Assembly: GCA_023701135.1 (NCBI GenBank)
Contig: JAMPXP010000009.1
Location: forward strand, 124,001 to 188,000
Direction: 5' to 3'
Source of the DNA: Desulfobacula sp.
Lineage (GTDB): Bacteria > Desulfobacterota > Desulfobacteria > Desulfobacterales > Desulfobacteraceae
Length of the DNA: 64,000 bases
Numbering within the stretch: position 1 is the first letter of the stretch; every line of letters starts with the position of its first letter. The notes beneath the pieces are model-generated. The model was not told the origin of the DNA, did not search any database, and worked only from the letters and a program-made list of their open reading frames with translations. A program made the translations under genes and the position numbers. Shown in pieces: positions 1 through 64,000 of the stretch.

Positions 1-603
1 GTGGGCCTGCAACGGATAAAAATGATTAAAATCAAGCGGTCCATATTTATCTGCACCCTTGACCATGTTGAAACCATTGAAAAGGCAAAGGCATTTATTT
101 CCCGTATTTCAAAGGAGAACAAGACCGCAACCCATAATTGCTGGGCCTATATTCTGGGTGAAAAAGGGGAGGTGTTTCACAGCTCTGATGCCGGAGAACC
201 CTCGGGAACAGCAGGGAAACCCATGCTCAACATATTGAAAAACTACCGCATGACCCAAACCGCAGCCGTTGTGACCCGGTATTTCGGAGGGATCAAGCTA
301 GGCGTCAAGGGATTGATGGAAGCCTATGCGGAAAGCGTAAAACAAACCATTGACATGGAGGAACTTAAAAAGCTGACGCAAACCATCTGCCTTAAAATAC
401 AATTGCCTTACGGGGTCAACGAAACGCTCATCAGTCTGTTGAAGCCCTGGCAGGCAAGGATTTTAAACACCGCCTATACGGACAGGATCGTACATCACAT
501 CGAGATCGAAAAGAATCGATATGCTCAGGTGGAAAATCTGCTTATGGAGTTTCAATCCCAGGGGAAATTAAATTTTCAGGTATTGCCGGGTCAAGGAAAT
601 TAG
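1..603 (+). CDS. yigZ: YigZ/IMPACT family protein
   Basis: About 200 residues, matching the usual length of the YigZ (UPF0029/IMPACT) family, whose bacterial members are of uncertain molecular role (proposed translation-associated or RNA-binding). The N-terminal domain carries the family hallmark 'SSDAGEPSGTAGKPML' followed by 'VVTRYFGGIKLGVKGL'; the C-terminal half has the weaker DUF1949-like alpha/beta character. The reading frame is open from the first base of the window (GTG), so the true start may lie upstream or at the ATG at 22, which gives MIKIKRSIFICTLDHVET, a typical YigZ beginning. The gene converges on the FapA-domain gene, and the two stop codons overlap by 4 bases. Family assignment is firm, function is not. 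Confidence 0.9.
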   Translation: MGLQRIKMIKIKRSIFICTLDHVETIEKAKAFISRISKENKTATHNCWAYILGEKGEVFHSSDAGEPSGTAGKPMLNILKNYRMTQTAAVVTRYFGGIKLGVKGLMEAYAESVKQTIDMEELKKLTQTICLKIQLPYGVNETLISLLKPWQARILNTAYTDRIVHHIEIEKNRYAQVENLLMEFQSQGKLNFQVLPGQGN

Positions 604-2726
604 AGGTTGGTCATGACCATTTCAGATCTTTTTTTACAGCCTTTATCCCATTGGGTGTTGATTTCCATTATTCTGGTCCGGGTCAGGGTCCGGCTCAGGG
701 TTAAATGGGCATACCTTCCGTTGATTCTTGTTCCGGCCAGGATTTTACCGGCGACATCAAGGATGGGTTTGGAAGGGCTGGCTTGTTCCAGGCGTTTTAA
801 GGTTAATTTGTCCTGATCTGCTATTTTGATGGCCTTTTCACAGGCCAGGATATCGTGATTTGCCTTTTTTAAATGGTATTCCAGAAGGGCCTTATCATTC
901 TTTAAGCCATGAATTTTAACGTCTGCCGTGCCAAGACTTTTTTGGAGCAGCTCGATCTTGTCCTCCATTTTTTCGGGCCCGTTTTTTTTGACCTCATTCA
1001 TAATGGAAACCGTTCGCAGCTTAGACTGGTCAAAATCTTCTAATTTTTTCATAATGATATCCAGGTCGGCTTGTATTTTATTCTTTTCAAGACTCCTGGT
1101 TTCCAGAAAAATCCGTCTTTTTTCAATACGTGAATCCAAATCCTGAAGTTTTTTTTCAAGATAGCCGGAGATCCCCACCGTAATGGTTGAGGGCCCTGAC
1201 TTTTCAGAACCGATACTGTAAATCTTTGCGCCCCCCTTTGCCATGATGGAAGAAGAGTATACGCGTCCCCGGCTCATTTTAAAGGTTCCTTCCAAAAGGA
1301 CTTCCGTATCCACAATTTCCTTTACTACGGTCATGTCCCCCATGCAGGCGGCTTTAGACCTGTGCATGAACCCGGCCTTAATATTTCCTTTGGCTTCAAT
1401 AACGGATTCGGTTATCCCGTTCTGGATGAAAACATCCCCCTGGGCTTTGATAATTCCGCCATCCACAGCCTTGGCAACAACATTGATAGCCTCAACCCTG
1501 AACCCGTTTTTTATGGAACCGGTGATATATACATTTTTATCAAATATGACATGGCCTGTATTAAAATCCACATCCCCTTCAATATAATAGGCGTCATTTA
1601 CGGAAAATTCTCCGCTGGGGCTTACCCTGGGATTGCCGTTCACATCCGCCATAACCTTTAACCCGTCTTTGGAAACGCGGACCCCTTTGCCCAGAACAAA
1701 GGATATATCCATGGCATCTGCTTTGGGAATGGCCTCACCATAGACGCTGACCCCATCTTTTCCCTCTTTGGGCGGAATTTTTTCAGCCAGGACATCCCCT
1801 GCCGACACAAACGGAATCTCCCCCCTTTCTTTGAAATCAATGGTTCCATCCTCTGAAAACCGGCCCGGTTTAAGATAATCCCGTTCAAACAGATAAACCA
1901 CCCCGGCGTCTGTTCCATCAATGGGTTCAAGTCCTTCGGCCGCTTTTAAAAATGTGGTTTTGTATTTTTCGTCTTCAACGAAGGCCTTAAGGCTCTCATC
2001 GTCTACCAGACCGTAGATGACTCCGTTTTGCTCCAAAAAGAATTTTAAATCTTCAAGACAAATTGAATCGTCAAATTCCTTTGTTTTCGTGATAAAGGCT
2101 TTTAATGCGTCATTTTGAATCAGGAGGATGATCCCGTTTTCCCGGATTTCCCTCATCCGGTTTTTATCAAAGGCCGAAGGGGCGTCCAGGAATTCGTCTT
2201 CACAAACATTGGTTGATATTTCATCTGCAGTTGGAGGTTCATTCAGAGGCGTGTTTTTACGGAAGGTGTTTTCCAGTTTTTGTTTTTGCAGGATGAGATC
2301 GCATTGCCTTTTTGAGAGCATGCCTGCGTCTATCAAAAGATCTCCCAGCCGGATATTCCTGCCTTGTTCTGCAAGCCTTTTCTGCTCTTCCAAAGCCAGG
2401 TCCAGATTGCTTTGGGTCAGAAATTCAAAATTGATGCACAATGATCCGAATCGTGAATCTTCTTGGGCCCTGGCAAAGCTGACACAGGTCTTTTTCAGGT
2501 CCACGGCATTGGCTTGGCCGATATAGTTTTTGACCTGCATGAGTTTCAGAATATCGACGGCAGGATTGTCTTGGTGCTGTTTCAGATCATAGAGAAGCTT
2601 CTGGTGATCCTCTTTGCTCAGATAATTGAGGAATAAGGCTATTTTCAGGATCAATGCATTCCGGCTGCTTAACCCATTATTCTGTCTGGAAGAATCGGTT
2701 TTTTTTTCCAAAGCCATTTTCAGCAT
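600..2726 (-). CDS. FapA/DUF342-domain protein
   Basis: A 708-residue protein. The centre (about residues 270-480) is the DUF342/FapA polymer-like beta region, with repeated short strands such as 'VYITGSIKNGFRVEAINVV' and 'GGIIKAQGDVFIQNG'. It is followed by a long coiled coil (about 530-650) and a short C-terminal beta stretch, the usual FapA layout. The extra 250 residues at the N terminus resemble domains that accompany FapA in Deltaproteobacteria, including a stretch with 'QRLAEQGRNIRLGDLLIDAG' character (GspE/PilB N-terminal-like). FapA proteins are linked to flagellar assembly or cell-surface functions, but no flagellar gene is nearby. Start: ATG at 2726 follows AAAGGGG very closely; the ATG at 2717 has better spacing. 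Divergent from the XRE regulator, with its own promoter candidate. Confidence 0.8.
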   Translation of the reverse strand: MLKMALEKKTDSSRQNNGLSSRNALILKIALFLNYLSKEDHQKLLYDLKQHQDNPAVDILKLMQVKNYIGQANAVDLKKTCVSFARAQEDSRFGSLCINFEFLTQSNLDLALEEQKRLAEQGRNIRLGDLLIDAGMLSKRQCDLILQKQKLENTFRKNTPLNEPPTADEISTNVCEDEFLDAPSAFDKNRMREIRENGIILLIQNDALKAFITKTKEFDDSICLEDLKFFLEQNGVIYGLVDDESLKAFVEDEKYKTTFLKAAEGLEPIDGTDAGVVYLFERDYLKPGRFSEDGTIDFKERGEIPFVSAGDVLAEKIPPKEGKDGVSVYGEAIPKADAMDISFVLGKGVRVSKDGLKVMADVNGNPRVSPSGEFSVNDAYYIEGDVDFNTGHVIFDKNVYITGSIKNGFRVEAINVVAKAVDGGIIKAQGDVFIQNGITESVIEAKGNIKAGFMHRSKAACMGDMTVVKEIVDTEVLLEGTFKMSRGRVYSSSIMAKGGAKIYSIGSEKSGPSTITVGISGYLEKKLQDLDSRIEKRRIFLETRSLEKNKIQADLDIIMKKLEDFDQSKLRTVSIMNEVKKNGPEKMEDKIELLQKSLGTADVKIHGLKNDKALLEYHLKKANHDILACEKAIKIADQDKLTLKRLEQASPSKPILDVAGKILAGTRINGRYAHLTLSRTLTRTRIMEINTQWDKGCKKRSEMVMTNL

Positions 2727-2741
2727 TTCCCCTTTGCCTTT

Positions 2742-2770
2742 CTTATCATCCTGAAGGGAGAAACTGTCAA
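2742..2770 (-). promoter_or_regulatory. Candidate sigma-70 promoter for the FapA-domain gene
   Basis: On the minus strand TTGACA (2770-2765), a 17-base spacer and GATAAG (2747-2742). It lies just upstream of the FapA-domain gene start. The -35 is perfect, the -10 is weak. Confidence 0.45.
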
Positions 2771-2812
2771 GAAAAAACTAGATTTTAAGGGCTTTGGATG
2801 GAATAAAAAATA

Positions 2813-2862
2813 TTGACAATGATTTTTTTAAGTATTATTAAATTTTAATTAAAAATACTTAA
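2813..2862 (+). promoter_or_regulatory. Promoter with overlapping palindromic operator, XRE-cupin regulator
   Basis: TTGACA (2813-2818), 17-base spacer, TATTAA (2836-2841) forms a good sigma-70 promoter. A perfect 9-base inverted repeat, TTAAGTATT (2828-2836) and AATACTTAA (2854-2862), spans the -10 and the start-site region. A dyad in this position, directly before the regulator's own gene, suggests autorepression. Promoter and dyad are read directly; the binding protein is inferred. Confidence 0.6.
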
Positions 2863-2874
2863 AAAGGCAAGCCT

Positions 2875-3459
2875 ATGAAAACAAAACTGGGTGCGCTCCT
2901 CAGGGCCATTAGAAATTCAAGAGACATCACCATTAAAGATGTTGCGGCAAAAGCAGGCATCAGCTCCAGCCTGTTGTCCCAGATCGAGCGGAACCGGATT
3001 TCCCCCTCCCTTGACACCCTGCTCCAGATCCTGGAAGTATACGGGGTCCCGCCGGATAAATTTTTTAAGGACTATGAAACCAGTTCAAAGGTGGAAATCA
3101 TCAGAAGGGATGAGCGGAAGACCTACCAGCGAAAGGGGTTCAAATATGAAACCCTGTGCGGAGACAGCCAGGCCAAAGGCAACCATTCCTTTAACGCCTT
3201 TTTCCTGGAACTGGCGCCGGGCCAGGCCAGGGGGGATGAAAATGACGGGCACCTGGGCCGGGAACTGGGAATTGTCGTAGAAGGGTCGGCAAAGCTGGTG
3301 TATGGCGAGGAAACCTATGTCATCCAGAAAGGGGATTCCGTGTCTTTTTTTTCACAGATTCCCCATGTGATCCGGAATTCATCGGATCAGGTGTTCAAGG
3401 CCTATTGGGTGGTGACACCGGCCGACGGGGAAGATTATTTCGGGGCAAAAACATCCTAA
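2875..3459 (+). CDS. XRE-family regulator with C-terminal cupin domain
   Basis: A 194-residue one-component regulator. Residues 7-60 form a HTH_XRE fold ('LGALLRAIRNSRD', then 'KDVAAKAGISSSLLSQIERN'). Residues 105-190 form a small cupin ('GRELGIVVEGSAKLVYGEE', 'IPHVIRNSSDQVFKAYWV'). Proteins of this HTH-cupin architecture sense small molecules through the cupin and commonly control a neighbouring catabolic or transport gene. It sits 14 bases ahead of the LeuC-like gene on the same strand, so it is probably cotranscribed with the LeuCD-like pair and may respond to their substrate. The start at 2875 lies 12 bases downstream of a dyad that overlaps its promoter; only a weak AAGG precedes it. Ligand unknown. 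Confidence 0.88.
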   Translation: MKTKLGALLRAIRNSRDITIKDVAAKAGISSSLLSQIERNRISPSLDTLLQILEVYGVPPDKFFKDYETSSKVEIIRRDERKTYQRKGFKYETLCGDSQAKGNHSFNAFFLELAPGQARGDENDGHLGRELGIVVEGSAKLVYGEETYVIQKGDSVSFFSQIPHVIRNSSDQVFKAYWVVTPADGEDYFGAKTS

Positions 3460-3473
3460 GATCAGGAGATATC

Positions 3474-4778
3474 ATGGGAAAAACCATAGCGGAAAAAATT
3501 TTTGAAACCCATCGGGTGGATAAGCCCTTTGGCGACGTGGACGTATTGCGGCTGGACAGGGTGTTCTGCCACGAGATCACCACTCCGACGGCCATTGAAG
3601 ACCTGGTGGCCCGGGGAAAGGACCGGGTCTTTGATCCGGATAAGATAAAAGTCGTCATTGACCATGTTTCGCCGGCCAAGGACTCCAAAACGGCCCTCCA
3701 GGGGAAAATCCTCCGGGATTGGGCAAGGCGGCACGGGATTCAGGATTTTTTTGATATCGGCCGTAACGGGGTCTGCCATGCCCTGTTTCCTGAAAAGGGA
3801 TTTGTGCGGCCCGGATTCACCATTATCATGGGAGATTCCCATACCTGCACCCATGGGTCCTTTGGCGCCTTTGCCGCCGGCGTGGGAACGACGGATCTGG
3901 AAGTGGGGATCTTAAAGGGGGTCTGCGCTTTTAAAGCTCCCCAAACCCACAGGATTGACATCACCGGAACCCTGAGAAAAGGGGTTTTTGCCAAGGATAT
4001 CATTCTTAAGCTCATTCAGGAACTGACGGTAAACGGGGCCACCAACCGGGTCATTGAATTCAGGGGGAAGATCGTGGATGAGATGGGCATGGATCAGCGG
4101 ATGACCCTGTGCAATATGGCGGTGGAAGCCGGCGCCACCTGCGGGATCTGCCTTCCGGACAGGACAACGGTGGATTATCTCTGGGAGTTTATCAAGGATG
4201 AATACCCGGACAAGGAGACGGCGTTGAAGGCCTTTTCAGCCTTTGCCTCCGATGCGGATGCAGACTATGCAGACACAAAGACCCTTGATGTGAGCGATCT
4301 TGAACCCCTGGCCACCTACGGGTATAAGCCGGACAATGTCAAACCCGTCTCTGAAATGAGGGGAACGCGGATTGACCAGGTCTATATCGGCTCCTGCACC
4401 AACGGGCGCCTCGAGGATTTGAGGATTGCGGCAAAGGTGCTGGAAGGCCATACCATTAGCCCCCATGTGCGGGGGATTGTTTCTCCGGCAACGCCTAAAA
4501 TATACAGCCAGGCCATGGCGGAAGGCATTCTGAAAATTTTCATGGATGCCGGATTCTGCGTGACCAATCCCACCTGCGGGGCCTGCCTCGGCATGAGCAA
4601 CGGGGTCTTGGCGCCGGGAGAGGTGGCGGCATCCACCACCAACCGGAATTTTAACGGCCGCATGGGCAGGGGCGGCATGGTCCATCTCATGAGCCCTGCA
4701 ACAGCCGCCGCCAGCGCCATAACCGGCGAAATTTCAAACTCCTGTCTTTTCACGGAAAATCAAGGAGCCGGAAAATGA
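3474..4778 (+). CDS. Aconitase-superfamily dehydratase, large subunit (LeuC-like)
   Basis: 434 residues, the length of the short LeuC/HacA/DmdA class. [4Fe-4S] ligands are visible as the Cys in 'YIGSCTNGR' and the two Cys of 'NPTCGACLGMSNGV'; 'MGDSHTCTHGSFGAFAAGVG' is the family substrate/cluster motif. Members hydrate or dehydrate 2-hydroxy acids: 3-isopropylmalate (leucine), homoaconitate or 2,3-dimethylmalate. The ATG at 3474 is chosen because GGAG stands 6-9 bases upstream. It overlaps the small subunit gene by 4 bases (ATGA). No leuA or leuB lies nearby and the preceding gene is an XRE-cupin regulator, so an inducible non-leucine role is possible. Family certain, substrate open. Confidence 0.88.
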   Translation: MGKTIAEKIFETHRVDKPFGDVDVLRLDRVFCHEITTPTAIEDLVARGKDRVFDPDKIKVVIDHVSPAKDSKTALQGKILRDWARRHGIQDFFDIGRNGVCHALFPEKGFVRPGFTIIMGDSHTCTHGSFGAFAAGVGTTDLEVGILKGVCAFKAPQTHRIDITGTLRKGVFAKDIILKLIQELTVNGATNRVIEFRGKIVDEMGMDQRMTLCNMAVEAGATCGICLPDRTTVDYLWEFIKDEYPDKETALKAFSAFASDADADYADTKTLDVSDLEPLATYGYKPDNVKPVSEMRGTRIDQVYIGSCTNGRLEDLRIAAKVLEGHTISPHVRGIVSPATPKIYSQAMAEGILKIFMDAGFCVTNPTCGACLGMSNGVLAPGEVAASTTNRNFNGRMGRGGMVHLMSPATAAASAITGEISNSCLFTENQGAGK

Positions 4779-5299
4779 AAAAATTTGAGGGAAATATACT
4801 GTTTCTGGACCGGTCGGATATCAACACCGATGAAATCATTCCGGCCCGGTACCTGACCGAAATTGAAAAAACGGCATTAAAACCCCATCTGCTGGAGGAT
4901 TTGAAGCTTGACGGCTTTGATCCGAAAAAGGACATTGAAGCGGCTTCCATGATTGTCACCAGGGCCAATTTCGGTTGCGGCTCCTCCCGGGAGCATGCCC
5001 CCTGGGCCCTGGAAATCAACGGCATCCATGCCGTGGTCGCCGTCAGTTTTGCCCGGATTTTCAGGCAGAACATGTTCAATTGCGGGATGGCGGCCATTGA
5101 ACTGCCCGAGGACGAGATCAATACGATTTTTAATCTCTTTTCCAAGGATCAGACCCGGATGACGGTCCATATTGAAAAATCGGAAATGATCCTTGAATCA
5201 AAACATCAGACCCGGACAACGAATTTCCGGATATCGGATTTTGACCGGGCCCTGATTCAAACCGGGGGCTGGGTGGGGTATGCAGACCAACATTATTAA
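4775..5299 (+). CDS. Aconitase-superfamily dehydratase, small subunit (LeuD-like)
   Basis: A 174-residue swivel-domain subunit that completes the active site of the preceding large subunit. It contains 'DRSDINTDEIIPARYLTE' and 'ANFGCGSSREHAPWAL', where the GSSREHA loop binds the substrate carboxylate. The loop after 'PARYL' (here YLTE) is the segment that differs between isopropylmalate, homoaconitate and dimethylmalate enzymes; it does not match a form I can assign with confidence. It starts inside the stop of the large subunit gene (ATGA), implying translational coupling and equal stoichiometry. The C terminus is slightly longer than archaeal LeuD. It ends 15 bases before the convergent NAD kinase gene. 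Confidence 0.87.
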   Translation: MKKFEGNILFLDRSDINTDEIIPARYLTEIEKTALKPHLLEDLKLDGFDPKKDIEAASMIVTRANFGCGSSREHAPWALEINGIHAVVAVSFARIFRQNMFNCGMAAIELPEDEINTIFNLFSKDQTRMTVHIEKSEMILESKHQTRTTNFRISDFDRALIQTGGWVGYADQHY

Positions 5300-5314
5300 A
5301 ATTCGAACAGGGGA

Positions 5315-6148
5315 TCAGCTCCTGCCGCCGCTCCATTTCAGCCGGGTTTTCAGCACCTTGAAATAGGACTGGTCTTCAAAGGAAATCATCCGGATGTCAT
5401 TCCGGCTTTTCTTGATAAAGATCCGGTCCCCGGGGTCCATTTCAAAGCCCTCCTGTCCGTCCAGGGTCAGGACCATATTTTCAGGGCTGCCTTCCAGGCG
5501 GATTTCGATCAGGGCGGAATCCGGAATAATGAGGGGCCGGTTGGTCAGGGTAAAGGGGCAGATGGGCGTCAGGATAATGGAGGGAACCGAGGGATGGACA
5601 ACGGGCCCCCCTGCGGCCAGGGAATAGGCGGTGGACCCGGTGGGGGTCCCCACGATCAGGCCGTCGGCCCTGTAGGTGGTCAGATAAACGGCGTCAATAT
5701 ACACGGCGCAGGAGGCCAGCCTGGACAGGGCCGATTTGTTGATGACCGCATCATTCAGCACATCCACATCAATGACCTGGTGGCTGTTCCGCACCACCTT
5801 GATATCCAGGCGGGACCTGGTCTGGATCAGGTATTTTCCTTCCAGGAGCAGGTCAAGGGCCGTGAAAAGATGGTCTTCGGTGGTTTCGGAAAGAAAGCCC
5901 ACCTCGCCGAATTTGACGCCCATGAGGGGAATGCTGCGGTGCTCGATGAAGCGGGCGGCGCTCAGGAAGGTCCCGTCCCCGCCCAGAACAATGAGGCACA
6001 GCAGGTCTTCGGGAAGGTCGGAACTCCGGGAATGCCGGACATCAATGACCACGCACCGGCTTCCCAGCCTTTTTTCAAGCTCTTTGGCCTTATGTTCGGC
6101 CCGTTCGTCATTTTTAACCACCAACCCGATTCTTTTTGTATCCGTCAT
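5315..6148 (-). CDS. nadK: NAD kinase
   Basis: 277 residues, typical for bacterial NadK, which phosphorylates NAD to NADP in the cytosol. The signature GGDGT is present in 'LIVLGGDGTFLSAARF', and the second family motif is 'RADGLIVGTPTGSTAYSLAAGGP'-like (residues about 155-175). The catalytic Asp is that of GGDGT. The gene lies 57 bases downstream of polA on the same strand and is likely cotranscribed with it. The start at 6148 follows GAGAAAA on the minus strand. No unusual feature. Confidence 0.96.
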   Translation of the reverse strand: MTDTKRIGLVVKNDERAEHKAKELEKRLGSRCVVIDVRHSRSSDLPEDLLCLIVLGGDGTFLSAARFIEHRSIPLMGVKFGEVGFLSETTEDHLFTALDLLLEGKYLIQTRSRLDIKVVRNSHQVIDVDVLNDAVINKSALSRLASCAVYIDAVYLTTYRADGLIVGTPTGSTAYSLAAGGPVVHPSVPSIILTPICPFTLTNRPLIIPDSALIEIRLEGSPENMVLTLDGQEGFEMDPGDRIFIKKSRNDIRMISFEDQSYFKVLKTRLKWSGGRS

Positions 6149-6205
6149 TTCATTTTTCTCTTTTCTCAGCCATAGGGGTTTTTTTATCCCGGCCCCCGGG
6201 GCGGG

Positions 6206-8887
6206 CTAATGGGCCTCGGCCCAGTTTTGTCCGCTGCCGAAATTCACTTTTAAAGGGACTTTCAGGGGATGGACATGTTCCATGATGTCCTTTGCCAGGG
6301 CCGTCAATCGGTCTTTTTCCTCGACGGGGCATTCAAAAATGATTTCATCGTGAACCGATAAGAGCATTTTGGCAGCCATCTGATGTTTCTGGAGGGCCTC
6401 GTCCAGTTTGATCATGGCCAGCTTGATCAGGTCGGCGGCGCTGCCCTGGATGGGGGTATTGACGGCGGCCCGCTCGGCAAATCCCCGGACATTGGCATTG
6501 GCGGAATTAATATCGTCCAGCCGCCGTTTCCGTCCGAAAAGGGTGGAGGTTTCACAGGTTTTCCGGGTGTTTTCAATGGTGGCGTCAATGAATTTTTTCA
6601 CGCCGGAATAGCGCTTGAAATAATTGTCGATATAGGCTGTGGCCATTTTCCGGCTGATATTCAGATCGTTGGCCAGCCTGAATCCGCTCATTCCGTAAAC
6701 AATCCCGAAATTTATGGCCTTGGCCTGGCTTCTCAGGTCATCGGTAATAAATTCCGGCAGGACCTGGAACACCTCCCGGGCCGTCCGGGTATGGATGTCT
6801 TCTCCGTTTTTAAAGGCCTCCATGAGGATTTCATCTTCGGCGCAATGGGCCAGGATCCGGAGTTCAATCTGGGAATAATCCGCGGACATCAGGATATGTC
6901 CTTCTTTGGGGATAAAGGCCTGCCGGATTCTTTTGCCCTCTTCCTTGCGGATGGGGATGTTCTGGAGGTTGGGGTTGGAGCTGCTCAGCCTTCCTGTGGC
7001 CGCAATGGTCTGGTTAAAGGAGGTATGGATCCTTCCGGTGTCCGTGTGAACCAATTCCTGCAAGGCATCTGCATAGGTGGATTTGAGTTTGTCCAGGGTC
7101 CTGTACCTCAGGAGTTTTGCCGGCAGTTCATGGGTGGGGGCCAGCTTGGTCAGGACCTCCACATCCGTGGAATAGCCGGTTTTCATCTTGGTTTTTTTGC
7201 CCGTGGCCAGCTTCAGTTTTTCAAAGAGGATGGCGCCCAGTTGCTGGGAGGAATTGATATTGAATTCTTCCCCGGCCAGGATATAGATTTCCTGTTCCAG
7301 TTGTTTCAGTTCCCGGTCAAAGGTTTCGGAAAGCTGTTTCAGGGCGGGGCCGTCCACCCGGATACCTTCCATTTCCATCTTGGCCAGGACCTGGATGAGG
7401 GGGATCTCAATGGTGTCCATCAGGTCCGACAGCCCGTTGTCCTGAATGCTTTTTTTAAGGGCCTGATAGGCCATAAAGGTGAGGTCCGCATCTTCACAGG
7501 CATAATTCACGGCTTCGGGAATGGGGACATCCTGGAACCCGATCTGGTTTTTGCCCTTGCCGGTCACCTCTTCATAGGAAATGGTTTTATGGCCGAAGAG
7601 GGTCATGGCGATATTGTCAAGGCTGTGTCCCCGGGTGGACGGATTTAAAAGATAGGATGCGATCATGGTGTCGAATGAGATCCCCCGGAGGGTGAGGCCG
7701 AACCGGGAGAGGACGATATAATCGTATTTGATATTCTGCCCGACCTTTTTCACCTCGGGGTTTTCAAGGACGGGCCTGAAAATCCGGAGAATATCTTCTT
7801 TGGCCGGTTGCTCCACCTCACCGGGGGAGGTGTGGCCCACGGGGATATAAAAACCCTGGTTTTCCATATAGGAAAAGGAAATGCCGACGAGTCCGGCCCG
7901 GGTCGGGTCCTTGGATGTGGTTTCCGTGTCCAGGGCGAAGATGCCTTTGTTCTCAAGGACATGGGCCAGTTTTTCAAGCTCCTTCAGGTTGGTGATGAGT
8001 TTGTAGATTTTTTCAGACGGGTCCGGCTTTTTGGCAAACTCGGCCATCAGGGTATTGAATTCAAGCTCCTGGAAGAGGGCAAAGGCCTCCTGGGTATTAT
8101 AGGGAATGAGCCTGAAATCCTCCATGGTTTCGGTCACCGGGACAAACCGGTCAATGGTGGCCAGCTTGCGGCTTAAAAGAACAAGATCCCGGCTCCGGGA
8201 GAGGTTTTCATGGAGTTTCCGTTTTGTTTTGAGGCTGTCCAGGTTGTCATAGAGGGTTTCAATGGACCCGAATCTTGCGATCAATTCCGTAGCGGTTTTG
8301 GGTCCCACACCGGCCACACCGGGAATATTGTCCGAGGTATCACCGGCAAGGCCCAGGACATCAATGAACTGCTTCGGCTCTATTCCCATTTCCGCCTTGA
8401 TCCGGCCCACATCCTGTACGGTGTCCTTCATGGGGTCCCACAGGGTGCACCGGTCCGTCACCAGTTGGATAAAGTCCTTGTCCCCCGTCACCATGACCAC
8501 ATCAAAGCCCTCTTCCTCGGCAAGCCTTGCATAGGTGCCTGCAAGATCGTCGGCTTCATAGCCCTGTTTTTCCATGATGGGAATATTCAGGGCCCGGATC
8601 AGGCGTTTGATATCCGGGATCTGGGCCGCCAGTTCTTCGGGCATGGGCGGCCTGTTGGCCTTGTATTGGTCATACATCTTGTGCCTGAAGGTCGGGCCTT
8701 TGACATCAAATAGGACGGCGGCATGGACCGGGGTGTTTTCCTTGAACAGTTTCAGCAGGATTCGTGCAAACCCAAAGGTGGCATTGGTGGGCTTGCCCTT
8801 GGATGTGGAAAGGTTCCGGATGGCGTGAAAGGCCCGGTAAAGAAAGGCGCTGCCGTCAATGAGAAATATTTTTTGGGGAAGGGTCAT
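6206..8887 (-). CDS. polA: DNA polymerase I
   Basis: About 893 residues from the ATG at 8887, preferred over the ATG at 8908 because AAAGG stands at proper spacing. Domain order is full length: 5'-3' exonuclease (1-290, 'LIDGSAFLYRAFHAIRNLS', 'LGLAGDTSDNIPGVAGVGPK'), 3'-5' exonuclease (about 310-480, with the intact metal-binding 'FALDTETTSKDP'), and family A polymerase (500-893, 'SADYSQIELRILAHCAEDE', 'KAINFGIVYGMSGF', 'LLSVHDEIIFECP'). Proofreading therefore looks active, unlike Taq-type PolA. It fills gaps in replication and excision repair. Located upstream of nadK on the same strand and divergent from the Cys-rich mini-protein gene. Confidence 0.97.
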   Translation of the reverse strand: MTLPQKIFLIDGSAFLYRAFHAIRNLSTSKGKPTNATFGFARILLKLFKENTPVHAAVLFDVKGPTFRHKMYDQYKANRPPMPEELAAQIPDIKRLIRALNIPIMEKQGYEADDLAGTYARLAEEEGFDVVMVTGDKDFIQLVTDRCTLWDPMKDTVQDVGRIKAEMGIEPKQFIDVLGLAGDTSDNIPGVAGVGPKTATELIARFGSIETLYDNLDSLKTKRKLHENLSRSRDLVLLSRKLATIDRFVPVTETMEDFRLIPYNTQEAFALFQELEFNTLMAEFAKKPDPSEKIYKLITNLKELEKLAHVLENKGIFALDTETTSKDPTRAGLVGISFSYMENQGFYIPVGHTSPGEVEQPAKEDILRIFRPVLENPEVKKVGQNIKYDYIVLSRFGLTLRGISFDTMIASYLLNPSTRGHSLDNIAMTLFGHKTISYEEVTGKGKNQIGFQDVPIPEAVNYACEDADLTFMAYQALKKSIQDNGLSDLMDTIEIPLIQVLAKMEMEGIRVDGPALKQLSETFDRELKQLEQEIYILAGEEFNINSSQQLGAILFEKLKLATGKKTKMKTGYSTDVEVLTKLAPTHELPAKLLRYRTLDKLKSTYADALQELVHTDTGRIHTSFNQTIAATGRLSSSNPNLQNIPIRKEEGKRIRQAFIPKEGHILMSADYSQIELRILAHCAEDEILMEAFKNGEDIHTRTAREVFQVLPEFITDDLRSQAKAINFGIVYGMSGFRLANDLNISRKMATAYIDNYFKRYSGVKKFIDATIENTRKTCETSTLFGRKRRLDDINSANANVRGFAERAAVNTPIQGSAADLIKLAMIKLDEALQKHQMAAKMLLSVHDEIIFECPVEEKDRLTALAKDIMEHVHPLKVPLKVNFGSGQNWAEAH

Positions 8888-8907
8888 GGGGTAACCTTTT
8901 ATGAACA

Positions 8908-8937
8908 TTGGATTTTTATGTCAAAGGCATATATACT
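8908..8937 (+). promoter_or_regulatory. Candidate promoter for the mini-protein/purN/kinase run
   Basis: TTGGAT (8908-8913), 18-base spacer, TATACT (8932-8937), followed by AAAGGAG and the ATG at 8972. Plausible sigma-70 signal in the short divergent gap with polA; the -35 is imperfect. Confidence 0.4.
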
Positions 8938-8971
8938 ATCTTTTTTATGAAAGGAGAAGTATATTTCTAAA

Positions 8972-9190
8972 ATGGGCCGGGACGCTGAAAAACGGAAAGA
9001 GAGTCGAAGAAACAGGAAGTCGAAACTCTGCCATTGCTGCGGACGGGAATTCATGTTCTGCTGGAATTGCCGGTGCGGATTCTCCATCTGCCAGACCTGT
9101 ATGTATGAGAACCAGTGGGGGATGACCTGCAACGGAATCACCTGGGAATGCCCTGACTGCGGCGGACAGAACGGATACGGCAACCAATAG
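8972..9190 (+). CDS. Small Cys-rich zinc-binding protein
   Basis: A 72-residue basic protein with 11 Cys at residues 20, 22, 23, 30, 33, 35, 40, 43, 53, 60 and 63. They form several CxxC-like pairs ('CHCC', 'CWNCRC', 'CQTC', 'CPDC'), enough for two zinc ribbons or knuckles. The end, 'WGMTCNGITWECPDCGGQNG', looks like a conserved ribbon. No name is assigned. AAAGGAG precedes the start, somewhat far upstream. It is expressed in the same direction as purN, 71 bases ahead of it. The N-terminal KR-rich segment could contact nucleic acid. Real-gene evidence: high Cys density, start signals and no competing frame. Confidence 0.7.
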   Translation: MGRDAEKRKESRRNRKSKLCHCCGREFMFCWNCRCGFSICQTCMYENQWGMTCNGITWECPDCGGQNGYGNQ

Positions 9191-9261
9191 GGATTCTGCA
9201 TTCCGCAGGGGATGCAAGATCAATGGAGCAGGCATCCACAAACCTGGGAAGGGAGGAGAAC

Positions 9262-9981
9262 ATGGGGAAAAAAATCAAGGTGGGGACCCTGATATCGGGC
9301 GGGGGCACAAACCTTCAGGCCATTATTGATGCGGCCCACAGCGGCGGGATCAATGCCGATATTGTTTTCACCGGGTCGGACACTCCCGGCGCCAAGGGGC
9401 TTGAGCGGGCCCAAAAGGCCGGGATCCACACCTTTGTGGTGGATTATGCAAACATCATCCGGTCCTGTAAAAAAGGAATAGACGATACGGACCTGCCGGA
9501 AGATTTCGATTTTGAGGAGATCAAGGCAAAGCAGAGGCTTTTTAAAACCGGGATACCTGAAAACCGGGTGAGGTTTTTTCTGAAGAGCCGGGCTATGGCC
9601 GAGAAAGCACTTCTGGATCATATCCGTGAATTTGATATGGACCTCCTGGTCCTTGCCGGATTCATGAGGGTCCTGACCCCCTATTTCATTGACCGGATCA
9701 ATACCGTGCCGGGCCGGCACAGGATCATGAATATCCATCCGGCCCTTCTTCCTTCCTTTCCGGGCACGGACGGCTATGGCGACACCTTTCGCCATGGCTG
9801 TAAAATCGGCGGCTGTACCGTCCATTTTGTCGATTACGGCGAAGATACCGGCCCCATCATCGGACAGAAGGCCTTTGAGATTGAGGATACGGATACCCTT
9901 GAGGATGTCAAGCGAAAAGGGCTTGCAAAGGAGTGGGAACTCTATCCCCAATGCATCCGGAAATTTTCTGATTCTTTTTAA
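9262..9981 (+). CDS. purN: Phosphoribosylglycinamide formyltransferase (PurN-like), with insertion
   Basis: 239 residues from the ATG at 9262, which is directly preceded by GGGAGGAGA (an in-frame ATG at 9223 lacks this). GAR transformylase moves a formyl group from 10-formyl-THF to GAR in purine synthesis. The N-terminal 'VGTLISGGGTNLQAIIDAA', the catalytic Asn-His pair in 'MNIHPALLPSFPG' and the Asp in 'VHFVDYGEDTGPIIG' are intact. Compared with the usual length of about 210 residues, there is an extra charged segment at about residues 62-105 ('SCKKGIDDTDLP', 'KAKQRLFKTGIP'), and the C terminus ends in 'ELYPQCIRKFSDSF'. Function is likely conserved; the insertion may mark a distinct formyltransferase subgroup. 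Confidence 0.88.
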   Translation: MGKKIKVGTLISGGGTNLQAIIDAAHSGGINADIVFTGSDTPGAKGLERAQKAGIHTFVVDYANIIRSCKKGIDDTDLPEDFDFEEIKAKQRLFKTGIPENRVRFFLKSRAMAEKALLDHIREFDMDLLVLAGFMRVLTPYFIDRINTVPGRHRIMNIHPALLPSFPGTDGYGDTFRHGCKIGGCTVHFVDYGEDTGPIIGQKAFEIEDTDTLEDVKRKGLAKEWELYPQCIRKFSDSF

Positions 9982-9998
9982 CGACTGGATAATCGCAG

Positions 9999-12900
9999 AT
10001 GACCGATGGGTCCAATAAAACCTGCCTCATAAGCGGGCTACCGGTGATTTCGAGACCGGACTGGGTATATACGGGCAAAAAAGACGGCTTCGGGGTCGAG
10101 GTTTCCCTCATCGGCGGAAATATTCTCCATATCAAAGCCCGGGGGTATGTGAATATTGACGACCAGATCAACAGCATCCGGCTCCAGGATCAGGTTGCCG
10201 GAACTGCCATCGGCGAAAATTCACCCTTTATTCAGATCCAGGACTGGGAAAATTTTAAAGGGGCTTCCAACGACGCCCGCCAATATTATATCAATTATCT
10301 GAAAAGCAATGACAGGGTCAGGGGCGTCATTTTCTGTCATCCCTCCTTTATGTTCAAAATGAGCATCAAACTGGGGAAGCGTTTGAATATGGTGCCTTTT
10401 CCCGTTTATATCGCCGATGATTATGCCGGGGCCATCAAAACAGCCCAAAAATTGATGGAAAAAATGAAGGGCCCTGATCCATCGGAACGGCTCGAAAAAA
10501 AAGATTTCCCCCTGCAATGGGTTTCCGATGGCCCGGATTTGGAGCCGCCGGGGCAAAGGATTTCCAGAGCGGATTGGAAATTTCAGCGGGACGGGTATAG
10601 CGTCTCCTTTGAAATTATCGGTGACGATATAATTTACCATGCGCCAAAAGGTGTCTTAAAGACAGACTATATTGATGAGATATTTTTCCTTTATGAGCGG
10701 GTCATCAGAGAAGCCGGATTTGATACCGGCAGGCCGTATTATAGAATTCTGAACTGGACGGATTTTGAACGCAGCAGTTTAAGGGCCAGGAAGCATTATC
10801 TTTGGAAAACCTCCGAAATTCAAAAACGCTATCCCTCATCCTTGTCCGTCATATACGGGATGAACCGTTTCATGGCCTTGATGATGAATATCAGTAAAGC
10901 GTTTCTCTCTTTCCGGGTTGCTGTCGCTAACGATATCCAGGAGGCCCTAAATCTAATTGAGCGGGAAAAGCGTGGAGGAGAAACACATACGGGTGGAAAA
11001 AGAGAAGAAGACCCGTATAGGCGGTTTGATATCCGGATGGAAACATTCAAGACCCAGTTGCTGAATTATATGGGAACCCTGGATTGGGACCAGAAGGGCA
11101 TCGGGGATCAGAACATCGATGACGGACACCCGTTTAAAGAGGTGTTTGAGGCCTTGTCCATCATCAAGGCCGATCTTGATGCCGTGTTTGAGGAAAGGGA
11201 CGGGGCTGAAAAAAAACTCCGCCAAAGCGAGGAAAGATATCGCAATATCCTTGAAAATATGGACGACGGATACTATGAGGTGGACCTGGAAGGGAACCTT
11301 CTTTTTTTTAATGAGACCCTTTCAAAATTGCTGGGGTATTCCCATGAAGAATTTTCCTCAATGAATTACAGCCGTCTCATTGATGAAATAACCGCAAAAA
11401 ATGTGTCGGAAATATTCAGAAAAGTCTATGAGACCGGTATTCCAAAGAGGGATCTCGGATATAAACTGATCAACAAAGAGGGCCGGAAATTATATGGAGA
11501 AATCTCCGTTTCCCTCCGGTATGACAGTGACGGAAAAATCTGCGGGTTCAGGGGGGTTGTCCGGGACAGGACCGAGAAAAAAGCCCTTGAGGATGAATTG
11601 ATCCGTCACCGGGACAGCCTTGAAAAAATGATTGTTCTCAGAACCCGGGAACTTGAAGAAGAGACCCTTCAGAAAAATTATGCAAAAAAGGTGAATTCTT
11701 CTATTTTTAATATTTCAACCGCCGTCAACACTGCTCAAAGCCTTGATGAATTATACCCCCTGATCCACCATTATCTCAATGAGATTGTGGAAATGCCCAA
11801 TTTTTATATCGGGATCTATGACCGGGACAAGGATTCCATCATCGTTCCCTATAACAAGGATCAATATGATGAGCATATTTTGGAAATTCCACAGATTTCA
11901 GCCCGGGCGTCCTTATCCAGTGAGGTTGTTTTCAACCAAACCCCCTTGTTTTTGAAAAAGCAGGAGCTTGTGGGCCGGATGAAAAACAAACAAATTATCG
12001 GCCATCTGCCTGAAAGCTGGATCGGCGTTCCATTGGTCATCCGGGACAGAGCCATCGGGCTTCTGTCCACGCAAAGCTATACGGATCAGGACCATTTCAG
12101 CGGCAAAGACCTTGAAGTCCTCATTTCGGTTTCAAACCAGGTCGCCCTTGCCATTGAAAGACGAGAGGCCTTAGATGAGCTTCATGAGCGGGAGAAAAAA
12201 TACAGAAGGCTCATTGAAACCACCTCGGCCGGCTACTGGCAGGCGGACGAGAATGATGTCACCATCGAGGTCAACCAGGCCTTCTGCGAAATGGTCGGGT
12301 ATGAAGCCCATGAGATTGTAGGGAAAGTCGCCTCTGCCTTTTTCGAGGAACAGTCGGTAAAAGAGTATGAAGAACCGATGGCCCGGAGTATCAAAACACC
12401 GGACAGAAGCTATGAGGCAACCTTTGTCAAAAAGAACGGGCAACGGCTGTATGCCAAGATTGACGCAACCACCCTCTTTGATGAAGAGGGCTCTTTCAAA
12501 GGATCCTTTGCCTTTATTACCGATATTTCAGACCGGATCAGATCCCAGGAGGAATTGCGCAGGGCCAAGGAAAAGGCGGAAGAAGCATCAAAGACAACAC
12601 AGGCCATCATGGAAAATCTCCAGGCCGGGGTGGTCCTGATTCATGCAGAAACCCGCAGAGTAGAAATGATCAACCCGGCTGCCGCTAAGATGCTCGGCAG
12701 AACACCGGGGGAGATTATCGGGAATCCATGCCGCCATTTTCTGTGCCCCAAAGAAGAGGGCCAATGCCCCGTCATGGATACTGGGTGTGGAATGGACAAA
12801 TCTGAACACTATCTGGTCAATATCCGGGGCGAAACCATTCCCATTTTGAAAACCGTGAACCCAGTGGTTTTAAACAGCGAGAATTTTCTCCTGGAAAGTT

Positions 12901-14573
12901 TTGTGGATATCACGGAACAGAAAAAGGCCGAGGCTGACCTGATGAATGAAACCTTCCGGGCCAATGCCCTGGCCAAGGCGGCCGAAGCCGCGAGCCAGGC
13001 CAAATCCGAATTTCTGGCCAATATGAGCCATGAAATCCGGACCCCCATCAACGGGGTGATAGGCATGGCTGAAATCCTCATGGACAGCCCTTTGGCAGAA
13101 GGTCAGAAAAAATATATTGAAACCATTCGTTCGGAAGCCGATTCCCTTTTAAACATTATCAATTCAGTCCTGGATTTCTCGAAAATCGAGGCCGGAAAAA
13201 TGGAGCTGGAATGCATAGACTTTGATGTGAGAAAGATTTTTGATGATCTTTCCGCCATATTCAGCATCCGGGCAAACCAAAAGGGACTCGAATTTTTCTC
13301 ATTTCTGGACCCGGAGATTCCTGCCGGTCTGAAAGGTGATCCGGGAAAACTCCGGCAGATTTTCATGAACCTTGCGGGAAATGCTGTCAAATTCACCAGC
13401 CAGGGTGGAATTTTCATCAGCGGGAAAAAAACCGGTGAAACAAATGATAACATCGGCATCCGGTTTGAAGTTAAAGACACGGGGATCGGAATTCCCTTTG
13501 AAAGCCATAACCGCATTTTTGACAGTTTTTCCCAGGCAGACGGGTCGACTACCCGCAAATATGGGGGAACAGGACTGGGGACCACCATTGCAAAACAATT
13601 GGTGGAGCTTATGGGAGGGCAAATCGGTCTTGAAAGCATAGAAGGAGAAGGATCAACCTTCTGGTTTACCATGGATTTCGGCATTGCAGGGGTTCTGGGG
13701 AAGCCTCCTCCACAGAAGCTTGAAGCGCGGGACTTGGTTGCACGACACTTTATGGAGGCGTCTCTCCAAAAAGGGGTTCGTATTCTGGTGGTTGAAGATT
13801 ATCCCACCAATCAGCAGGTTGTTCTGAAACATCTAACCGATGCAGGGTTTCATGCGGTCCTGGCGGAAAACGGGCTTCAGGCCGTTGAAAATTTTAAAAA
13901 AGCCCGGTTCGACCTGATCCTGATGGATATCCAAATGCCGGAAATGGATGGCTACGAGGCCACAGGCAAAATCCGGGAGATTGAGAAACGCCTTTCCAAA
14001 GCTTCGGCCCAACCCTTACGAACGCCCCTGATCGCCATGACGGCCCATGCCATGAAGGGATACAGGGAGAAATGCATTCTGGCCGATATGGATGATTACA
14101 TGACAAAGCCGATGAAAAGAAAAGATCTGATAGCCATGGTTGAAAAATGGACCTCGGCCCTCACCTCAATACCGGACTCCGGGCCCGAAAAACAAGTCCG
14201 GGATTTTTTTGAACCCGATTCCTTGCCCATGGATATGCCTAAGGCCCTGAAAGAATTCGACCATGACGAGAGTTTTTTAAATGAAGTGATCCATGAATTC
14301 CTGAACCATGTGGGGCAGCAGATCGGCATCATCCGCACCGCCGCTGCCGACCAGGACTTTAATACCCTTAAAAACCAGGGGCATGCCATCAAGGGCGGGG
14401 CTGCCAATTTGACGGCCATGAAATTGTCCGAAGCCGCATTCTCCCTTGAAAAAAAGGGAAAAGCACAAAATCCGGATCATCTGGAGGATGATGTGAACCG
14501 CCTGGTATCTGAATATGAGGCTCTTTGCCGGTATGTGGGCACTGGGATCGTTCAAAAACCCCGGATCAGTTGA
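9999..14573 (+). CDS. Soluble hybrid sensor histidine kinase (double N-terminal module, PAS-GAF-PAS-PAS-HisKA-HATPase-REC-HPt)
   Basis: 1524 residues with no membrane segment, so it senses cytoplasmic signals. The N terminus holds two related modules (about 25-165 and 185-325), each with a '[19 protein letters not shown]'-type strand pattern and an aromatic 'I.DW..F..S...AR..Y' segment. PAS domains lie at about 410-525, 730-850 and 865-975, and a GAF at about 565-720. The third PAS has a Cys cluster ('[17 protein letters not shown]'). HisKA follows with phospho-acceptor His1011 in 'NMSHEIRTP', HATPase with N-box '[10 protein letters not shown]' and '[13 protein letters not shown]', a receiver with Asp1310 in '[13 protein letters not shown]', and HPt with His1462 in '[11 protein letters not shown]'. 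This is a complete phosphorelay except for an output regulator, which must be elsewhere. Begins 17 bases after purN. Confidence 0.93.
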
Positions 14574-15750
14574 AGAGTTTGAGCATCAAAGGCAGGGCAG
14601 TGAAGGTGCCGACGGAGGTTCCGACATTGGTGAAAACAACCACCAGAAGGATCCTTGTGACATTGTTGCGCCAGAACCCTTTGATGGAACCGATATCCTG
14701 GGGAATGGCCTCAAGATCCTTTACTTTGGGTTTCCGAACAAAGGCTTCAACAAGACCCGAGACCCATCCGGCGGCGATCATGGGGTGTAAAACCGTCAAG
14801 GGAGCGGCAAGGGCCGCCGAAAGGATGGTCAGGGGATGGGCCATGGCCAGGAGTGCCCCTATTCCTGCGAGCACCCCATGGGCAATGATCCATATCCATA
14901 TCATATCTGCTCCTACGGAGGTTCCTTTCATCAAGAATCCGATGATAATAAGAAAAAAGAGAGCGGCGGGAATGGCCCATTTCAATATATTTCCCGCCTT
15001 GCCTGCCGGCGGGATCCGGTTGAGTTCCGAAAGGTCTATAGCGTCGGGGGAAAACAGGTATTTTTTAATTCCGGGGGCATGGGCCGCACCCACAACCGCC
15101 ACGATCTTCTCACCCGGGGCTGTCCGGATTTTTTCTGCAAGGAATTGATCCCTTTCATTGATCAGGGTTTTTTCGATGATCGGATGGGTCTTTTTCACGT
15201 CTGCCAAGAGGGTTTGAAGAATGTCTTCATGCTTCATTTTTTCGATGTCTTCTTCTTTGATATCATCGGCGGTGCCAAAGGAGAACACAAGGGATGAGAT
15301 GAATTTGATCTTTTCCCAGAACCCCATTCCGCGCCAGACCCTGGAAAGGGTGACCTGAATTTCCCGGTCCGCCGGGACGAGGCAGGCATGGATGTTTTCA
15401 GCCGCCTGGATGGCATTGATCATTTCCTGTCCGGGTTTGATATCGAATTTATCGGCCATCTTTTTCTGGAATGAGGCCAGGAGAAGGTTCATGAACAGCA
15501 TCAAGGCCTTTTTTTCTTTGATGACCTTGACGATGTCCATATTGCGCCACCGGTCCGCATCCTTTAAGGATGCAAGCCGGGTTTCACACAATTCAACGCA
15601 GACCGTGTCCGGATTCTGTTCATGGATCGTGTCTTCCACAAGTTTTGCACTCTGACGGGACACATGGGCCGTACCGATCAGGATGATCTGTTTCCCATTA
15701 CAGGTAATAATGTCTACCATCTTATCTTTTTCCTGCACTAAATTTTCCAT
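14566..15750 (-). CDS. TraB/GumN-family protein with C-terminal membrane domain
   Basis: 394 residues. The N-terminal 240 residues form a TraB (Tiki/GumN-related) domain, with 'IGTAHVSRQSAKLVEDTI', an acidic 'VCVELCETR' motif and 'VAVVGAAHAPGIKKYL' carrying the conserved His. The remainder has about four to five hydrophobic segments ('ALFFLIIIGFLMKG', 'HPLTILSAALAAPLTVLH'). Members in bacteria and archaea are predicted membrane metalloproteases or pheromone-shutdown-like proteins; the activity here is not established. The start at 15750 or an ATG at 15720 (preceded by AGGA) are both possible. A good promoter lies upstream. The 3' end overlaps the convergent kinase gene by 8 bases. Confidence 0.82.
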   Translation of the reverse strand: MENLVQEKDKMVDIITCNGKQIILIGTAHVSRQSAKLVEDTIHEQNPDTVCVELCETRLASLKDADRWRNMDIVKVIKEKKALMLFMNLLLASFQKKMADKFDIKPGQEMINAIQAAENIHACLVPADREIQVTLSRVWRGMGFWEKIKFISSLVFSFGTADDIKEEDIEKMKHEDILQTLLADVKKTHPIIEKTLINERDQFLAEKIRTAPGEKIVAVVGAAHAPGIKKYLFSPDAIDLSELNRIPPAGKAGNILKWAIPAALFFLIIIGFLMKGTSVGADMIWIWIIAHGVLAGIGALLAMAHPLTILSAALAAPLTVLHPMIAAGWVSGLVEAFVRKPKVKDLEAIPQDIGSIKGFWRNNVTRILLVVVFTNVGTSVGTFTALPLMLKLFN

Positions 15751-15795
15751 GAATTTTATCGGCCTTTATGTTTAAATCAATTAAAGCAAACTCGT

Positions 15796-15823
15796 ATTAT
15801 AACCATTCTATTTTTCAAGGCAA
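15796..15823 (-). promoter_or_regulatory. Candidate sigma-70 promoter for the TraB-family gene
   Basis: On the minus strand TTGCCT (15823-15818), 16-base spacer, perfect TATAAT (15801-15796), about 46 bases before the upstream start codon of the TraB-family gene. Confidence 0.5.
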
Positions 15824-15878
15824 TACAAAATCATTTCAAATTCTTGACCTTGATTCACAGTTCTGGTATTCAGGCGGT

Positions 15879-16061
15879 ATGAAATCAATTGATGAACAGA
15901 TATTAAGAACCGCCAAGGAAATCATTGTGAAATTCATTGAAATGGGCAGACTGTCCCCCTCCAATTTCCATGAATCCTTTAAAGACGTTTATGCCACGGT
16001 TGATGAAACCGTTAAAAAAACCGTGAATCAAGCGCCCCCTTCAAATGACACCCAAGACTGA
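15879..16061 (+). CDS. Small conserved-looking protein, unknown function
   Basis: A 60-residue helical protein from the ATG at 15879, which follows AGGCGGT; the frame is open further upstream (to 15768), but that part is AT-rich and not protein-like. The sequence 'EIIVKFIEMGRLSPSNFHES' followed by 'VYATVDETVKKTV' reads as two amphipathic helices. It has no recognised domain. The last 17 bases overlap the start of the Gate-domain membrane protein gene, suggesting translational coupling with it. Function unknown. Confidence 0.6.
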   Translation: MKSIDEQILRTAKEIIVKFIEMGRLSPSNFHESFKDVYATVDETVKKTVNQAPPSNDTQD

Positions 16062-17031
16062 AGATTTTTTTCCAAAATTCAAATCCGGGATAGGACAGGG
16101 CATGATCAAAGGATGGAAGGGGTTTGTCTGGCTTCTGAAAATACTGATTCCCATCTCTTTTGCCACAGCCCTTCTGGTCCATTACGGGGTCATCTACAAG
16201 CTTGATTTTCTTTTGACGCCTGTTATGGCCTGGCTCAGTCTTCCGGCCTCTGCCGCCCTGGTGCTGATGATCGGTCTTTTTACGGGAATCTACGGCACGG
16301 TGGCAGCCCTTTCCGTGATGCCCTTTTCCATCGATCAGATGACCCTCATCGCCATTTTCACCCTGATCTCCCATAATATTATCCAGGAAAGCATTGTCCA
16401 GGGCAATTCCGGCATGAATGCGGTATTTGCCGCTGTTTACAGAATTTTTACGGCTTTTCTCGTCACCTTTATCTGTGCACGGCTGATGGGGGTTGCCCTG
16501 GTGGCTGGAGACCCAGGATCTGTGGGCCATCTGGTTCGGGAAACAAAACCCTTCACGGAGATGATTCAATCCTGGGGATGGGGCACCTTAAAGCTGGCCG
16601 TCCAGATCTTCTGCATCATCATGCCGCTCATGGTAACCATGGAGCTGGCCAAGATTTTTCATATCATCACCTTTATCACCCGGATCGCCTCGCCGCTGTT
16701 GTCCGTCATGGGGTTGAGCCGGTCCACGGGGATGCTCTGGCTGACGGCCACGATTTTCGGTCTGGCTTACGGGGCTGCCGTGATGGTTGAAGAGACAAAA
16801 TCCAATGAATATAAAAAAGAAGATTTGACACGGCTTCATCTGTCCATCGGGATCAACCATTCCATGGTCGAAGATCCGGCCCTGTTCCTTCCTCTCGGGC
16901 TTCCGATCTTCTGGCTCTGGATTCCAAGGCTTGTGGCTGCCGTGATGGTCACCTGGCTGTATTCGGTTTATTCATCCGCAAGGAGGGTTCATGCTGAGCG
17001 AGCTGTCCATAAAAAACTTTGCGATCATTGA
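16045..17031 (+). CDS. Nucleoside-recognition (Gate) domain membrane protein
   Basis: 328 residues with about eight hydrophobic segments. Two halves each contain a Gate-type element: 'GVIYKLDFLLTPVMAWLSLP' and 'IITFITRIASPLLSVMGLSR', as in SpmA/SpmB and FeoB/NupC Gate domains. The SHN.I.ES motif ('LISHNIIQESIVQGNSG') and 'GINHSMVEDP' are characteristic polar intramembrane signatures. It is a predicted inner membrane transporter or channel of unknown substrate. The start overlaps the preceding 60-residue gene by 17 bases, and its own 3' end overlaps recN by 41 bases. There is no sporulation context, so an Spm role is not implied. Confidence 0.8.
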   Translation: MTPKTEDFFPKFKSGIGQGMIKGWKGFVWLLKILIPISFATALLVHYGVIYKLDFLLTPVMAWLSLPASAALVLMIGLFTGIYGTVAALSVMPFSIDQMTLIAIFTLISHNIIQESIVQGNSGMNAVFAAVYRIFTAFLVTFICARLMGVALVAGDPGSVGHLVRETKPFTEMIQSWGWGTLKLAVQIFCIIMPLMVTMELAKIFHIITFITRIASPLLSVMGLSRSTGMLWLTATIFGLAYGAAVMVEETKSNEYKKEDLTRLHLSIGINHSMVEDPALFLPLGLPIFWLWIPRLVAAVMVTWLYSVYSSARRVHAERAVHKKLCDH

Positions 17032-18697
17032 TGATTTAAAAATTTCGTTTCCGGCCGGGTTTTCCGTTTTAACCGGCGAGACCGGGGCTGGAAAATCCAT
17101 CATCATGGAAGCCGTTAATCTTTTGCTCGGCTCCAGGGCATCGGCGGATCTGGTCCGTTCCGGCTGTGAGGCTGCAGAGCTGGAGGCTTTTTTTGATATT
17201 GATCCCCATTCCAAAACAGCAAGGCTTCTGGAAGAACAGGGCCTGGATGCGTCCGACGGCCTGATTCTCCGGCGGGTGATCGCCGAATCCGGCAAAAGCC
17301 GTGTCTTTATCAATTCCAGACAATCCACCATCGATCTTTTAAAAGAACTGACCCGGGATCTGGCCGGTATTTCAAGTCAGCACGCCCACCAGGGACTGTT
17401 ACGAGAAGAGAACCACCTGGACATCCTGGATGAATTTGCAGGAACCGCCGGACTGAAGAATGAGGTTCGGTCTCTTTATAACCTGATCCTTCCCTTACAG
17501 AAAAGGCTCAGGGAATTAAAAACAATCCTGGACCAAAAAAGAAAAGAACAGGAGCTGGTTTCCTTTCAGATTGATGAAATAAGGGATGCCGCCGTTCTTC
17601 CCCATGAAGATGAGGATCTCGATAAAAAACGCCAGGCCCTTTTAAACGCAACCAAAACCTTTGAGGCCGTCAACCGCTCCATCCATGAAATTCATGACAG
17701 GGAAGGGTCGGTCATTGAAAAACTGGCTTTCATTAAAAACGAATTGGAAAAGGCCGGGGCTGCCGATGAAACCTTGAAAATATTGGCCCAAAGGCTTTCA
17801 GGAACCCTCTATGATCTGGAGGATATGACCCAGGAATTGCGTCAAACTTCATCCACTATAGATCTTGATCCGGCGTCCCTGGAGATCACGGAGCAAAGAC
17901 GGGATCTGATTTCGAAACTCAAAAGAAAATACGGGGGAAGCCTTGAGGCCCTGTTTCAGGTCTATGAAGACTTGCAGCAGCAGTTGGTGCGGACCGTTGA
18001 TATTGAAAAAGAAATTAACGCCGGAGAAAAAGAGGTCAGGGCTTTCATTCAGGACATCGGTAGAAAGGCAAAGGAATTGTCCGGATTGAGAAAGATAGCA
18101 GGGAAAACCCTTTCCCGGCTGGCAGGGGATGAACTCCTTACCCTGGAGATGGGGAGGGCAAAATTCGAAGTTTCTTTTTTCTGTCAGGAAGCAAAAGATG
18201 AAACCGATATTGCAACGGCAGACAGGGAGAAAATCGGGCCGGACGGGATGGATAAGGTTGTTTTTCTCTTAAGCCCCAACCCCGGGGAACCCTTGAAACC
18301 CCTTGCCAAAATTGCTTCCGGCGGAGAGCTGTCCCGCATTGTGCTAGCCTTAAAGGCGGTTCTTTCAAAGACGAAATCCCTGGAAACCCTGATTTTTGAT
18401 GAAGTGGATGCCGGTATCGGCGGCGCAACCTCTGAAAAAATCGGGCTGAAACTGAAACAATTGTCGAAGAAACATCAGGTCATCTGTATTACCCATCTGG
18501 CCCAGATTGCAAAATATGCGGCCCGTCAATTCCGGATCTATAAAGAAGTCGTTGACGGCCGGACCTTTACCGTCATTGTGCCGTTGGAAAGGCAAAGCGA
18601 CAGGATCGAAGAAATCGCACGCATGATCGGCGGGGCAACCATCACACCGGCCACCCTCTCCCATGCCAGGGAACTTCTGGAGCAGGCCTCTGCTTGA
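16991..18697 (+). CDS. recN: DNA repair protein RecN
   Basis: 568 residues, the usual RecN size. RecN is an SMC-like ATPase acting at double-strand breaks. Walker A is 'GETGAGKSIIMEAV', the ABC signature is 'IASGGELSRIVLALK', and Walker B is 'LIFDEVDAGIGG'. A coiled coil of about 250 residues separates the two nucleotide-binding halves. AAGGAGG stands directly upstream of the start, which lies inside the preceding membrane protein gene (41-base overlap). No LexA box was recognised nearby. The stop codon overlaps the -35 of the fmdB-like gene promoter. Confidence 0.96.
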   Translation: MLSELSIKNFAIIDDLKISFPAGFSVLTGETGAGKSIIMEAVNLLLGSRASADLVRSGCEAAELEAFFDIDPHSKTARLLEEQGLDASDGLILRRVIAESGKSRVFINSRQSTIDLLKELTRDLAGISSQHAHQGLLREENHLDILDEFAGTAGLKNEVRSLYNLILPLQKRLRELKTILDQKRKEQELVSFQIDEIRDAAVLPHEDEDLDKKRQALLNATKTFEAVNRSIHEIHDREGSVIEKLAFIKNELEKAGAADETLKILAQRLSGTLYDLEDMTQELRQTSSTIDLDPASLEITEQRRDLISKLKRKYGGSLEALFQVYEDLQQQLVRTVDIEKEINAGEKEVRAFIQDIGRKAKELSGLRKIAGKTLSRLAGDELLTLEMGRAKFEVSFFCQEAKDETDIATADREKIGPDGMDKVVFLLSPNPGEPLKPLAKIASGGELSRIVLALKAVLSKTKSLETLIFDEVDAGIGGATSEKIGLKLKQLSKKHQVICITHLAQIAKYAARQFRIYKEVVDGRTFTVIVPLERQSDRIEEIARMIGGATITPATLSHARELLEQASA

Positions 18698-18721
18698 CAA
18701 AAACCCACTTGTTGTTAGAAT
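18694..18721 (+). promoter_or_regulatory. Sigma-70 promoter for the FmdB-like gene
   Basis: TTGACA (18694-18699), 16-base spacer, TAGAAT (18716-18721). The -35 overlaps the recN stop codon; the FmdB-like gene starts 31 bases downstream with a clean AAAAGGAG. Confidence 0.6.
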
Positions 18722-18751
18722 ATCACTTAAATATGGCCAAAAGGAGTTGTT

Positions 18752-19006
18752 ATGCCGATATATGAATTTAAATGTTTGAAATGTGAAGAGTTTTTTGAAG
18801 TCATTGTCATGGGGTCGACAGAAGATGGCCTGAAAGGCTGCCCCAAATGCGGAGCAGAAGAATTTGAGCGGGTTGTTTCCAAAACCAATTTCACCATGGG
18901 CAGTTCAGGGGGCGGAGCCGGTCCAAAGGCCGGTGTCCAGACCCAGGAAAGAACCTGTTCGGGAGGGTCCTGTAAAACCTATACGGTTCCGGGTGAAACC
19001 CGCTAA
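18752..19006 (+). CDS. FmdB-family zinc ribbon protein
   Basis: 84 residues. The N terminus 'MPIYEFKCLKCEEFFEVIV' with the second CxxC in 'CPKCGAEEFERVVSK' is the FmdB putative regulatory zinc ribbon. The tail is Gly/Ser-rich and ends with a further Cys pair ('RTCSGGSCKTYTVPG'), common in deltaproteobacterial members. The family was named from a formamidase operon, but its molecular function is unknown. It has its own promoter and AAAAGGAG ribosome site, and precedes citrate synthase by 71 bases. Confidence 0.88.
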   Translation: MPIYEFKCLKCEEFFEVIVMGSTEDGLKGCPKCGAEEFERVVSKTNFTMGSSGGGAGPKAGVQTQERTCSGGSCKTYTVPGETR

Positions 19007-19077
19007 CCCTGATTCCCCGGGCATGGTGGCATTCCGGATTCCGTGCGGCGGTATCATGACATTCAAAGGAGGCATAC

Positions 19078-20361
19078 ATGCAGGAAACTGCAAAACTGAT
19101 CATTGACGGCAAAGAATACCTGCTCCCCTTAATTGAAGGGACCGAAGGAGACAAGGCAATCGATATCCGGAGCCTTCGTCAGAATACCGGGTATATTACC
19201 TTTGATCCCGGATTCGGCAATACCGGCACCTGCAGAAGCGCCATCACCTATATGGATGGGGAAAAAGGCATCCTCAGATACCGGGGAATTCCCATCGAAC
19301 AATTGGCCGAGCATTCGACCTTTGTGGAAACGGCCTTTCTTCTCATCACCGGCCAGCTCCCCACACGGGAGGAATTGACCCGGACCAGCGTTCATCTGAA
19401 CGATTTTTCACCCCTGCATGAAAATATGAAGGCCTTTTACCAGAATTATCCTCCCAAGGCCCATCCCATGGGTATTCTTTCGGCTATGGTCAACGCCATG
19501 AGGAGCTATTATCCTGAACTCACCGACATTGAAGAAGAGATGAACAAGACCTATCTCCGCCTGATTTCAAAAATCAGGACCATGGCCGCCATGGCCTACC
19601 GGATTTCCCTGGGGGAGCGGGTGGTCTATCCCCGGCCGGATCTGTGCTATTGCGCCAATTTCCTGAATATGATGTTTGACAGTGTGGTGGTTCCCTATAA
19701 AATTGATCCGGATCTTGTCCGTGCCCTGAATGTGTTCTGGATTCTTCATGCCGATCACGAACAGAATTGTTCCACTACGGCCGTAAGAGTCGTGGGCAGC
19801 GGAAAGGTGAATATTTACGCCACCATTTCAGCGGGCATTTCGGCCCTTTGGGGGCCCTTGCACGGCGGGGCAAATCAGGCCGTGGTCAATATGCTGGAAG
19901 ACATCCAGAAGAACGGCATGACCATTGAAGAGTGCATTGCCAAGGCAAAGGACAGGGATAATCCTTTCAAGCTCATGGGATTCGGCCACAGAATTTATAA
20001 AACCTATGATCCAAGGGCCAAGATCATGAAGAAAATGTGCGATCTCGTGCTTTCCAAAATCAAACGCAACGACCCCTTGCTGAATATCGCCCAAAAGCTT
20101 GAGGAAGCGGCATTAAAGGATTCCTATTTTATTGAGAAACATCTTTATCCCAATGTGGATTTTTATTCCGGTATCATGATGAGAGCCCTGGGGATTCCCA
20201 CCAATATGTTTACGGTCATGTTTGCCATCGGCCGTTTGCCCGGATGGATCGCCCAGTGGAAGGAAGACGTGACCGACCCTGAAACAAAAATTGCAAGGCC
20301 CCGCCAGGTTTATACCGGAAGCCTTCAAAGGGATTATATTCCCATGAACCAAAGGGGATAA
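19078..20361 (+). CDS. gltA: Citrate synthase, type I
   Basis: 427 residues, the length of the hexameric Gram-negative class (Si-type). It condenses acetyl-CoA and oxaloacetate to citrate. Active-site motifs: 'HADHEQNCSTTAVRVVGS', 'GPLHGGANQAVVNML' (catalytic His), 'MGFGHRIYKTYDPRA' and the Asp region 'NVDFYSGIMMRALGIP'. The N-terminal 'AKLIIDGKEYLLPLIEG' domain of this class is present. AAAGGAGG precedes the ATG. The gene suggests an at least partial TCA cycle, usable for acetyl-CoA oxidation or anabolism. The GDPD gene follows after 11 bases and is probably cotranscribed. Confidence 0.96.
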   Translation: MQETAKLIIDGKEYLLPLIEGTEGDKAIDIRSLRQNTGYITFDPGFGNTGTCRSAITYMDGEKGILRYRGIPIEQLAEHSTFVETAFLLITGQLPTREELTRTSVHLNDFSPLHENMKAFYQNYPPKAHPMGILSAMVNAMRSYYPELTDIEEEMNKTYLRLISKIRTMAAMAYRISLGERVVYPRPDLCYCANFLNMMFDSVVVPYKIDPDLVRALNVFWILHADHEQNCSTTAVRVVGSGKVNIYATISAGISALWGPLHGGANQAVVNMLEDIQKNGMTIEECIAKAKDRDNPFKLMGFGHRIYKTYDPRAKIMKKMCDLVLSKIKRNDPLLNIAQKLEEAALKDSYFIEKHLYPNVDFYSGIMMRALGIPTNMFTVMFAIGRLPGWIAQWKEDVTDPETKIARPRQVYTGSLQRDYIPMNQRG

Positions 20362-20372
20362 AACCAGAAGCC

Positions 20373-21173
20373 ATGGTCCAGATCATCGCCCACAGGGGGG
20401 CCAGGAGCCTTGCCCCTGAAAATACCCTCAAGGCGGCCCGGATCGCCTATGAAACAGGGGCCGATCTCTGGGAGACGGATGTGGCCATGACCCGGGACGG
20501 GCATTTGATCCTCTTCCATGACGATACCCTGACCCGATGCACCGATGCCCAACAAAAATTTCCTTTGAAGGCCTCCTTCCGGGTGGAGGATTTTGACCTG
20601 AAGGAGATCAGGACCCTGGATGCGGGGTCCTATTTTGTTGAGACAGATCCTTTTGGCCAGATTTCAGAGGGACATGTCGGCAGGGAGGCCCAGGCGTCCT
20701 TTATCGGCGAAACCATCCCCCTGCTGGAGGAGGGGCTAACCCTGACTCTGGAGAAAAACTGGACGATCAATCTTGAACTTAAATTTTTTGAAGGCGCTGC
20801 AAAGGATTTCCATCTTCCCGATCATACCCTGGAGATCATCCGCCGGGCCCACATCCCCTTAAACCGGGTGATCATTTCCTCTTTTCACCATCCCTGGCTT
20901 CTCAGGATCATGGAAAAAGAGCCTCAATTGGAAGTCCAGGCCCTTGTGGGGGATAACGACACCGACCCCCTGGATTTCAAGGATTTCTTTTTTTCAACCT
21001 ATAATGCCAATGCCGTCCTGATTCATCCGGACCAGATCCTTGCGCTCAAAGACCGGGGGAAAAGAATCAACCTGTTTACCGTGAACGATTCCAGGGAATT
21101 TTCGCGGTTTTCCGGACTTGGGGTGGACGGCATATTTACGGATTTCCCGCAACGGTTTGCCAAAAAAGCTTAG
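20373..21173 (+). CDS. Glycerophosphodiester phosphodiesterase family protein
   Basis: 266 residues. GDPD TIM-barrel motifs: 'IIAHRGARSLAPENTLKA' (catalytic His and Arg), 'WETDVAMTRDGHLILFHDD' (Glu/Asp metal ligands and second His), and 'GVDGIFTDFPQRF' at the C terminus. There is no signal peptide, so it is cytosolic, like UgpQ. It would hydrolyse glycerophosphodiesters to glycerol-3-phosphate and alcohol. Between strands 2 and 3 there is an insertion including 'YFVETDPFGQISEGHVG', seen in a subset of bacterial members. Stop overlaps the convergent threonine aldolase gene by 4 bases. Confidence 0.92.
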   Translation: MVQIIAHRGARSLAPENTLKAARIAYETGADLWETDVAMTRDGHLILFHDDTLTRCTDAQQKFPLKASFRVEDFDLKEIRTLDAGSYFVETDPFGQISEGHVGREAQASFIGETIPLLEEGLTLTLEKNWTINLELKFFEGAAKDFHLPDHTLEIIRRAHIPLNRVIISSFHHPWLLRIMEKEPQLEVQALVGDNDTDPLDFKDFFFSTYNANAVLIHPDQILALKDRGKRINLFTVNDSREFSRFSGLGVDGIFTDFPQRFAKKA

Positions 21174-22180
21174 CCGAAAAATTCCCTGAAGGCCTCGATG
21201 GTTTCCTCAATGTCCTTGGCGGAAATATCAAGATGGGTCACCAGCCTCAAATGGTTGGCAGTGCCGATGATGATCTCCTTTTCCTTTAAGAAGCCGCAGA
21301 GCCGGTCCATGTCTGCCCTGATGTCGGCAAAAAGAATATTGGTCTGGACGGTCTTCGGATTGATTTCTATGCCGTCGATCTGCTCAAGGCCTTTCGCAAG
21401 GGCCAGGGCGTTTTCGTGGTCCTCTTGAAGCCGTTGGATATTATGGGTCAGGGCATAGATCCCGGCGGCAGCCAGGATGCCTGCCTGGCGCATACCCCCG
21501 CCCAGGAGTTTTCGCCATCGTCGGGCCTTGTTGATCCGAGCCGCAGAGCCGCAGAGAACAGATCCCACAGGGGCGCCCAGGCCCTTGGACAGGCAACAGG
21601 AAATGGTATCAAAATATCGGGTGATGTCTTGGACATCCACCCCTTGTTTTACGGCGGCATTAAATACCCTTGCACCATCCAGATGCATCGACAATCCGTT
21701 ACTGTCGGCGAATTTTTTTGCTTCTTTCAGATAGGAAAGGGGCAGCACCTTTCCCATATGGGTGTTTTCAAGGCAGAGGAGTTTTGTCCGGGCATAATGG
21801 GGATCATCGGGTTTTATGAACCTGGATACTCGTTCAAGATCCAGGGTTCCGTCTTCTTCAAAATCCAGGGGCTGGGGCTGGATACTTCCTAGTACGGCGG
21901 CGCCTCCGCCTTCATACCGGAAGGTATGGGCATACTGACCCACAATATATTCATCCCCCCTCCCGCAATGGGCCATCAAGGCCAATAGATTGCTCTGGGT
22001 CCCGCTGGTGCAGAATAGGGCGGCCTCAGTGCCCAGCATGCCTGCGGCAAGGGATTCCAGTTGATTAACGGTGGGGTCTTCGCCATAGACATCATCGCCG
22101 ACCTCTGCCTCCATCATGGCGCGTCGCATGTCAACAGAGGGCTTTGTAACGGTATCGCTTCTCAAATCAATGGGTGTCAT
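21170..22180 (-). CDS. ltaE: Low-specificity L-threonine aldolase
   Basis: 336 residues, fold-type I PLP enzyme cleaving L-threonine/allo-threonine to glycine and acetaldehyde. The start 'IDLRSDTVTKPSVDMRRAM' and 'EVGDDVYGEDPTVNQLE' are hallmark motifs; the PLP-binding Lys is in 'SCCLSKGLGAPVGSVL', and 'HLDGARVFNAAV' carries the PLP-contacting Asp. It is the last gene of a minus-strand run that starts with NAD-GDH, 32 bases after the radical SAM gene. Gene family is certain; whether it is functionally tied to the SPFH/radical SAM genes is unknown. Confidence 0.93.
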   Translation of the reverse strand: MTPIDLRSDTVTKPSVDMRRAMMEAEVGDDVYGEDPTVNQLESLAAGMLGTEAALFCTSGTQSNLLALMAHCGRGDEYIVGQYAHTFRYEGGGAAVLGSIQPQPLDFEEDGTLDLERVSRFIKPDDPHYARTKLLCLENTHMGKVLPLSYLKEAKKFADSNGLSMHLDGARVFNAAVKQGVDVQDITRYFDTISCCLSKGLGAPVGSVLCGSAARINKARRWRKLLGGGMRQAGILAAAGIYALTHNIQRLQEDHENALALAKGLEQIDGIEINPKTVQTNILFADIRADMDRLCGFLKEKEIIIGTANHLRLVTHLDISAKDIEETIEAFREFFG

Positions 22181-22212
22181 GATTCTCCAGTTCTTCCGGT
22201 AAGGGATTGTAT

Positions 22213-23649
22213 TTAATAATATGGGGCCAAGCCCGGTTTGAAGGTTTCAAACCGCTGAATTGTGTCCGCCGATTCCATGGGCTGATTTTCGGTGGTCATG
22301 CCGCCTTGTGATGCCATTTCAGGGGTGATATAGTTGTGCCCGAACCAATGAATCCGGCTGCCTTCAAGAATGAGCCCGGGTTCCTCGGTCTGCCGTTCAA
22401 TCACTACTTTCTTCTTCCGGTTCAAGGCCACTTCCTTAAACGGGTTGCGAAAAGAAACCGAGGGTCTTAGGGAGGTGCTGCTGTAGGAGACCTTGAGCCG
22501 GACACCGGTAAAATCCATCCAGGGCCAGAGAGCAGCATTGAAAAAAAGCTGGTCAAAGGATTTGGCCGTTCGCCACAACAGTGGGTCTGTATTTTTTGAA
22601 ATCAGGGCGTCGTGAAGGGAGCGGATATGTTTTTCATCCCCCATGACGCTCAGGGTCCGGATATGGCCCGTGGGGGTCATATCTTCATGGGCAGCCTTGA
22701 TGATGAGGCCGTTTCTTTTCAGGGCCGCCGCTCTCTGGAACTGGGAGCGAAAGGTAAACGCGCAATAATTGATAGGCAGCGGGATATTTTCATCCAGGGC
22801 ATAGCGGATCAATTCCAGGGCGGCCAGTTCGGTTTCAAGGACGGTCACCTTGGGGCCGTGGAGAAAGGTATAATTCCGCTTCATGAGCCTGGAGGTGTTG
22901 AACGGGGTACACCTCAGTTGGTGCAGATTCAGGTGGTTGACGCCTACATCAAGGAGTGTTTTTAATAACGGCCGGGTCTGTTCCAGATCTTCGGGAATGG
23001 CAGGGATCTCCACAGTGACGCAGGGGATGATGCCGACGGCTTTTTCCAGGGCGTCCAGGCGGTAAGCATTGGCGCTGAGATCGAACCGGATTTCATCCAG
23101 GCCGCTGTCTCTCAACGTTTTCAGCTTGTCTTCGGTAACCAGCAGGCCATTGGTATATATCCAGATATAAAGCGGAGAAGAGACCCTGGCCCTTAGCGTC
23201 TTTAAAAAGGTCAGAACCCTCTCAAAGGTCATGAAAGGTTCCCCTCCGCTGAAGCTGACTCCCTGGATGTTGAATATCCGGACATAATCTGCATAGTCCG
23301 AAGGTGTTTTAAATTCAAGGGTATTGGTCGCAGGTTGGCCCTTATCCGCCTGGGGGGAGGGGCAGTAAAAGCATTTGGCATTGCAGAGGGTATTGATGAA
23401 AAGACAGGACCATCCTCCGTTTCCGCAAAGGCGGCACCCCGGAGAAAGACTGTGGGTATACAGTTTTGTGCCGGCAAACGCCCATTCCGGCCCCCGGCCT
23501 TTAAAAATATCCGTTAAAAGGGAGTCCCGCAGAGTGGAGGCCTTTGCCGCCTTTTCCGGGGTGAGCCAAGTCATGGCATCATAGGAATCTGCATATTCTT
23601 CTTGATTCCGGCCGATGTGGCCGGTCATAATCGTGTCGATGTGGGTCAT
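22213..23649 (-). CDS. Radical SAM protein with extra N-terminal Cys cluster
   Basis: 478 residues. The radical SAM cluster motif is CxxxCxxC in 'LCNAKCFYCPSP', with 'GVSFSGGEPFMTFE' as the GGE SAM-binding motif. About 25 residues before it is 'PGCRLCGNGGWSCLF', an additional Cys motif close to the first cluster. The C-terminal 200 residues match no SPASM or other auxiliary domain I recognise and contain a beta-rich segment ('GVRLKVSYSSTSLRPSVSF'). It starts within the stop codon of the lipoprotein SPFH gene (ATGA), so it is translationally coupled to it. Substrate unknown; related enzymes activate partner proteins or modify peptides and cofactors. Confidence 0.85.
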   Translation of the reverse strand: MTHIDTIMTGHIGRNQEEYADSYDAMTWLTPEKAAKASTLRDSLLTDIFKGRGPEWAFAGTKLYTHSLSPGCRLCGNGGWSCLFINTLCNAKCFYCPSPQADKGQPATNTLEFKTPSDYADYVRIFNIQGVSFSGGEPFMTFERVLTFLKTLRARVSSPLYIWIYTNGLLVTEDKLKTLRDSGLDEIRFDLSANAYRLDALEKAVGIIPCVTVEIPAIPEDLEQTRPLLKTLLDVGVNHLNLHQLRCTPFNTSRLMKRNYTFLHGPKVTVLETELAALELIRYALDENIPLPINYCAFTFRSQFQRAAALKRNGLIIKAAHEDMTPTGHIRTLSVMGDEKHIRSLHDALISKNTDPLLWRTAKSFDQLFFNAALWPWMDFTGVRLKVSYSSTSLRPSVSFRNPFKEVALNRKKKVVIERQTEEPGLILEGSRIHWFGHNYITPEMASQGGMTTENQPMESADTIQRFETFKPGLAPYY

Positions 23650-24674
23650 GGTTTATCAGAAAGTGCTTTTATGCCCATGGTTTCAATGAGCTGATTCATA
23701 TTGGTGGTCTTGAGGTTCATCCCGCCTTCCGAAGTCGGCATCAGCATGATATGCTTATCCTGCAGGGCCTCGGCAATTTTGAGCTTGACAATGGCTTTGC
23801 CGCCGGACCCGGAAAGGGCGGTGTTCATTTCCTGGATACCTTTGGCGTCTGCTATTCCTTCCGCCTTGATAGCCTGGGCCAGTAGTTGCTGCTGTTCAAA
23901 ATATACATCAGCCTCAATTTTTGCCTTCAGGTACTGCCCGTCGGCATCGGCTATCATTTTATTGACCTCGCCCTTGGCCTCTTCCAGTTTGCGTTTGTAT
24001 TCCTCACGGGCTGCGTGCTGGGCCGACCTGTTTTTTTCCACCTGCTGGTCCGCCACCTTTTTATCTTCAATGGCCTTGGTATAATCGGCATTAAACCGGT
24101 AATCATTGGTCAGGACTTTTTCCACAATGATCCCCATGGGACCGAGAATTTTCTGCAATTCTTCCCGGGCTTTTGCGGACTGGGCCTCCCTGGCTTCTGC
24201 CACATAAAAGGCCTCGGTCTTGAGTTCCCCGAAAATATCCCTGGGTTTGCTCCGGGCAACGGTGCGGACGACCCTGTCCCTTAAAAGGTCATCATTGCCG
24301 GCCACATACTGGAGGATATAAGGGGCCTTGGCCGGATCAATCCTGTAGGCAATGATGACATCCAGGCTGATGTCATTGCCGTCAATGGTTTTAAAGATGA
24401 GGTCATCCTGGGTCCTACGGTCGCCCTTTTGTTGTGAAAATGTCATCTCCAGGTTCTGGAGCCGGGTATCAAAGACATGCCAGTCATTGATATAGGGAAG
24501 GAAAAAATAGGTGGAGCCGGGGGCGTAAATCCGGTCTTCAACTCCTTTTTGCCCGGTAAAACTGAATTTACGGGTCCGGACTCCGACCTCGGTTCCGCCG
24601 GTGGTATGGGGTATGCACCCGCTCAAGGTAGCCACGGCCATCCATAACACGATTAAATAACTGAATATTTTCAT
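23646..24674 (-). CDS. SPFH-domain lipoprotein (prohibitin/HflC-like)
   Basis: 342 residues. It begins with a lipoprotein signal peptide ending in 'VATLSGCIPHTT' (lipobox LSGC), then an SPFH/Band 7 domain (about 45-220, 'DGNDISLDVIIAYRIDPAKA', 'TVARSKPRDIFGELKTEAFY') and a coiled-coil region rich in Lys, Glu and Ala ('KKVADQQVEKNRSAQHAAREE'). SPFH proteins form ring or cage oligomers on membranes and regulate proteases or microdomains. A lipid anchor rather than a transmembrane anchor is unusual. The gene overlaps its SPFH partner upstream and the radical SAM gene downstream by 4 bases each, suggesting a heteromeric complex with the partner. Confidence 0.85.
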   Translation of the reverse strand: MKIFSYLIVLWMAVATLSGCIPHTTGGTEVGVRTRKFSFTGQKGVEDRIYAPGSTYFFLPYINDWHVFDTRLQNLEMTFSQQKGDRRTQDDLIFKTIDGNDISLDVIIAYRIDPAKAPYILQYVAGNDDLLRDRVVRTVARSKPRDIFGELKTEAFYVAEAREAQSAKAREELQKILGPMGIIVEKVLTNDYRFNADYTKAIEDKKVADQQVEKNRSAQHAAREEYKRKLEEAKGEVNKMIADADGQYLKAKIEADVYFEQQQLLAQAIKAEGIADAKGIQEMNTALSGSGGKAIVKLKIAEALQDKHIMLMPTSEGGMNLKTTNMNQLIETMGIKALSDKP

Positions 24675-25762
24675 TCCGCACCTCTTTCGGGGACATCAAA
24701 TAATTTCATGGCGTTTTTCAGGTCCAGGGGATTGACCCCGTTCTGCCCATCACTGGGAAGGATGATCAGATCCAGGTTCTTGTAAACCTCGGCCATTTTC
24801 AGGGCCACCATGCGTTCGGAGCCGATGCCTTTTAAGGCATCATTTCGCAGGCGGACCCGCTCGGCTTCGGCCAGTTTCACAAGAAGATCACCCTCGGCCT
24901 TTATCTTTCGGACATAGAGGTCTTTTTCCGCAATCTTCCGCGTGACATAGGCTTTGCCTTTTTCAATTTCCACGGCCGCCGTTACCATGCCCTCCTGGAC
25001 GGTTTTTTTGAGTTCCGCCTCTTCCCGGGCCGCCCGGGCCGCGCTCTGGTTGGTGAAGACCATCTGATCCTGGAGCTTTTTCTCCTCAATGTTTTTCTGG
25101 ATTTCAGGGCTGTATTTGAAATAACGGACCAGGACCTGAACCACCTCAAGGCCTTTTCCATTCAGTTCGTTATTGAGACTGATTTTGGCCTCTTCCGCTT
25201 TTTTCACCCTCAGGGGGCTGTTGTAGAATTCCTCGGTGGTGAGTTTTCCCAGGGTTTCTTTGAGCACCGGTTCGGCCTTGGGGATGAGCCCGTTGTCCTC
25301 AAACAGCTTTCCCGGCCCGATGGTGGTGAACACCAGATAGGGGTCCTTGATATGGTACAGGATGGACACATCAATATCCACAAAGAATCCGTCCGAGGTC
25401 TGGATATGGGCGGCGCGGTCCTTCCGCGCCGATTCCGAAGCTGTGGACGGAAAATTGGTCAATTCCAGCACCTGCATCCCCTTGGGCAGTTTGTAGATTT
25501 GCTGGAAGCCAAAGGGCATGACAAAGGTCAGGCCTGCATGGTAAATATCCTTTTGAACTCCCCGGCCTATCCCGATCCGGTTCACCTTGATGCCGTATTC
25601 GCCCGGCTCCACATACACGAAAAAAAGATTGTAGGCGAGTGCCAGGGTAAAGACCAGGCCGATTAGGATGCTCACGCCCCTGGATAATTTGAATTTGAAT
25701 GCCGGCAACGGGAACCTGATTTTTGGTTTACCGGGGAAAACCATTATGGGCGTTTCTTCCAT
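24671..25762 (-). CDS. SPFH-domain membrane protein (prohibitin/HflK-like)
   Basis: 363 residues. A short cytoplasmic leader is followed by one transmembrane helix (about 31-52, 'ILIGLVFTLALAYNLFFV'), then an SPFH domain ('VEPGEYGIKVNRIGIGRG', 'TSDGFFVDIDVSILYHIKDP') and a long coiled coil ('SAARAAREEAELKKTVQEGM'). The arrangement parallels HflK in an HflK-HflC pair, with the following lipoprotein in the HflC position. AAAGGAG precedes the ATG. It lies 38 bases downstream of terC and overlaps the next gene by 4 bases. The C terminus has 'LIILPSDGQNGVNPLDLKNA', a tail also echoed in its partner. Confidence 0.87.
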   Translation of the reverse strand: MEETPIMVFPGKPKIRFPLPAFKFKLSRGVSILIGLVFTLALAYNLFFVYVEPGEYGIKVNRIGIGRGVQKDIYHAGLTFVMPFGFQQIYKLPKGMQVLELTNFPSTASESARKDRAAHIQTSDGFFVDIDVSILYHIKDPYLVFTTIGPGKLFEDNGLIPKAEPVLKETLGKLTTEEFYNSPLRVKKAEEAKISLNNELNGKGLEVVQVLVRYFKYSPEIQKNIEEKKLQDQMVFTNQSAARAAREEAELKKTVQEGMVTAAVEIEKGKAYVTRKIAEKDLYVRKIKAEGDLLVKLAEAERVRLRNDALKGIGSERMVALKMAEVYKNLDLIILPSDGQNGVNPLDLKNAMKLFDVPERGAE

Positions 25763-25800
25763 GGTTTTGTCTCCTTTACAGGATGCTGCATGGAGCAGCT

Positions 25801-26553
25801 CTAAGGTTGGTCCTGCTCCATTTTTTTATGCAGGACAAGGGCGGCCGATTGTTTTTTTCTCATTCTCAGGTTCAGCATTTCCACGGAAACCGAGAACAGC
25901 ATGGCAAAATAAATATATCCCTTGGGAACGTGGACCCCGAATCCTTCGGCGATAAGGGTAAACCCCACCAGGATCAGAAAGGACAAGGCCAGCATTTTAA
26001 TGGTGGGGTGGGCATCCACAAAGGTGCTGACGGATTTTGCGGCAAAGAGCATGATCATCACGGAAACAATGATGGCCACGGCCATGATGGAGATATGCCG
26101 GGCCAGGCCCACGGCCGTGATGACGGAATCCAGGGAAAAGACAATGTCCAGAAGGGCAATCTGGAACAGAACCGCGCCAAAACCGGCTGCTGCACGGGTC
26201 TGTTTTTTTTCTTCAATTCCTTCAAGGCTGGTATGAATCTCATGGGTGGCCTTGGTCAGGAGAAAGAGGCCGCCGCCCACCAGGATGATGTCCTTACCGG
26301 AAATGGGATGGGAGAGAATGGAAAACAAGGGGTTTTTCAACCCCACCACCCAGGCAATGGAGAATAACAGGAGAAGGCGGGTGCCCATGGCCAGTAAAAG
26401 GCCTGTGCGCCGGGCCGAAGCTCTTTGGGCTTCAGGCAGGCGCCCCACAAGAATGGAAATAAAAATGATATTGTCCACCCCCAGGACGATTTCCAGCGCC
26501 GTCAATGTCCCCAACGCCAGCCAGCCTTCGGCGCCGTAAATCCATTCAAACAT
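25801..26553 (-). CDS. TerC-family integral membrane protein
   Basis: 250 residues, about seven hydrophobic segments. The signature 'EIVLGVDNIIFISILVGRLP' and the second 'LLDIVFSLDSVITAVGLA' carry the acidic/Asn residues typical of TerC, a family linked to manganese export and metallation of exported proteins, and formerly to tellurite resistance. 'GGGLFLLTKATHEIHTSLEG' is also typical. GGAGGG precedes the start. Located between NAD-GDH (38 bases) and the SPFH pair (38 bases), all on the minus strand, so it is likely part of a longer operon. Confidence 0.92.
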   Translation of the reverse strand: MFEWIYGAEGWLALGTLTALEIVLGVDNIIFISILVGRLPEAQRASARRTGLLLAMGTRLLLLFSIAWVVGLKNPLFSILSHPISGKDIILVGGGLFLLTKATHEIHTSLEGIEEKKQTRAAAGFGAVLFQIALLDIVFSLDSVITAVGLARHISIMAVAIIVSVMIMLFAAKSVSTFVDAHPTIKMLALSFLILVGFTLIAEGFGVHVPKGYIYFAMLFSVSVEMLNLRMRKKQSAALVLHKKMEQDQP

Positions 26554-26591
26554 GGTTCCCTCCGGTTTTCATTCTATCCATATGCCGGGCC

Positions 26592-29500
26592 TCATTTTGC
26601 AAACAGGGCCCGGACGGTTCCTGAAAAATCCGCGGCCGCCGCATCCATATAGGCCTCCCAATCCAATCCATTCTTATAAAAGGCAATGGCCGATAATTTC
26701 TTGGTAATGATGGCATTGCGGTAGGCCTTTAATTTGTCGGAGTTCAGAATCCTCAAGATGGCTTCCCGGCCCAGGCTTTTTACCAGGATAGCGGGGATAT
26801 ACGCTTCCAGGACGGCCCAGAGCAGGCTTTCATCGGAAAGAATCACATCCATGTGGCCGGCCACAATGGCCTGGAAGGCAAAGATCTGCTCACTGGTTTT
26901 TTCCGACAGCACAAACAGGGGGACCCGGGGATCCTTTTCATGGATCCGGATCAGCATATCGGTTTCCGCCGATGCATAGGTCTTCACCAGCATCATGATA
27001 TCCCGGATCAGGGCCCAGCGGGTGGCCTTGTCTTCCAGGAGTTGCCGTTCATAATCGTTTCCGAATAAAAATCCGGTGAGAACCTCGGCCACGGCCGATG
27101 AAAAAACCCCGCCCTTATTGGCTGTGCTGTCCTTGATCTGAAGGATACCGGTGGAACCGGCAATATACCTTCGGGAGGCGTCGTCAAAAAAGACATTGGC
27201 CCCTTCCACAATGAACCGCAGTTCCTTGAAATTGGCGGCAAACTGCCGGACATTGCCGTGATTGATGGTATCCTTGAATCCGCCGCAGGGAATAAAAGCC
27301 TTGATATCCGCCTGTTCAATATATTTCCGGTTGGCCGGGTCCGTGAGAAAGGTCCGGTGAAACATGGCCCCGTCTTCGATAAAGGTCCCGTCGGGCAGGG
27401 TGATGTTCTTGGCCCGGAGCGGAACCTGAAATCCTTCCGGCCCAAGTTTTTCAGCCGGATATCCTAGGGAATTCACCCTGGGGGAGGAGTGGCGCATGAA
27501 GGCGATTTTCATCAATTCTTTTTTATCCAGGCCCTCCGGGTCAAAAAGGACGGACCCGCCATCCAGGATGAGGCAGATCTTACCCTGGTAGCACTGGATT
27601 TCATTACTGCCCAGATCCCCGTCGGGCCCGCCGGTGATCATGAGGTTCAGATCTTCTTCCCTGCATCCGCAATGGGAGATAAGGGTCCGGAAGGCCCCCA
27701 TGATGCCGGTGGTGGTCATGCCGCTGGTCTTGATTTTTCCGCCGATGTGTTTCCAGATGTCTTCCATGTCCGCGGTCAGGGCAACGGTATCCCCATTGAT
27801 CTGGAGTTCGGTTTTTTTGTCCTTATGGGCCGTGAGGCCGAAAAGGTCATCGTTTTTCAATATGCCGTAGGTGTCGTGGGGAATGCCGAAGCTCTTTCCT
27901 GTGGTGATGGTCCGCCAGTATTCGTAACCCCTCTCTTTTGCCCGGAAGGAGATGGCATCCATCAGGGGTGCGGTGCCCTCGTCGGGTCCGAAAAAGACCA
28001 TTTCCGGTTTTCCATAATGATCCACCACCGAGGGGTCAGGGAGCATCAGGTCCATGATGCCTTCCGTGTAATCATACAAAGCATCCATGCCGTAGGCGGC
28101 ATAGAGGGGGTGGGGAACCACCACGCCTTTAGACCCGCTTTCGCAGATATCCTTGTGTTTCAGCCGCTGGGCCTTGGGTCCCAGGGCATAATTCAAGAGA
28201 ACCGCGTTGTCCAGTTCCATGGCATGGTTGGTGGGTGTCACCCGGATCAGGCGCAGCCCGCCCCTGGCAATGTCGTCGGCCCTGAGATGGGTGCCGCAGG
28301 CATAATGGCCGTTGACATAGAAAACCCCGAAGACAGATTGTTTGAACACCAGGGGATCCAGGATGCGGCTGTCCATCCTGAAGGAAAAGGACCGTTTTTC
28401 GGGTTTGTAAAAATTGGTTTTAAGGGTGGCGGAAATGAGGTTGAACATAAAGGAAAAAATATCCCGGCCCATGGAAAAATCCATGAACCGGACCTCCAGC
28501 ATCCGGTTGAATTCGGCTTCTTTCTTTTCCAACGCTGCTTGGGTCAGATCCCGGGGACCGGCCGGGTTGAATTTTTGTTCAAACAGCCGGTACAAAAAGG
28601 AAAGAAGGTCCGGGTGGGATGAGGCCGTTTCCATGATCATCCGGGATACATAGGTGAATTTATTGGATTCGTGAATCCGCTCGGAGAAAGCTTCCCGGTG
28701 GTCCTGGCTGGAAAGGCTCTCCATGATTTCCCGGTCGGTCTTTTTCCCTCTTTCCTTGAAGATGAACATATGGGTAAAATCAATGACATTACCGCTGAAC
28801 AGCATTTCATGAAAACTCAGCTTGGCGTCCACATAGAGCTGGGTGACGGGGCTGACGGAAAAACTCAGGAAGGACCGCAGGTCATTCACCAGTGCGGTTT
28901 CCATATTTCTGGACAATTCTCCCTGCACATAGAGGGAACAGATGGAAGAGGCAATGCCGGTCGGGGTATGATAGGGCTCCCAATAGGCCCGGGTGATAAC
29001 GAGCCCGTGATCGGCAAAGAGTTTTCGAAAAACCGGAAGCTGGGGTTTTTCAAAATCGGAATTGAACATGAAGCGGATTTCCCCGATATCTGAAAGATTG
29101 AAGATCTCGATGAAAGGGATCACGGAGGTTGACACCTTTTCCAGGCATTTTTCATACCGGTTCCGCGTCAGGCGGGGCGTAGACGTATAATCCGGGTCCC
29201 GGCTGAACAGGAACCGGGAATCGGAAAAATCGGTTTCCTTGAAATCCTTAACCACTTCCGGTCTGAAAACATAGGTATAGTATTCGCTTTCAGGATTGTA
29301 ATAATATTCGCGGCGATGCCCTGTAAGCTGCTTGTCCAATACCTTTTCCATGGAGTCCCGGGTTTCTTTTGTGGCAATCCTGACCCGCTGGATCTGCCGG
29401 CCCTTCATGAGATCAAAATCAATATCCGCCACCCAGGAATTCAATACCACCTTTCCGTCACAGACTTTGATACTCTTTGAAATGGAGGAAAGAATATGTT

Positions 29501-29747
29501 TGAGGGAGTCCTTGGTAAGGGTCTCAAAAAAATAATTGGGTAGCCCCAATTCATTGAGCAGGATGCCGGCGGCCATATTGATGCAGTTGGCCGTGATCAG
29601 CCCCTCGGCGGAAAGGTCGATAACCGCCTCGTATAAGAGGCTTGGGTTCAGTTTGACGCTCAGGGCTTTATCTATGATCCGGGCACCGGCGGAAGCAGGT
29701 GTGCTGCATTCTGTCCGGGGCTCCATCAGATCTTCTGTGGGGTGCAT
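26592..29747 (-). CDS. NAD-dependent glutamate dehydrogenase, large (about 115 kDa) class
   Basis: 1051 residues from the ATG at 29747, chosen because AAGGAG stands just upstream (the frame is open to 29780). The N-terminal 450 residues are regulatory, with ACT-like stretches. The catalytic Glu/Leu/Phe/Val dehydrogenase domain lies at about 470-900, with 'GGLRLIRVTPTNHAMELDN', 'KHKDICESGSKGVVVPHP' (catalytic Lys) and 'MITGGPDGDLGSNEIQCYQG' (nucleotide binding). The enzyme interconverts glutamate and 2-oxoglutarate with NAD, usually in the catabolic direction. At about 1050 residues it belongs to the 115-kDa group, shorter than the 180-kDa GdhB class. It heads the minus-strand run terC-SPFH-SPFH-rSAM-ltaE. 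Confidence 0.88.
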   Translation of the reverse strand: MHPTEDLMEPRTECSTPASAGARIIDKALSVKLNPSLLYEAVIDLSAEGLITANCINMAAGILLNELGLPNYFFETLTKDSLKHILSSISKSIKVCDGKVVLNSWVADIDFDLMKGRQIQRVRIATKETRDSMEKVLDKQLTGHRREYYYNPESEYYTYVFRPEVVKDFKETDFSDSRFLFSRDPDYTSTPRLTRNRYEKCLEKVSTSVIPFIEIFNLSDIGEIRFMFNSDFEKPQLPVFRKLFADHGLVITRAYWEPYHTPTGIASSICSLYVQGELSRNMETALVNDLRSFLSFSVSPVTQLYVDAKLSFHEMLFSGNVIDFTHMFIFKERGKKTDREIMESLSSQDHREAFSERIHESNKFTYVSRMIMETASSHPDLLSFLYRLFEQKFNPAGPRDLTQAALEKKEAEFNRMLEVRFMDFSMGRDIFSFMFNLISATLKTNFYKPEKRSFSFRMDSRILDPLVFKQSVFGVFYVNGHYACGTHLRADDIARGGLRLIRVTPTNHAMELDNAVLLNYALGPKAQRLKHKDICESGSKGVVVPHPLYAAYGMDALYDYTEGIMDLMLPDPSVVDHYGKPEMVFFGPDEGTAPLMDAISFRAKERGYEYWRTITTGKSFGIPHDTYGILKNDDLFGLTAHKDKKTELQINGDTVALTADMEDIWKHIGGKIKTSGMTTTGIMGAFRTLISHCGCREEDLNLMITGGPDGDLGSNEIQCYQGKICLILDGGSVLFDPEGLDKKELMKIAFMRHSSPRVNSLGYPAEKLGPEGFQVPLRAKNITLPDGTFIEDGAMFHRTFLTDPANRKYIEQADIKAFIPCGGFKDTINHGNVRQFAANFKELRFIVEGANVFFDDASRRYIAGSTGILQIKDSTANKGGVFSSAVAEVLTGFLFGNDYERQLLEDKATRWALIRDIMMLVKTYASAETDMLIRIHEKDPRVPLFVLSEKTSEQIFAFQAIVAGHMDVILSDESLLWAVLEAYIPAILVKSLGREAILRILNSDKLKAYRNAIITKKLSAIAFYKNGLDWEAYMDAAAADFSGTVRALFAK

Positions 29748-29910
29748 TGTTTTTCTCCTTGAAATCCGTGCGGGCTGCACTGGGGCGACGGTGGTTATTC
29801 TTTCTGCAAATATCTATAATACCGGGTTAATATCATTTTTCAGCATGGCCTAGCAATGGTTACCCGGATAAAAACCAAAATAATTTAAATCTCCGGGGCT
29901 TGTATGACCT

Positions 29911-29938
29911 CGTTGAATCCGTCATATTACGGATAACG
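29911..29938. promoter_or_regulatory. Dyad-symmetric operator candidate
   Basis: An inverted repeat in the divergent gap between NAD-GDH and the hydroxyacid dehydrogenase: CGTT..ATCCGT (29911-29922) opposite ACGGAT.AACG (29929-29938), with 6 unpaired bases in the centre and a small asymmetry. A second short hairpin, GCCC/GGGC (29952-29965), lies between it and the AGGAGG ribosome site at about 29977. Binding factor unknown. Confidence 0.4.
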
Positions 29939-29991
29939 ATTGCAAAAAATAGCCCTTAATTGGGCAAACAAACCAAAGGAGGCCATAAAGA

Positions 29992-30870
29992 ATGCAGATG
30001 GAACCGGAAAAAACCTGTGTGGGGTTCATCGGATTGGGTGTTATGGGAAAGAGCATGGCCGGTCATATTTTAAGGGCCGGATACGAGGTGCATGTGTATA
30101 CAAGGACAAAAGCGGCAGCGGAGGAGCTTGTCGCAAAAGGGGCCGTCTGGGAGGATTCCGTCAAGACCCTGAGTCAAAAAAGCAGGGTCATCATCACCAT
30201 GGTGGGCTATCCGTCCGATGTTGAACAGGTTTATCTGGGTGAGGATGGCATCCTGGCCCATGCGGGAAAAGGCGCTCTGGTGATCGACATGACCACCTCC
30301 AGCCCGGATCTGGCCGTAAAAATCCATCAAAAGGCTGCCCTGGCCGGCATCGAAGCCCTTGACGCCCCGGTGTCGGGCGGTGATCTGGGGGCCAAAAACG
30401 CAGCCTTATCCATTATGGCAGGCGGCGATAGGGCTGCCTTTGACAAGGCCCTGCCGCTCTTTGAGGTTATGGGCAAGAATATCGTATTCCAGGGCAAACC
30501 CGGCTCGGGCCAGCATACCAAAATGGCCAACCAGATCGCCATTGCCGCGGGCATGGTGGCGGTATGCGAGTCCATTGCCTATGCAAAAAAGGCAGGGCTC
30601 GACCCTGAAACCGTGTTGAAAAGTATCGGTGCAGGCGCTGCTGCATCCTGGTCTCTGAACAATCTCGGCCCGCGGATGATAGCCGGCAATATGGAACCTG
30701 GATTTTATGTCAAGCATTTTATCAAGGATATGAAGATTGCCGTCGAGTCGTCCCGGCAGTTTTATTTCCAGACCCCCGGGCTGGACCTTGCCCTGTCCCT
30801 GTATGAACGGTTGGCCCGGATGGGTTATGAAGATAAGGGGACCCAGGCATTATTCAAACTGTTTGAATAA
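29992..30870 (+). CDS. Beta-hydroxyacid dehydrogenase (3-hydroxyisobutyrate dehydrogenase family)
   Basis: 292 residues. The N-terminal Rossmann motif 'GFIGLGVMGKSMAGHI' is followed by 'RTKAA', whose Arg at the end of strand 2 often signals NADP use. The family substrate motif is 'DAPVSGGDLGAKNAALSI', and the catalytic Lys lies in 'GQHTKMANQIAIA'. This family includes MmsB, GarR and GLYR succinic/glyoxylic semialdehyde reductases; the exact substrate cannot be set from sequence. AGGAGG precedes the ATG at good spacing. The stop codon overlaps the next gene by one base (TAATG). Confidence 0.9.
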   Translation: MQMEPEKTCVGFIGLGVMGKSMAGHILRAGYEVHVYTRTKAAAEELVAKGAVWEDSVKTLSQKSRVIITMVGYPSDVEQVYLGEDGILAHAGKGALVIDMTTSSPDLAVKIHQKAALAGIEALDAPVSGGDLGAKNAALSIMAGGDRAAFDKALPLFEVMGKNIVFQGKPGSGQHTKMANQIAIAAGMVAVCESIAYAKKAGLDPETVLKSIGAGAAASWSLNNLGPRMIAGNMEPGFYVKHFIKDMKIAVESSRQFYFQTPGLDLALSLYERLARMGYEDKGTQALFKLFE

Positions 30871-31313
30871 TGCCCATGGAATTTCTAATAGAATACAGTT
30901 ATTCCGGTTTGTTTCTATCTTCATTTCTTGCCGCCACCCTTCTTCCGCTCAGTTCGGAACTGGTTTTGGGGGCTCTGCTGAAACAGGGGTTTAATCCCCT
31001 TTTCATCCTCATTGTCGCTACCTTTGGCAATGTCCTGGGGTCGGTGGTGAATTATGGCCTGGGCGCCTTCGGAGGAAGATTGATCCTGCATAAATGGTGG
31101 CGGATGCCGGACCCGGAAATCCAAAGGGCCGAGAAAAGATTCCGGAAATACGGGATTTTCAGTCTTTTATTGGCCTGGGTTCCCGTCATCGGTGATCCGT
31201 TGACGGTGGCGGCCGGTGTATTAAAAATCAATTTTTTTCTGTTTCTTTTATTGGTCGGTCTGGGCAAGGGATTAAGATATATGGCGATTTATCTTGCCGT
31301 TCTCTGGGTATAA
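30870..31313 (+). CDS. Small VTT/YqaA-type membrane protein
   Basis: 147 residues with four to five hydrophobic segments. 'LSSFLAATLLPLSSELVLGA' and 'ATFGNVLGSVVNYGLGAFGG' match the YqaA branch of the VTT/DedA (SNARE-associated Golgi) superfamily; the central Gly-rich re-entrant motif and 'RFRKYGIFSLLLAWVPVIGD' with its Arg and Pro-Val-Ile-Gly-Asp are conserved. DedA relatives are proposed lipid scramblases or proton-coupled transporters. It starts within the stop of the preceding dehydrogenase gene. Confidence 0.85.
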   Translation: MPMEFLIEYSYSGLFLSSFLAATLLPLSSELVLGALLKQGFNPLFILIVATFGNVLGSVVNYGLGAFGGRLILHKWWRMPDPEIQRAEKRFRKYGIFSLLLAWVPVIGDPLTVAAGVLKINFFLFLLLVGLGKGLRYMAIYLAVLWV

Positions 31314-31314
31314 A

Positions 31315-31384
31315 AAGGGCCGCAAAAAAGGCAGGTTCATTTTTACGGCCCTTGGATTCGAATTTAAGGATGCTATCCTTTTTT
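31315..31384 (+). terminator. Hairpins ending the dehydrogenase/YqaA transcript
   Basis: Two structures in series: AAGGGCCG (31315-31322) pairing with CGGCCCTT (31346-31353), and a tighter hairpin AAGGAT-GCT-ATCCTT (31366-31380) followed by T residues to 31384. The second has rho-independent form and overlaps the stop codon of convergent uraA. Confidence 0.6.
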
Positions 31385-32623
31385 CCCTTGAGGAAGAATA
31401 AGGTTCAGCACAACCCCCAGGATACCCGCCAGACCGATGCCCTGGAGCTGGAACTGGCCTGCTGAAAAGCTCATCCCGCCGATGCCGAAGATGAGGATCA
31501 GGGCCACGATGGAAAGATTCCGGGCTTCCATGAGATCCCTGCCGGATTTGACCAGGGTATTGAGCCCCACCACCATGATGGCGCCGAACAGGAGGAGCAT
31601 GATGCCTCCCATGACCGGGGAGGGCACGGTTTGAAGAATCGCTCCCAGCTTTCCGACAAAGGCCAGGAGAATGGCAGTGATGGCTGCCCAGGTCATGATG
31701 GCCGGGTTGAAGACCTTGGTTAGGGCCACGGCGCCGGTGACTTCTGAATAGGTGGTATTGGGCGGGCCGCCTAAAATAGAGGCAAGGGAGGTGGCGATCC
31801 CGTCGCCGAGAATGGTCCGATGGATGCCGGGGTCTTTTAAATAGTCTTTTCCCGTCACCCCGCCCACGGCCACAATATCACCAAAATGCTCGATGGCCGG
31901 TGCAATGGCAATGGGCAGAATATAAAAAATCGCCTGGAGATTCCATTCCGGCAGGACAAAATCGGGAACCGAAAACCAGGCTGCCTTGGAAATCCCTGAA
32001 AAATCAACAAAGCCGAAATAAAGGGAAACCGCATATCCCACAAAAATCCCGCAGAGAATGGGGATGAGCTTGAAAATGCCCTTCCCCAGGATGGAGACCA
32101 GAACTGTTGTGGCCAGGGCCAGCAGACCTACGGTCATGGCTTTTGCCTGGGGGAAAAGAACCACGGCCCCATCCCCGGTCTTACCCATGGCCATGTGGAC
32201 GGCCACCGGGGCCAGGATGAGACCGATGACCATGATGACGGGGCCTGTGACAATGGGAGGAAGGACGCGTTCAATGGCCTCGCTGCCCTGGATTTTGGCC
32301 AGGATGCTCAGCAAAATATAGACAAGTCCTGCGGCCGCAAGGCCGCACAGGGTGCCGGGGATGCCCCAGGTTTTGACCCCATAGATGATGGGGGCGATAA
32401 AGGCAAAGGAGGAGGCCAGAAAAACCGGGACCTTTCCCCGGGTGATGACCTGAAATACCAGGGTTCCCAGGCCGGCGGTAAACAGGGCGACATTAGGATC
32501 AAGGCCGGTCAGAAGGGGGACCAGCACCAGGGCCCCAAAGGCCACGAACAGCATCTGGGCGCCTAAAAAGCAATCTTTGATTTGAAAATGGTAATCTGTT
32601 GGAGATAGATTGGAACGGGACAT
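31373..32623 (-). CDS. uraA: Uracil permease (NCS2 family)
   Basis: 416 residues with about 14 hydrophobic segments, as in the UraA 14-TM fold. It imports uracil by proton symport across the inner membrane. Substrate-binding motifs are visible: 'PAIEHFGDIVAVGGVTGKD' (Glu/His/Asp region of TM8) and 'SILGGPPNTTYSEVTGAVAL' (TM10 Pro-Asn-Thr-Thr-Tyr-Ser-Glu). It lies 33 bases downstream of upp on the same strand; transport and phosphoribosylation together form the pyrimidine salvage operon. Confidence 0.96.
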   Translation of the reverse strand: MSRSNLSPTDYHFQIKDCFLGAQMLFVAFGALVLVPLLTGLDPNVALFTAGLGTLVFQVITRGKVPVFLASSFAFIAPIIYGVKTWGIPGTLCGLAAAGLVYILLSILAKIQGSEAIERVLPPIVTGPVIMVIGLILAPVAVHMAMGKTGDGAVVLFPQAKAMTVGLLALATTVLVSILGKGIFKLIPILCGIFVGYAVSLYFGFVDFSGISKAAWFSVPDFVLPEWNLQAIFYILPIAIAPAIEHFGDIVAVGGVTGKDYLKDPGIHRTILGDGIATSLASILGGPPNTTYSEVTGAVALTKVFNPAIMTWAAITAILLAFVGKLGAILQTVPSPVMGGIMLLLFGAIMVVGLNTLVKSGRDLMEARNLSIVALILIFGIGGMSFSAGQFQLQGIGLAGILGVVLNLILPQGKKG

Positions 32624-32656
32624 CTTGTTTTCACCTCTTTGTTTTGGTTAATGAAT

Positions 32657-33283
32657 TTATTTTGTGCCGAATATTTTATCGCCTGCATCACCCAGGCCCG
32701 GAAGGATATAGCCGATATCATTGAGGCATTCATCAATGCCGGCCACATAAATATCCACATCCGGATGCGCCTGGGTAACCCTTGCAATACCTTCCGGGGC
32801 CGCCACCAGAAAAAGCCCTTTAATGATTTTGCATCCTGCTTTTTTCAAAAGGTCAACGGTGGCAATGAGGGTTCCGCCGGTGGCCAGCATGGGGTCCAGA
32901 ATCAGGGCGATCCTTTCTTCCATGGCGCTGGCGGTTTTGACATAGTATTGAACCGGCTGAAGGGTTTCTTCATTCCGGTAAAACCCCACGACACTGACCT
33001 TGGCCGAGGGGATGAGGTCAAAGACCCCGTTCATCATGCCCAGTCCGGCCCTTAAAATGGGGACCACCGTGATTTTTTTTCCTTTTATTTCTTCGATTTC
33101 GACCTTGCCTGCCCAGCCTTCAATGACTTTTTTTTCCGTCACCAGGTCCTTGGTGGCCTCATAGGTTAAAAGTCTTGCCACTTCCGACGCAAGATCTCTG
33201 AAATCCTTTGTGCTGATGTCTTTTTGGCGCATCAGCCCCAGTTTATGTTTGATCAGGGGATGGTTCTGTACAAATACGGCCAT
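32657..33283 (-). CDS. upp: Uracil phosphoribosyltransferase
   Basis: 208 residues, standard Upp length. It converts uracil and PRPP to UMP. The PRPP-binding motif is '[20 protein letters not shown]', and the C-terminal '[20 protein letters not shown]' contributes to uracil binding. AAAGGAGG precedes the start. The promoter is identified just upstream in the divergent gap with priA, and uraA follows. Confidence 0.97.
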
Positions 33284-33330
33284 GGGGCCTCCTTTGCTAA
33301 AAATAGTTGCCTGGATAAAATTTCATTCAG

Positions 33331-33359
33331 AACCTATTAAAATCATGAAGCGTCGTCAA
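33331..33359 (-). promoter_or_regulatory. Candidate sigma-70 promoter for upp-uraA
   Basis: On the minus strand TTGACG (33359-33354), 17-base spacer, TAGGTT (33336-33331), about 48 bases before the upp start. Reasonable match with optimal spacing. Confidence 0.45.
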
Positions 33360-33421
33360 GCAAATAAGCCGGTCCAAAGTCTGATATTGATATATTTTAC
33401 TTTTTATGCACAATAGGGCAG

Positions 33422-35860
33422 ATGATTGATACCCCCTATATATCCGTCGCAGTGGCTCTTCCGGTGCCCAAGGCCTATACTTACGGCCTGCCTGAACATT
33501 TTCAGAGCGCCTGTTCCCCCGGGGTAAGGGTCCTGATTCCCTTTGGAAAAAAACGGGTCACCGGGTATATTCTTTCAGGGCAAAAAACCTGCAACGGCAT
33601 CACGGTAAAACAGATTTTGGACGTACTGGATGACCACCCGTTGTTTCCCGGATCGGCCATTCCGTTTTTCCAATGGATAGCAGACTATTATCTTCATCCC
33701 CTGGGGGAAGTGATTCGGACAGCCCTGCCTTCAGGCCTTGAAAGTCATGACGAGGCCTGTCTCTTTGTCACGGAAAAGGGGATCCAGGCCCTGAGCCTCA
33801 AACAGCTCACGCCGGGAGAAGCGGAAATCATCGAATTTGTTCAAAAGCGTTATCCGGCAAAATTGAAACAGCTTTTTAAGACAAGCCGAAATCCTTCCGT
33901 CCATGCCCTTGTCAGGAAGATGGAAAAACAGGACCTCATCACCCTGTCCTATGTATTAAAAAAAGACGGGGTATCTGCCAGGATGGAGACATTCATCCTG
34001 TTTCAGCAGGAGCCGGAGCCGGGTTCCCGCATGTCAAAAAAGCGGGAAAAGCTGCTTACACTGGTCAAAGAGAAAAAAGAGATGTCCCTGATCGGACTGA
34101 AAGCATTGATTCCGACGGCCCCATCCCTGATAAAACCGTTGGCCGGGGCCGGTTTCATAAAGGTCTTCCAACGCCGGGTTTTCCGGGACCCCCTGGGAGA
34201 CCCTGTGGAACCGGACAGGCCGCCGGAACTGACCCCTGAGCAGGCAAGGGTTGTCAAACAGGTTCGGGACGGATTCGGCAAAGGGTTTTCAGCCTATCTT
34301 CTGACGGGCATCACGGGGTCCGGAAAAACAGAAGTGTATATGCGGCTGGTTCTGGACATCATTGAAAAAGGAAAAAAAGCCATTGTCCTTGTGCCGGAAA
34401 TCGCCTTGATTTCCCAGACGGAACGCCGGTTCCGGGCAAGGTTCGGGGAAAGGGTGGCCGTTATCCATTCTTCCCTGTCCCGGGGCGAACTGCTGGACCA
34501 GTGGCGGAAGATCTCCCTGGATAAGGTGGACATCGTCATCGGGGCAAGGTCTGCTGTTTTCGCCCCCTTTGATTGTATCGGGATCATTGTGGTGGATGAG
34601 GAACATGACACCTCTTACAAGCAGGAGACGGGCCTTCGGTACAATGCGAGGGATCTGGCCGTTGTCCGGGCAAAACTGGCGGGCTGTCCTGTGCTTCTGG
34701 GGTCGGCCACCCCTTCTCTTCAATCCTATCAGAATGTGATCCTGAAACGGTTTGAGGAATTGAAGCTGGAATCTCGGATCAACCTGAACCCCCTGCCCGA
34801 GATCACCCTGGTGGACCTGAAAAAATACAAGGACGGGCGGCCGGATCATCGGATCATCACGCCCGAGCTTTCAAAGGCTGTCCGGCAATGCCTTGACAAG
34901 GGAGACCAGGCCCTGATTTTTTTGAACCGCCGGGGATTTGCCACTTTCCCGGTCTGCGGGGAGTGCGGAAAGGCACTGACATGCCGGTTCTGTGACATCA
35001 CCATGACCCTGCACAAGGGACATCATGAATACCGGTGCCATCTTTGCGGCTATGGGCTCCCTGTTGATGCAACATGCCCGGAATGCAAATCCAAGATCCG
35101 GCCCCTGGGCTTTGGCACTGAAAAATTGGAATCCATGCTCAAGGAACGGTTTCCCGATGCCAGAATCGCCAGAATGGACCAGGATTCCACATCCAAAAAA
35201 GGGGCCGTCATCAAGATCCTGAAAAGTATCCGGAACCGGACCGTTGATATTGTGGTAGGAACCCAGATGCTGGCCAAAGGCCATGATTTTCCCTCCATCA
35301 CCCTGGTGGGCGTGATCTGTGCGGATTTGTCCCTCAGCCTTCCGGATTTCCGGGCCGGGGAAAGAACCTTTCAGCTCCTGGCCCAGGTGGCCGGCCGGGC
35401 AGGAAGGGGAGATACGCCGGGAAGGGTCATCATGCAGACCTATAATCCGGATCATTTTATTATTGAGGCCTCACGGAAACAGGATTTCCAGGAGTTTTTT
35501 CATAACGAGGCCCCTTTCAGAAAAGCCTTGTCCTATCCGCCATTTTCACGGATGACCCAGTTGAAAATCTCGGGGCAGGATTCCGGAAAAGTCCAAACCC
35601 ATGCCGAGACCGTGGCCGGGATACTGAAAAATCTCATCCAAACAAAACGAAAAGCAACGGATGCCGCCGTTCAGGTGCTGGGCCCGGTGGAAGCGCCCAT
35701 CCAGAAAATATCTTCCCGATTCAGGTGGCAGATTCTGGTCAAAAGCCCGTCCGCAGCCCTGGTGAACCGTCTGGTCAAAGCCACCCTTGACCATCCCGAT
35801 GCAAAGCCGAAATCAGGGATCAGCCTTTCCGTGGATGTGGACCCGTATTCCCTGATGTGA
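33422..35860 (+). CDS. priA: Primosomal protein N' (replication restart helicase PriA)
   Basis: 812 residues, full length. Order: 3'-DNA-binding domain (1-110, 'VAVALPVPKAYTYGLPE'), winged helix, then superfamily 2 helicase. Walker A is 'LTGITGSGKTEVYMRLV', motif II 'IIVVDEEHDTSYKQETGLRY', and motif VI 'QVAGRAGRGDTPGRVI'. Zinc-binding Cys pairs lie in 'CGECGKALTCRFC' and 'CHLCGYGLPVDATCPEC'. PriA restarts stalled forks. The ribosome site before the ATG at 33422 is weak. It is followed by the sigma-54 activator after 54 bases. Confidence 0.96.
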   Translation: MIDTPYISVAVALPVPKAYTYGLPEHFQSACSPGVRVLIPFGKKRVTGYILSGQKTCNGITVKQILDVLDDHPLFPGSAIPFFQWIADYYLHPLGEVIRTALPSGLESHDEACLFVTEKGIQALSLKQLTPGEAEIIEFVQKRYPAKLKQLFKTSRNPSVHALVRKMEKQDLITLSYVLKKDGVSARMETFILFQQEPEPGSRMSKKREKLLTLVKEKKEMSLIGLKALIPTAPSLIKPLAGAGFIKVFQRRVFRDPLGDPVEPDRPPELTPEQARVVKQVRDGFGKGFSAYLLTGITGSGKTEVYMRLVLDIIEKGKKAIVLVPEIALISQTERRFRARFGERVAVIHSSLSRGELLDQWRKISLDKVDIVIGARSAVFAPFDCIGIIVVDEEHDTSYKQETGLRYNARDLAVVRAKLAGCPVLLGSATPSLQSYQNVILKRFEELKLESRINLNPLPEITLVDLKKYKDGRPDHRIITPELSKAVRQCLDKGDQALIFLNRRGFATFPVCGECGKALTCRFCDITMTLHKGHHEYRCHLCGYGLPVDATCPECKSKIRPLGFGTEKLESMLKERFPDARIARMDQDSTSKKGAVIKILKSIRNRTVDIVVGTQMLAKGHDFPSITLVGVICADLSLSLPDFRAGERTFQLLAQVAGRAGRGDTPGRVIMQTYNPDHFIIEASRKQDFQEFFHNEAPFRKALSYPPFSRMTQLKISGQDSGKVQTHAETVAGILKNLIQTKRKATDAAVQVLGPVEAPIQKISSRFRWQILVKSPSAALVNRLVKATLDHPDAKPKSGISLSVDVDPYSLM

Positions 35861-35914
35861 TAAAGATAAAACATCATAGGGTTTTTATTTAACCATTCAT
35901 TAAGGATGACTGCC

Positions 35915-37435
35915 ATGAACCGGTCCAATCTGGAATTGTTTAAAGAACTCAATCCCGAGTCCTTGCAGAAAAAATTTCTCGATTCCCTGTTGAAAATCCA
36001 TAATGTCCAGAGGGGGTCCATCTGGATCAAAAAAGACAAGGCCTATGTCTGCGTTGAAGCGGCCGGAGCGGAGAGTGAGCGGATCAAAGGGGTTTCCCTG
36101 GACATCCGGCACCCCAGCATTGTGGGTTGGGTGATTGAAAATAAACGGATGACCGTGGCGGAAACCCGGAGTGACCGCCGGCATTATAAGGAAGTGGAAG
36201 AACCGCTGGCCGTCAAAAGCAGCATGATTTTATGCTTTCCCCTTTTTTTCCGGGACCGGGATGTCTATGGTGCCGTCCAGGTCATTGACACAACCCCGGA
36301 AAAATCCAGACTGAACTTGGATCAGGGATATCTGGATCAGCTTCAGAACCTTGTGGACATCTGTTCCATCGCCTTGAGCAATGCGGTTTTATATGCCAAT
36401 GAAAGAAAAAAGGCCCAGACCCTGAAGTCGGCCCTGAAACAGTCGCGGCATGAAAACCGGATCATTGGCCAGAGCCCGGCTTTTAAAAAATGCATGGACC
36501 TTGTGAAAAGCTATGCCGGCACGGATTTCCATGTTCTGATCACCGGAGAGAGCGGCACGGGCAAAGAACTGGTGGCTGAACAAATCCATAAAACCGGTGT
36601 TCGAAAAAACAAGCCCTTCCTGGTCCAGAACTGTAGTGCCATTCCTGAAACGCTTCTGGAGAGTGAATTGTTCGGATATACCAAAGGGGCTTTTACGGGG
36701 GCGACCCAGGACAAGAAGGGACTTTTTGAGGCGGCAGACGGCGGCATTGTTTTCCTGGATGAAATCGGGGATATGCCCATGAATGTCCAGGCAGGTCTTC
36801 TCCGGGTGATTCAGAAAAATGAAATCAAGCCCCTGGGCGAAACCCACACCCGGACCATTGATGTCAGGATTGTGGCCGCCACCAACCAGAATATCAAACA
36901 GATGATCCTTGAAAACAGGTTCAGGCAGGATCTGTTTTACCGGCTGTCCGTGCTGCCGGTTCATCTGCCCCCGCTTAGGGACAGGCGTGAAGACATCCCC
37001 CTGCTGATCCGGCATTTTCTTGAAAAAGAATCTTTAACGGCAGGGCTTCTTGAAAAGAAAATATCAGCCGAGGCCATGCAGATACTGGTATCCTATTCCT
37101 GGCCCGGCAATATCCGTGAGCTGGAAAATCTGATCCGCTATCTCATGGTGACCACGGAGGCGGATTGCATCAGGCCCCTTAATCTCCCCCTTCACGTCAA
37201 AAAGCCCGATGCCGGGATAGAACCCTTTGCCGGTCCCCCGGCCATGGGGGATGCCGTCAACCTGGCCGGCATGACCTGGCCCGAACTTGAAAAAGAATAT
37301 GTGACCGCCCTCTTAAAAAATCATCACGGGAATATTACTCGGGCCTCCAAAGCTTCGGGCATCAACCGGTCCACTTTTGCATCCAGAATGAGAAAACTGA
37401 ATATCAGGCCGGAGAAATGGTCTTTTGATGAATAA
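35915..37435 (+). CDS. Sigma-54-dependent transcriptional activator with GAF domain
   Basis: About 506 residues from the ATG at 35915, set 8 bases after AAGGA (an ATG at 35906 overlaps that site). Domains: N-terminal GAF sensor (about 20-165), AAA+ domain (about 190-420) with Walker A 'TGESGTGKELVAEQIHK', the sigma-54 contact loop 'GYTKGAFTGATQDKKG' (GAFTGA intact), Walker B 'GGIVFLDEIGDMP', and a Fis-type HTH at the C terminus ('NHHGNITRASKASGINRSTF'). It activates RpoN promoters in response to an unknown small ligand. The targets are not evident; no clear -24/-12 promoter was found in the window. Confidence 0.93.
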   Translation: MNRSNLELFKELNPESLQKKFLDSLLKIHNVQRGSIWIKKDKAYVCVEAAGAESERIKGVSLDIRHPSIVGWVIENKRMTVAETRSDRRHYKEVEEPLAVKSSMILCFPLFFRDRDVYGAVQVIDTTPEKSRLNLDQGYLDQLQNLVDICSIALSNAVLYANERKKAQTLKSALKQSRHENRIIGQSPAFKKCMDLVKSYAGTDFHVLITGESGTGKELVAEQIHKTGVRKNKPFLVQNCSAIPETLLESELFGYTKGAFTGATQDKKGLFEAADGGIVFLDEIGDMPMNVQAGLLRVIQKNEIKPLGETHTRTIDVRIVAATNQNIKQMILENRFRQDLFYRLSVLPVHLPPLRDRREDIPLLIRHFLEKESLTAGLLEKKISAEAMQILVSYSWPGNIRELENLIRYLMVTTEADCIRPLNLPLHVKKPDAGIEPFAGPPAMGDAVNLAGMTWPELEKEYVTALLKNHHGNITRASKASGINRSTFASRMRKLNIRPEKWSFDE

Positions 37436-37442
37436 AAATCCC

Positions 37443-38066
37443 TTAGGAAGCCGGCAGGCGCTCAAACTCAGCCATAAACCGGTCCAGGATTTCGGAGAGG
37501 CCCGCATTCCAGCCCGAGACCAGGGAAGAGGGATTCCTGTCCGGTATAGGTTCATCCACTGCATAGGTATTGCTTAGAACCGGGGTAAAGGCAGCGCCTG
37601 TTTTTTTTTCAAGGATCAGCATGAGTTCCATGGAGGCCTTTGGATTTTTTTTGTCGGTATAATCGCCGGACAGGCGGGTGATGGTACCGGAAAGGCGGTA
37701 GGCGACATCCTTTTTATCATCGGTGAGAGCCGGTCTGAAATAAGGCGATCCGAAAAGCGCTTCAGATATTTTTTCCGTGATGAGCTTTGAAGGATAGCTG
37801 ATAAATTCAGTATAATAATCCGTTGCATATTCGTTTTCACCGACCTTGTAGACAAAGGAATAGGAATCAAAGGCGGAATTTATGGAAAAGGCTTTTACCA
37901 TGAGGGTGTCGCCTTGGAACAGGCCGTTTTTAGCGGGAGCCGGCACCTGTGGGGAGAGGTTGTAATATTGTTTGGTGATCGCCTCTTTTTGCAGGCTCGA
38001 ACAACCGGAGCCCAATGCCGCAAGTATCAGGAGACCGGTCATAAGGCAGGATAATGTCCGTGTCAT
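37443..38066 (-). CDS. ABC-type transport auxiliary lipoprotein (PqiC/LptE-like, DUF330 group)
   Basis: 207 residues. The N-terminal signal peptide ends at the lipobox in 'LAALGSGCSSLQKEA', giving a lipoprotein expected at the outer membrane. The body matches the ABC_trans_aux family found with MCE systems ('QYYNLSPQVP', then 'LMVKAFSINSAFDSYSFVYK', 'YTEFISYPSKLITEKISEAL'). It would act as the outer-membrane-side component for phospholipid transport. The mlaD-like gene overlaps it by 4 bases upstream. Confidence 0.85.
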   Translation of the reverse strand: MTRTLSCLMTGLLILAALGSGCSSLQKEAITKQYYNLSPQVPAPAKNGLFQGDTLMVKAFSINSAFDSYSFVYKVGENEYATDYYTEFISYPSKLITEKISEALFGSPYFRPALTDDKKDVAYRLSGTITRLSGDYTDKKNPKASMELMLILEKKTGAAFTPVLSNTYAVDEPIPDRNPSSLVSGWNAGLSEILDRFMAEFERLPAS

Positions 38067-39154
38067 TGATTGTTTTCCTTTGTTCCGGCTTTTTCAGGCG
38101 GTTTTTCAAAGATCAGCCGGCCGGGATACTGTTTGATGTCTTTGCTCATCTGTTTGAGGTTTTCAGAGGTTGTCTCCAGATTTTCCATGATCAGCTTGAC
38201 CCGGTCCGAATTGAGCCAGACCATATGCTCAACGAGTCCGGAAGCGGCCGACAGATTTTCCACCAGTTTGTCAAGATTGACAGAGAGGCTGTCGATCTTC
38301 GGGGAAAGGGTTGTTTCAAGGGTTTGTGCCATGTTTTTGGTGCTGCCGGCGGCCTTCTGAAAATCGGTGATGGCAGAGCCAAGGGGCGCCCGTGAGGTCT
38401 CAACAATACCTCTTAACTCTGAAAAAGAGGCCTTTGCATCTTCCAGGACGGAATTGATCTTATCGGTTTCAATGGCCTTGTTGATCTTCTGATTGGTCTC
38501 TTTCAGTTCCTGGAGCAAAGATGCCGCCAGGATGGAGATATTATTGACGTCAAAATCATTGGCCTTGGCGTCTAGGGTCTTGAGCAGGGTTTCAATGTCC
38601 CTGGTAATTTTCCCGACATTCATGGCAGCAAGGCTGTCCAGGATCTGGGTCATGGAATCCCCGAACTGCTTCATGCTGCTTCTCTGGGAAGGGATATAAA
38701 TATTGTCCGGTGTCCAGGAAATAACCAGGTCATCACCTGGGTTTTTCGGCGCATAATCGGTTTCAAGATAGCCCACCCCGGTCAGGCCTTTGAAGGAGAG
38801 CCGGATCACGAGCCCGTCATCGATGGCGTTCTTAACCTTTTCTTCGGCCGAGTCCCCGGTCTGGCCAAGGGAGATATCCTCTTGAAGGGCGATGATGACC
38901 AGAACATAATCTGATTTTGTCTTATAGGTGCCGGCCGCGCTGGTAATGGATTTGACGCTTCCGATCTGGATGCCCTTGTATTTGACTTCCGAGCCGATGC
39001 TCAGGCCCTGGACGGATTCGTTAAAACAGGTTTCCACCAGCAGTTCTTTTTTAAAAAACTGTCCGGCCCCGAAAATGATTAAAAAGGCAGCCCCCAGCCC
39101 CAAGGCAAGGATGACAAAAAGGCCGAGTTTAAAGAAATTGGCTTTTTGGCTCAT
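38063..39154 (-). CDS. MlaD-family MCE-domain protein
   Basis: 363 residues. One N-terminal transmembrane helix ('LGLFVILALGLGAAFLIIFG') anchors it in the inner membrane; the MCE domain (about 40-120, 'VQGLSIGSEVKYKGIQIGSV') faces the periplasm, followed by a long helical region (about 180-340) longer than in E. coli MlaD. MCE proteins form hexameric rings that bind phospholipids between the ABC transporter and outer components. Overlaps both neighbours by 4 bases, so the complex is produced as a coupled unit. Confidence 0.9.
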   Translation of the reverse strand: MSQKANFFKLGLFVILALGLGAAFLIIFGAGQFFKKELLVETCFNESVQGLSIGSEVKYKGIQIGSVKSITSAAGTYKTKSDYVLVIIALQEDISLGQTGDSAEEKVKNAIDDGLVIRLSFKGLTGVGYLETDYAPKNPGDDLVISWTPDNIYIPSQRSSMKQFGDSMTQILDSLAAMNVGKITRDIETLLKTLDAKANDFDVNNISILAASLLQELKETNQKINKAIETDKINSVLEDAKASFSELRGIVETSRAPLGSAITDFQKAAGSTKNMAQTLETTLSPKIDSLSVNLDKLVENLSAASGLVEHMVWLNSDRVKLIMENLETTSENLKQMSKDIKQYPGRLIFEKPPEKAGTKENNQ

Positions 39155-39909
39155 TTTTCACCTTTCTCGATTTTCCGGTTAAAAAAATTATAAACATAGG
39201 GATTCTCCGTATTGGTTTTCATTTGTTCGGGCGTTCCTTGGGCAATGATGCCTTTGGCGTTTTTTTCCAGCATGATGATCCGGTCGGCAATGGCGTCGAT
39301 ACTGGCCAGTTCATGGGTGACAATGACAAAGGTGATGCCCAGGGAATCGGCAAGGTCTTTCACCAGGTTATCCAGGCTGGCCGAGGTCACCGGGTCCAGC
39401 CCTGCCGAAGGCTCGTCAAGGAAAATGATGGACGGATCAAGGGCCATGGCTCTTGCCAGGGCCGCCCGTTTCTTCATGCCGCCGGACAGTTCGGCCGGCA
39501 TGAGGAATCCGTTTTTTTCAAGCCCCACCAGTTTCAGTTTCATCCAAGCAATATCTTCCATAACGGTATCCGGCAGCCGGGTAAATTCCTTTAAGGGCAG
39601 CAGGATGTTTTCCAATACCGTCATGGAGCCGAAGAGGGCTCCGCTCTGGAAGGCCACCCCGATTTTTTGCAGGATGCGGTTTCTGTCGTCGCCCACGGCC
39701 AGGCAGAGGTCTTCCCCCTGGATCAGGACCTGGCCTGAAATGGGCGGCAAAAGCCCGATCATATGCTTTAGAAGGGTACTCTTGCCACATCCGGACCCGC
39801 CGATAATGATGAAAATCTCGCCTTTAAAAACATCAAAATGAATATTTTCAAGAATCGGGACCAGGCCGTATCCCGCAAAAAGCTTTTCTATTCTGATGAC
39901 GGTTTCCAT
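39151..39909 (-). CDS. MlaF-like ABC transporter ATPase
   Basis: 252 residues. Walker A 'IIGGSGCGKSTLLKHMIG', signature 'LSGGMKKRAALARAMA', Walker B 'IIFLDEPSAGLDPVTSA' and the switch His in 'FVIVTHELAS' are all intact. LSGGM in place of LSGGQ is characteristic of the MCE/Mla ATPases. It powers phospholipid movement with the MlaE-like permease encoded 5 bases upstream. The C terminus 'TENPYVYNFFNRKIEKG' is also typical. Confidence 0.94.
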   Translation of the reverse strand: METVIRIEKLFAGYGLVPILENIHFDVFKGEIFIIIGGSGCGKSTLLKHMIGLLPPISGQVLIQGEDLCLAVGDDRNRILQKIGVAFQSGALFGSMTVLENILLPLKEFTRLPDTVMEDIAWMKLKLVGLEKNGFLMPAELSGGMKKRAALARAMALDPSIIFLDEPSAGLDPVTSASLDNLVKDLADSLGITFVIVTHELASIDAIADRIIMLEKNAKGIIAQGTPEQMKTNTENPYVYNFFNRKIEKGEK

Positions 39910-39914
39910 GGGTT

Positions 39915-41033
39915 TTATATGCCGAGACTATAATAAACGATTGAAAAGATGCCGTCAAACACGGCAATGAGGACGATACCGGTGACAACGGCCCTTGTGG
40001 TGGATATGCCCACGGCGGAAGGTCCGCTCTCGGTCTGGTATCCCCGGATGCACCCGGCCGCGGCAATCAGGATGCCGAAGACAAAACATTTGACCAGGCC
40101 GCCGGTCAGATCCCCCCAGGACACAAAGGAGGCAATCTGGTCGTAATAGGAAATAAAGGGATAGCCCATGGAGGTGATGACAACGGCACCGCCCAGAATT
40201 CCCACAAGATTGGAAAACAGGGTCAGAAGGGGGGTGATAAAGGTGGCGGCAATAATTCTCGGGACAATGAGGAATTTCACCGGGTCAAGGCCCATGACCG
40301 TTAAGGCATCGATTTCTTCGTTGATGCGCATGGTCCCGATTTCCGCCGCAAAGGCCGAGGCTGACCGCCCGGCCAGAATAATGGCCGTCATGAGGGGTCC
40401 CAGTTCCCTGACCATGGCGATGCCGATGAGATTGGCCACATAGAGTTCGGCCCCGAACATCCGCATGGGGATGGCGGCCTGGAAGGCCATGACCAGGCCG
40501 ACGATGAAACTGATGAGGGCCACAATGGGCAGAGCGTCCACCCCGGCCCGCTCGGCCACGAGAAAGGTATCGGCCCAGCGGATTTTTTTTGGCCGCAAAA
40601 GGCTTTGAAAAAGGGCCAGGGTGATTTCTCCCGTATAGGTGATGAATTCCTTGGTTTCGGCCAGGGCATCCAGAAGCGATTTCCCCCGGCTCTCGACAAA
40701 GGAAAGGGTTTCGGGCCTTTGGGCTGAAAAGTCTGCCTGCCGGACCTCCTTTGCCATGTCCACCAGGGTTGAAAACCCGGGTTTCAACCGGGCTATGGAA
40801 AATTTTTCAATTCCCTTTTTTTCGGCCTCGTTTTCCAGAAGACAAAGAAAGGTGGCTCCGGCCGTGTCCATATAGTCAACGGCCTCAAGATCCAGGATCA
40901 GGCCCGGCGTAAGGGTTTTGGCGATGATCCGCAACCCTTCCTGCAGGAGGAGAGATGCGTTTTTTGCATCCAGCCTGCCGGTCAGTGAAAGAACCGTATT
41001 CCCGTCCTGTGTTGAAACAGCCCATGCTTTCAT
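39915..41033 (-). CDS. MlaE-like permease with N-terminal STAS domain
   Basis: 372 residues. Residues 1-100 form a STAS domain ('VLSLTGRLDAKNASLLLQEG', 'DLEAVDYMDTAGATFLCLLE'), comparable to MlaB fused to the permease. Residues 130-372 form the MlaE permease ('DALPIVALISFIVGLVMAFQ', 'RELGPLMTAIILAGRSASAF', 'EEIDALTVMGLDPVKFLIVP'). The fusion removes the need for a separate MlaB. First gene of the operon permease-ATPase-MCE-lipoprotein. Confidence 0.92.
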   Translation of the reverse strand: MKAWAVSTQDGNTVLSLTGRLDAKNASLLLQEGLRIIAKTLTPGLILDLEAVDYMDTAGATFLCLLENEAEKKGIEKFSIARLKPGFSTLVDMAKEVRQADFSAQRPETLSFVESRGKSLLDALAETKEFITYTGEITLALFQSLLRPKKIRWADTFLVAERAGVDALPIVALISFIVGLVMAFQAAIPMRMFGAELYVANLIGIAMVRELGPLMTAIILAGRSASAFAAEIGTMRINEEIDALTVMGLDPVKFLIVPRIIAATFITPLLTLFSNLVGILGGAVVITSMGYPFISYYDQIASFVSWGDLTGGLVKCFVFGILIAAAGCIRGYQTESGPSAVGISTTRAVVTGIVLIAVFDGIFSIVYYSLGI

Positions 41034-41071
41034 ATTGAAATCACCTGCGCCTTTATTTTCTTTTCAAGGGC

Positions 41072-41101
41072 TGTATACCATGTTTTGCTTGGATTATTCA
41101 A
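41072..41101 (-). promoter_or_regulatory. Candidate promoter for the Mla-type operon
   Basis: On the minus strand TTGAAT (41101-41096), 18-base spacer, TATACA (41077-41072). It overlaps the 3' end of the prmA gene. Moderate match. Confidence 0.35.
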
Positions 41102-42023
41102 TGCCCGGCTTTTTTTGTACGGCCAGGGCCACCCATTCATCGACGCTTTCTTCATGAACCACGGCCAGCCCGTTGGCTTCAAGGGCCGCCAGAACGCCGG
41201 CCAGCCGCTCCCGGATGATACCGGAAAGAATGGCCGTGGTATCTTGGGTCATCCGGAGGGCCATGTCCGGCAGGATGTCCACAATAACCTGGGCGATGAT
41301 ATTGGCGGCAATACAACCCCAGGTCCGGGATTCGGTCCGGTCCAGGGTCTGGCATGACAGGCGGTAAAGGGAGGGGTCCACCTTGTTCAAGTCAAGATTT
41401 TCCCGGGCAACAACAAGGGCGGTTTCATCGGTGTCGATTCCCAGGAGGGAAGCCGCACCCAGTTTTGCCGCCGCAATCATGAGGATGCCGGAACCGGTGC
41501 CCACATCCAGAAAGCTCTGGCCGGGGCTAAGAAAGGTCTCCATGAGTTTCAGGCACATGGCCGTGGTGGGATGGGTTCCCGTTCCAAAGGCCATGCCGGG
41601 ATCCAGGTGGATCACGATCTCCCCCTTTTTTTCAACATGGTCCTTCCATTGGGGTTTGACAATGATCCGGTCCGTGATCCGGGTGACGTTGAAATAGGCT
41701 TTCCAGGCATCGGCCCAATCTTTTTCATCCACCACACCAATTACCATTTCAACCCGGATGCCCAGATCCGCCAGCTTTGCGGCCCGGGCCCTGATCTGCT
41801 CCAGGACCAGGGCCGAGGAGTCCAGGAGGGGCAGGTAGCCGGTGATGGAGTTTTTTTCAGGAAGGGGCAGGGTATGGGTCCCGAAGCCCTCGTCCGGTTC
41901 CTCCAGGGGGATGTCACAAACCACCCCTTTGACGTTAAAGGAGAAAAAAATCTGACAGATGAGTTCCTCTGCCAAAGGGATGTCCCCGGCTTCAAACAGG
42001 AGGGTGGTTTTGTAAAATTTCAT
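41094..42023 (-). CDS. prmA: Ribosomal protein L11 methyltransferase
   Basis: About 309 residues from the ATG at 42023, where GGAG stands upstream; the frame is open to 42227, but that extension overlaps the divergent gene and is not PrmA-like. PrmA trimethylates L11 at several amines. Motifs: 'LDPGMAFGTGTHPTTAMCL' (hallmark of PrmA), SAM-binding 'FLDVGTGSGILMIAAAKLGA', and 'IAANIIAQVIVDILPDM' (N-PxF-like motif IV region). The N-terminal domain is shorter and more divergent than in E. coli. A promoter is visible upstream. Confidence 0.85.
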   Translation of the reverse strand: MKFYKTTLLFEAGDIPLAEELICQIFFSFNVKGVVCDIPLEEPDEGFGTHTLPLPEKNSITGYLPLLDSSALVLEQIRARAAKLADLGIRVEMVIGVVDEKDWADAWKAYFNVTRITDRIIVKPQWKDHVEKKGEIVIHLDPGMAFGTGTHPTTAMCLKLMETFLSPGQSFLDVGTGSGILMIAAAKLGAASLLGIDTDETALVVARENLDLNKVDPSLYRLSCQTLDRTESRTWGCIAANIIAQVIVDILPDMALRMTQDTTAILSGIIRERLAGVLAALEANGLAVVHEESVDEWVALAVQKKPGIE

Positions 42024-42060
42024 GAATCTCCGCTCTTTCTTGAGTTTTGGTTGAAAAAGG

Positions 42061-42089
42061 ATTATTTTCCATATTTTCCGGTTTGTCAA
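42061..42089 (-). promoter_or_regulatory. Sigma-70 promoter for prmA
   Basis: On the minus strand TTGACA (42089-42084), 17-base spacer, AATAAT (42066-42061), 38 bases before the ATG at 42023. It lies in the gap between the two divergent methyltransferase genes. Confidence 0.55.
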
Positions 42090-42149
42090 ACCGAATACAG
42101 GGAGGAGGCGGATTGGGGGGCTGGAGCAGGCCGTCAATCCGGGCACTGA

Positions 42150-42980
42150 ATGAAAAATCCATATGAACGCCTTTTTATTTATTATCTGGACGGGGTCCCG
42201 GCCCTGGACCGGGAAATTGAAACCCATGGGGCTTTTCTGGGCACATGGATCGAGGAAAAGGAGGCCTTCCTTTTTTTTGCCTCACCCTGTGATGGTCTGG
42301 TTGAGCGGATAACGGCCGCAAATCCCGGTATCCGCCTCATTGACAAATATGAGATGACCGGGGAAGAATGGCATGGAGACAGGATCGAACCCTATCAAAT
42401 CCACGAGCTGTGCATTTTCCCGCCCTGGAAAAGGCCCGGCAAAACCGATGAAAAGGCAAAAGAGGTCCTGCTGGACCCCGGCGTGGTCTTCGGCACGGGA
42501 CGGCACCAGACCACGGAAGATTGCCTGTACCTGATTCACCGGCTCTGCTCAAGGGAAAAGCTGGGGACGGTTCTGGATATCGGGACGGGAACCGGGCTCC
42601 TGGCCCTGGGAGCCGCCGCCCTGGGCTGCCGCCGGGTCCTGGCTTGTGATTTTAACCGTCTGGCCGTCAAAACCGCCCTGAACAATATCCGGCTGAACAG
42701 GGTTGAAGACCGGGTCCTGGCCTTCCAGGCCAGGGGGGAAGACATGATGCCCATCCCCTGTGACCTTCTGGTGGCCAATATCCATTATGACGTCATGCGG
42801 CATCTTATTGAAAGTCCGCACCTTTTGGAAAAAAAATGGATTATCCTGTCGGGGCTGCTGAATTCCGAAGCCAAAAAGGTCCTGGCCTCGCTTTCCGCCA
42901 AAGCCGTTCATATTGTTGAAAGACGATGCCCGGACGGCATCTGGAATACGATTCTGGCAAGGCCGTTACAGACAATCTGA
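42150..42980 (+). CDS. Second PrmA-like methyltransferase
   Basis: 276 residues. Carries the PrmA hallmark in 'LDPGVVFGTGRHQTTEDCL' and SAM-binding 'VLDIGTGTGLLALGAAALGC', then 'DLLVANIHYDVMRHLIES' as motif IV. The N-terminal domain differs from the neighbouring prmA product and from canonical PrmA. It is transcribed divergently from prmA 126 bases away, so the two look like an old duplication with a change of substrate (another ribosomal or non-ribosomal protein). Its 3' end overlaps convergent bioB by 15 bases. No strong ribosome site was seen before the ATG. Confidence 0.8.
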   Translation: MKNPYERLFIYYLDGVPALDREIETHGAFLGTWIEEKEAFLFFASPCDGLVERITAANPGIRLIDKYEMTGEEWHGDRIEPYQIHELCIFPPWKRPGKTDEKAKEVLLDPGVVFGTGRHQTTEDCLYLIHRLCSREKLGTVLDIGTGTGLLALGAAALGCRRVLACDFNRLAVKTALNNIRLNRVEDRVLAFQARGEDMMPIPCDLLVANIHYDVMRHLIESPHLLEKKWIILSGLLNSEAKKVLASLSAKAVHIVERRCPDGIWNTILARPLQTI

Positions 42981-43964
42981 AGCAGGCTTTTCCCTGGGGC
43001 TGAGGCCAAGCTGCCGCAGCATGTCAAGATCGTTCTCAAGCCGGCTTCCGCCAATGGTCAGATAGTTGCCGGTCATGATGCCGCTGGCCCCCGCATAAAA
43101 AATCAAGGGGTGAAGCAGGCCGAGGTTGGATTCCCTGCCCCCGCAGATGATAATCTCTTTTTCAGGCAGCACATACCGGAACAGGGCAATGATTTTCAGG
43201 CATCTCAGCGGGGTGAGGCAGGATCGCTTCTCCATGGGTGTCCCCGGAATCGGTGACAGAAAATTGATGGGAACGGCATCCACGTCCAGGGCCTTGAGTT
43301 CAAGGGCCATCTCCAGGATCTGGTCATCGGATTCTCCCATACCGAAGATGCCGCCGGAGCAGACGGAGAGCCCGGCGCGTTTGGCGGCTTTGATGGTCTC
43401 CACCCGCTGGTCAAAGGTATGGGTGGTGCAGATGGTCTCAAAAAAGCTTTTTGCCGTCTCAAGATTGTGGTGGTACCGGGTGACGCCGGCGTTTAAAAGG
43501 ACCTTGAACTCCTCTTCTTCAATAATGCCCAGGGAGGCGCAAAAGGAAAGCCGGCTGTTTTTCATCCCGGCAAAGGCCCGGGCAACAGCTTCGATTTCTT
43601 TTTTGGGCAGGCCCTTTCCGCTGGTGACAATGGAATACCGGTTGACGGGGCCGTCTTCCAGTTCAAGGGCGCCCTGTTGAAGCCGGTCCTTGGCCAGAAG
43701 GGGATAGGTTTCGGCTCCGGTGTGGTGAAAACCGGATTGGGCGCAGAATTTGCAGTCTTCGGAGCATTTGCCGGACTTGCCGTTGCAGATGGTGCATAGG
43801 TGGATCCGGTTGCCGAACCGGGCGGTCCGGATCAGATCGGCTCCGGCCAGCAATTGAAACACCTGTTCATCGGGCAGGCGAGCCATGTTTTGAAGATCGG
43901 CAAGGGCAGGTTCTTTTTGATCAAGAACGGCTCGGGCAAGGGATAGATGCATTTCTGGCGGCAT
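42966..43964 (-). CDS. bioB: Biotin synthase
   Basis: About 332 residues from the ATG at 43964 (the frame is open to 44033; an ATG at 43952 is also possible). Radical SAM enzyme that inserts sulfur into dethiobiotin. The SAM cluster motif is CxxxCxxC in 'GKCSEDCKFCAQSGFH', preceded by 'CTICNGKSGKC'; 'VCSGGIFGMGESDDQILEMA' and 'PINFLSPIPGTPME' are BioB motifs, and the Arg/Cys ligands of the [2Fe-2S] cluster fall in expected regions. Placed 88 bases downstream of the CMD gene on the same strand, next to a biotin-dependent decarboxylase locus, rather than with bioADF. Confidence 0.94.
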   Translation of the reverse strand: MPPEMHLSLARAVLDQKEPALADLQNMARLPDEQVFQLLAGADLIRTARFGNRIHLCTICNGKSGKCSEDCKFCAQSGFHHTGAETYPLLAKDRLQQGALELEDGPVNRYSIVTSGKGLPKKEIEAVARAFAGMKNSRLSFCASLGIIEEEEFKVLLNAGVTRYHHNLETAKSFFETICTTHTFDQRVETIKAAKRAGLSVCSGGIFGMGESDDQILEMALELKALDVDAVPINFLSPIPGTPMEKRSCLTPLRCLKIIALFRYVLPEKEIIICGGRESNLGLLHPLIFYAGASGIMTGNYLTIGGSRLENDLDMLRQLGLSPREKPASDCL

Positions 43965-44052
43965 GGGCGTTTCCCGGCAAATGAGGGGTGAAAGGCAGAG
44001 AAGGGCCAATGGGGCCGCTTCCCTGCCTTTCACACGGGTCAGGTCAAAGGGG

Positions 44053-44439
44053 TCAGGCTTCCCCGCGTTCCTCCAGCACTTCCTTGAGCACGGTCAGGGC
44101 TGTATTGGCGGCGGGAACCCCACCGTAAATACTGGTCTGGAAAATGACTTCGGCAACCTCTTCCTTTGTGCAGCCCACATTCAGGGCTGCATGGGTATGG
44201 AGCTTCAGTTCATCCGGCTTGGAAAGCACCGTCAGGGCCGCCACCGTAATCAACTGGCGGGTCCTGTGAGGAATTTTTTCCCTGGCATACATCTGCCCCG
44301 TGATATACAGGGACATATCCTTGGCCAGGTCCTTGTCAAAATATTTCCACAGGTTGTAAGGCTTGTCCTCATCCTTGACCGTCGAAAAATAAAGTTTGGC
44401 GGTCTCACCTGTTTTTTTTGCTATTTCCTTGGGGTCCAC
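44053..44439 (-). CDS. Carboxymuconolactone decarboxylase-family protein
   Basis: 128 residues starting at a GTG (44439) directly preceded by AAGGAGG, which decides the start. The fold signature is 'RTRQLITVAALTVLSKPDEL' followed by 'HTHAALNVGCTKEEVAEVIF' and 'YGGVPAANTALTVLKEVL'. It resembles the PcaC branch and lacks the CxxC of AhpD peroxidases. It follows the glutaryl-CoA dehydrogenase gene by 9 bases, so it is cotranscribed; its role in the aromatic/glutarate pathway is unknown. Confidence 0.85.
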   Translation of the reverse strand: MDPKEIAKKTGETAKLYFSTVKDEDKPYNLWKYFDKDLAKDMSLYITGQMYAREKIPHRTRQLITVAALTVLSKPDELKLHTHAALNVGCTKEEVAEVIFQTSIYGGVPAANTALTVLKEVLEERGEA

Positions 44440-44448
44440 CTTGCCTCC

Positions 44449-45612
44449 TTATCTGTTGGCTTTTCTGAATCCGAGCTGATCCAGGGCAATGATCCATTTG
44501 CAGATATTGGCGGAACCTTCCACCATGGAATAGGTGGGGGCGTCCCTGTAATACCGGGCCACCGGGTATTCGGTGGAGTATCCGTAGGCGCCCAGAATTC
44601 TCATGGCATAGTTGGAGGCTTTGGTGGCGATTTCACCGGCCAGGTATTTGGCCATGGCCACGGAAAGGCCGTTGTTCAACTCGCCCATATCTTTTTCACA
44701 GGCCGCCTTGTAGGTGACGAGACGGGCAGCTTCGATTTCCGCCGTCATCTGGGCGATCATGTCCTGGTTCATCTGGAATTCACCGATCTTTTTGCCGAAT
44801 TGTTTTCTTTCATTGCAGTATTTGGTGGCCGCATCCAGGCAGGCCTGGGCCAGGCCCACACCGCCGGCGGCGGCGGACAGTCTTGTCTGGTTCAGGGAGG
44901 AGAAAACGATTTTGGCGCCGTCTCCGGGTTTGCCTAGGATATTTTCCTTGGGCACCTTGACGTTGTCCATGAACACCTCTCCCGTGGGAGAAGAATGGGA
45001 CCCCAGCTTGTCCAGGCCGGAAGTCTTGATGCCAGCAAAATTCTTGGGTTCGATGACAAAGGCGGAAAGGCCTTTTGATCCGGCGGCCTTGTCCGTGTAA
45101 GCATAATAGATCAGGACATCGGCCACGTTGGCATTGGAGATCCAGGTCTTGGACCCGTTGATCAGCCAGTGGTCGCCCTTGTCCTCAGCCGTTGAGGCCA
45201 TGGCCATGACATCGGAGCCGGCATCGGATTCCGTGATGCCGAATCCGCCGATATATTCTGCTGTGCAGAGCTTCTGGACATATTTTTTCTTGGTTTCTTC
45301 ATTGCCGTATCTGAAAATGGTATAGGCGCAGCCCAGGACCTGCATATTGACCTGGACCCGCAGAGAGGATGAAACCTTTGCCAGCTCTTCGGTGACGATC
45401 ATGGCCGCCAGGAATCCCATATTTTCTCCGCCGTATTCCTCGGGGATGACGGTGCCGAAAAATCCCAGTTCCCCCAGGGGCTTCATGACCTCTTTGATGG
45501 GCAGGTAGTGCTTTTGATCCCATTCATCGGCAAAGGGTTCGATCTGTTTTTTTGCAAAATTTCTGATTTCTTTCTGGAGCATCTGAAGCTCTTTTGATAA
45601 TTGAAAATCCAT
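44449..45612 (-). CDS. Glutaryl-CoA dehydrogenase, probably non-decarboxylating type
   Basis: 387-residue acyl-CoA dehydrogenase flavoprotein, with 'FGITESDAGSDVMAMAST' and 'CNERKQFGKKIGEFQMNQ' FAD/substrate regions. The catalytic base is Glu365 in 'TYSMVEGSANICKWI'. Arg85 in 'KVSSSLRVQVNMQV' matches the Arg that binds the distal carboxylate of glutaryl-CoA. The residue before the base is Val364, where decarboxylating enzymes have Tyr. The Tyr-to-Val exchange is the known hallmark of the Desulfococcus-type enzyme, which releases glutaconyl-CoA rather than crotonyl-CoA. The nearby gcdA gene fits this. AGGAGG precedes the start; iclR is 16 bases upstream. Annotation as a generic acyl-CoA dehydrogenase would be the fallback. 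Confidence 0.82.
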   Translation of the reverse strand: MDFQLSKELQMLQKEIRNFAKKQIEPFADEWDQKHYLPIKEVMKPLGELGFFGTVIPEEYGGENMGFLAAMIVTEELAKVSSSLRVQVNMQVLGCAYTIFRYGNEETKKKYVQKLCTAEYIGGFGITESDAGSDVMAMASTAEDKGDHWLINGSKTWISNANVADVLIYYAYTDKAAGSKGLSAFVIEPKNFAGIKTSGLDKLGSHSSPTGEVFMDNVKVPKENILGKPGDGAKIVFSSLNQTRLSAAAGGVGLAQACLDAATKYCNERKQFGKKIGEFQMNQDMIAQMTAEIEAARLVTYKAACEKDMGELNNGLSVAMAKYLAGEIATKASNYAMRILGAYGYSTEYPVARYYRDAPTYSMVEGSANICKWIIALDQLGFRKANR

Positions 45613-45628
45613 TGTTCCTCCTAAACGG

Positions 45629-46411
45629 TTAAAATTTGTCGGCCTTTAATCCCATGGCTTTTGAAAAGGATTTTGCAGCCTCGGTCAGTGTATGAATACA
45701 ATTGGAAAGATGATCCTCCTGTTTGAACCTGATTTCAGGAATGGCAAGGCTCAAACTTGCCAGGATCAGTCCTTTATAGTTAAAAACAGGGGCGCTGAGT
45801 GAACCGAGCCCCGGGGTTCTTTCTCCAAGGCTCAGGGCATAGCCCTGCTTTTTAATTTTTTTAAGCTCCTTGACCAGCTTATCCTGCCGGACAATGGTGT
45901 GTTTGGTCATGGGTTCGAATTCCGTGGTCTTGAGATAAACGGTTTTATACTCTTCTTCGGAAAAGGCCAGAAGGCATTTGGCCGAAGCCCCGGCATAGAG
46001 GGGGGACTGGTTGCCGATGGGCATGCCGGCCTTGAGAACCTTGGGGGATTCAATGGTATCGATACAGATTCTCATATTTCCTTCGATGATATTCAGATGA
46101 ACGGTTTCAAGGGTTGCGCTTGCCACTTCCTCCATGAATCTGCGCCCCATGCGGGAAAGGTTGTTGGAGCTGTTCAGGTTTTCCAGGAACCGGTAAAAAA
46201 CCGTGCCCACAAAATACTGGCGAGTCAGGGGGTCCTGCCGGACAAATTCATAGGATTTGAGCACCTGGAGGATTCTCTGGACCGTGGCCGGGCTGAACCC
46301 CAGGGAGGTACTCAGCTCCCGGATGCCCCAGGAAGGCTTGATGTCCTGAAATTTCAGCATAATTTCCAGGGCTTTTTCTATGGCATTGGGCCTTTTGATG
46401 TCTTTGGGCAT
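45629..46411 (-). CDS. IclR-family transcriptional regulator
   Basis: 260 residues. N-terminal winged helix ('SWGIRELSTSLGFSPATVQRILQVL', residues about 24-50) and C-terminal IclR effector domain ('PLYAGASAKCLLAFSEEEYK', 'LSLGERTPGLGSLSAPVFNY') with the conserved Cys region near the ligand pocket. It heads the iclR-gdh-cmd(-bioB) run and probably senses an aromatic or dicarboxylic CoA-pathway intermediate. Upstream is a sigma-70 promoter and a motif shared with the gcdA leader. Confidence 0.92.
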   Translation of the reverse strand: MPKDIKRPNAIEKALEIMLKFQDIKPSWGIRELSTSLGFSPATVQRILQVLKSYEFVRQDPLTRQYFVGTVFYRFLENLNSSNNLSRMGRRFMEEVASATLETVHLNIIEGNMRICIDTIESPKVLKAGMPIGNQSPLYAGASAKCLLAFSEEEYKTVYLKTTEFEPMTKHTIVRQDKLVKELKKIKKQGYALSLGERTPGLGSLSAPVFNYKGLILASLSLAIPEIRFKQEDHLSNCIHTLTEAAKSFSKAMGLKADKF

Positions 46412-46715
46412 GGTTTGTTTCCTCGGGCCGGGATCAATGGTTCAGGGTCGTTCCTTTTAAGGTCATGGCCGCAATTGTTCTATATTTCAAAACGTTGTTT
46501 CATAATATGATTGTCACATAAACAAAAATCTGATAGGCTTGTCAAGAAAAAAGTTAGATTATAGCTGAAAAATAGCTTGACAAAGGGGGGGATTTATTTC
46601 AAGTTTAGATGCTTAAAAAGGATCAGATAAATATGAATCATTTTAGATCCTGCAGAGAGTCTTTCGGTACCCTGCTCTCTGCAGGCGGGACCATTGGCGT
46701 GACAGGGAAGATATG
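46412..46715. other. Gene-free regulatory interval between iclR and the biotin carrier gene
   Basis: About 300 bases without a gene. It holds the iclR promoter (see 46517), a TTCCTTTTAAGG motif (46451-46462), an 8-base inverted repeat TTGTCAAG (46539-46546) / CTTGACAA (46576-46583) built from two opposite TTGACA elements, and a perfect 11-base stem CCTGCAGAGAG (46649-46659) / CTCTCTGCAGG (46675-46685). The stem has no T-run on either side and may end the biotin carrier transcript or be an attenuator-like structure. Confidence 0.45.
46517..46545 (-). promoter_or_regulatory. Sigma-70 promoter for iclR-gdh-cmd
   Basis: On the minus strand TTGACA (46545-46540), 17-base spacer, TTTATG (46522-46517). 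The -35 is one arm of an inverted repeat whose other arm is a TTGACA facing the plus strand (46577-46582). Confidence 0.5.
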
Positions 46716-46931
46716 CTAATCAATGACGGCAAGGACCTGTTTGGTGGCAACCTTGTCCCCCACAGCGACCCGGATTTCCGTTATCTTGCCGGAATTGGTG
46801 GCCATAATGGGGTTTTCCATTTTCATGGCCTCAAGAACCAGGATCTCCTGGCCTTCGGCAACGGTGTCGCCCGGTTTCATATGGATCTGGAAAATGGTTC
46901 CGGGCATGGGGGCTAAGATCTCAGTGCTCAT
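46716..46931 (-). CDS. Stand-alone biotin carrier (biotinyl-domain) protein
   Basis: 71 residues from the ATG at 46931, six bases after AAGGAG (an ATG at 46935-46937 overlaps that site). It is a bare biotinyl domain: 'ILAPMPGTIFQIHMKPGD', the biotinylation motif EAMKM with target Lys37, and a closing 'ITEIRVAVGDKVATKQVLAV'. There is no Ala/Pro linker of the kind seen in GcdC or oxaloacetate decarboxylase. It should carry CO2 from the GcdA-type carboxyltransferase encoded divergently. It has its own promoter. Confidence 0.88.
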   Translation of the reverse strand: MSTEILAPMPGTIFQIHMKPGDTVAEGQEILVLEAMKMENPIMATNSGKITEIRVAVGDKVATKQVLAVID

Positions 46932-46974
46932 GTTCATCTCCTTTGTTCAGTATGGATGGGGTTCTTTCCTCCGG

Positions 46975-47003
46975 TCTATACTTAAAGAACAGGCTAAAGT
47001 CAA
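46975..47003 (-). promoter_or_regulatory. Sigma-70 promoter for the biotin carrier gene
   Basis: On the minus strand TTGACT (47003-46998), 17-base spacer, TATAGA (46980-46975), 43 bases before the start codon at 46931. Confidence 0.55.
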
Positions 47004-47036
47004 GTGCCGGGCAAAAGGGGCGGGAATGGTGGATGC

Positions 47037-47091
47037 TATAATGCTGGTAACTCGAGGATAACACATGATCGGATTTTCCTTTTAAAGGGAA
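47037..47091 (+). promoter_or_regulatory. -10 element and palindrome upstream of gcdA
   Basis: A perfect TATAAT (47037-47042) without a clear -35, consistent with an activator-dependent promoter, followed by a 16-base imperfect palindrome TTCCTTTTAAAGGGAA (47076-47091, 14 of 16 positions symmetric). The first ten bases recur upstream of iclR at 46451-46460. IclR-type proteins often bind TTTCC/GGAAA dyads, so an IclR operator is inferred. Confidence 0.45.
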
Positions 47092-47131
47092 CGGATCGAC
47101 AATGATAATTAATTATGACCGGGAGTAAAGA

Positions 47132-48865
47132 ATGAGACAATATTTTGAACACATGGCGGAATTTGGAACGGAACTCAATAAAGGGCAACTGCTCAGCTCG
47201 GAAGCAAATGTGAAAAGTATCCTGGAAGTTGAGGCCGGGATAGATGCCGAAGTGGAGAAGGTAAAAAATGCAGGTCTTCCCACGGAAAAAATCAATCAAA
47301 GGGGAGAAATGACGGTCTGGCAGCGGCTGGATTACCTGGTTGATCCGGGCACCTGGATTCCCTTGCACACCATTTTCAACCCCGAAGACAATGAAGAAGG
47401 CACCACCAACGTCATTGACGGACTGGCTCAGATTTCCGGCAAATGGTGCGTGGTGGCCGGGTTTGACAACAAGGTCATGGCCGGGGCCTGGATTCCGGGA
47501 CAGCCGGAAAATATTTTCAGGGCCACCAACCTGTCCAAACGCCTGAACATTCCCCTAGTCTGGCTGGTCAACTGCAGCGGGGTCAAGCTGACCCAGCAGG
47601 AAAAATTCTATGCCAACAGGCGAGGTTCCGGCACCACCTTCTACCGCCATGCCGAACTGGAGCAGATGGGCATCCCGGTACTGGCCGGCATCTACGGCAC
47701 CAACCCGGCCGGCGGCGGATACCAGGGCATCAGCCCCACCATCCTCTTTGCCCACAAGAACTGCAATATTGCCGTGGGCGGCGGCGGCATCCTGAGCGGT
47801 ATGTCCCCCAAGGGCTATTTTGACCTGGAAGGGGCGGAACAGCTCATTGCCAACGCCAAACAGTACAAGGAAAAACCCCCCGGATCAGTGGACATCCATT
47901 ACAATGAAACCGGGTTTTTCAGATATGTCTATGAAGAAGAAACCGGGGTCCTGGACGGGCTCAAGGATTATATGAAGGACATGCCGGCCTATAACCCCAA
48001 ATTTTTCCGGGTGGCCCAGCCGGCCGAACCCAGATTTTCATCGGAAGACCTTTACCGCCTCATCCCCTTTAACCAGAAGCAGATCTATAATTTCAGGGAA
48101 ATCATTGCCCGCCTGGTGGATGGAAGCGAACACATGGAATTCCGGCCCGAGTACGGCCCTGAAATCTATACCGGCCTTGTCAAGATCGATGGATTCCTCG
48201 TCGGCATGATCGGCAACAACCAGGGCTGGCTGGGTGAAAACTATCCTGAATACGCCGACTACGGCGGCATCGGCGGAAAACTCTACCGCCAGGGTCTCAT
48301 CAAAATGAATGAATTCGTCACCCTCTGCGGTCGGGACCGGATTCCTTTGATCTGGTTCCAGGACACCTCGGGCATCGACGTGGGGGATATTGCGGAAAAA
48401 GCGGAACTCCTGGGTCTGGGACAGTCCCTCATCTATTCCATCCAGCAGACCGACGTGCCCATGATCCTGATCACCTTGAGAAAAGGAACCGCCGCAGCCC
48501 ACTATGTCATGGGCGGGCCCACGGCCAACCGCCACAATGCCTTTACCTTGGGCCTCGCCACCACGGAAATCTACGTGATGCACGGGGAAACCGCAGCAGC
48601 CGCAAGCTTCTCCAGGCGGCTGGTCAAGGAAAAGGATGCCGGACGTCCCCTGGAACCCATTATCGAGAAAATGAACGAACAGGCCAAGCAATACTATGAC
48701 AATTCAAGACCGGCCTATTGTGCAAAATACGGCATGGTGGATGAAGTCGTAAAAATGAACAAATTGCGTGATTATCTGAAGGCTTTTGCAGGTGCCTGCT
48801 ACCAGAACCCGAAATCCATCTGCCCCCAGCATCATTTGATTACCCCGAGAGTGATCAGAGGTTAG
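47132..48865 (+). CDS. gcdA: Glutaconyl-CoA decarboxylase alpha subunit (carboxyltransferase)
   Basis: 577 residues, close to the 587 of Acidaminococcus GcdA. It is a double crotonase-fold carboxyltransferase of the acyl-CoA carboxylase beta type: N-terminal half 'TNVIDGLAQISGKWCVVAGF' and 'LVWLVNCSGVKLTQQEKFY', C-terminal half 'IPLIWFQDTSGIDVGDIAEK' and 'RKGTAAAHYVMGGPTANRHN'. It transfers CO2 from glutaconyl-CoA to biotin. The unusual N-terminal helical extension ('MRQYFEHMAEFGTELNKGQL') is shared with GcdA. GGGAG stands 6 bases before the ATG. Together with the upstream biotin carrier and the dehydrogenase it forms the glutaryl-CoA branch; the membrane beta subunit is not encoded here. A relative acting on another acyl-CoA remains possible. 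Confidence 0.88.
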   Translation: MRQYFEHMAEFGTELNKGQLLSSEANVKSILEVEAGIDAEVEKVKNAGLPTEKINQRGEMTVWQRLDYLVDPGTWIPLHTIFNPEDNEEGTTNVIDGLAQISGKWCVVAGFDNKVMAGAWIPGQPENIFRATNLSKRLNIPLVWLVNCSGVKLTQQEKFYANRRGSGTTFYRHAELEQMGIPVLAGIYGTNPAGGGYQGISPTILFAHKNCNIAVGGGGILSGMSPKGYFDLEGAEQLIANAKQYKEKPPGSVDIHYNETGFFRYVYEEETGVLDGLKDYMKDMPAYNPKFFRVAQPAEPRFSSEDLYRLIPFNQKQIYNFREIIARLVDGSEHMEFRPEYGPEIYTGLVKIDGFLVGMIGNNQGWLGENYPEYADYGGIGGKLYRQGLIKMNEFVTLCGRDRIPLIWFQDTSGIDVGDIAEKAELLGLGQSLIYSIQQTDVPMILITLRKGTAAAHYVMGGPTANRHNAFTLGLATTEIYVMHGETAAAASFSRRLVKEKDAGRPLEPIIEKMNEQAKQYYDNSRPAYCAKYGMVDEVVKMNKLRDYLKAFAGACYQNPKSICPQHHLITPRVIRG

Positions 48866-48900
48866 GTGAATATTACAAACTTTATATGTCAGGAGGCCCT

Positions 48901-49671
48901 ATGGCAGACCCTAAATTTTTAAAAATTTCAAAAGATGACCAGGTGGCCAGGATCACCCTGGACCGGCCCAAGCACAATGTCCTGGACATCCCCATGATGA
49001 TGGAACTCAATTCAGAGCTTGAAAAGATTGCCGCAGACAAGGAACTGAAATGCGTGTTGATCACGGGCGAAGGCAGAAGTTTCTGCGCCGGCGTGGAAGT
49101 GGGGGACCACAAACCCGACAACGTGGACATGATGGTGGCCACCTTTAACCGGATCTTTGAACTCATCAACATGATCGATATCCCGGTCATTGCAGCGGTC
49201 AACGGGGCCTGTCTCGGCGGCGGCATGGAACTGGCCATTGCCTGTGATATTGTCATGGCTTCGGAAAAAGCCATTTTCGGCCAGCCTGAAATCAAACTGG
49301 GATTTTTCCCGCCCTATGCGGCCCTGCGCCTGCCGGAACTGGTGGGCGTGGCCAAGGCCATTGAAATCGTGACCACGGGCCGGAATTATTCGGCCCAACA
49401 GTCCAAGGACCTTGGTTTTGTGACCCAGGTGAACTCGGAAGAAGAGTTTGCAGGAGCCGTGGAAAATACCATTCAACAGATCACCATGGCCAGTCCCTTG
49501 ATCATCCGGCTCAATAAACGGGCCGTGAAACGCCATATCGGAACCAGCTTTTTCCAGGGCGTGGACCTGGTCAGCAACTATTTTCTGAAAACCTTGATGA
49601 AAACCGAAGATACCCTTGAAGGGATCGCCAGTTTCGAGGAAAAAAGAAAACCTGCCTGGAAAAACAGGTAG
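48901..49671 (+). CDS. Crotonase-family hydratase, possibly cyclohexa-1,5-dienecarbonyl-CoA hydratase-like
   Basis: About 256 residues from the ATG at 48901, just after AGGAGG (an in-frame ATG at 48886 precedes that site). Crotonase fold: oxyanion-hole residues in 'FCAGVEVGDH' and 'NGACLGGGMELAIACDIVM', and both general acid/base Glu positions are present (GGGMELA and FGQPEIKLG). The loop after the second Glu is 'GFFPPYAALRLPELVG' instead of the G(I/L)PGAGGT of common enoyl-CoA hydratases; FPP forms occur in dienoyl-CoA hydratases of anaerobic benzoate degradation. It is 35 bases after gcdA and would act on crotonyl-CoA or an aromatic ring intermediate. Confidence 0.8.
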   Translation: MADPKFLKISKDDQVARITLDRPKHNVLDIPMMMELNSELEKIAADKELKCVLITGEGRSFCAGVEVGDHKPDNVDMMVATFNRIFELINMIDIPVIAAVNGACLGGGMELAIACDIVMASEKAIFGQPEIKLGFFPPYAALRLPELVGVAKAIEIVTTGRNYSAQQSKDLGFVTQVNSEEEFAGAVENTIQQITMASPLIIRLNKRAVKRHIGTSFFQGVDLVSNYFLKTLMKTEDTLEGIASFEEKRKPAWKNR

Positions 49672-49691
49672 GCAAAGAATCACTCCGATTC

Positions 49692-49732
49692 CCCGGGCCA
49701 GGGGTTTATCAGCTCCCCCGGCCCGGGTTTTT
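49692..49732 (+). terminator. Strong rho-independent terminator after the gcdA transcript
   Basis: A 13-base GC-rich stem, left arm 49692-49704 (CCCGGGCCAGGGG) and right arm 49715-49727, one mismatch, 10-base loop, followed by TTTTT (49728-49732). Confidence 0.85.
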
Positions 49733-49761
49733 CCCGGTCATTCAATATAAAGGAGACGGTC

Positions 49762-50325
49762 ATGGCGGAAAAACCGGCACTGCTCATCATTGATATGGTC
49801 AAAGATTATTTCAGGGAAGACCAGCCCTATCCCATCACCCCCTTGGCTCGAAAGCTCATCCCCCCCATTAACACCCTTATCGCGGAATTCCGCAAAAAAA
49901 ACCTTCCCGTGATTTTTTCCACAGACTCCTTTAAGGCAGATGATTTTATTTTTAAAGGCCGCATGCACCCCCATGCCATCCAGGGCACGGAAGGGGCAAA
50001 AGTCGTGGAAGACCTGGACATGGCTCCCCAGGACCTCTGGCTGCCCAAGCCCCGGTTTTCAGCCTTTTTCAATACCGGCCTTGAAACCATTCTCAAGGAC
50101 CAAAAGGTCACCCTCTGCGCCGTGGCCGGCATCGCCACCAGCTTCTGCGTCCTTGCCACGGCCATGGACAGCCTCTGCCATGATTTCAAAACCGTGATCC
50201 TGGAAGACTGCGCCACCGCATTTTCTGAACAGGCCCACACCCAGTGCCTGGACCTTTACCGGAAAAATCCCCTTTACCCCCTGTTCCGGATCATGACCTC
50301 CCGGGAATTGATCACGGAATTGTAG
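49762..50325 (+). CDS. Isochorismatase-family cysteine hydrolase
   Basis: 187 residues. The catalytic triad of the family is visible: Asp in 'ALLIIDMVKDYF', Lys in 'DLWLPKPRFSAFFNT', and Cys in 'AVAGIATSFCVLATAMDS' with the preceding cis-peptide region. Members hydrolyse nicotinamide, isochorismate, N-carbamoyl compounds or similar. AAAGGAG precedes the ATG. It lies behind the terminator of the gcdA transcript, so it is probably separately expressed. Substrate unknown. Confidence 0.88.
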   Translation: MAEKPALLIIDMVKDYFREDQPYPITPLARKLIPPINTLIAEFRKKNLPVIFSTDSFKADDFIFKGRMHPHAIQGTEGAKVVEDLDMAPQDLWLPKPRFSAFFNTGLETILKDQKVTLCAVAGIATSFCVLATAMDSLCHDFKTVILEDCATAFSEQAHTQCLDLYRKNPLYPLFRIMTSRELITEL

Positions 50326-50499
50326 CCCGGCCGGGACCGATTTTCAGCCGGTCTGAGGGTTTCAGCGTCCGGGTCAATTTGTTTTGACAGCCTCTAATGG
50401 AATTGATACAGGGAGGGATGCGTGGTTGATAGCTGATTGCGCTATTCCGGATAATAATCTTTTTCAGGGTTCATCAGGGGAAATTGATTTGATAATAAT

Positions 50500-51525
50500 A
50501 TGGCTGTGCTTAAAAGGTTTTCATATGCCGAATGGATCAACTATATTATGATTGAACAAATTAAAACAGAAGACGGTTGGTATGTAATTTTCAATAATGA
50601 GCTTTTAAAAAATCTCAGCAAATCTATTGAAAGTGCTTTACTTAACGCAGAGGATATCTTATTTGAGGCGAATCTTCTATATGAACATTCAAAATTCGCA
50701 AGAGCAGCTGCGTTAGCCATTCTTGCTGAAGAAGAGTTTGCAAAAGCGATCTTGTTAAAAGAGTGCACCCAGATAAAGATATGGAACTCATTTTACTTCA
50801 AAATTATTAAACAGCACCCAGAAAAACAAGCAACATCTGAATACATTTCATATTTGCTTTCAAAGATCAAAAGAATTGATGAAGACAATAAATTCCGATT
50901 TATACCTATGACTGTTGAGAATTATATATTTCCAGGGTCCAGTGAGATCCAGGACTTCAAATCTAAACTCCAAGAGCATACCATTAAAAAGAAGAAAAGG
51001 GACATATATAAACAAAGCATGTTTTACACAAATATTAGCAAAAAAGGGATTGTGACAAGCTCCCCACATAATATCAGTCAAAAAGAAGCTGCAATTTGTT
51101 TAGATTCTGCAGATCGGGTAAAAGAATTTGCAAAATTTATTCATGAAAATTTACCCATACATCAACTTGACAAACGGTTTCGTCAATTAACCACATGGCA
51201 GACGAACTATTCAACTTACTGGACAATTCGCTATAAAGAAGGATTTGATCTATCGCTTGATCTCTTCAATTTTAATTTTTCATCCAGAGATAATGCAAAA
51301 GAAAAAATTCAAAACTTCCTTGATGATATTAGAATAATTGAAAATCACCTAAAAGAAAATTCCTCCACTTTGCCAAGAGACGTTCTGGTTAGATGCCAGA
51401 AATTTGTCTCAGATCATAAAATTTTAAAACAAATTCAGGAACAAAAAAAGAAGCTTGGTATAAGATATAGCCTGTTAGAAGAGGCTGTTGAACTCTCGTT
51501 AAATTTTAAAATTTCTTCTCAATAG
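50500..51525 (+). CDS. AbiV-family abortive infection protein
   Basis: 341 residues; ATG at 50548 is an alternative start, and neither has a clear ribosome site. The N-terminal half carries the AbiV/HEPN-like motif 'LYEHSKFARAAALAILAEEE' then 'FAKAILLKECTQIK', where the EE..KA pattern is diagnostic. AbiV blocks phage development in Lactococcus through a phage protein (SaV); how the wider family acts is poorly known. The C-terminal half ('TWQTNYSTYWTIRYKEGFDL' onward) matches nothing I recognise. The gene is AT-rich relative to its surroundings, consistent with recent transfer. A TTGACA at 50384-50389 lies upstream but lacks a good -10. Confidence 0.72.
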   Translation: MAVLKRFSYAEWINYIMIEQIKTEDGWYVIFNNELLKNLSKSIESALLNAEDILFEANLLYEHSKFARAAALAILAEEEFAKAILLKECTQIKIWNSFYFKIIKQHPEKQATSEYISYLLSKIKRIDEDNKFRFIPMTVENYIFPGSSEIQDFKSKLQEHTIKKKKRDIYKQSMFYTNISKKGIVTSSPHNISQKEAAICLDSADRVKEFAKFIHENLPIHQLDKRFRQLTTWQTNYSTYWTIRYKEGFDLSLDLFNFNFSSRDNAKEKIQNFLDDIRIIENHLKENSSTLPRDVLVRCQKFVSDHKILKQIQEQKKKLGIRYSLLEEAVELSLNFKISSQ

Positions 51526-51693
51526 TAAAAGCACAATGTCATTGCAACGGATCTCTGGGGATAAGTGCCAGTTTCCTCTTTTGCTTTCAGGCAGCCTTTG
51601 TTCAGTAAACCAATAAATTTTGAATACATAAAAATATAAATATGGGTTAATGATCAATTCAATAGAAATCAAAATTCACGGTAGGAATTCATC

Positions 51694-51987
51694 ATGATCG
51701 AAGGCTGTATAAATTTCATAACGTGGGCATCTATTTTTTTGGGATTTTTATCCGCACTATGCTGGTTTCGTGCAAGCAAAATAAAAGTTACCAGAGAACA
51801 AGAGGTTGACTGGCGCATGAAGATAGCTGAGAAGCGTGCTGAAAAGCCAAATTTAGCGGGTATCACATTAGATGGGTGGGATATGTCCGGAACATTCAGA
51901 GTACAAACAAAATGGAATTCTTTTGGTGCATTTTCTGGTGCATTGGCGATTATGCTTCAAGCAATTGTCAGAATACTTGAAATGTAA
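51694..51987 (+). CDS. Small membrane protein, unknown
   Basis: 97 residues. An N-terminal transmembrane helix ('FITWASIFLGFLSALCWFRA') is followed by a basic loop ('REQEVDWRMKIAEKRAEKP') and a second hydrophobic stretch at the end ('FGAFSGALAIMLQAIVRILE'). 'LDGWDMSGTFRVQTKWNSFG' is a distinctive central motif that I associate with cargo genes of islands and cassettes, without a function. The ribosome site is weak (GGTAGGAA about 13 bases upstream). AT-rich like the AbiV gene before it. Confidence 0.6.
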   Translation: MIEGCINFITWASIFLGFLSALCWFRASKIKVTREQEVDWRMKIAEKRAEKPNLAGITLDGWDMSGTFRVQTKWNSFGAFSGALAIMLQAIVRILEM

Positions 51988-52098
51988 CCAATCACTGAAG
52001 TAACACGTTAGGTTTGGCCATCGGCCTTTCCCTTCAGTTTCATCTGGCTTCTTTTTAACAGCAACTGAACTCTAATGTTCGAGACAAGGAGGTAAGAA

Positions 52099-52518
52099 AT
52101 GAGTGTAAGCTTGGAACACATTTCCCAGGATTTGCAAACTCAATGGCAGGACCACTTCCATATGCGTGATCAGACATGGAAGGTTCTTCAATACTCGATT
52201 CTGTTTTTTCTCGGCGTTGTTGGTCTGGAGATCAAAGGGGTTGACGTTTTTGTTCTTGTTGTAGGTTATATTGGTGTTTCTTGTACTTCGCTCTCCGGTC
52301 TGACCATCGCTCTGCACCACCGTCGCCGCCAAAAAGAGAAGTTCGATATCATCTATGTGTATGAGAAAGAACTCGGCCTTTATGAGCTTATTGAACCCAT
52401 TCTGAAGAAGTCTAAAAAGGGGGTCTTCGGCCGGATTAATACCACCAATTATATTGTGGTTATGCAGCTTGCCATTGCCGCTGTTTCAATTATCCTGCTT
52501 GTAAAACGGATAAAATGA
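52099..52518 (+). CDS. Small membrane protein, unknown
   Basis: 139 residues, good AAGGAGG ribosome site. Layout: N-terminal amphipathic segment ('DLQTQWQDHFHMRDQTWKVL'), two transmembrane helices (about 30-45 and 50-70), a basic cytoplasmic segment ('HHRRRQKEKFDIIYVYEKEL'), and a third transmembrane helix at the end ('VVMQLAIAAVSIILLVKRIK'). No family recognised. It overlaps the methyltransferase gene by 4 bases (ATGA), so the two are coupled. Its neighbours (AbiV upstream) make an accessory role possible. Confidence 0.7.
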   Translation: MSVSLEHISQDLQTQWQDHFHMRDQTWKVLQYSILFFLGVVGLEIKGVDVFVLVVGYIGVSCTSLSGLTIALHHRRRQKEKFDIIYVYEKELGLYELIEPILKKSKKGVFGRINTTNYIVVMQLAIAAVSIILLVKRIK

Positions 52519-53366
52519 AAAATAAAATATTCGAAGAGTTAGGGAGAATCAACCAACGGCCTGAACCGTTCCAATTCTATACTGCCAACGATCTATGGAC
52601 CGATGCGCATACCTCGGCGCAGATGCTCTCCTTCCACCTCAATGGGGCCATTGATGTTTCTTCACGAAAGACTGAGTTCATCGATCGATCGGTGGAATGG
52701 ATCTCGTCGGAATTCAACATCGGTAGGGACACGGAAATTGCGGACTTCGGCTGCGGCCCGGGATTGTATGCAACGCGCCTGGCCAAACGCCGGGCAAAGG
52801 TGACAGGCATTGATTTTTCCGGCAGGTCCATCGACTATGCAAAGGCGGTCGCAGCCCGTGAAAACTTGAACATCAGCTATGTGCAGCAGAATTATCTGGA
52901 CTTTAAAACCCAGGACCGGTTCAACCTTGTGATGATGATCATGTGCGATTTCTGCGCACTCAGCCCAGGGCAAAGAAAAGAAATTCTGAGCAAATTCCGC
53001 AGGATTCTGAAACCGGAGGGTTCCATCCTTCTGGATGTTTATTCCCTGGAGGCCTTTGGCCAGAGGAAAGAGGCGGCAATATACGAACTCAACCTGCTCA
53101 ACGGATTCTGGTCCCCAAGCCCGTATTATGGCTTTCTGAATACCTTCACATACGGCAAAGAAAAGGTTGTGCTGGACAAATACACAATTGTTGAACCGGA
53201 ACGTACCAGAACGGTGTATAATTGGCTGCAATATTTTTCACCCGAGGATCTGGAGAAGGAGTTTCAGGATGCCGGACTCTCCGTTAAAGGTTTTTTTTCG
53301 GACGTTGCGGGAACTCCGCATGATCCAAAGTCCAAGGAATTTGCCGTCATTGCCGGGAAAGCCTGA
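52515..53366 (+). CDS. Class I SAM-dependent methyltransferase
   Basis: 283 residues. SAM-binding motif I 'IADFGCGPGLYATRLAKRRA', motif II acidic 'VTGIDFSGRSIDYAKAVA', and 'FNLVMMIMCDFCALSPGQRK' as motif IV region, followed by 'LKPEGSILLDVYSLEAFGQR'. The 60-residue N-terminal part and the beta-rich C-terminal part likely define the substrate, which is unknown. Starts inside the stop codon of the membrane protein gene. Base composition is back to the window average. Confidence 0.85.
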   Translation: MKNKIFEELGRINQRPEPFQFYTANDLWTDAHTSAQMLSFHLNGAIDVSSRKTEFIDRSVEWISSEFNIGRDTEIADFGCGPGLYATRLAKRRAKVTGIDFSGRSIDYAKAVAARENLNISYVQQNYLDFKTQDRFNLVMMIMCDFCALSPGQRKEILSKFRRILKPEGSILLDVYSLEAFGQRKEAAIYELNLLNGFWSPSPYYGFLNTFTYGKEKVVLDKYTIVEPERTRTVYNWLQYFSPEDLEKEFQDAGLSVKGFFSDVAGTPHDPKSKEFAVIAGKA

Positions 53367-53454
53367 ACCCCTCAAATTTCTTGGAGCCGGTGTCCGGCAC
53401 CGACGGATGACACAGGAACACGGACTGGTTGACGCCGCCTGTTGATTTTATCTC

Positions 53455-53501
53455 TTGATCAAGTCTCTGATATTTTCTATGATCATCCGTTTTCAAACGG
53501 A
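53455..53501 (+). promoter_or_regulatory. Promoter with perfect palindrome at the start site, diguanylate cyclase gene
   Basis: TTGATC (53455-53460), 17-base spacer, TATGAT (53478-53483), followed by a perfect palindrome TCCGTTT-TC-AAACGGA (53486-53501) covering the predicted transcription start. The position is typical of a repressor site. Confidence 0.5.
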
Positions 53502-53545
53502 ATAACCGTTCATTCGATTGATTGGAGGAGGTCACAGGTCATCAT

Positions 53546-55198
53546 ATGAATCTTCAGTTTCACCCCGTTGCCGTTCTTTATTTTTCCTCCTGCGCTTTCG
53601 CCTTAGCCATGTTTTATATAAGCCGGCACCTGCCGGATGTCAGGGGTTCCCGGATCTGGGGGATTGTGATGCTGTTCTGCGCCATCTGGTCTGCCGGAGA
53701 AGGATTTCAGACCCTTGTGGCGGATTTGGACCTTAAGCTGTTTATCGTCCGGTTTTCCTACCTGGGAGTGGTCGGTACGGCGGTGTTCTGGTCTCTTTTT
53801 ATCGTGATTTACAGCAATAACGAACGCCTTCTGAATAACAGAGTGAAAATCATCCTGTCCATCCCGCCTGTGTTGACTTACCTGTCCATTCTGACGCTTC
53901 ACCTGCACCCGTATTTTTTTAAATCCGTCGAACTGGTGAATACCAACGGGTTTTCCAGCCTGTCCATGGTTTACGGGCCTGTTTTCTGGGCCTGGACGGT
54001 TTTTGCCTATGCCGCCATCTTCGGAAGCGGGGTTCTTCTGGTGCAGTCGGTCCTGCGGTTTCCCCATCATTTCCATGGCCAGATCTTTCTGCTGGCCATG
54101 GCCGGGTTGATGCCCCTGCTTTCCAATTTCCTGTTTATCACGGGCCATAATTTTTTAGGGCCTTTTTCTCCCACATCACCGGTCTTTGTCATCAGCGGCC
54201 TTCTGGTGGGTATCAATTTCCGCCGTAACCGGTTCCTGGATGTGATGCCGGTTGCCCATGACCTGGTGTTCCAGCATGTGAACAGCGGGGTCATTGTCCT
54301 GGATAACCGAGGTGTGGTGGTGGAAATGAACCCCAAGGCTGAAAAAATGACGGGCCGGGTGAAACAGGAGATGATCGGACAGCCGGTCCAAAATACCCTT
54401 GTCAAGCGATTCGGGCTGCCGGAAACGTTTTTTGACGAGATGAAGCACACAAATGAGGTCAAGGAGGGAGCAAAGGTGTATGAGCTGCAGCAGACCCCCC
54501 TGGTGGACCCGGCAGGCAGGCATACGGGGCGGATTATCCTGCTCTATGATATTACCGCACTCAAACAGTCTGAAGAAGAGCTGTCCGCGGCCAATGAAAT
54601 GCTTAAAAAAATGGCGGCCACGGACCCGCTGACATCGCTTTCCAACCGCCGGGATTTCTTTGGTCTTGCCCAAAGGGAGCTTGCCCGGGCCCAGCGCCGC
54701 CAGCACTGTTTCTCCCTGATCCTTCTGGACCTGGATAATTTTAAAACCGTTAACGATACCCTGGGGCACCCCCGCGGGGATATGGTGCTGCAGGAGACGG
54801 CCCGGTGCCTGAAGATGTATTCTCGCAGCGGGGATATCCTGGGACGTTACGGCGGAGATGAATTCATTGTCCTGGCCTATGAGGCGGATCTTCACGAGGC
54901 CATGGTGCTGGCCCGAAGATACTGTGAGATCATTCCGCCCCGCCTGGCGGCCCTGGGTCCCTTTGAGGTTCCCGTCACCCTCAGTATCGGGGTGGCCATG
55001 TATGATAAAGAAGAAAAGATTTCCCTTGATACTCTGCTGGACCGGGCCGATGCTGCCCTTTACGAATCAAAAAAAGGCGGAAGGAACCGGGTGTCTGTCT
55101 GGCGGTCCGGCGATGCCGGAAGCACGGGGCAAGATCATGCCCTTGCGCCGGCCCTGCTTTCGAAACTCAGTCCCGGGCCTCTTCTGATTGCGAAATAA
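53546..55198 (+). CDS. Membrane diguanylate cyclase (7TM-PAS-GGDEF)
   Basis: 550 residues from the ATG at 53546 (a TTG-start reading at 53522 includes the GGAGGAGG ribosome-site region). The first 225 residues contain seven hydrophobic segments, like the 7TM sensor modules of histidine kinases and cyclases. A PAS domain follows (about 240-350, 'SGVIVLDNRGVVVEMNPKAE'), then GGDEF (about 375-535) with 'ATDPLTSLSNRRDFFGLA' and the active site 'RYGGDEFIVLAYEADLHEA', so c-di-GMP synthesis is likely. No inhibitory RxxD is obvious. The gene converges on the DUF1499 gene with a 32-base overlap. Confidence 0.9.
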   Translation: MNLQFHPVAVLYFSSCAFALAMFYISRHLPDVRGSRIWGIVMLFCAIWSAGEGFQTLVADLDLKLFIVRFSYLGVVGTAVFWSLFIVIYSNNERLLNNRVKIILSIPPVLTYLSILTLHLHPYFFKSVELVNTNGFSSLSMVYGPVFWAWTVFAYAAIFGSGVLLVQSVLRFPHHFHGQIFLLAMAGLMPLLSNFLFITGHNFLGPFSPTSPVFVISGLLVGINFRRNRFLDVMPVAHDLVFQHVNSGVIVLDNRGVVVEMNPKAEKMTGRVKQEMIGQPVQNTLVKRFGLPETFFDEMKHTNEVKEGAKVYELQQTPLVDPAGRHTGRIILLYDITALKQSEEELSAANEMLKKMAATDPLTSLSNRRDFFGLAQRELARAQRRQHCFSLILLDLDNFKTVNDTLGHPRGDMVLQETARCLKMYSRSGDILGRYGGDEFIVLAYEADLHEAMVLARRYCEIIPPRLAALGPFEVPVTLSIGVAMYDKEEKISLDTLLDRADAALYESKKGGRNRVSVWRSGDAGSTGQDHALAPALLSKLSPGPLLIAK

Positions 55199-55619
55199 AC
55201 AACTCCCGCAAATGCTCTACCCTTTTCCGGTTGACGCCGAAATCACTATAGCCGAGCCGGGAGGCGGAGCGGACATGGATAATGGGTTCATCCGGGAAAA
55301 AGAACTCAAGGTCATCCACAAACCCCATGATCTTTGATTTGCACTCAATATGGAGATAATGGCCGGTTTCCGAAACGATGGTATTTCCTTGAATTGAGGC
55401 GATGATCTTTTTCAATCGTTCAAAAGCAGCCTCTTTCCCGCCCTGATACCGAAGGGGTGGTAAGCCATGCCCATCATCGGCCGCCTGGCTGCTGACGCAG
55501 TTGGGGCTGGAGGGGCAGTCCGCCAGCCGGCCGTTTTGCACACCTGAATTCTCAGGCCGCTGTCCTGCACAGGAAATAATCATAAGGCCTCCGATGATCA
55601 AAACACCGATTTGTTTCAT
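55167..55619 (-). CDS. DUF1499-domain lipoprotein
   Basis: About 150 residues from the ATG at 55619, which follows GGGAG; the frame is open to 55658. The N terminus is a lipoprotein signal ('VLIIGGLMIISCAG'). DUF1499 features: 'LADCPSSPNCVSSQAADDGH' with the conserved CPxSPNCVSS, and 'FVDDLEFFFPDEPIIHVRSAS' with the SRxG-type ending 'SRLGYSDFGVNRKRVEHLRE'. Function unknown. It is 35 bases downstream of dapB on the same strand. Confidence 0.85.
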   Translation of the reverse strand: MKQIGVLIIGGLMIISCAGQRPENSGVQNGRLADCPSSPNCVSSQAADDGHGLPPLRYQGGKEAAFERLKKIIASIQGNTIVSETGHYLHIECKSKIMGFVDDLEFFFPDEPIIHVRSASRLGYSDFGVNRKRVEHLRELFISQSEEARD

Positions 55620-55654
55620 GGCTTCTCCCAAAAGGCCGAGAAAGGACGAGAGGC

Positions 55655-56464
55655 TCATTTTTCGTCCAGATCCATGACCTGATCCAGGCCCCGGCGGAGC
55701 CCGGTAAAGGTATGGACCCTGCGGATGGCCAGCAGGGACCCGTCCACATAGGGCTGGGCGCTGGAGCCGGCATCATGGCGGAGGGTCAGCTTCTGGTCCG
55801 GCATGCCGAAGATGATTTCCAGGGAAAGGGTGTATCCGGGCAACCGGACGGAATGCACCTGGGACCCTGTCATGTCGGCGCCCCGTGTTTCCCTGACTCC
55901 CTGGGTCTGGTCCAGGGGGATGGTGAGCCTGGAAGGCCGGATTTTTGAAAGCCGGTGGGCCATTTCCCTTGCCGTTCCGCTGGGCGCATCTTTTTTGGCG
56001 TCATGGGCATAATCCATGATTTCCCACTGGGGGATATATTTGGCCGCCATTTCGGCAAATTTATGCAGCAGGACCACGGTGAGGGCAAAATTTCCAACGG
56101 CCAGCACACCCCGTTTTTTCTCCAGGGCCTTTGTATGGATGTCGGCATAATCTTCATCCGTCAGCCCCGAGGTTCCCACAACCACATGGACCCCCGCATC
56201 CAGGGCCGTCAATATGTTCTGTTTGGCAATCTCCGGTGCTGTATAATCCACCATGACATGGCAGCCCGCCAGGGCGTCCGGGCCGACTGATCCGGAGATG
56301 ATCAGGTCACATCCGTCCAGCCCAATTACATCCTGAAGGGTTTTCCCTTTGTGGGTCCTGGAAACGGCCCCGGCCATTTCCAGATCTTCTGTCTGATAAA
56401 TTCCTTTGCTCAGGGCTGATCCGGCCCAACCGGTGGCCCCTGCAACACAAACCTTTATGGTCAT
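55655..56464 (-). CDS. dapB: 4-hydroxy-tetrahydrodipicolinate reductase
   Basis: 269 residues. Reduces HTPA in the lysine/diaminopimelate pathway. The N-terminal nucleotide motif 'VCVAGATGWAGSALSKGI' and 'MVDYTAPEIAKQNILTALD', 'VVGTSGLTDED' are present. The catalytic region reads 'YAHDAKKDAPSGTAREMA': the DAPSGTA substrate loop and the Lys are kept, but the first His of the usual EHH pair is Ala here, as in a known divergent DapB clade. Preceded by a good promoter. Most likely functional; a related dehydrogenase of altered specificity cannot be excluded. Confidence 0.87.
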   Translation of the reverse strand: MTIKVCVAGATGWAGSALSKGIYQTEDLEMAGAVSRTHKGKTLQDVIGLDGCDLIISGSVGPDALAGCHVMVDYTAPEIAKQNILTALDAGVHVVVGTSGLTDEDYADIHTKALEKKRGVLAVGNFALTVVLLHKFAEMAAKYIPQWEIMDYAHDAKKDAPSGTAREMAHRLSKIRPSRLTIPLDQTQGVRETRGADMTGSQVHSVRLPGYTLSLEIIFGMPDQKLTLRHDAGSSAQPYVDGSLLAIRRVHTFTGLRRGLDQVMDLDEK

Positions 56465-56510
56465 AGGTCCCTGCCTTTTGAAAGCTGTTTTTTGATCAAA
56501 TGCTTAGACC

Positions 56511-56539
56511 AGATTAATCTTGAAGGGACCCCATGTCAA
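56511..56539 (-). promoter_or_regulatory. Sigma-70 promoter for dapB
   Basis: On the minus strand TTGACA (56539-56534), 17-base spacer, TAATCT (56516-56511), 47 bases before the dapB start. Confidence 0.55.
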
Positions 56540-56583
56540 ATGAATAGATGTGATGCAGACCATCACCATCTGTGTTGTCGGGC

Positions 56584-57270
56584 TCAGACCGTAGTGTCTT
56601 CCCCGGGGGGGTGAACCAGCTCAAAGGGAGTCTCTTGGCGGCTGAGGCCGGCAATGATCTGAAGGGGATCCTTTCCGGATTTGAGTTCATTGTAGGTCTC
56701 AGCAAGCTTCGACAGGGCGTTCCAGCCTGAATCCTCTGACTCGGTGTTCATGAAGGAGGCAAGGCTCATACTGCGGGTGCCGGCTTGAAGATCGGCCGCA
56801 AAATCGAGGATCTCCGTGTTTGTTGACAGGCGGCTGAAGCCTGCTTTGAAAGCCTCGTCACTGTTCAATTGCTTTTCAAGGGCTGCCTTTTGGGAAAAGC
56901 TTTCTTTTATGACGATCTTTCCCTTGGCATTCAACGAAAGGGAAACGGTCTGGTTTTCATCAACCCCCAATTTTGCCATGGCGGATTCAAGGCTCGCCCG
57001 GATGGTTTCTTCGTCGGAATCCGCTGCGGTCTGAAAATCCTCCCTGGAGAGCTTGCCTGTGGGCGGAAGGCCCAGGGCCTCCCTCAGCCTTGCCACGCCG
57101 ACATCGCTGGAGAGGGTGACCGTATCCTTTTGTATGGCTTGGCTTTCCGCCGAGGCGGTCTTGACTGTGCCGGAGGTTTTGGCAGTGTCTGCCGGTTTGA
57201 TGACGCTCCTGTTGTCCCTCAGGTAGAGGTCGTTTGTCCTATAGGTCTTTATGGTGTCCACAGTTGTCAT
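56584..57270 (-). CDS. Hypothetical protein
   Basis: 228 residues, soluble, acidic, without a signal peptide or membrane segment. The first 60 residues are low in structure and include 'QAIQKDTVTLSSDVGVARLR'; the 'DTVTLSS' string is reminiscent of FlgM-type flagellar proteins and of hook-associated regions but is too short to assign. The rest alternates helices, with 'DENQTVSLSLNAKGKIVIKE' as a likely beta-hairpin. AGGAGA precedes the ATG. It is 122 bases downstream of the STAS gene on the same strand. No function assigned. Confidence 0.65.
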   Translation of the reverse strand: MTTVDTIKTYRTNDLYLRDNRSVIKPADTAKTSGTVKTASAESQAIQKDTVTLSSDVGVARLREALGLPPTGKLSREDFQTAADSDEETIRASLESAMAKLGVDENQTVSLSLNAKGKIVIKESFSQKAALEKQLNSDEAFKAGFSRLSTNTEILDFAADLQAGTRSMSLASFMNTESEDSGWNALSKLAETYNELKSGKDPLQIIAGLSRQETPFELVHPPGEDTTV

Positions 57271-57392
57271 GAAAGGGTCTCCTAACGAATTGTTGTGGTG
57301 TCGTCGTTATGGAGAATTTTGCAAATCCCGTGCCTTTATTTCCGGAAACCGGATTTTTTTAAATTTTTGTTGCAGGGCAGGGCCGGCGGATT

Positions 57393-57722
57393 CTATATGT
57401 CGGCGCAGGCCGAGGGGCAGTCCGGATAAATCCGGATAATGGCGCCGAACCCCGACATCTCAAATACATCCTTGACCATTTGGGTCAGGGAGGCCAGGGC
57501 AAGGCTGCCTTGATTTTCCTTGACTTTTTTGGCCACCATGAGAATGCTGCGAAGCCCTGCGCTGCTGATGTATTCCAGATTTGAAAAATCAATCACCAGA
57601 TGTTTTTCCGCCTCGGCCAGGGGAGTCATGGCCTCATCAAATTGGCCGGTGGTATGGGTATCCAGCCGTCCTGAAACGGAAACGATCATCACGGGGCCGT
57701 TTTTTTGGGTTTCTATCTTCAT
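57393..57722 (-). CDS. STAS-domain protein (anti-sigma factor antagonist type)
   Basis: 109 residues from the ATG at 57722, preceded by AAAGGAG (the frame is open further upstream inside the aminotransferase gene). A stand-alone STAS domain: 'GPVMIVSVSGRLDTHTTGQF', 'KHLVIDFSNLEYISSAGLRS' with the phosphorylatable Ser region SSAG, then 'ILMVAKKVKENQGSLALASL'. Such proteins bind RsbW-like kinases and switch partners when phosphorylated. A degenerate RsbW-like domain is encoded two genes upstream in the same operon, an obvious partner candidate. Located 10 bases after the aminotransferase gene. Confidence 0.88.
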   Translation of the reverse strand: MKIETQKNGPVMIVSVSGRLDTHTTGQFDEAMTPLAEAEKHLVIDFSNLEYISSAGLRSILMVAKKVKENQGSLALASLTQMVKDVFEMSGFGAIIRIYPDCPSACADI

Positions 57723-57732
57723 TTTTCTCCTT

Positions 57733-58854
57733 TTATTTTTGAGCGGTTGACAGCACTTCCCGGAAGGCATTGATAAAATCCGTCATCACCGGCGCCTGAA
57801 CCAGGGAAATCCTGATCCAGTTGGGGAAACGAAACCCGGTCATGGTCCGGACCATGACGCCGCGTTTCATGAGCATCCGGTAGAGCAGGGTGTCTGACAG
57901 GGGGACATGGACCATCATATAATTGCCCTGGTTTGACAGGTAGGGGATGCCCAGACCGTCAAAAAAGGGGCAGAGCAGTTCTCTGGCTTCTTTGACCATT
58001 TTCCGGGTGGCCAGGATAAAATCCCTATCATCGGTTATGGCGGCTGCGGCAGCCTGCTGGGCCGGGGTGTTCACGGAATAGACAATATGGGTGCGCCGAA
58101 CCATGTCCACCACATCCGGAGAACTGCACAAATAGCCGATGCGGAGGGCGGCCAGGGCATACATCTTGGAAAAGGTCCTGAAGGTGACCACATTGGGAAA
58201 GGTTTCCATCAACTGCATGGCATCCGGGTAATCCGGGTTGTCCACATATTCGCAATAGGCTTCGTCAATGACCACGATGCAGCGCTGGTCCACGGCTTCC
58301 AGGAAACCGGTCATGGTGTCCCTGTCCCAGTAAGTGCCGGTGGGGTTGTTGGGATTGCAGACAAAGATGATCTTGGTTTTGTCATCCACGGCATCCAGCA
58401 TGGCTTCGGGATCAAAGCCGAAATCCTTCAAAGGGATGAGCCTCGCCTCCACCCCGGAGAATTCGGCCACCCATTCATATACGGCAAAGGTTTTGTCCGC
58501 CGTGATGATATTGTCGCCCTTCACGCAAAAGGCCTTGATCACACTGGAGATGACCTCGCAGGAGCCGTTGCCCACAAGGAACTGGTCCTGGGTCTTATGA
58601 AATTTGGCGGCCAGCAGGTCCCTCAGATCAAAGCAGTCTCCATTGGGATATACCGGCACCATTTCCGCCTTGAACCCGTCAATGACCCGGTGAACCGCCG
58701 GAGGCGGGCCCAGGGCGTTTTCATTGTTGTTCAGCCGGTGAAGACGTTCAACCCCGAACAGCGACATGAGCACGCTGTCGGGCTTGCTGGGATAATAGGG
58801 TTCAAAATTCCGGATATGCCGGGGAACAATCCGGTCAAGCATGAGGGTGGACAT
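57733..58854 (-). CDS. HisC-like class I/II aminotransferase
   Basis: 373 residues. PLP fold-type I with 'LVGNGSCEVISSVIKAFCV', 'FVCNPNNPTGTYWDRDTMTG', 'CIVVIDEAYCEYV' and the PLP Lys in 'RTFSKMYALAALRIGYLCS'. Overall it resembles histidinol-phosphate aminotransferase, and is the right length. However, no his genes are present and the gene overlaps the GNAT-like gene by 20 bases inside an operon with STAS, transporter and oxidoreductase genes, so another amino-group acceptor, such as a specialised amino sugar, amino acid or phosphonate, is plausible. Confidence 0.85.
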   Translation of the reverse strand: MSTLMLDRIVPRHIRNFEPYYPSKPDSVLMSLFGVERLHRLNNNENALGPPPAVHRVIDGFKAEMVPVYPNGDCFDLRDLLAAKFHKTQDQFLVGNGSCEVISSVIKAFCVKGDNIITADKTFAVYEWVAEFSGVEARLIPLKDFGFDPEAMLDAVDDKTKIIFVCNPNNPTGTYWDRDTMTGFLEAVDQRCIVVIDEAYCEYVDNPDYPDAMQLMETFPNVVTFRTFSKMYALAALRIGYLCSSPDVVDMVRRTHIVYSVNTPAQQAAAAAITDDRDFILATRKMVKEARELLCPFFDGLGIPYLSNQGNYMMVHVPLSDTLLYRMLMKRGVMVRTMTGFRFPNWIRISLVQAPVMTDFINAFREVLSTAQK

Positions 58855-60142
58855 AGTGGAATATCACCTTATCGGACTCACCCGCATAGGGCAGAACATA
58901 GGCCGGTTCAAACCCGGTCTCCGTCAGATCCTTGCCCAGAGCGGCCTGCCAGCCGATGGAAAGGTCCATGGTAAAAAAGAGGTTGAGATAATTTTCATTG
59001 ACCAGCAATTGAATATGGCGCTGGATATTCTCCCGGATATCGGTTCCGTCCAGCATGGGCCGGATAAAGGCTTCCTGTTTGTCCGCACCCAGCCGAGTCC
59101 CCAGGAGGGACCGGGCCGGGCGGCCTCCGCCTGGATCCTTATACTCCCGAATGGTCCGGATGAGAAACAGGCGGTCATAGGTTCCCTTCAGAAAGGGCCC
59201 CAGAACCGGGTGGGCCCAGACAGGGCAGCCCATGTCCTCCCTCAGATGCCGGAACCAGAGGGTCCGGGTTTCCTTTTGTCCGTTGGATTGTTTGTAGGCC
59301 AAGGCGGCCAGGGGTTCGAAATTTCCCGGCGGAAGATCCGGGGTGGCGGCTCGGCTGTAAAGGGTAATGGCTTCGGTTCGGGCCACCTGGTTGATCAAAT
59401 GGTCCATCAGGAGCTGGGCGATGCCGTCACCCTTGGAAAACAGATAAGGGCCGTAAAATTCCACGGTCCGCCGGGAGGGGATCTGCCAGCAGATCATCCC
59501 GGCCGCGGTCCCGGCCTCATCCTTGACCAGGCCTGCATGGAAACGGCCTTGGGATATCCGGTCGATGATATTCCCCGGCGTCCGGAAGGATTTCGGATAC
59601 AGGGGTTCCGGATACAGGGCCATGGTCAGGGCGCAGGCATGGCTGATGTCGGCCGGATCAGAGCAGGCCTGCGCGCTTAAGGTTCCCCTCAGGGGGGTGG
59701 ACGGAACCTCGGCTTTTTCGATATCCGGGTAAATGATGTCCTGAAAAAGGGTAACGCCGAGGGTTCTGCCGCTCAGGGCGATGGAAAATCGGTCTGCCAC
59801 ACGGGATGCGAGAAGCAGTCCCATGTGGGCCATGCCCTGGTCCAGGTCTTGGGAAATTTCGCTTGCCGCCGTCAGGTTCATGGCCCAGAGGTCTTCGGGG
59901 CTGCTTTCAAACTGGAACAGGGCCGATACGCTTGAGGCTTCCCGGCTTAAGGTCAGGGTCAGCCGGGTTCCGGGAGCGGTTCTGGACAGATGGAGGATAA
60001 ATTCTTCCGCCGCCAGCGCCAGGCGCAGGGTCTTGCCGGGGTCCAGCCCCATGACCGGGGCTCCGGTTTCCACCACCCCCTGAACCAGGGGAATCCAGCA
60101 GATATCGGCCTGGAGGTCCAGAGATAAACGGGTCTCTGTCAT
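58835..60142 (-). CDS. Degenerate anti-sigma-kinase-like domain joined to a GNAT-like domain
   Basis: 435 residues from the ATG at 60142, which overlaps the preceding stop (ATGA) and follows GGAGG. Residues 1-145 resemble an RsbW-type HATPase_c_2 domain: 'LDPGKTLRLALAAEEFILHL' in the N-box position (the Asn is not evident) and 'QGMAHMGLLLASRVADRFSI' near the G box. Residues about 160-260 look like an acetyltransferase ('FHAGLVKDEAGTAAGMICWQ', 'YLFSKGDGIAQLLMDHLINQ' as a possible acetyl-CoA loop), followed by about 170 residues of unknown fold. This is an unusual combination; both assignments come from pattern reading only. Confidence 0.6.
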   Translation of the reverse strand: MTETRLSLDLQADICWIPLVQGVVETGAPVMGLDPGKTLRLALAAEEFILHLSRTAPGTRLTLTLSREASSVSALFQFESSPEDLWAMNLTAASEISQDLDQGMAHMGLLLASRVADRFSIALSGRTLGVTLFQDIIYPDIEKAEVPSTPLRGTLSAQACSDPADISHACALTMALYPEPLYPKSFRTPGNIIDRISQGRFHAGLVKDEAGTAAGMICWQIPSRRTVEFYGPYLFSKGDGIAQLLMDHLINQVARTEAITLYSRAATPDLPPGNFEPLAALAYKQSNGQKETRTLWFRHLREDMGCPVWAHPVLGPFLKGTYDRLFLIRTIREYKDPGGGRPARSLLGTRLGADKQEAFIRPMLDGTDIRENIQRHIQLLVNENYLNLFFTMDLSIGWQAALGKDLTETGFEPAYVLPYAGESDKVIFHYVHPHA

Positions 60143-61194
60143 TGGCCGGCCCTCCATTGGTTTTTCGGGTTCAGATCAAGGACCGCCTCCCAGTCTTTCC
60201 GGATCAAGGCCATGAGGGTTTTAGCCCGCTCAAGGTAAAGAATAATATCTTCCCATACAGGGGGGTCTAGTATTTTTTCCATGAGGATGCCGTCGCTGTC
60301 AAACCACCGGGGAAGGACCCCGCCGAAAAAATACCCGCTGCTTCTCAGGCGGTCCACGGCTTCTCCCACTGAAGGGTCTCCCGAAGAAAGCCAGACCTGG
60401 ATGACCCGGATGCCTTGTTGAAGGAGCTGGTCGTTTTCAGCCTGCATGACCCTAGGAAAATCCCGGCCCAGGGCCATTACCGCTACCCGGGCCACCTGGG
60501 CAAAGTCAAAGACCTGGGTGTCCAGCCGGGTTGATCGTTGAGATGAAAGGGGCTGGGCGGACAGGACAAACTGCCGCTCATCATCCAGGTCTTTATAAAA
60601 GACGGGGAAGAGTGTTTCATAGACTTTTGGGATATACACCGTGCAGGGGGCCGGCTTCAGCGTTTTAAAATTCATCAGGGTGGTGACCCGCCCCGTTGCC
60701 CCGGCTTCCTTGGCATAGGCGGCGGCCGGCATCAGGTTGACCTCAATGGCCCGGGTGATAAATCCCTGGTTATGGCCTAATTTTTGAGAAAAGGGATGGT
60801 TGCAGACCGGTTCGCCAAACACCTGTTCAACATCGGGCCGTTCCCGGCCCTTTGTCAGTCCATGAACCGTCATTTGGGAAAAGATGCCGTGGCCTCCCCG
60901 GTAATCTGCATGGACCAGGCCTGCCCCGGTTTCAAATACGTTTTTGCAGGGTGCGGAATTGAAAAGCGCGTTGTGGCCGACGATATCCCCTTTGGCGGTT
61001 TTGGCCACACTGGAGATGACCCGGCCGGACCGGTTTTCTTCGATGAGCAGATCCGGTTCCACATAGATCCGGACAGGATATCCCGCACCGTAAATGCCTA
61101 AAAAAAGCTGGGTAACACCCGGCGCATCCTTTGGGGTGAAAGATTCAACGGTCCATTCCTGGCCCGGTTCAATGGGGGAAATCGTTTGGGTCAT
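60139..61194 (-). CDS. GNAT-like protein, downstream copy of a tandem pair
   Basis: 351 residues, paralogous to the product of the adjacent upstream gene over nearly its whole length. A GNAT-type core is suggested by 'VISSVAKTAKGDIVGHNALF' and 'GAGLVHADYRGGHGIFSQMT', where RGGHGIF would be the acetyl-CoA pyrophosphate loop. Then come 'FGEPVCNHPFSQKLGHNQGF' and a conserved C-terminal 'SSGYFFGGVLPRWFDSDGIL'. It overlaps both neighbours by 4 bases. Substrate unknown; the HATPase/GNAT gene directly downstream may act with it. Confidence 0.68.
   Translation of the reverse strand: MTQTISPIEPGQEWTVESFTPKDAPGVTQLFLGIYGAGYPVRIYVEPDLLIEENRSGRVISSVAKTAKGDIVGHNALFNSAPCKNVFETGAGLVHADYRGGHGIFSQMTVHGLTKGRERPDVEQVFGEPVCNHPFSQKLGHNQGFITRAIEVNLMPAAAYAKEAGATGRVTTLMNFKTLKPAPCTVYIPKVYETLFPVFYKDLDDERQFVLSAQPLSSQRSTRLDTQVFDFAQVARVAVMALGRDFPRVMQAENDQLLQQGIRVIQVWLSSGDPSVGEAVDRLRSSGYFFGGVLPRWFDSDGILMEKILDPPVWEDIILYLERAKTLMALIRKDWEAVLDLNPKNQWRAGQ
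60274..60350. repeat. 77-base identical block, copy 1
   Basis: This block in the 3' part of the downstream GNAT-like gene is identical over 77 bases to 61326-61402 in its paralogue, while the flanking sequence is only similar. It encodes the region around 'RSSGYFFGGVLPRWFDSDGI'. Confidence 0.85.
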
Positions 61195-62234
61195 TGGCCG
61201 GTCCTCCCGTGTTTGTTTTTGTTCAGATTACGGACCGCTTCCCAGTCTTTCCGGATCAGGGCCATCAGGGTCTGGGCCCGGTCAAAACAAAGGTTTATAT
61301 CTTCCCATACGGGTTCGTCCACCAGTTTTTCCATGAGGATGCCGTCGCTGTCAAACCACCGGGGAAGGACCCCGCCGAAAAAATACCCGCTGCTTCTCAG
61401 GCTGTCCACGGCCTCTCCCAGGGAAGGGTCTCCCGAAGAAAGCCAGACCTGGATGACCCGGATGCCCTGTTGAAGGAGCCGGTCCTCTTCGGCCTTCATG
61501 ACCGTGGAAAAACCCTTGCACAGGGCCTTCACCGCCAATTTTGCCACCTGGGCAAAGTCAAAGATCCGGGTATCCAGCCGGGTGACCTGTTGAGATGAAA
61601 GGGGTTGGCCGGACAGGACAAATTGCCGTTCATCATCCAGGCCTTCATAAAAGACCGGGAAAATGGATTCATAGGCCTTTGGCACATGAACCGTGCAGGG
61701 CGAGGATTTGAGTGTGATGAAATCCATGGTGGTGGTGACCCGCCCTGCGGCCCAGGCTTCCTTGGCATAGGCGGCGGCCGGCATCAGGTTGACCTCAATG
61801 GCCCGGGTGACGAATCCCAGGCCCCGGCACATTTTCTGGGAAAAGGGATGGTTACAGACCGGTTCGCCGAATACCTGGTCCACATCGGGTCTTTCCCGGC
61901 CCAGGGCCAGACCGTGGGCCACCAATTGGGTAAAGATGCCGTGACCTCCCCGGTAATCCCTGTGGACCAGGCCTGCCCCGGATTCATAGACTTTTCGGCA
62001 GGGCGCCAGGTTGAAAATGGCATTATGGCCGACAATATCTCCCTTGGCGGTTTTGGCAACGCTGGAGATCACCCTTCCGGCCTGGTTTTCCCGGATGAGC
62101 AGATCCGGGTTCACATAGATCTGGATGGGATATTCCGAGCCATAGACGCCCAGAAAAAGATCGGCCACGCCCCGGGCATCTTCCGGGGTGAAGGATTCAA
62201 CGGTCCATTCCTGGCCCGGTTCAATGGGGATCAT
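61191..62234 (-). CDS. GNAT-like protein, upstream copy of a tandem pair
   Basis: 347 residues. Shares with the following gene 'EPGQEWTVESFTPEDARGVA', 'VISSVAKTAKGDIVGHNAIF', 'GAGLVHRDYRGGHGIFTQLV', 'FGEPVCNHPFSQKMCRGLGF' and the C-terminal half. The RGGHGIF loop suggests acetyl-CoA binding. Its start overlaps the MFS gene by 14 bases and its end overlaps the next copy by 4 bases. Two diverged but partly homogenised copies suggest subunits of a heteromer or related substrates. Confidence 0.68.
   Translation of the reverse strand: MIPIEPGQEWTVESFTPEDARGVADLFLGVYGSEYPIQIYVNPDLLIRENQAGRVISSVAKTAKGDIVGHNAIFNLAPCRKVYESGAGLVHRDYRGGHGIFTQLVAHGLALGRERPDVDQVFGEPVCNHPFSQKMCRGLGFVTRAIEVNLMPAAAYAKEAWAAGRVTTTMDFITLKSSPCTVHVPKAYESIFPVFYEGLDDERQFVLSGQPLSSQQVTRLDTRIFDFAQVAKLAVKALCKGFSTVMKAEEDRLLQQGIRVIQVWLSSGDPSLGEAVDSLRSSGYFFGGVLPRWFDSDGILMEKLVDEPVWEDINLCFDRAQTLMALIRKDWEAVRNLNKNKHGRTGQ
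61326..61402. repeat. 77-base identical block, copy 2
   Basis: Counterpart of 60274-60350 in the same orientation, 1052 bases apart, which is one gene length. Consistent with tandem duplication and recent gene conversion, or strong constraint at the DNA level. Confidence 0.85.
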
Positions 62235-63423
62235 TTTTTTGTAAACCTCCGATGAATATCAGCAAAACAGCACCCGACAGGCTGAATGCGGCGCATAAAT
62301 AAAACAGGGCGCCAAACCCCCATGGGGGAATGACGGCGGCCCCGATAAAGGGCCCGAAGAAAAAACCGGCCTGGAACATCTGCATGCCCAGATTGGTGTT
62401 CATGCTCTGGAATTCGGGCCGGGAGATGTCAAACATAAACCCGTTGAACACCGGCAGGGCAATTCCCCAGCAAAGGCCGAAGACTGTCCCGGTGATCAGG
62501 AACGGCCCAAGGGAAGCGGTTCCGGCCAAAAAAGCATAGGCCAGGGCCAGGCAGGCCAGGATGATCCCCAAAAGGCTGGCCTTGTTCATCCGGTCGAAAA
62601 ATGAGCCGCCGATGAGACGCACCAAAATTTCCCCGGCCGTGGCCAGGGTCAGGAAGATACCGGCATGGATAATTCCCCGGGCCTGGCCAAAGCTGCTGAG
62701 AAAGAAAAAAAGGACGGCATGGCCGCAATACATGAGGAGCATGGCCAGGAGCAGGAAAAGAACGCGTTTGTCCGTGAGGTTCTCCCGGATCTCCGGCCAG
62801 GTCAGGCGCTTATGGGTCCCGGCCCTGGCCGGGCCGGTTTTTACCGGCTTCAACAGGGGGAGCATGAAAAAGATCATGCCGGTCAGGACGGCAAACCCCA
62901 GAAGCACGCCCTGGAATCCGCCCAGAAGATGGTTCAGAAAGGGCAGGATGGAGGGAACCAGGGTATTGGGGATCAGGATGATGATGGAAAGGTAACCGAA
63001 AAATTGCGCGCTGCCCCCTTTGGGCACATATTGAACCATCAGGGCCGTGAGGGCCGAGCCCATGACGACAAAGGCCAGGCCGTGAAAGACCCGGACGGCC
63101 AGGAGACCGGCCAGGCTCTGGGTGAGGCTGTAACTGCCCAGGGCAACCATGATCATGGCGGTTCCGGCCGCCAGAAAAGGCCGGGCATTTCCGGCATTGA
63201 ACACCGGGCTGACCAGGGGCCGGATCAGGAGGGATACGGCGGCAAAGGTGCTGATGATGACGCCGGTCCATTGGGGATGGATGGAAATGGCTTCCAGATA
63301 ATCATAAAACTGGAAAAAAACCGAAATATTGGCATAGGTCAAAAACGTGACGGCCATGAGGACCATAAACTGCCGGTTCCAGAGGGAGGGTGGCCTGGGT
63401 GAGCTGTCTTTGGCGGGTGTCAT
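62221..63423 (-). CDS. MFS transporter
   Basis: About 400 residues from the ATG at 63423, which overlaps the stop of the preceding gene (ATGA); the frame is open to 63468. Twelve hydrophobic segments, in two six-helix halves separated by a basic loop ('KPVKTGPARAGTHKRLTWPE'). MFS motif A-like residues are seen at 'INRPLVSPVFN'-equivalent 'SLLIRPLVSPVFNAGNARPF' and 'LVRLIGGSFFDRMNKASLLG' in the second half. Likely drug/metabolite exporter type. Position in the operon suggests it moves the substrate or product of the neighbouring oxidoreductase and GNAT-like proteins. Confidence 0.88.
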   Translation of the reverse strand: MTPAKDSSPRPPSLWNRQFMVLMAVTFLTYANISVFFQFYDYLEAISIHPQWTGVIISTFAAVSLLIRPLVSPVFNAGNARPFLAAGTAMIMVALGSYSLTQSLAGLLAVRVFHGLAFVVMGSALTALMVQYVPKGGSAQFFGYLSIIILIPNTLVPSILPFLNHLLGGFQGVLLGFAVLTGMIFFMLPLLKPVKTGPARAGTHKRLTWPEIRENLTDKRVLFLLLAMLLMYCGHAVLFFFLSSFGQARGIIHAGIFLTLATAGEILVRLIGGSFFDRMNKASLLGIILACLALAYAFLAGTASLGPFLITGTVFGLCWGIALPVFNGFMFDISRPEFQSMNTNLGMQMFQAGFFFGPFIGAAVIPPWGFGALFYLCAAFSLSGAVLLIFIGGLQKNDPH

Positions 63424-64000
63424 ACAGCACCGGGTCCTTGTTTTAAGGGCTCTAAGGGGCCTTGGCAAAGGCGCAGGACAAGGTTGCCCGCCACCTGGCG
63501 GCGGTAGTCGGCGCCGGCCCGCACATCGCTGATGGGAGACACCTCTTCTCTGATCCGGGCTGCTGCAAGGATAAAACCGGCCGGGTCATCCATGGGGGTT
63601 CCCATGAGCCGCTTTTCCGTTTCAGGACTGGTCGCTATGGTTTTTCCCAGGCTCCCCCAGGCCAGGCGGACGGCCCGGATTTTCCTGTCCCCGGTCAGGC
63701 CGATAAGGGCCGCCATGCTCAAAATGGCAATGGACAGGGATTTTCGATGCCCCACTTTTTCAAAATGATGAAGGTCATAGGACGGCTGTTTGGGTATCCA
63801 AATTCGGTATAAAATTTCTTCCGGGTTTAGGCCGGTGGCCCCCGGGCCCGTGATGAACCGGGAAAGGGACATCCTCCGGGACCCGTTTTTTCCCGCCAGT
63901 TCCACCTGGGCGTCCAGAACATACAGGGGCGGAAGGCTGTCTCCGGCCGGGGAAGCCGTCATGATATTGCCGCCCAGGGTTCCCATATTGCGGATCTGGG
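63420..64000 (-). CDS. Molybdenum-hydroxylase FAD-binding subunit (CoxM/XdhB-like), partial
   Basis: The C-terminal 193 residues; the 5' end lies beyond the window, since the frame continues through 64000. 'QIRNMGTLGGNIMTASPAGD' is the FAD-binding signature of the medium subunit of xanthine/CO dehydrogenases, followed by 'SLPPLYVLDAQVELAG' and the CO_deh_flav_C domain ('EKVGHRKSLSIAILSMAALI', 'AWGSLGKTIATSPETEKRLM'). It passes electrons from the molybdenum subunit via Fe-S clusters to FAD. The ATG at 63986 is internal. The large and Fe-S subunit genes are expected upstream, outside the window. Confidence 0.88.
   Translation of the reverse strand, partial: QIRNMGTLGGNIMTASPAGDSLPPLYVLDAQVELAGKNGSRRMSLSRFITGPGATGLNPEEILYRIWIPKQPSYDLHHFEKVGHRKSLSIAILSMAALIGLTGDRKIRAVRLAWGSLGKTIATSPETEKRLMGTPMDDPAGFILAAARIREEVSPISDVRAGADYRRQVAGNLVLRLCQGPLEPLKQGPGAV

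Follow-up and report, generated by a model that had tools for sequence, protein, structure and literature searches.

The operon analysed here is a conserved cluster that can be recognised in many anaerobic bacteria, and it has the appearance of a regulated small-molecule pathway that has not been described before. The model we propose, which we hold tentatively and consider plausible but somewhat short of probable, places a partner-switch module linked to GNAT-type proteins in the service of a small pathway that would modify and export a compound. An outside ligand would act on a SpoIIE phosphatase. The dephosphorylated STAS protein would then bind the RsbW-like domain of HATP, a 440-residue kinase-like/GNAT protein that was used as the search anchor, and this binding would switch the step performed by the GNAT proteins and the aminotransferase on or off. 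The enzymes would transaminate, oxidise or deaminate, and perhaps acylate, a candidate amino N-heterocyclic compound, and the modified compound would be exported by an MFS or MATE transporter. At the level of sequence and predicted structure, the core comprises a conserved pair formed by HATP and a HisC-like aminotransferase, one or several free GNAT modules and an MFS or MATE transporter, together with a variable enzyme that is mostly a three-subunit molybdenum hydroxylase and, in four loci, an adenosine/adenine-deaminase-type protein. The model is supported by the adjacency of HATP and the HisC-like gene, the recurrence of a transporter, the RsbW and GNAT folds, the existence of HATPase-GNAT fusions and the conservation of a STAS serine.

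In the window (the whole stretch of 64,000 nucleotides that was analysed), the ORF list confirms the run claimed by the sequence-only reading: seven ORFs on the minus strand that occupy 57393 to the end of the stretch. Neighbouring genes overlap by 4, 14, 4, 4 and 20 bases and are separated once by a gap of 10, these figures using the starts 63423 (MFS), 60142 (HATP) and 57722 (STAS) read from the ORF translations. Extension along the contig past base 64000 yielded the genes of the other two hydroxylase subunits, bringing the whole operon to nine genes, all on the minus strand. The first encodes the molybdopterin (Mo-binding) subunit with its MoCoBD domains (64756-67095 in window numbering, outside the window; L009 8756-11095), followed by the [2Fe-2S] subunit (64283-64759, also outside the window; L009 8283-8759; Fer2_2) and the FAD subunit (63420-64000, running on to 64355; L009 7420-8355; Pfam FAD_binding_5 and CO_deh_flav_C). 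Downstream lie the MFS transporter (62221-63423; Pfam MFS_1, 90.5 bits), for which the ATG at 63423 yields a 4-base overlap and the ORF list gives a start at 63468; GNAT-like protein 2 (61191-62234); GNAT-like protein 1 (60139-61194); HATP (58835-60157), whose start at 60142 likewise yields a 4-base overlap; the HisC-like PLP aminotransferase (57733-58854; Aminotran_1_2, 187.3 bits); and a STAS protein with a Ser-Ser-Ala-Gly motif (57393-57722; STAS, 79.1 bits). The assignments made earlier to the STAS, class I/II aminotransferase, MFS and molybdenum-hydroxylase FAD-subunit families are all borne out by Pfam.

The neighbourhood was counted within 10 kb in a pooled set of 62 non-redundant loci that carry the HisC-like aminotransferase as well as HATP. 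These two genes stand side by side in 61 of them, a transporter is present in 52 (44 MFS, 8 MATE, both in none), a GNAT-like gene in 50 and a Mo subunit in 36. In a blind sample of 27 loci picked by HATP alone, HATP is followed directly by HisC in 25 and has it within 10 kb in one more, which makes 26; MFS is found in 20, a Mo subunit in 18, STAS and SpoIIE in 11 each and RsbW in 10, and the presence of a GNAT-like gene in only 15 counts against our model. The proposal that the genes form one unit is supported by a conservation that extends far beyond near relatives, the check named with the original claim: the neighbourhood turns up in numerous families of the phylum and also in another phylum. 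This recurring gene order contradicts a chance neighbourhood of unrelated genes, an explanation that we find hardly credible even though the distribution is patchy, HATP being present in 27 of the 247 genomes of the phylum sample and in 12 of the 86 of the family. The patchiness within the family also weighs against the model we favour.

Pfam detects no GNAT domain in any of the three proteins described as GNAT-like from the sequence. Predicted structures nevertheless place the domain in two of them, and the third, GNAT-like protein 2, is 76.5% identical to GNAT-like protein 1 (82.3% at the DNA level over 1041 bases). In HATP (pLDDT 89.4), residues 9-142 adopt the RsbW fold (Z 13.8, rmsd 2.1, 103 aligned, 6m36) and residues 159-310 the GNAT fold (Z 14.5, rmsd 2.7, 143 aligned, 2j8m); in GNAT-like protein 1 (pLDDT 91.2), the GNAT fold covers residues 13-185 (Z 13.8, rmsd 2.7, 160 aligned, 2j8m) and is followed by a C-terminal domain. 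These proteins thus share the fold of GNAT acetyltransferases and differ from them by escaping the Pfam model, by their added C-terminal domain and by their homology to HATPase-GNAT fusions. Of the distant GNAT-like homologues, nine were examined, and each proved to be an HATPase_c_2-GNAT fusion; two adjoin a STAS gene. This makes the GNAT-like proteins relatives of partner-switch proteins. The GNAT-plus-tail module of HATP is itself related to the twins through a colinear profile match to the GNAT-like family (E 2.2e-4), whose hhalign probability of 45 counts against our reading. The twins are not a defining pair: the duplication occurred at lineage level and the near relative L231 has a single copy.

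The catalytic state of these domains also bears on the model. The N-box Asn is absent from the RsbW-like domain in 51 of 51 HATP sequences, so that the only such domain of the window operon is degenerate and no intact RsbW-type kinase is encoded there. The acyl-CoA loop of GNAT enzymes follows the pattern R/Q-x-x-G-x-G/A; inspected by eye, the alignments reveal no canonical loop in HATP, and in the GNAT-like proteins an Arg-Gly stretch of varying length is kept. The lack of both the kinase box and a visible acyl-CoA loop in HATP counts against our model and suggests that GNAT catalysis may be lost. The structural matches leave room for two other functions. The GNAT-like proteins could be protein acetyltransferases toggling the aminotransferase or the Mo hydroxylase under the partner switch, within an otherwise ordinary metabolic pathway. 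Protein acetyltransferases do figure among the matches, the relatives are HATPase-GNAT fusions and GNAT-like proteins also occur alone elsewhere (L103, L104 and L110, for example), but the matches are generic and neither a target nor a site of acetylation is known, and we judge this explanation improbable. We see equally little likelihood, or slightly less, in a resistance unit in which the GNAT-like proteins would acetylate a toxic amine or amino acid before its efflux, the oxidoreductase and the aminotransferase detoxifying it further. For both GNAT domains, phosphinothricin acetyltransferases figure among the top structural matches, and an MFS or MATE transporter is at hand; against this, the generic character of the matches applies here too, no canonical acyl-CoA loop is visible to the eye in HATP, and resistance has no need for the dedicated aminotransferase that adjoins HATP almost invariably. 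The A2 profile gave six weak PDB matches to arylalkylamine acetyltransferases, restricted to the N-terminal part.

The aminotransferase belongs, like HisC, to the class I/II PLP fold family, and the PLP Lys and the family motifs are kept in 55 of 55 HisC-like sequences. On the other hand, the operon protein narrowly misses the cut-off of the HisC model TIGR01141 (273.9 bits against 276.55), and the HisC-like proteins form their own clade in a tree with very long outgroup branches. The HisC cut-off is passed by two other genes of the same genome (341.2 and 332.3 bits), one of them adjoining ORFs that look on inspection like those for cytidylate kinase and ribosomal protein S1. Since the operon copy overlaps HATP by 20 bases, it has no intergenic region for a separate promoter, which the original claim had named as a refutation. 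A housekeeping role is rejected on the strength of this overlap and of the two other HisC genes.

The earlier reading, in which an N-acylated amino compound would be made or salvaged and exported under the control of a partner switch, is partly supported. The STAS protein belongs to the anti-sigma factor antagonist superfamily (86.3 bits, cut-off 53.45), and all 26 distinct STAS sequences of the loci, that of the window included, retain the second Ser of the motif. Together with the kinase-like domain it represents partner-switch parts, to which other loci add RsbW (HATPase_c_2), a dCache-HAMP-SpoIIE phosphatase and sometimes an NMT1-type solute-binding protein. The resemblance to the RsbU/SpoIIE - RsbV/SpoIIAA - RsbW/SpoIIAB systems lies in the STAS protein with its conserved Ser, in the RsbW fold and in the presence of RsbW and SpoIIE beside STAS in other loci; the differences are the fusion of the RsbW-like domain to a GNAT module, the loss of the N-box Asn and the inclusion of enzymes and a transporter in the same operon. 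Of the recurrent neighbours listed, none could be recognised as a sigma factor. Within 10 kb, however, STAS, RsbW or SpoIIE genes accompany only 26 of the 62 pooled loci (SpoIIE 19, RsbW 18), and the window operon holds STAS alone, with no RsbW gene at its locus and no SpoIIE-type phosphatase in the operon (11 SpoIIE matches lie elsewhere in the genome), which argues against the model. So does the nearest match in the window genome to the NMT1-type binding protein, which is only 25% identical.

The nature of the substrate is suggested by three likenesses, which together point to an N-heterocycle: that of the Mo subunit to nicotinate dehydrogenase (3hrd, its nearest PDB chain), the match of the alternative enzyme to adenosine deaminase and the distant relationship of the NMT1-type protein to the pyrimidine-binder 3ix1. 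By the joint encoding of its MoCoBD, [2Fe-2S] and FAD subunits, the hydroxylase resembles the xanthine/nicotinate dehydrogenase type of its superfamily, yet it falls below every listed NCBIfam cut-off. Its best model is xanthine dehydrogenase subunit D, and the xanthine dehydrogenase equivalogs reach at best 486.5 bits against 783.65. Glu802 and Arg880 (bovine numbering) are typical of xanthine dehydrogenase; in a hand alignment to its motif, the first position holds Asp in 35 of 35 Mo subunits, and the second holds Leu in 34 of them and Met in the remaining one. Xanthine dehydrogenase is rejected on these scores and residues. In the four loci with a deaminase-type gene, where L095, L233 and L240 exceed the adenosine deaminase equivalog cut-off, no Mo gene was found; the two enzymes co-occur within 10 kb in 0 of 62 loci, a mutual exclusion that is weak, given four deaminase loci and contigs that stop early. 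Mapped onto the HisC tree, the deaminase label requires 4 changes, 2 of them forced by starred branches, which is no fewer than with shuffled labels.

These enzymes would also suit an operon for the breakdown or salvage of an N-heterocycle such as a purine, in which MFS would import the substrate, the hydroxylase or the deaminase would start its breakdown, the aminotransferase would act on a product further along and the substrate would be sensed by the partner switch. The best matches of the Mo subunit, the deaminase loci and the XdhC-like and MocA-like ORFs that inspection by eye picks out close to some loci are compatible with it. We nevertheless consider it unlikely: the residues typical of xanthine dehydrogenase are replaced throughout, no recurring amidohydrolase or ureide gene was noticed in an incidental reading of the neighbours, and MATE, an efflux-type family, takes the place of MFS in 8 of the 62 loci (in L122 a MATE subfamily cut-off is exceeded), which favours the export step of our model. 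The MFS protein has no PDB relative at E 0.001. Riboswitches were discarded as a ligand clue, none reaching gathering scores in 16 loci and the window, and the lack of this or another ligand clue counts against our model.

A wider interpretation, doubtful as a whole, would be that partner switching has a widespread and so far undescribed variant that acts through a GNAT protein rather than through a sigma factor. Its active form would be the HATPase-GNAT fusions, and in this operon a doubly degenerate relative, under the control of STAS, would work with free GNAT enzymes and a dedicated aminotransferase. An outside ligand would thereby determine how much of an N-heterocyclic amino compound the pathway produces and exports. 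A literature search of open-licence PubMed Central returned no recognisable description of the cluster or of an RsbW-GNAT output. According to a review of STAS-only proteins, the targets of several partner-switch systems are unknown; the words acetyltransferase and GNAT are absent from its text (PMC8256260). An RsbW-like domain joined to a GNAT module, beside enzymes and a transporter in a conserved operon, offers a concrete candidate output for partner switching, and the operon points to an undescribed compound that sulfate reducers and syntrophic anaerobes would process.

As to the outlying occurrences, HATP was not found in the Chitinivibrionia genome, and the Competibacteraceae locus may be a contamination, its genome being the sole match among 398 in the phylum sample. 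Mere contamination is less likely in the case of the Pelotomaculum locus, because 299 genomes of its phylum gave four matches: the Pelotomaculum genome itself, a marginal one (E 8.6e-4) and two at E ~1e-59, one of which sits on a 2.9-Mb contig. Two further loci of this phylum retain the core.

The cluster is organized around two genes, those of HATP (a 440-residue protein joining a degenerate RsbW-like domain to a GNAT module) and of a HisC-like PLP aminotransferase, a pair that hardly ever separates. What varies around this pair is the type of transporter, the use of a ring oxidase or of a deaminase, the number of GNAT copies and the presence of switch genes. We read the whole as a regulated pathway that would build or modify an amino N-heterocyclic compound and export it. 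What we infer here is which kind of compound is handled, that an acyl step takes part, in which direction transport runs and that STAS contacts HATP.

According to the ORF calls, the seven minus-strand genes at the end of the window are real and tightly packed. The contig runs 11,265 bases beyond the window, where the operon continues with the genes of the [2Fe-2S] (FeS) and molybdopterin-binding (Mo) subunits of the molybdenum hydroxylase; it therefore comprises nine genes, in the order Mo, FeS and FAD subunits, MFS, GNAT-like 2, GNAT-like 1, HATP, HisC-like and STAS. Upstream of the Mo gene, at distances of 90 to 247 bases, its strand carries two promoter-like sites that agree with 11 of 12 positions; scanning both strands of the region gave 12 sites of this quality versus 5.7 in shuffles. 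The 122 bases that separate STAS from the following gene contain no minus-strand terminator-like site among those listed, and the 3' limit of the operon is therefore not fixed. In this interval, the plus strand has a short palindrome with a run of seven T after it (57341-57353). Downstream of the operon on the minus strand, a gene with DapB domains, resembling dihydrodipicolinate reductase, overlaps a DUF1499 gene by 4 bases (55167-56464). Judged by eye, a 558-residue ORF (53522-55198) resembles a membrane sensor that includes PAS and GGDEF regions.

The blind sample, for which HATP alone was the query, took in 247 genomes from the phylum, including that of the window, and 27 of them have HATP. 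HisC lies within 10 kb of HATP in 26 of these 27 loci and directly downstream in 25; in locus L085 the two genes share a strand but are separated by about 210 bases, and L091 showed no HisC in the stretch searched. Within the same 10 kb, the 27 loci contain MFS (20), the FAD subunit (19), the Mo subunit (18), GNAT-like (15), STAS (11), SpoIIE (11), RsbW (10) and an NMT1-type binding protein (7), all these neighbour counts being lower bounds because several contigs end early. A set biased towards GNAT-like came from the scan of named genomes for this family, in which the best 80 of 184 relatives were taken, corresponding to 79 loci. In the window's own family, HATP is present in 12 of 86 genomes and in 7 of the 42 good ones, and ten HATP loci were added from there to the pooled set. 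All sets together hold 76 loci with HATP, 74 of them with HisC too, and 62 non-redundant loci are left once loci sharing 97% or more HisC identity are merged. HATP and HisC are adjacent in 61 of these 62; a transporter of any kind is found in 52 (44 MFS, 8 MATE, both in none), GNAT-like in 50, the Mo subunit in 36 and at least one of STAS, RsbW and SpoIIE in 26.

Outside the phylum, locus L144 (titled Pelotomaculum) pointed to two more genomes from the phylum to which it belongs. These have HATP, HisC and GNAT-like consecutively, with the Mo hydroxylase genes after them and, in L247, a MATE gene as well. By eye, the cluster is adjoined in L246 and L247 by a run of ORFs resembling CRISPR-associated genes.

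The closest solved structure to the Mo subunit is the nicotinate dehydrogenase 3hrd, and its scores are under every NCBIfam cut-off listed. Deaminase-type proteins exceed the adenosine deaminase cut-off (216.55 bits) in L095 (251.5), L233 (261.2) and L240 (267.7), and a fourth, cut by the end of the contig shared by L134 and L088, scores 157.6. Among PDB entries the L240 protein matches 3ou8 best and then 3rys, both of which we take to be adenine deaminases. Deaminase and Mo hydroxylase occur together within 10 kb in none of the 62 loci. In the HisC tree, L233 and the window's locus are sisters (starred branch); this deaminase locus and a Mo hydroxylase locus are therefore near relatives. A gene of the flavin amine-oxidase family (tested in L122) follows GNAT-like in L122, L123 and the partial L120; the stretches searched of L122 and L123 showed no Mo gene.

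The enzymes are adjoined in other loci by STAS, RsbW (HATPase_c_2), the NMT1-type binding protein (related at 1e-8 to the PDB entries 4nmy and 3ix1, the latter pyrimidine-binding) and a dCache-HAMP-SpoIIE phosphatase. STAS is the sole member of this set inside the operon of the window's genome, which has 10 STAS and 11 SpoIIE matches overall and whose closest match to the binding protein is 25% identical. A second STAS match lies on the minus strand of the window (40806-41024), within a 382-residue frame. A plus-side neighbour in L124 (12286-13572, minus strand) looks by eye like the thiamine gene ThiC, which may be due to chance, but the signalling binding protein belongs to the NMT1/THI5 type.

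HATP has no match in Pfam. In its predicted structure (mean pLDDT 89.4), residues 9-142 adopt the RsbW/SpoIIAB fold (Z 13.8, rmsd 2.1, 103 aligned, 6m36) and residues 159-310 the GNAT fold (Z 14.5, rmsd 2.7, 143 aligned, 2j8m), the latter being also predicted for residues 13-185 of GNAT-like 1 (Z 13.8, rmsd 2.7, 160 aligned, 2j8m). Both Glu of the N box, the kinase motif of RsbW-type domains, are present in all 51 distinct HATP sequences, the Asn position being occupied by Tyr (38), His (10), Ser (1), Ala (1) or Val (1). Profile comparison aligns HATP 152-424 end to end with GNAT-like 6-296, with an E-value of 2.2e-4 and a probability of only 45. Nine distant GNAT-like homologues of the window's phylum (L210-L218) were taken from weak matches with frames of about 500 residues; all nine have HATPase_c_2 in front, above the Pfam cut-off, and the GNAT-like profile match behind, and six also pass the Acetyltransf_1 cut-off. 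The GNAT-like proteins and HATP therefore appear to descend from RsbW-GNAT fusions, an evolutionary direction that we infer. The N-box Asn is seen by eye in 7 of the 9 homologues, a pattern requiring this Asn and the following His matches 5, and STAS genes adjoin 2 (L210 and L212). No description of these fusions was found in our literature searches. The GNAT-like twins of the operon share 76.5% identity as proteins, and their DNA 82.3%; both copies occur in L117 and a single one in L231, and a tandem of four GNAT-like genes occupies 7567-11790 of L111.
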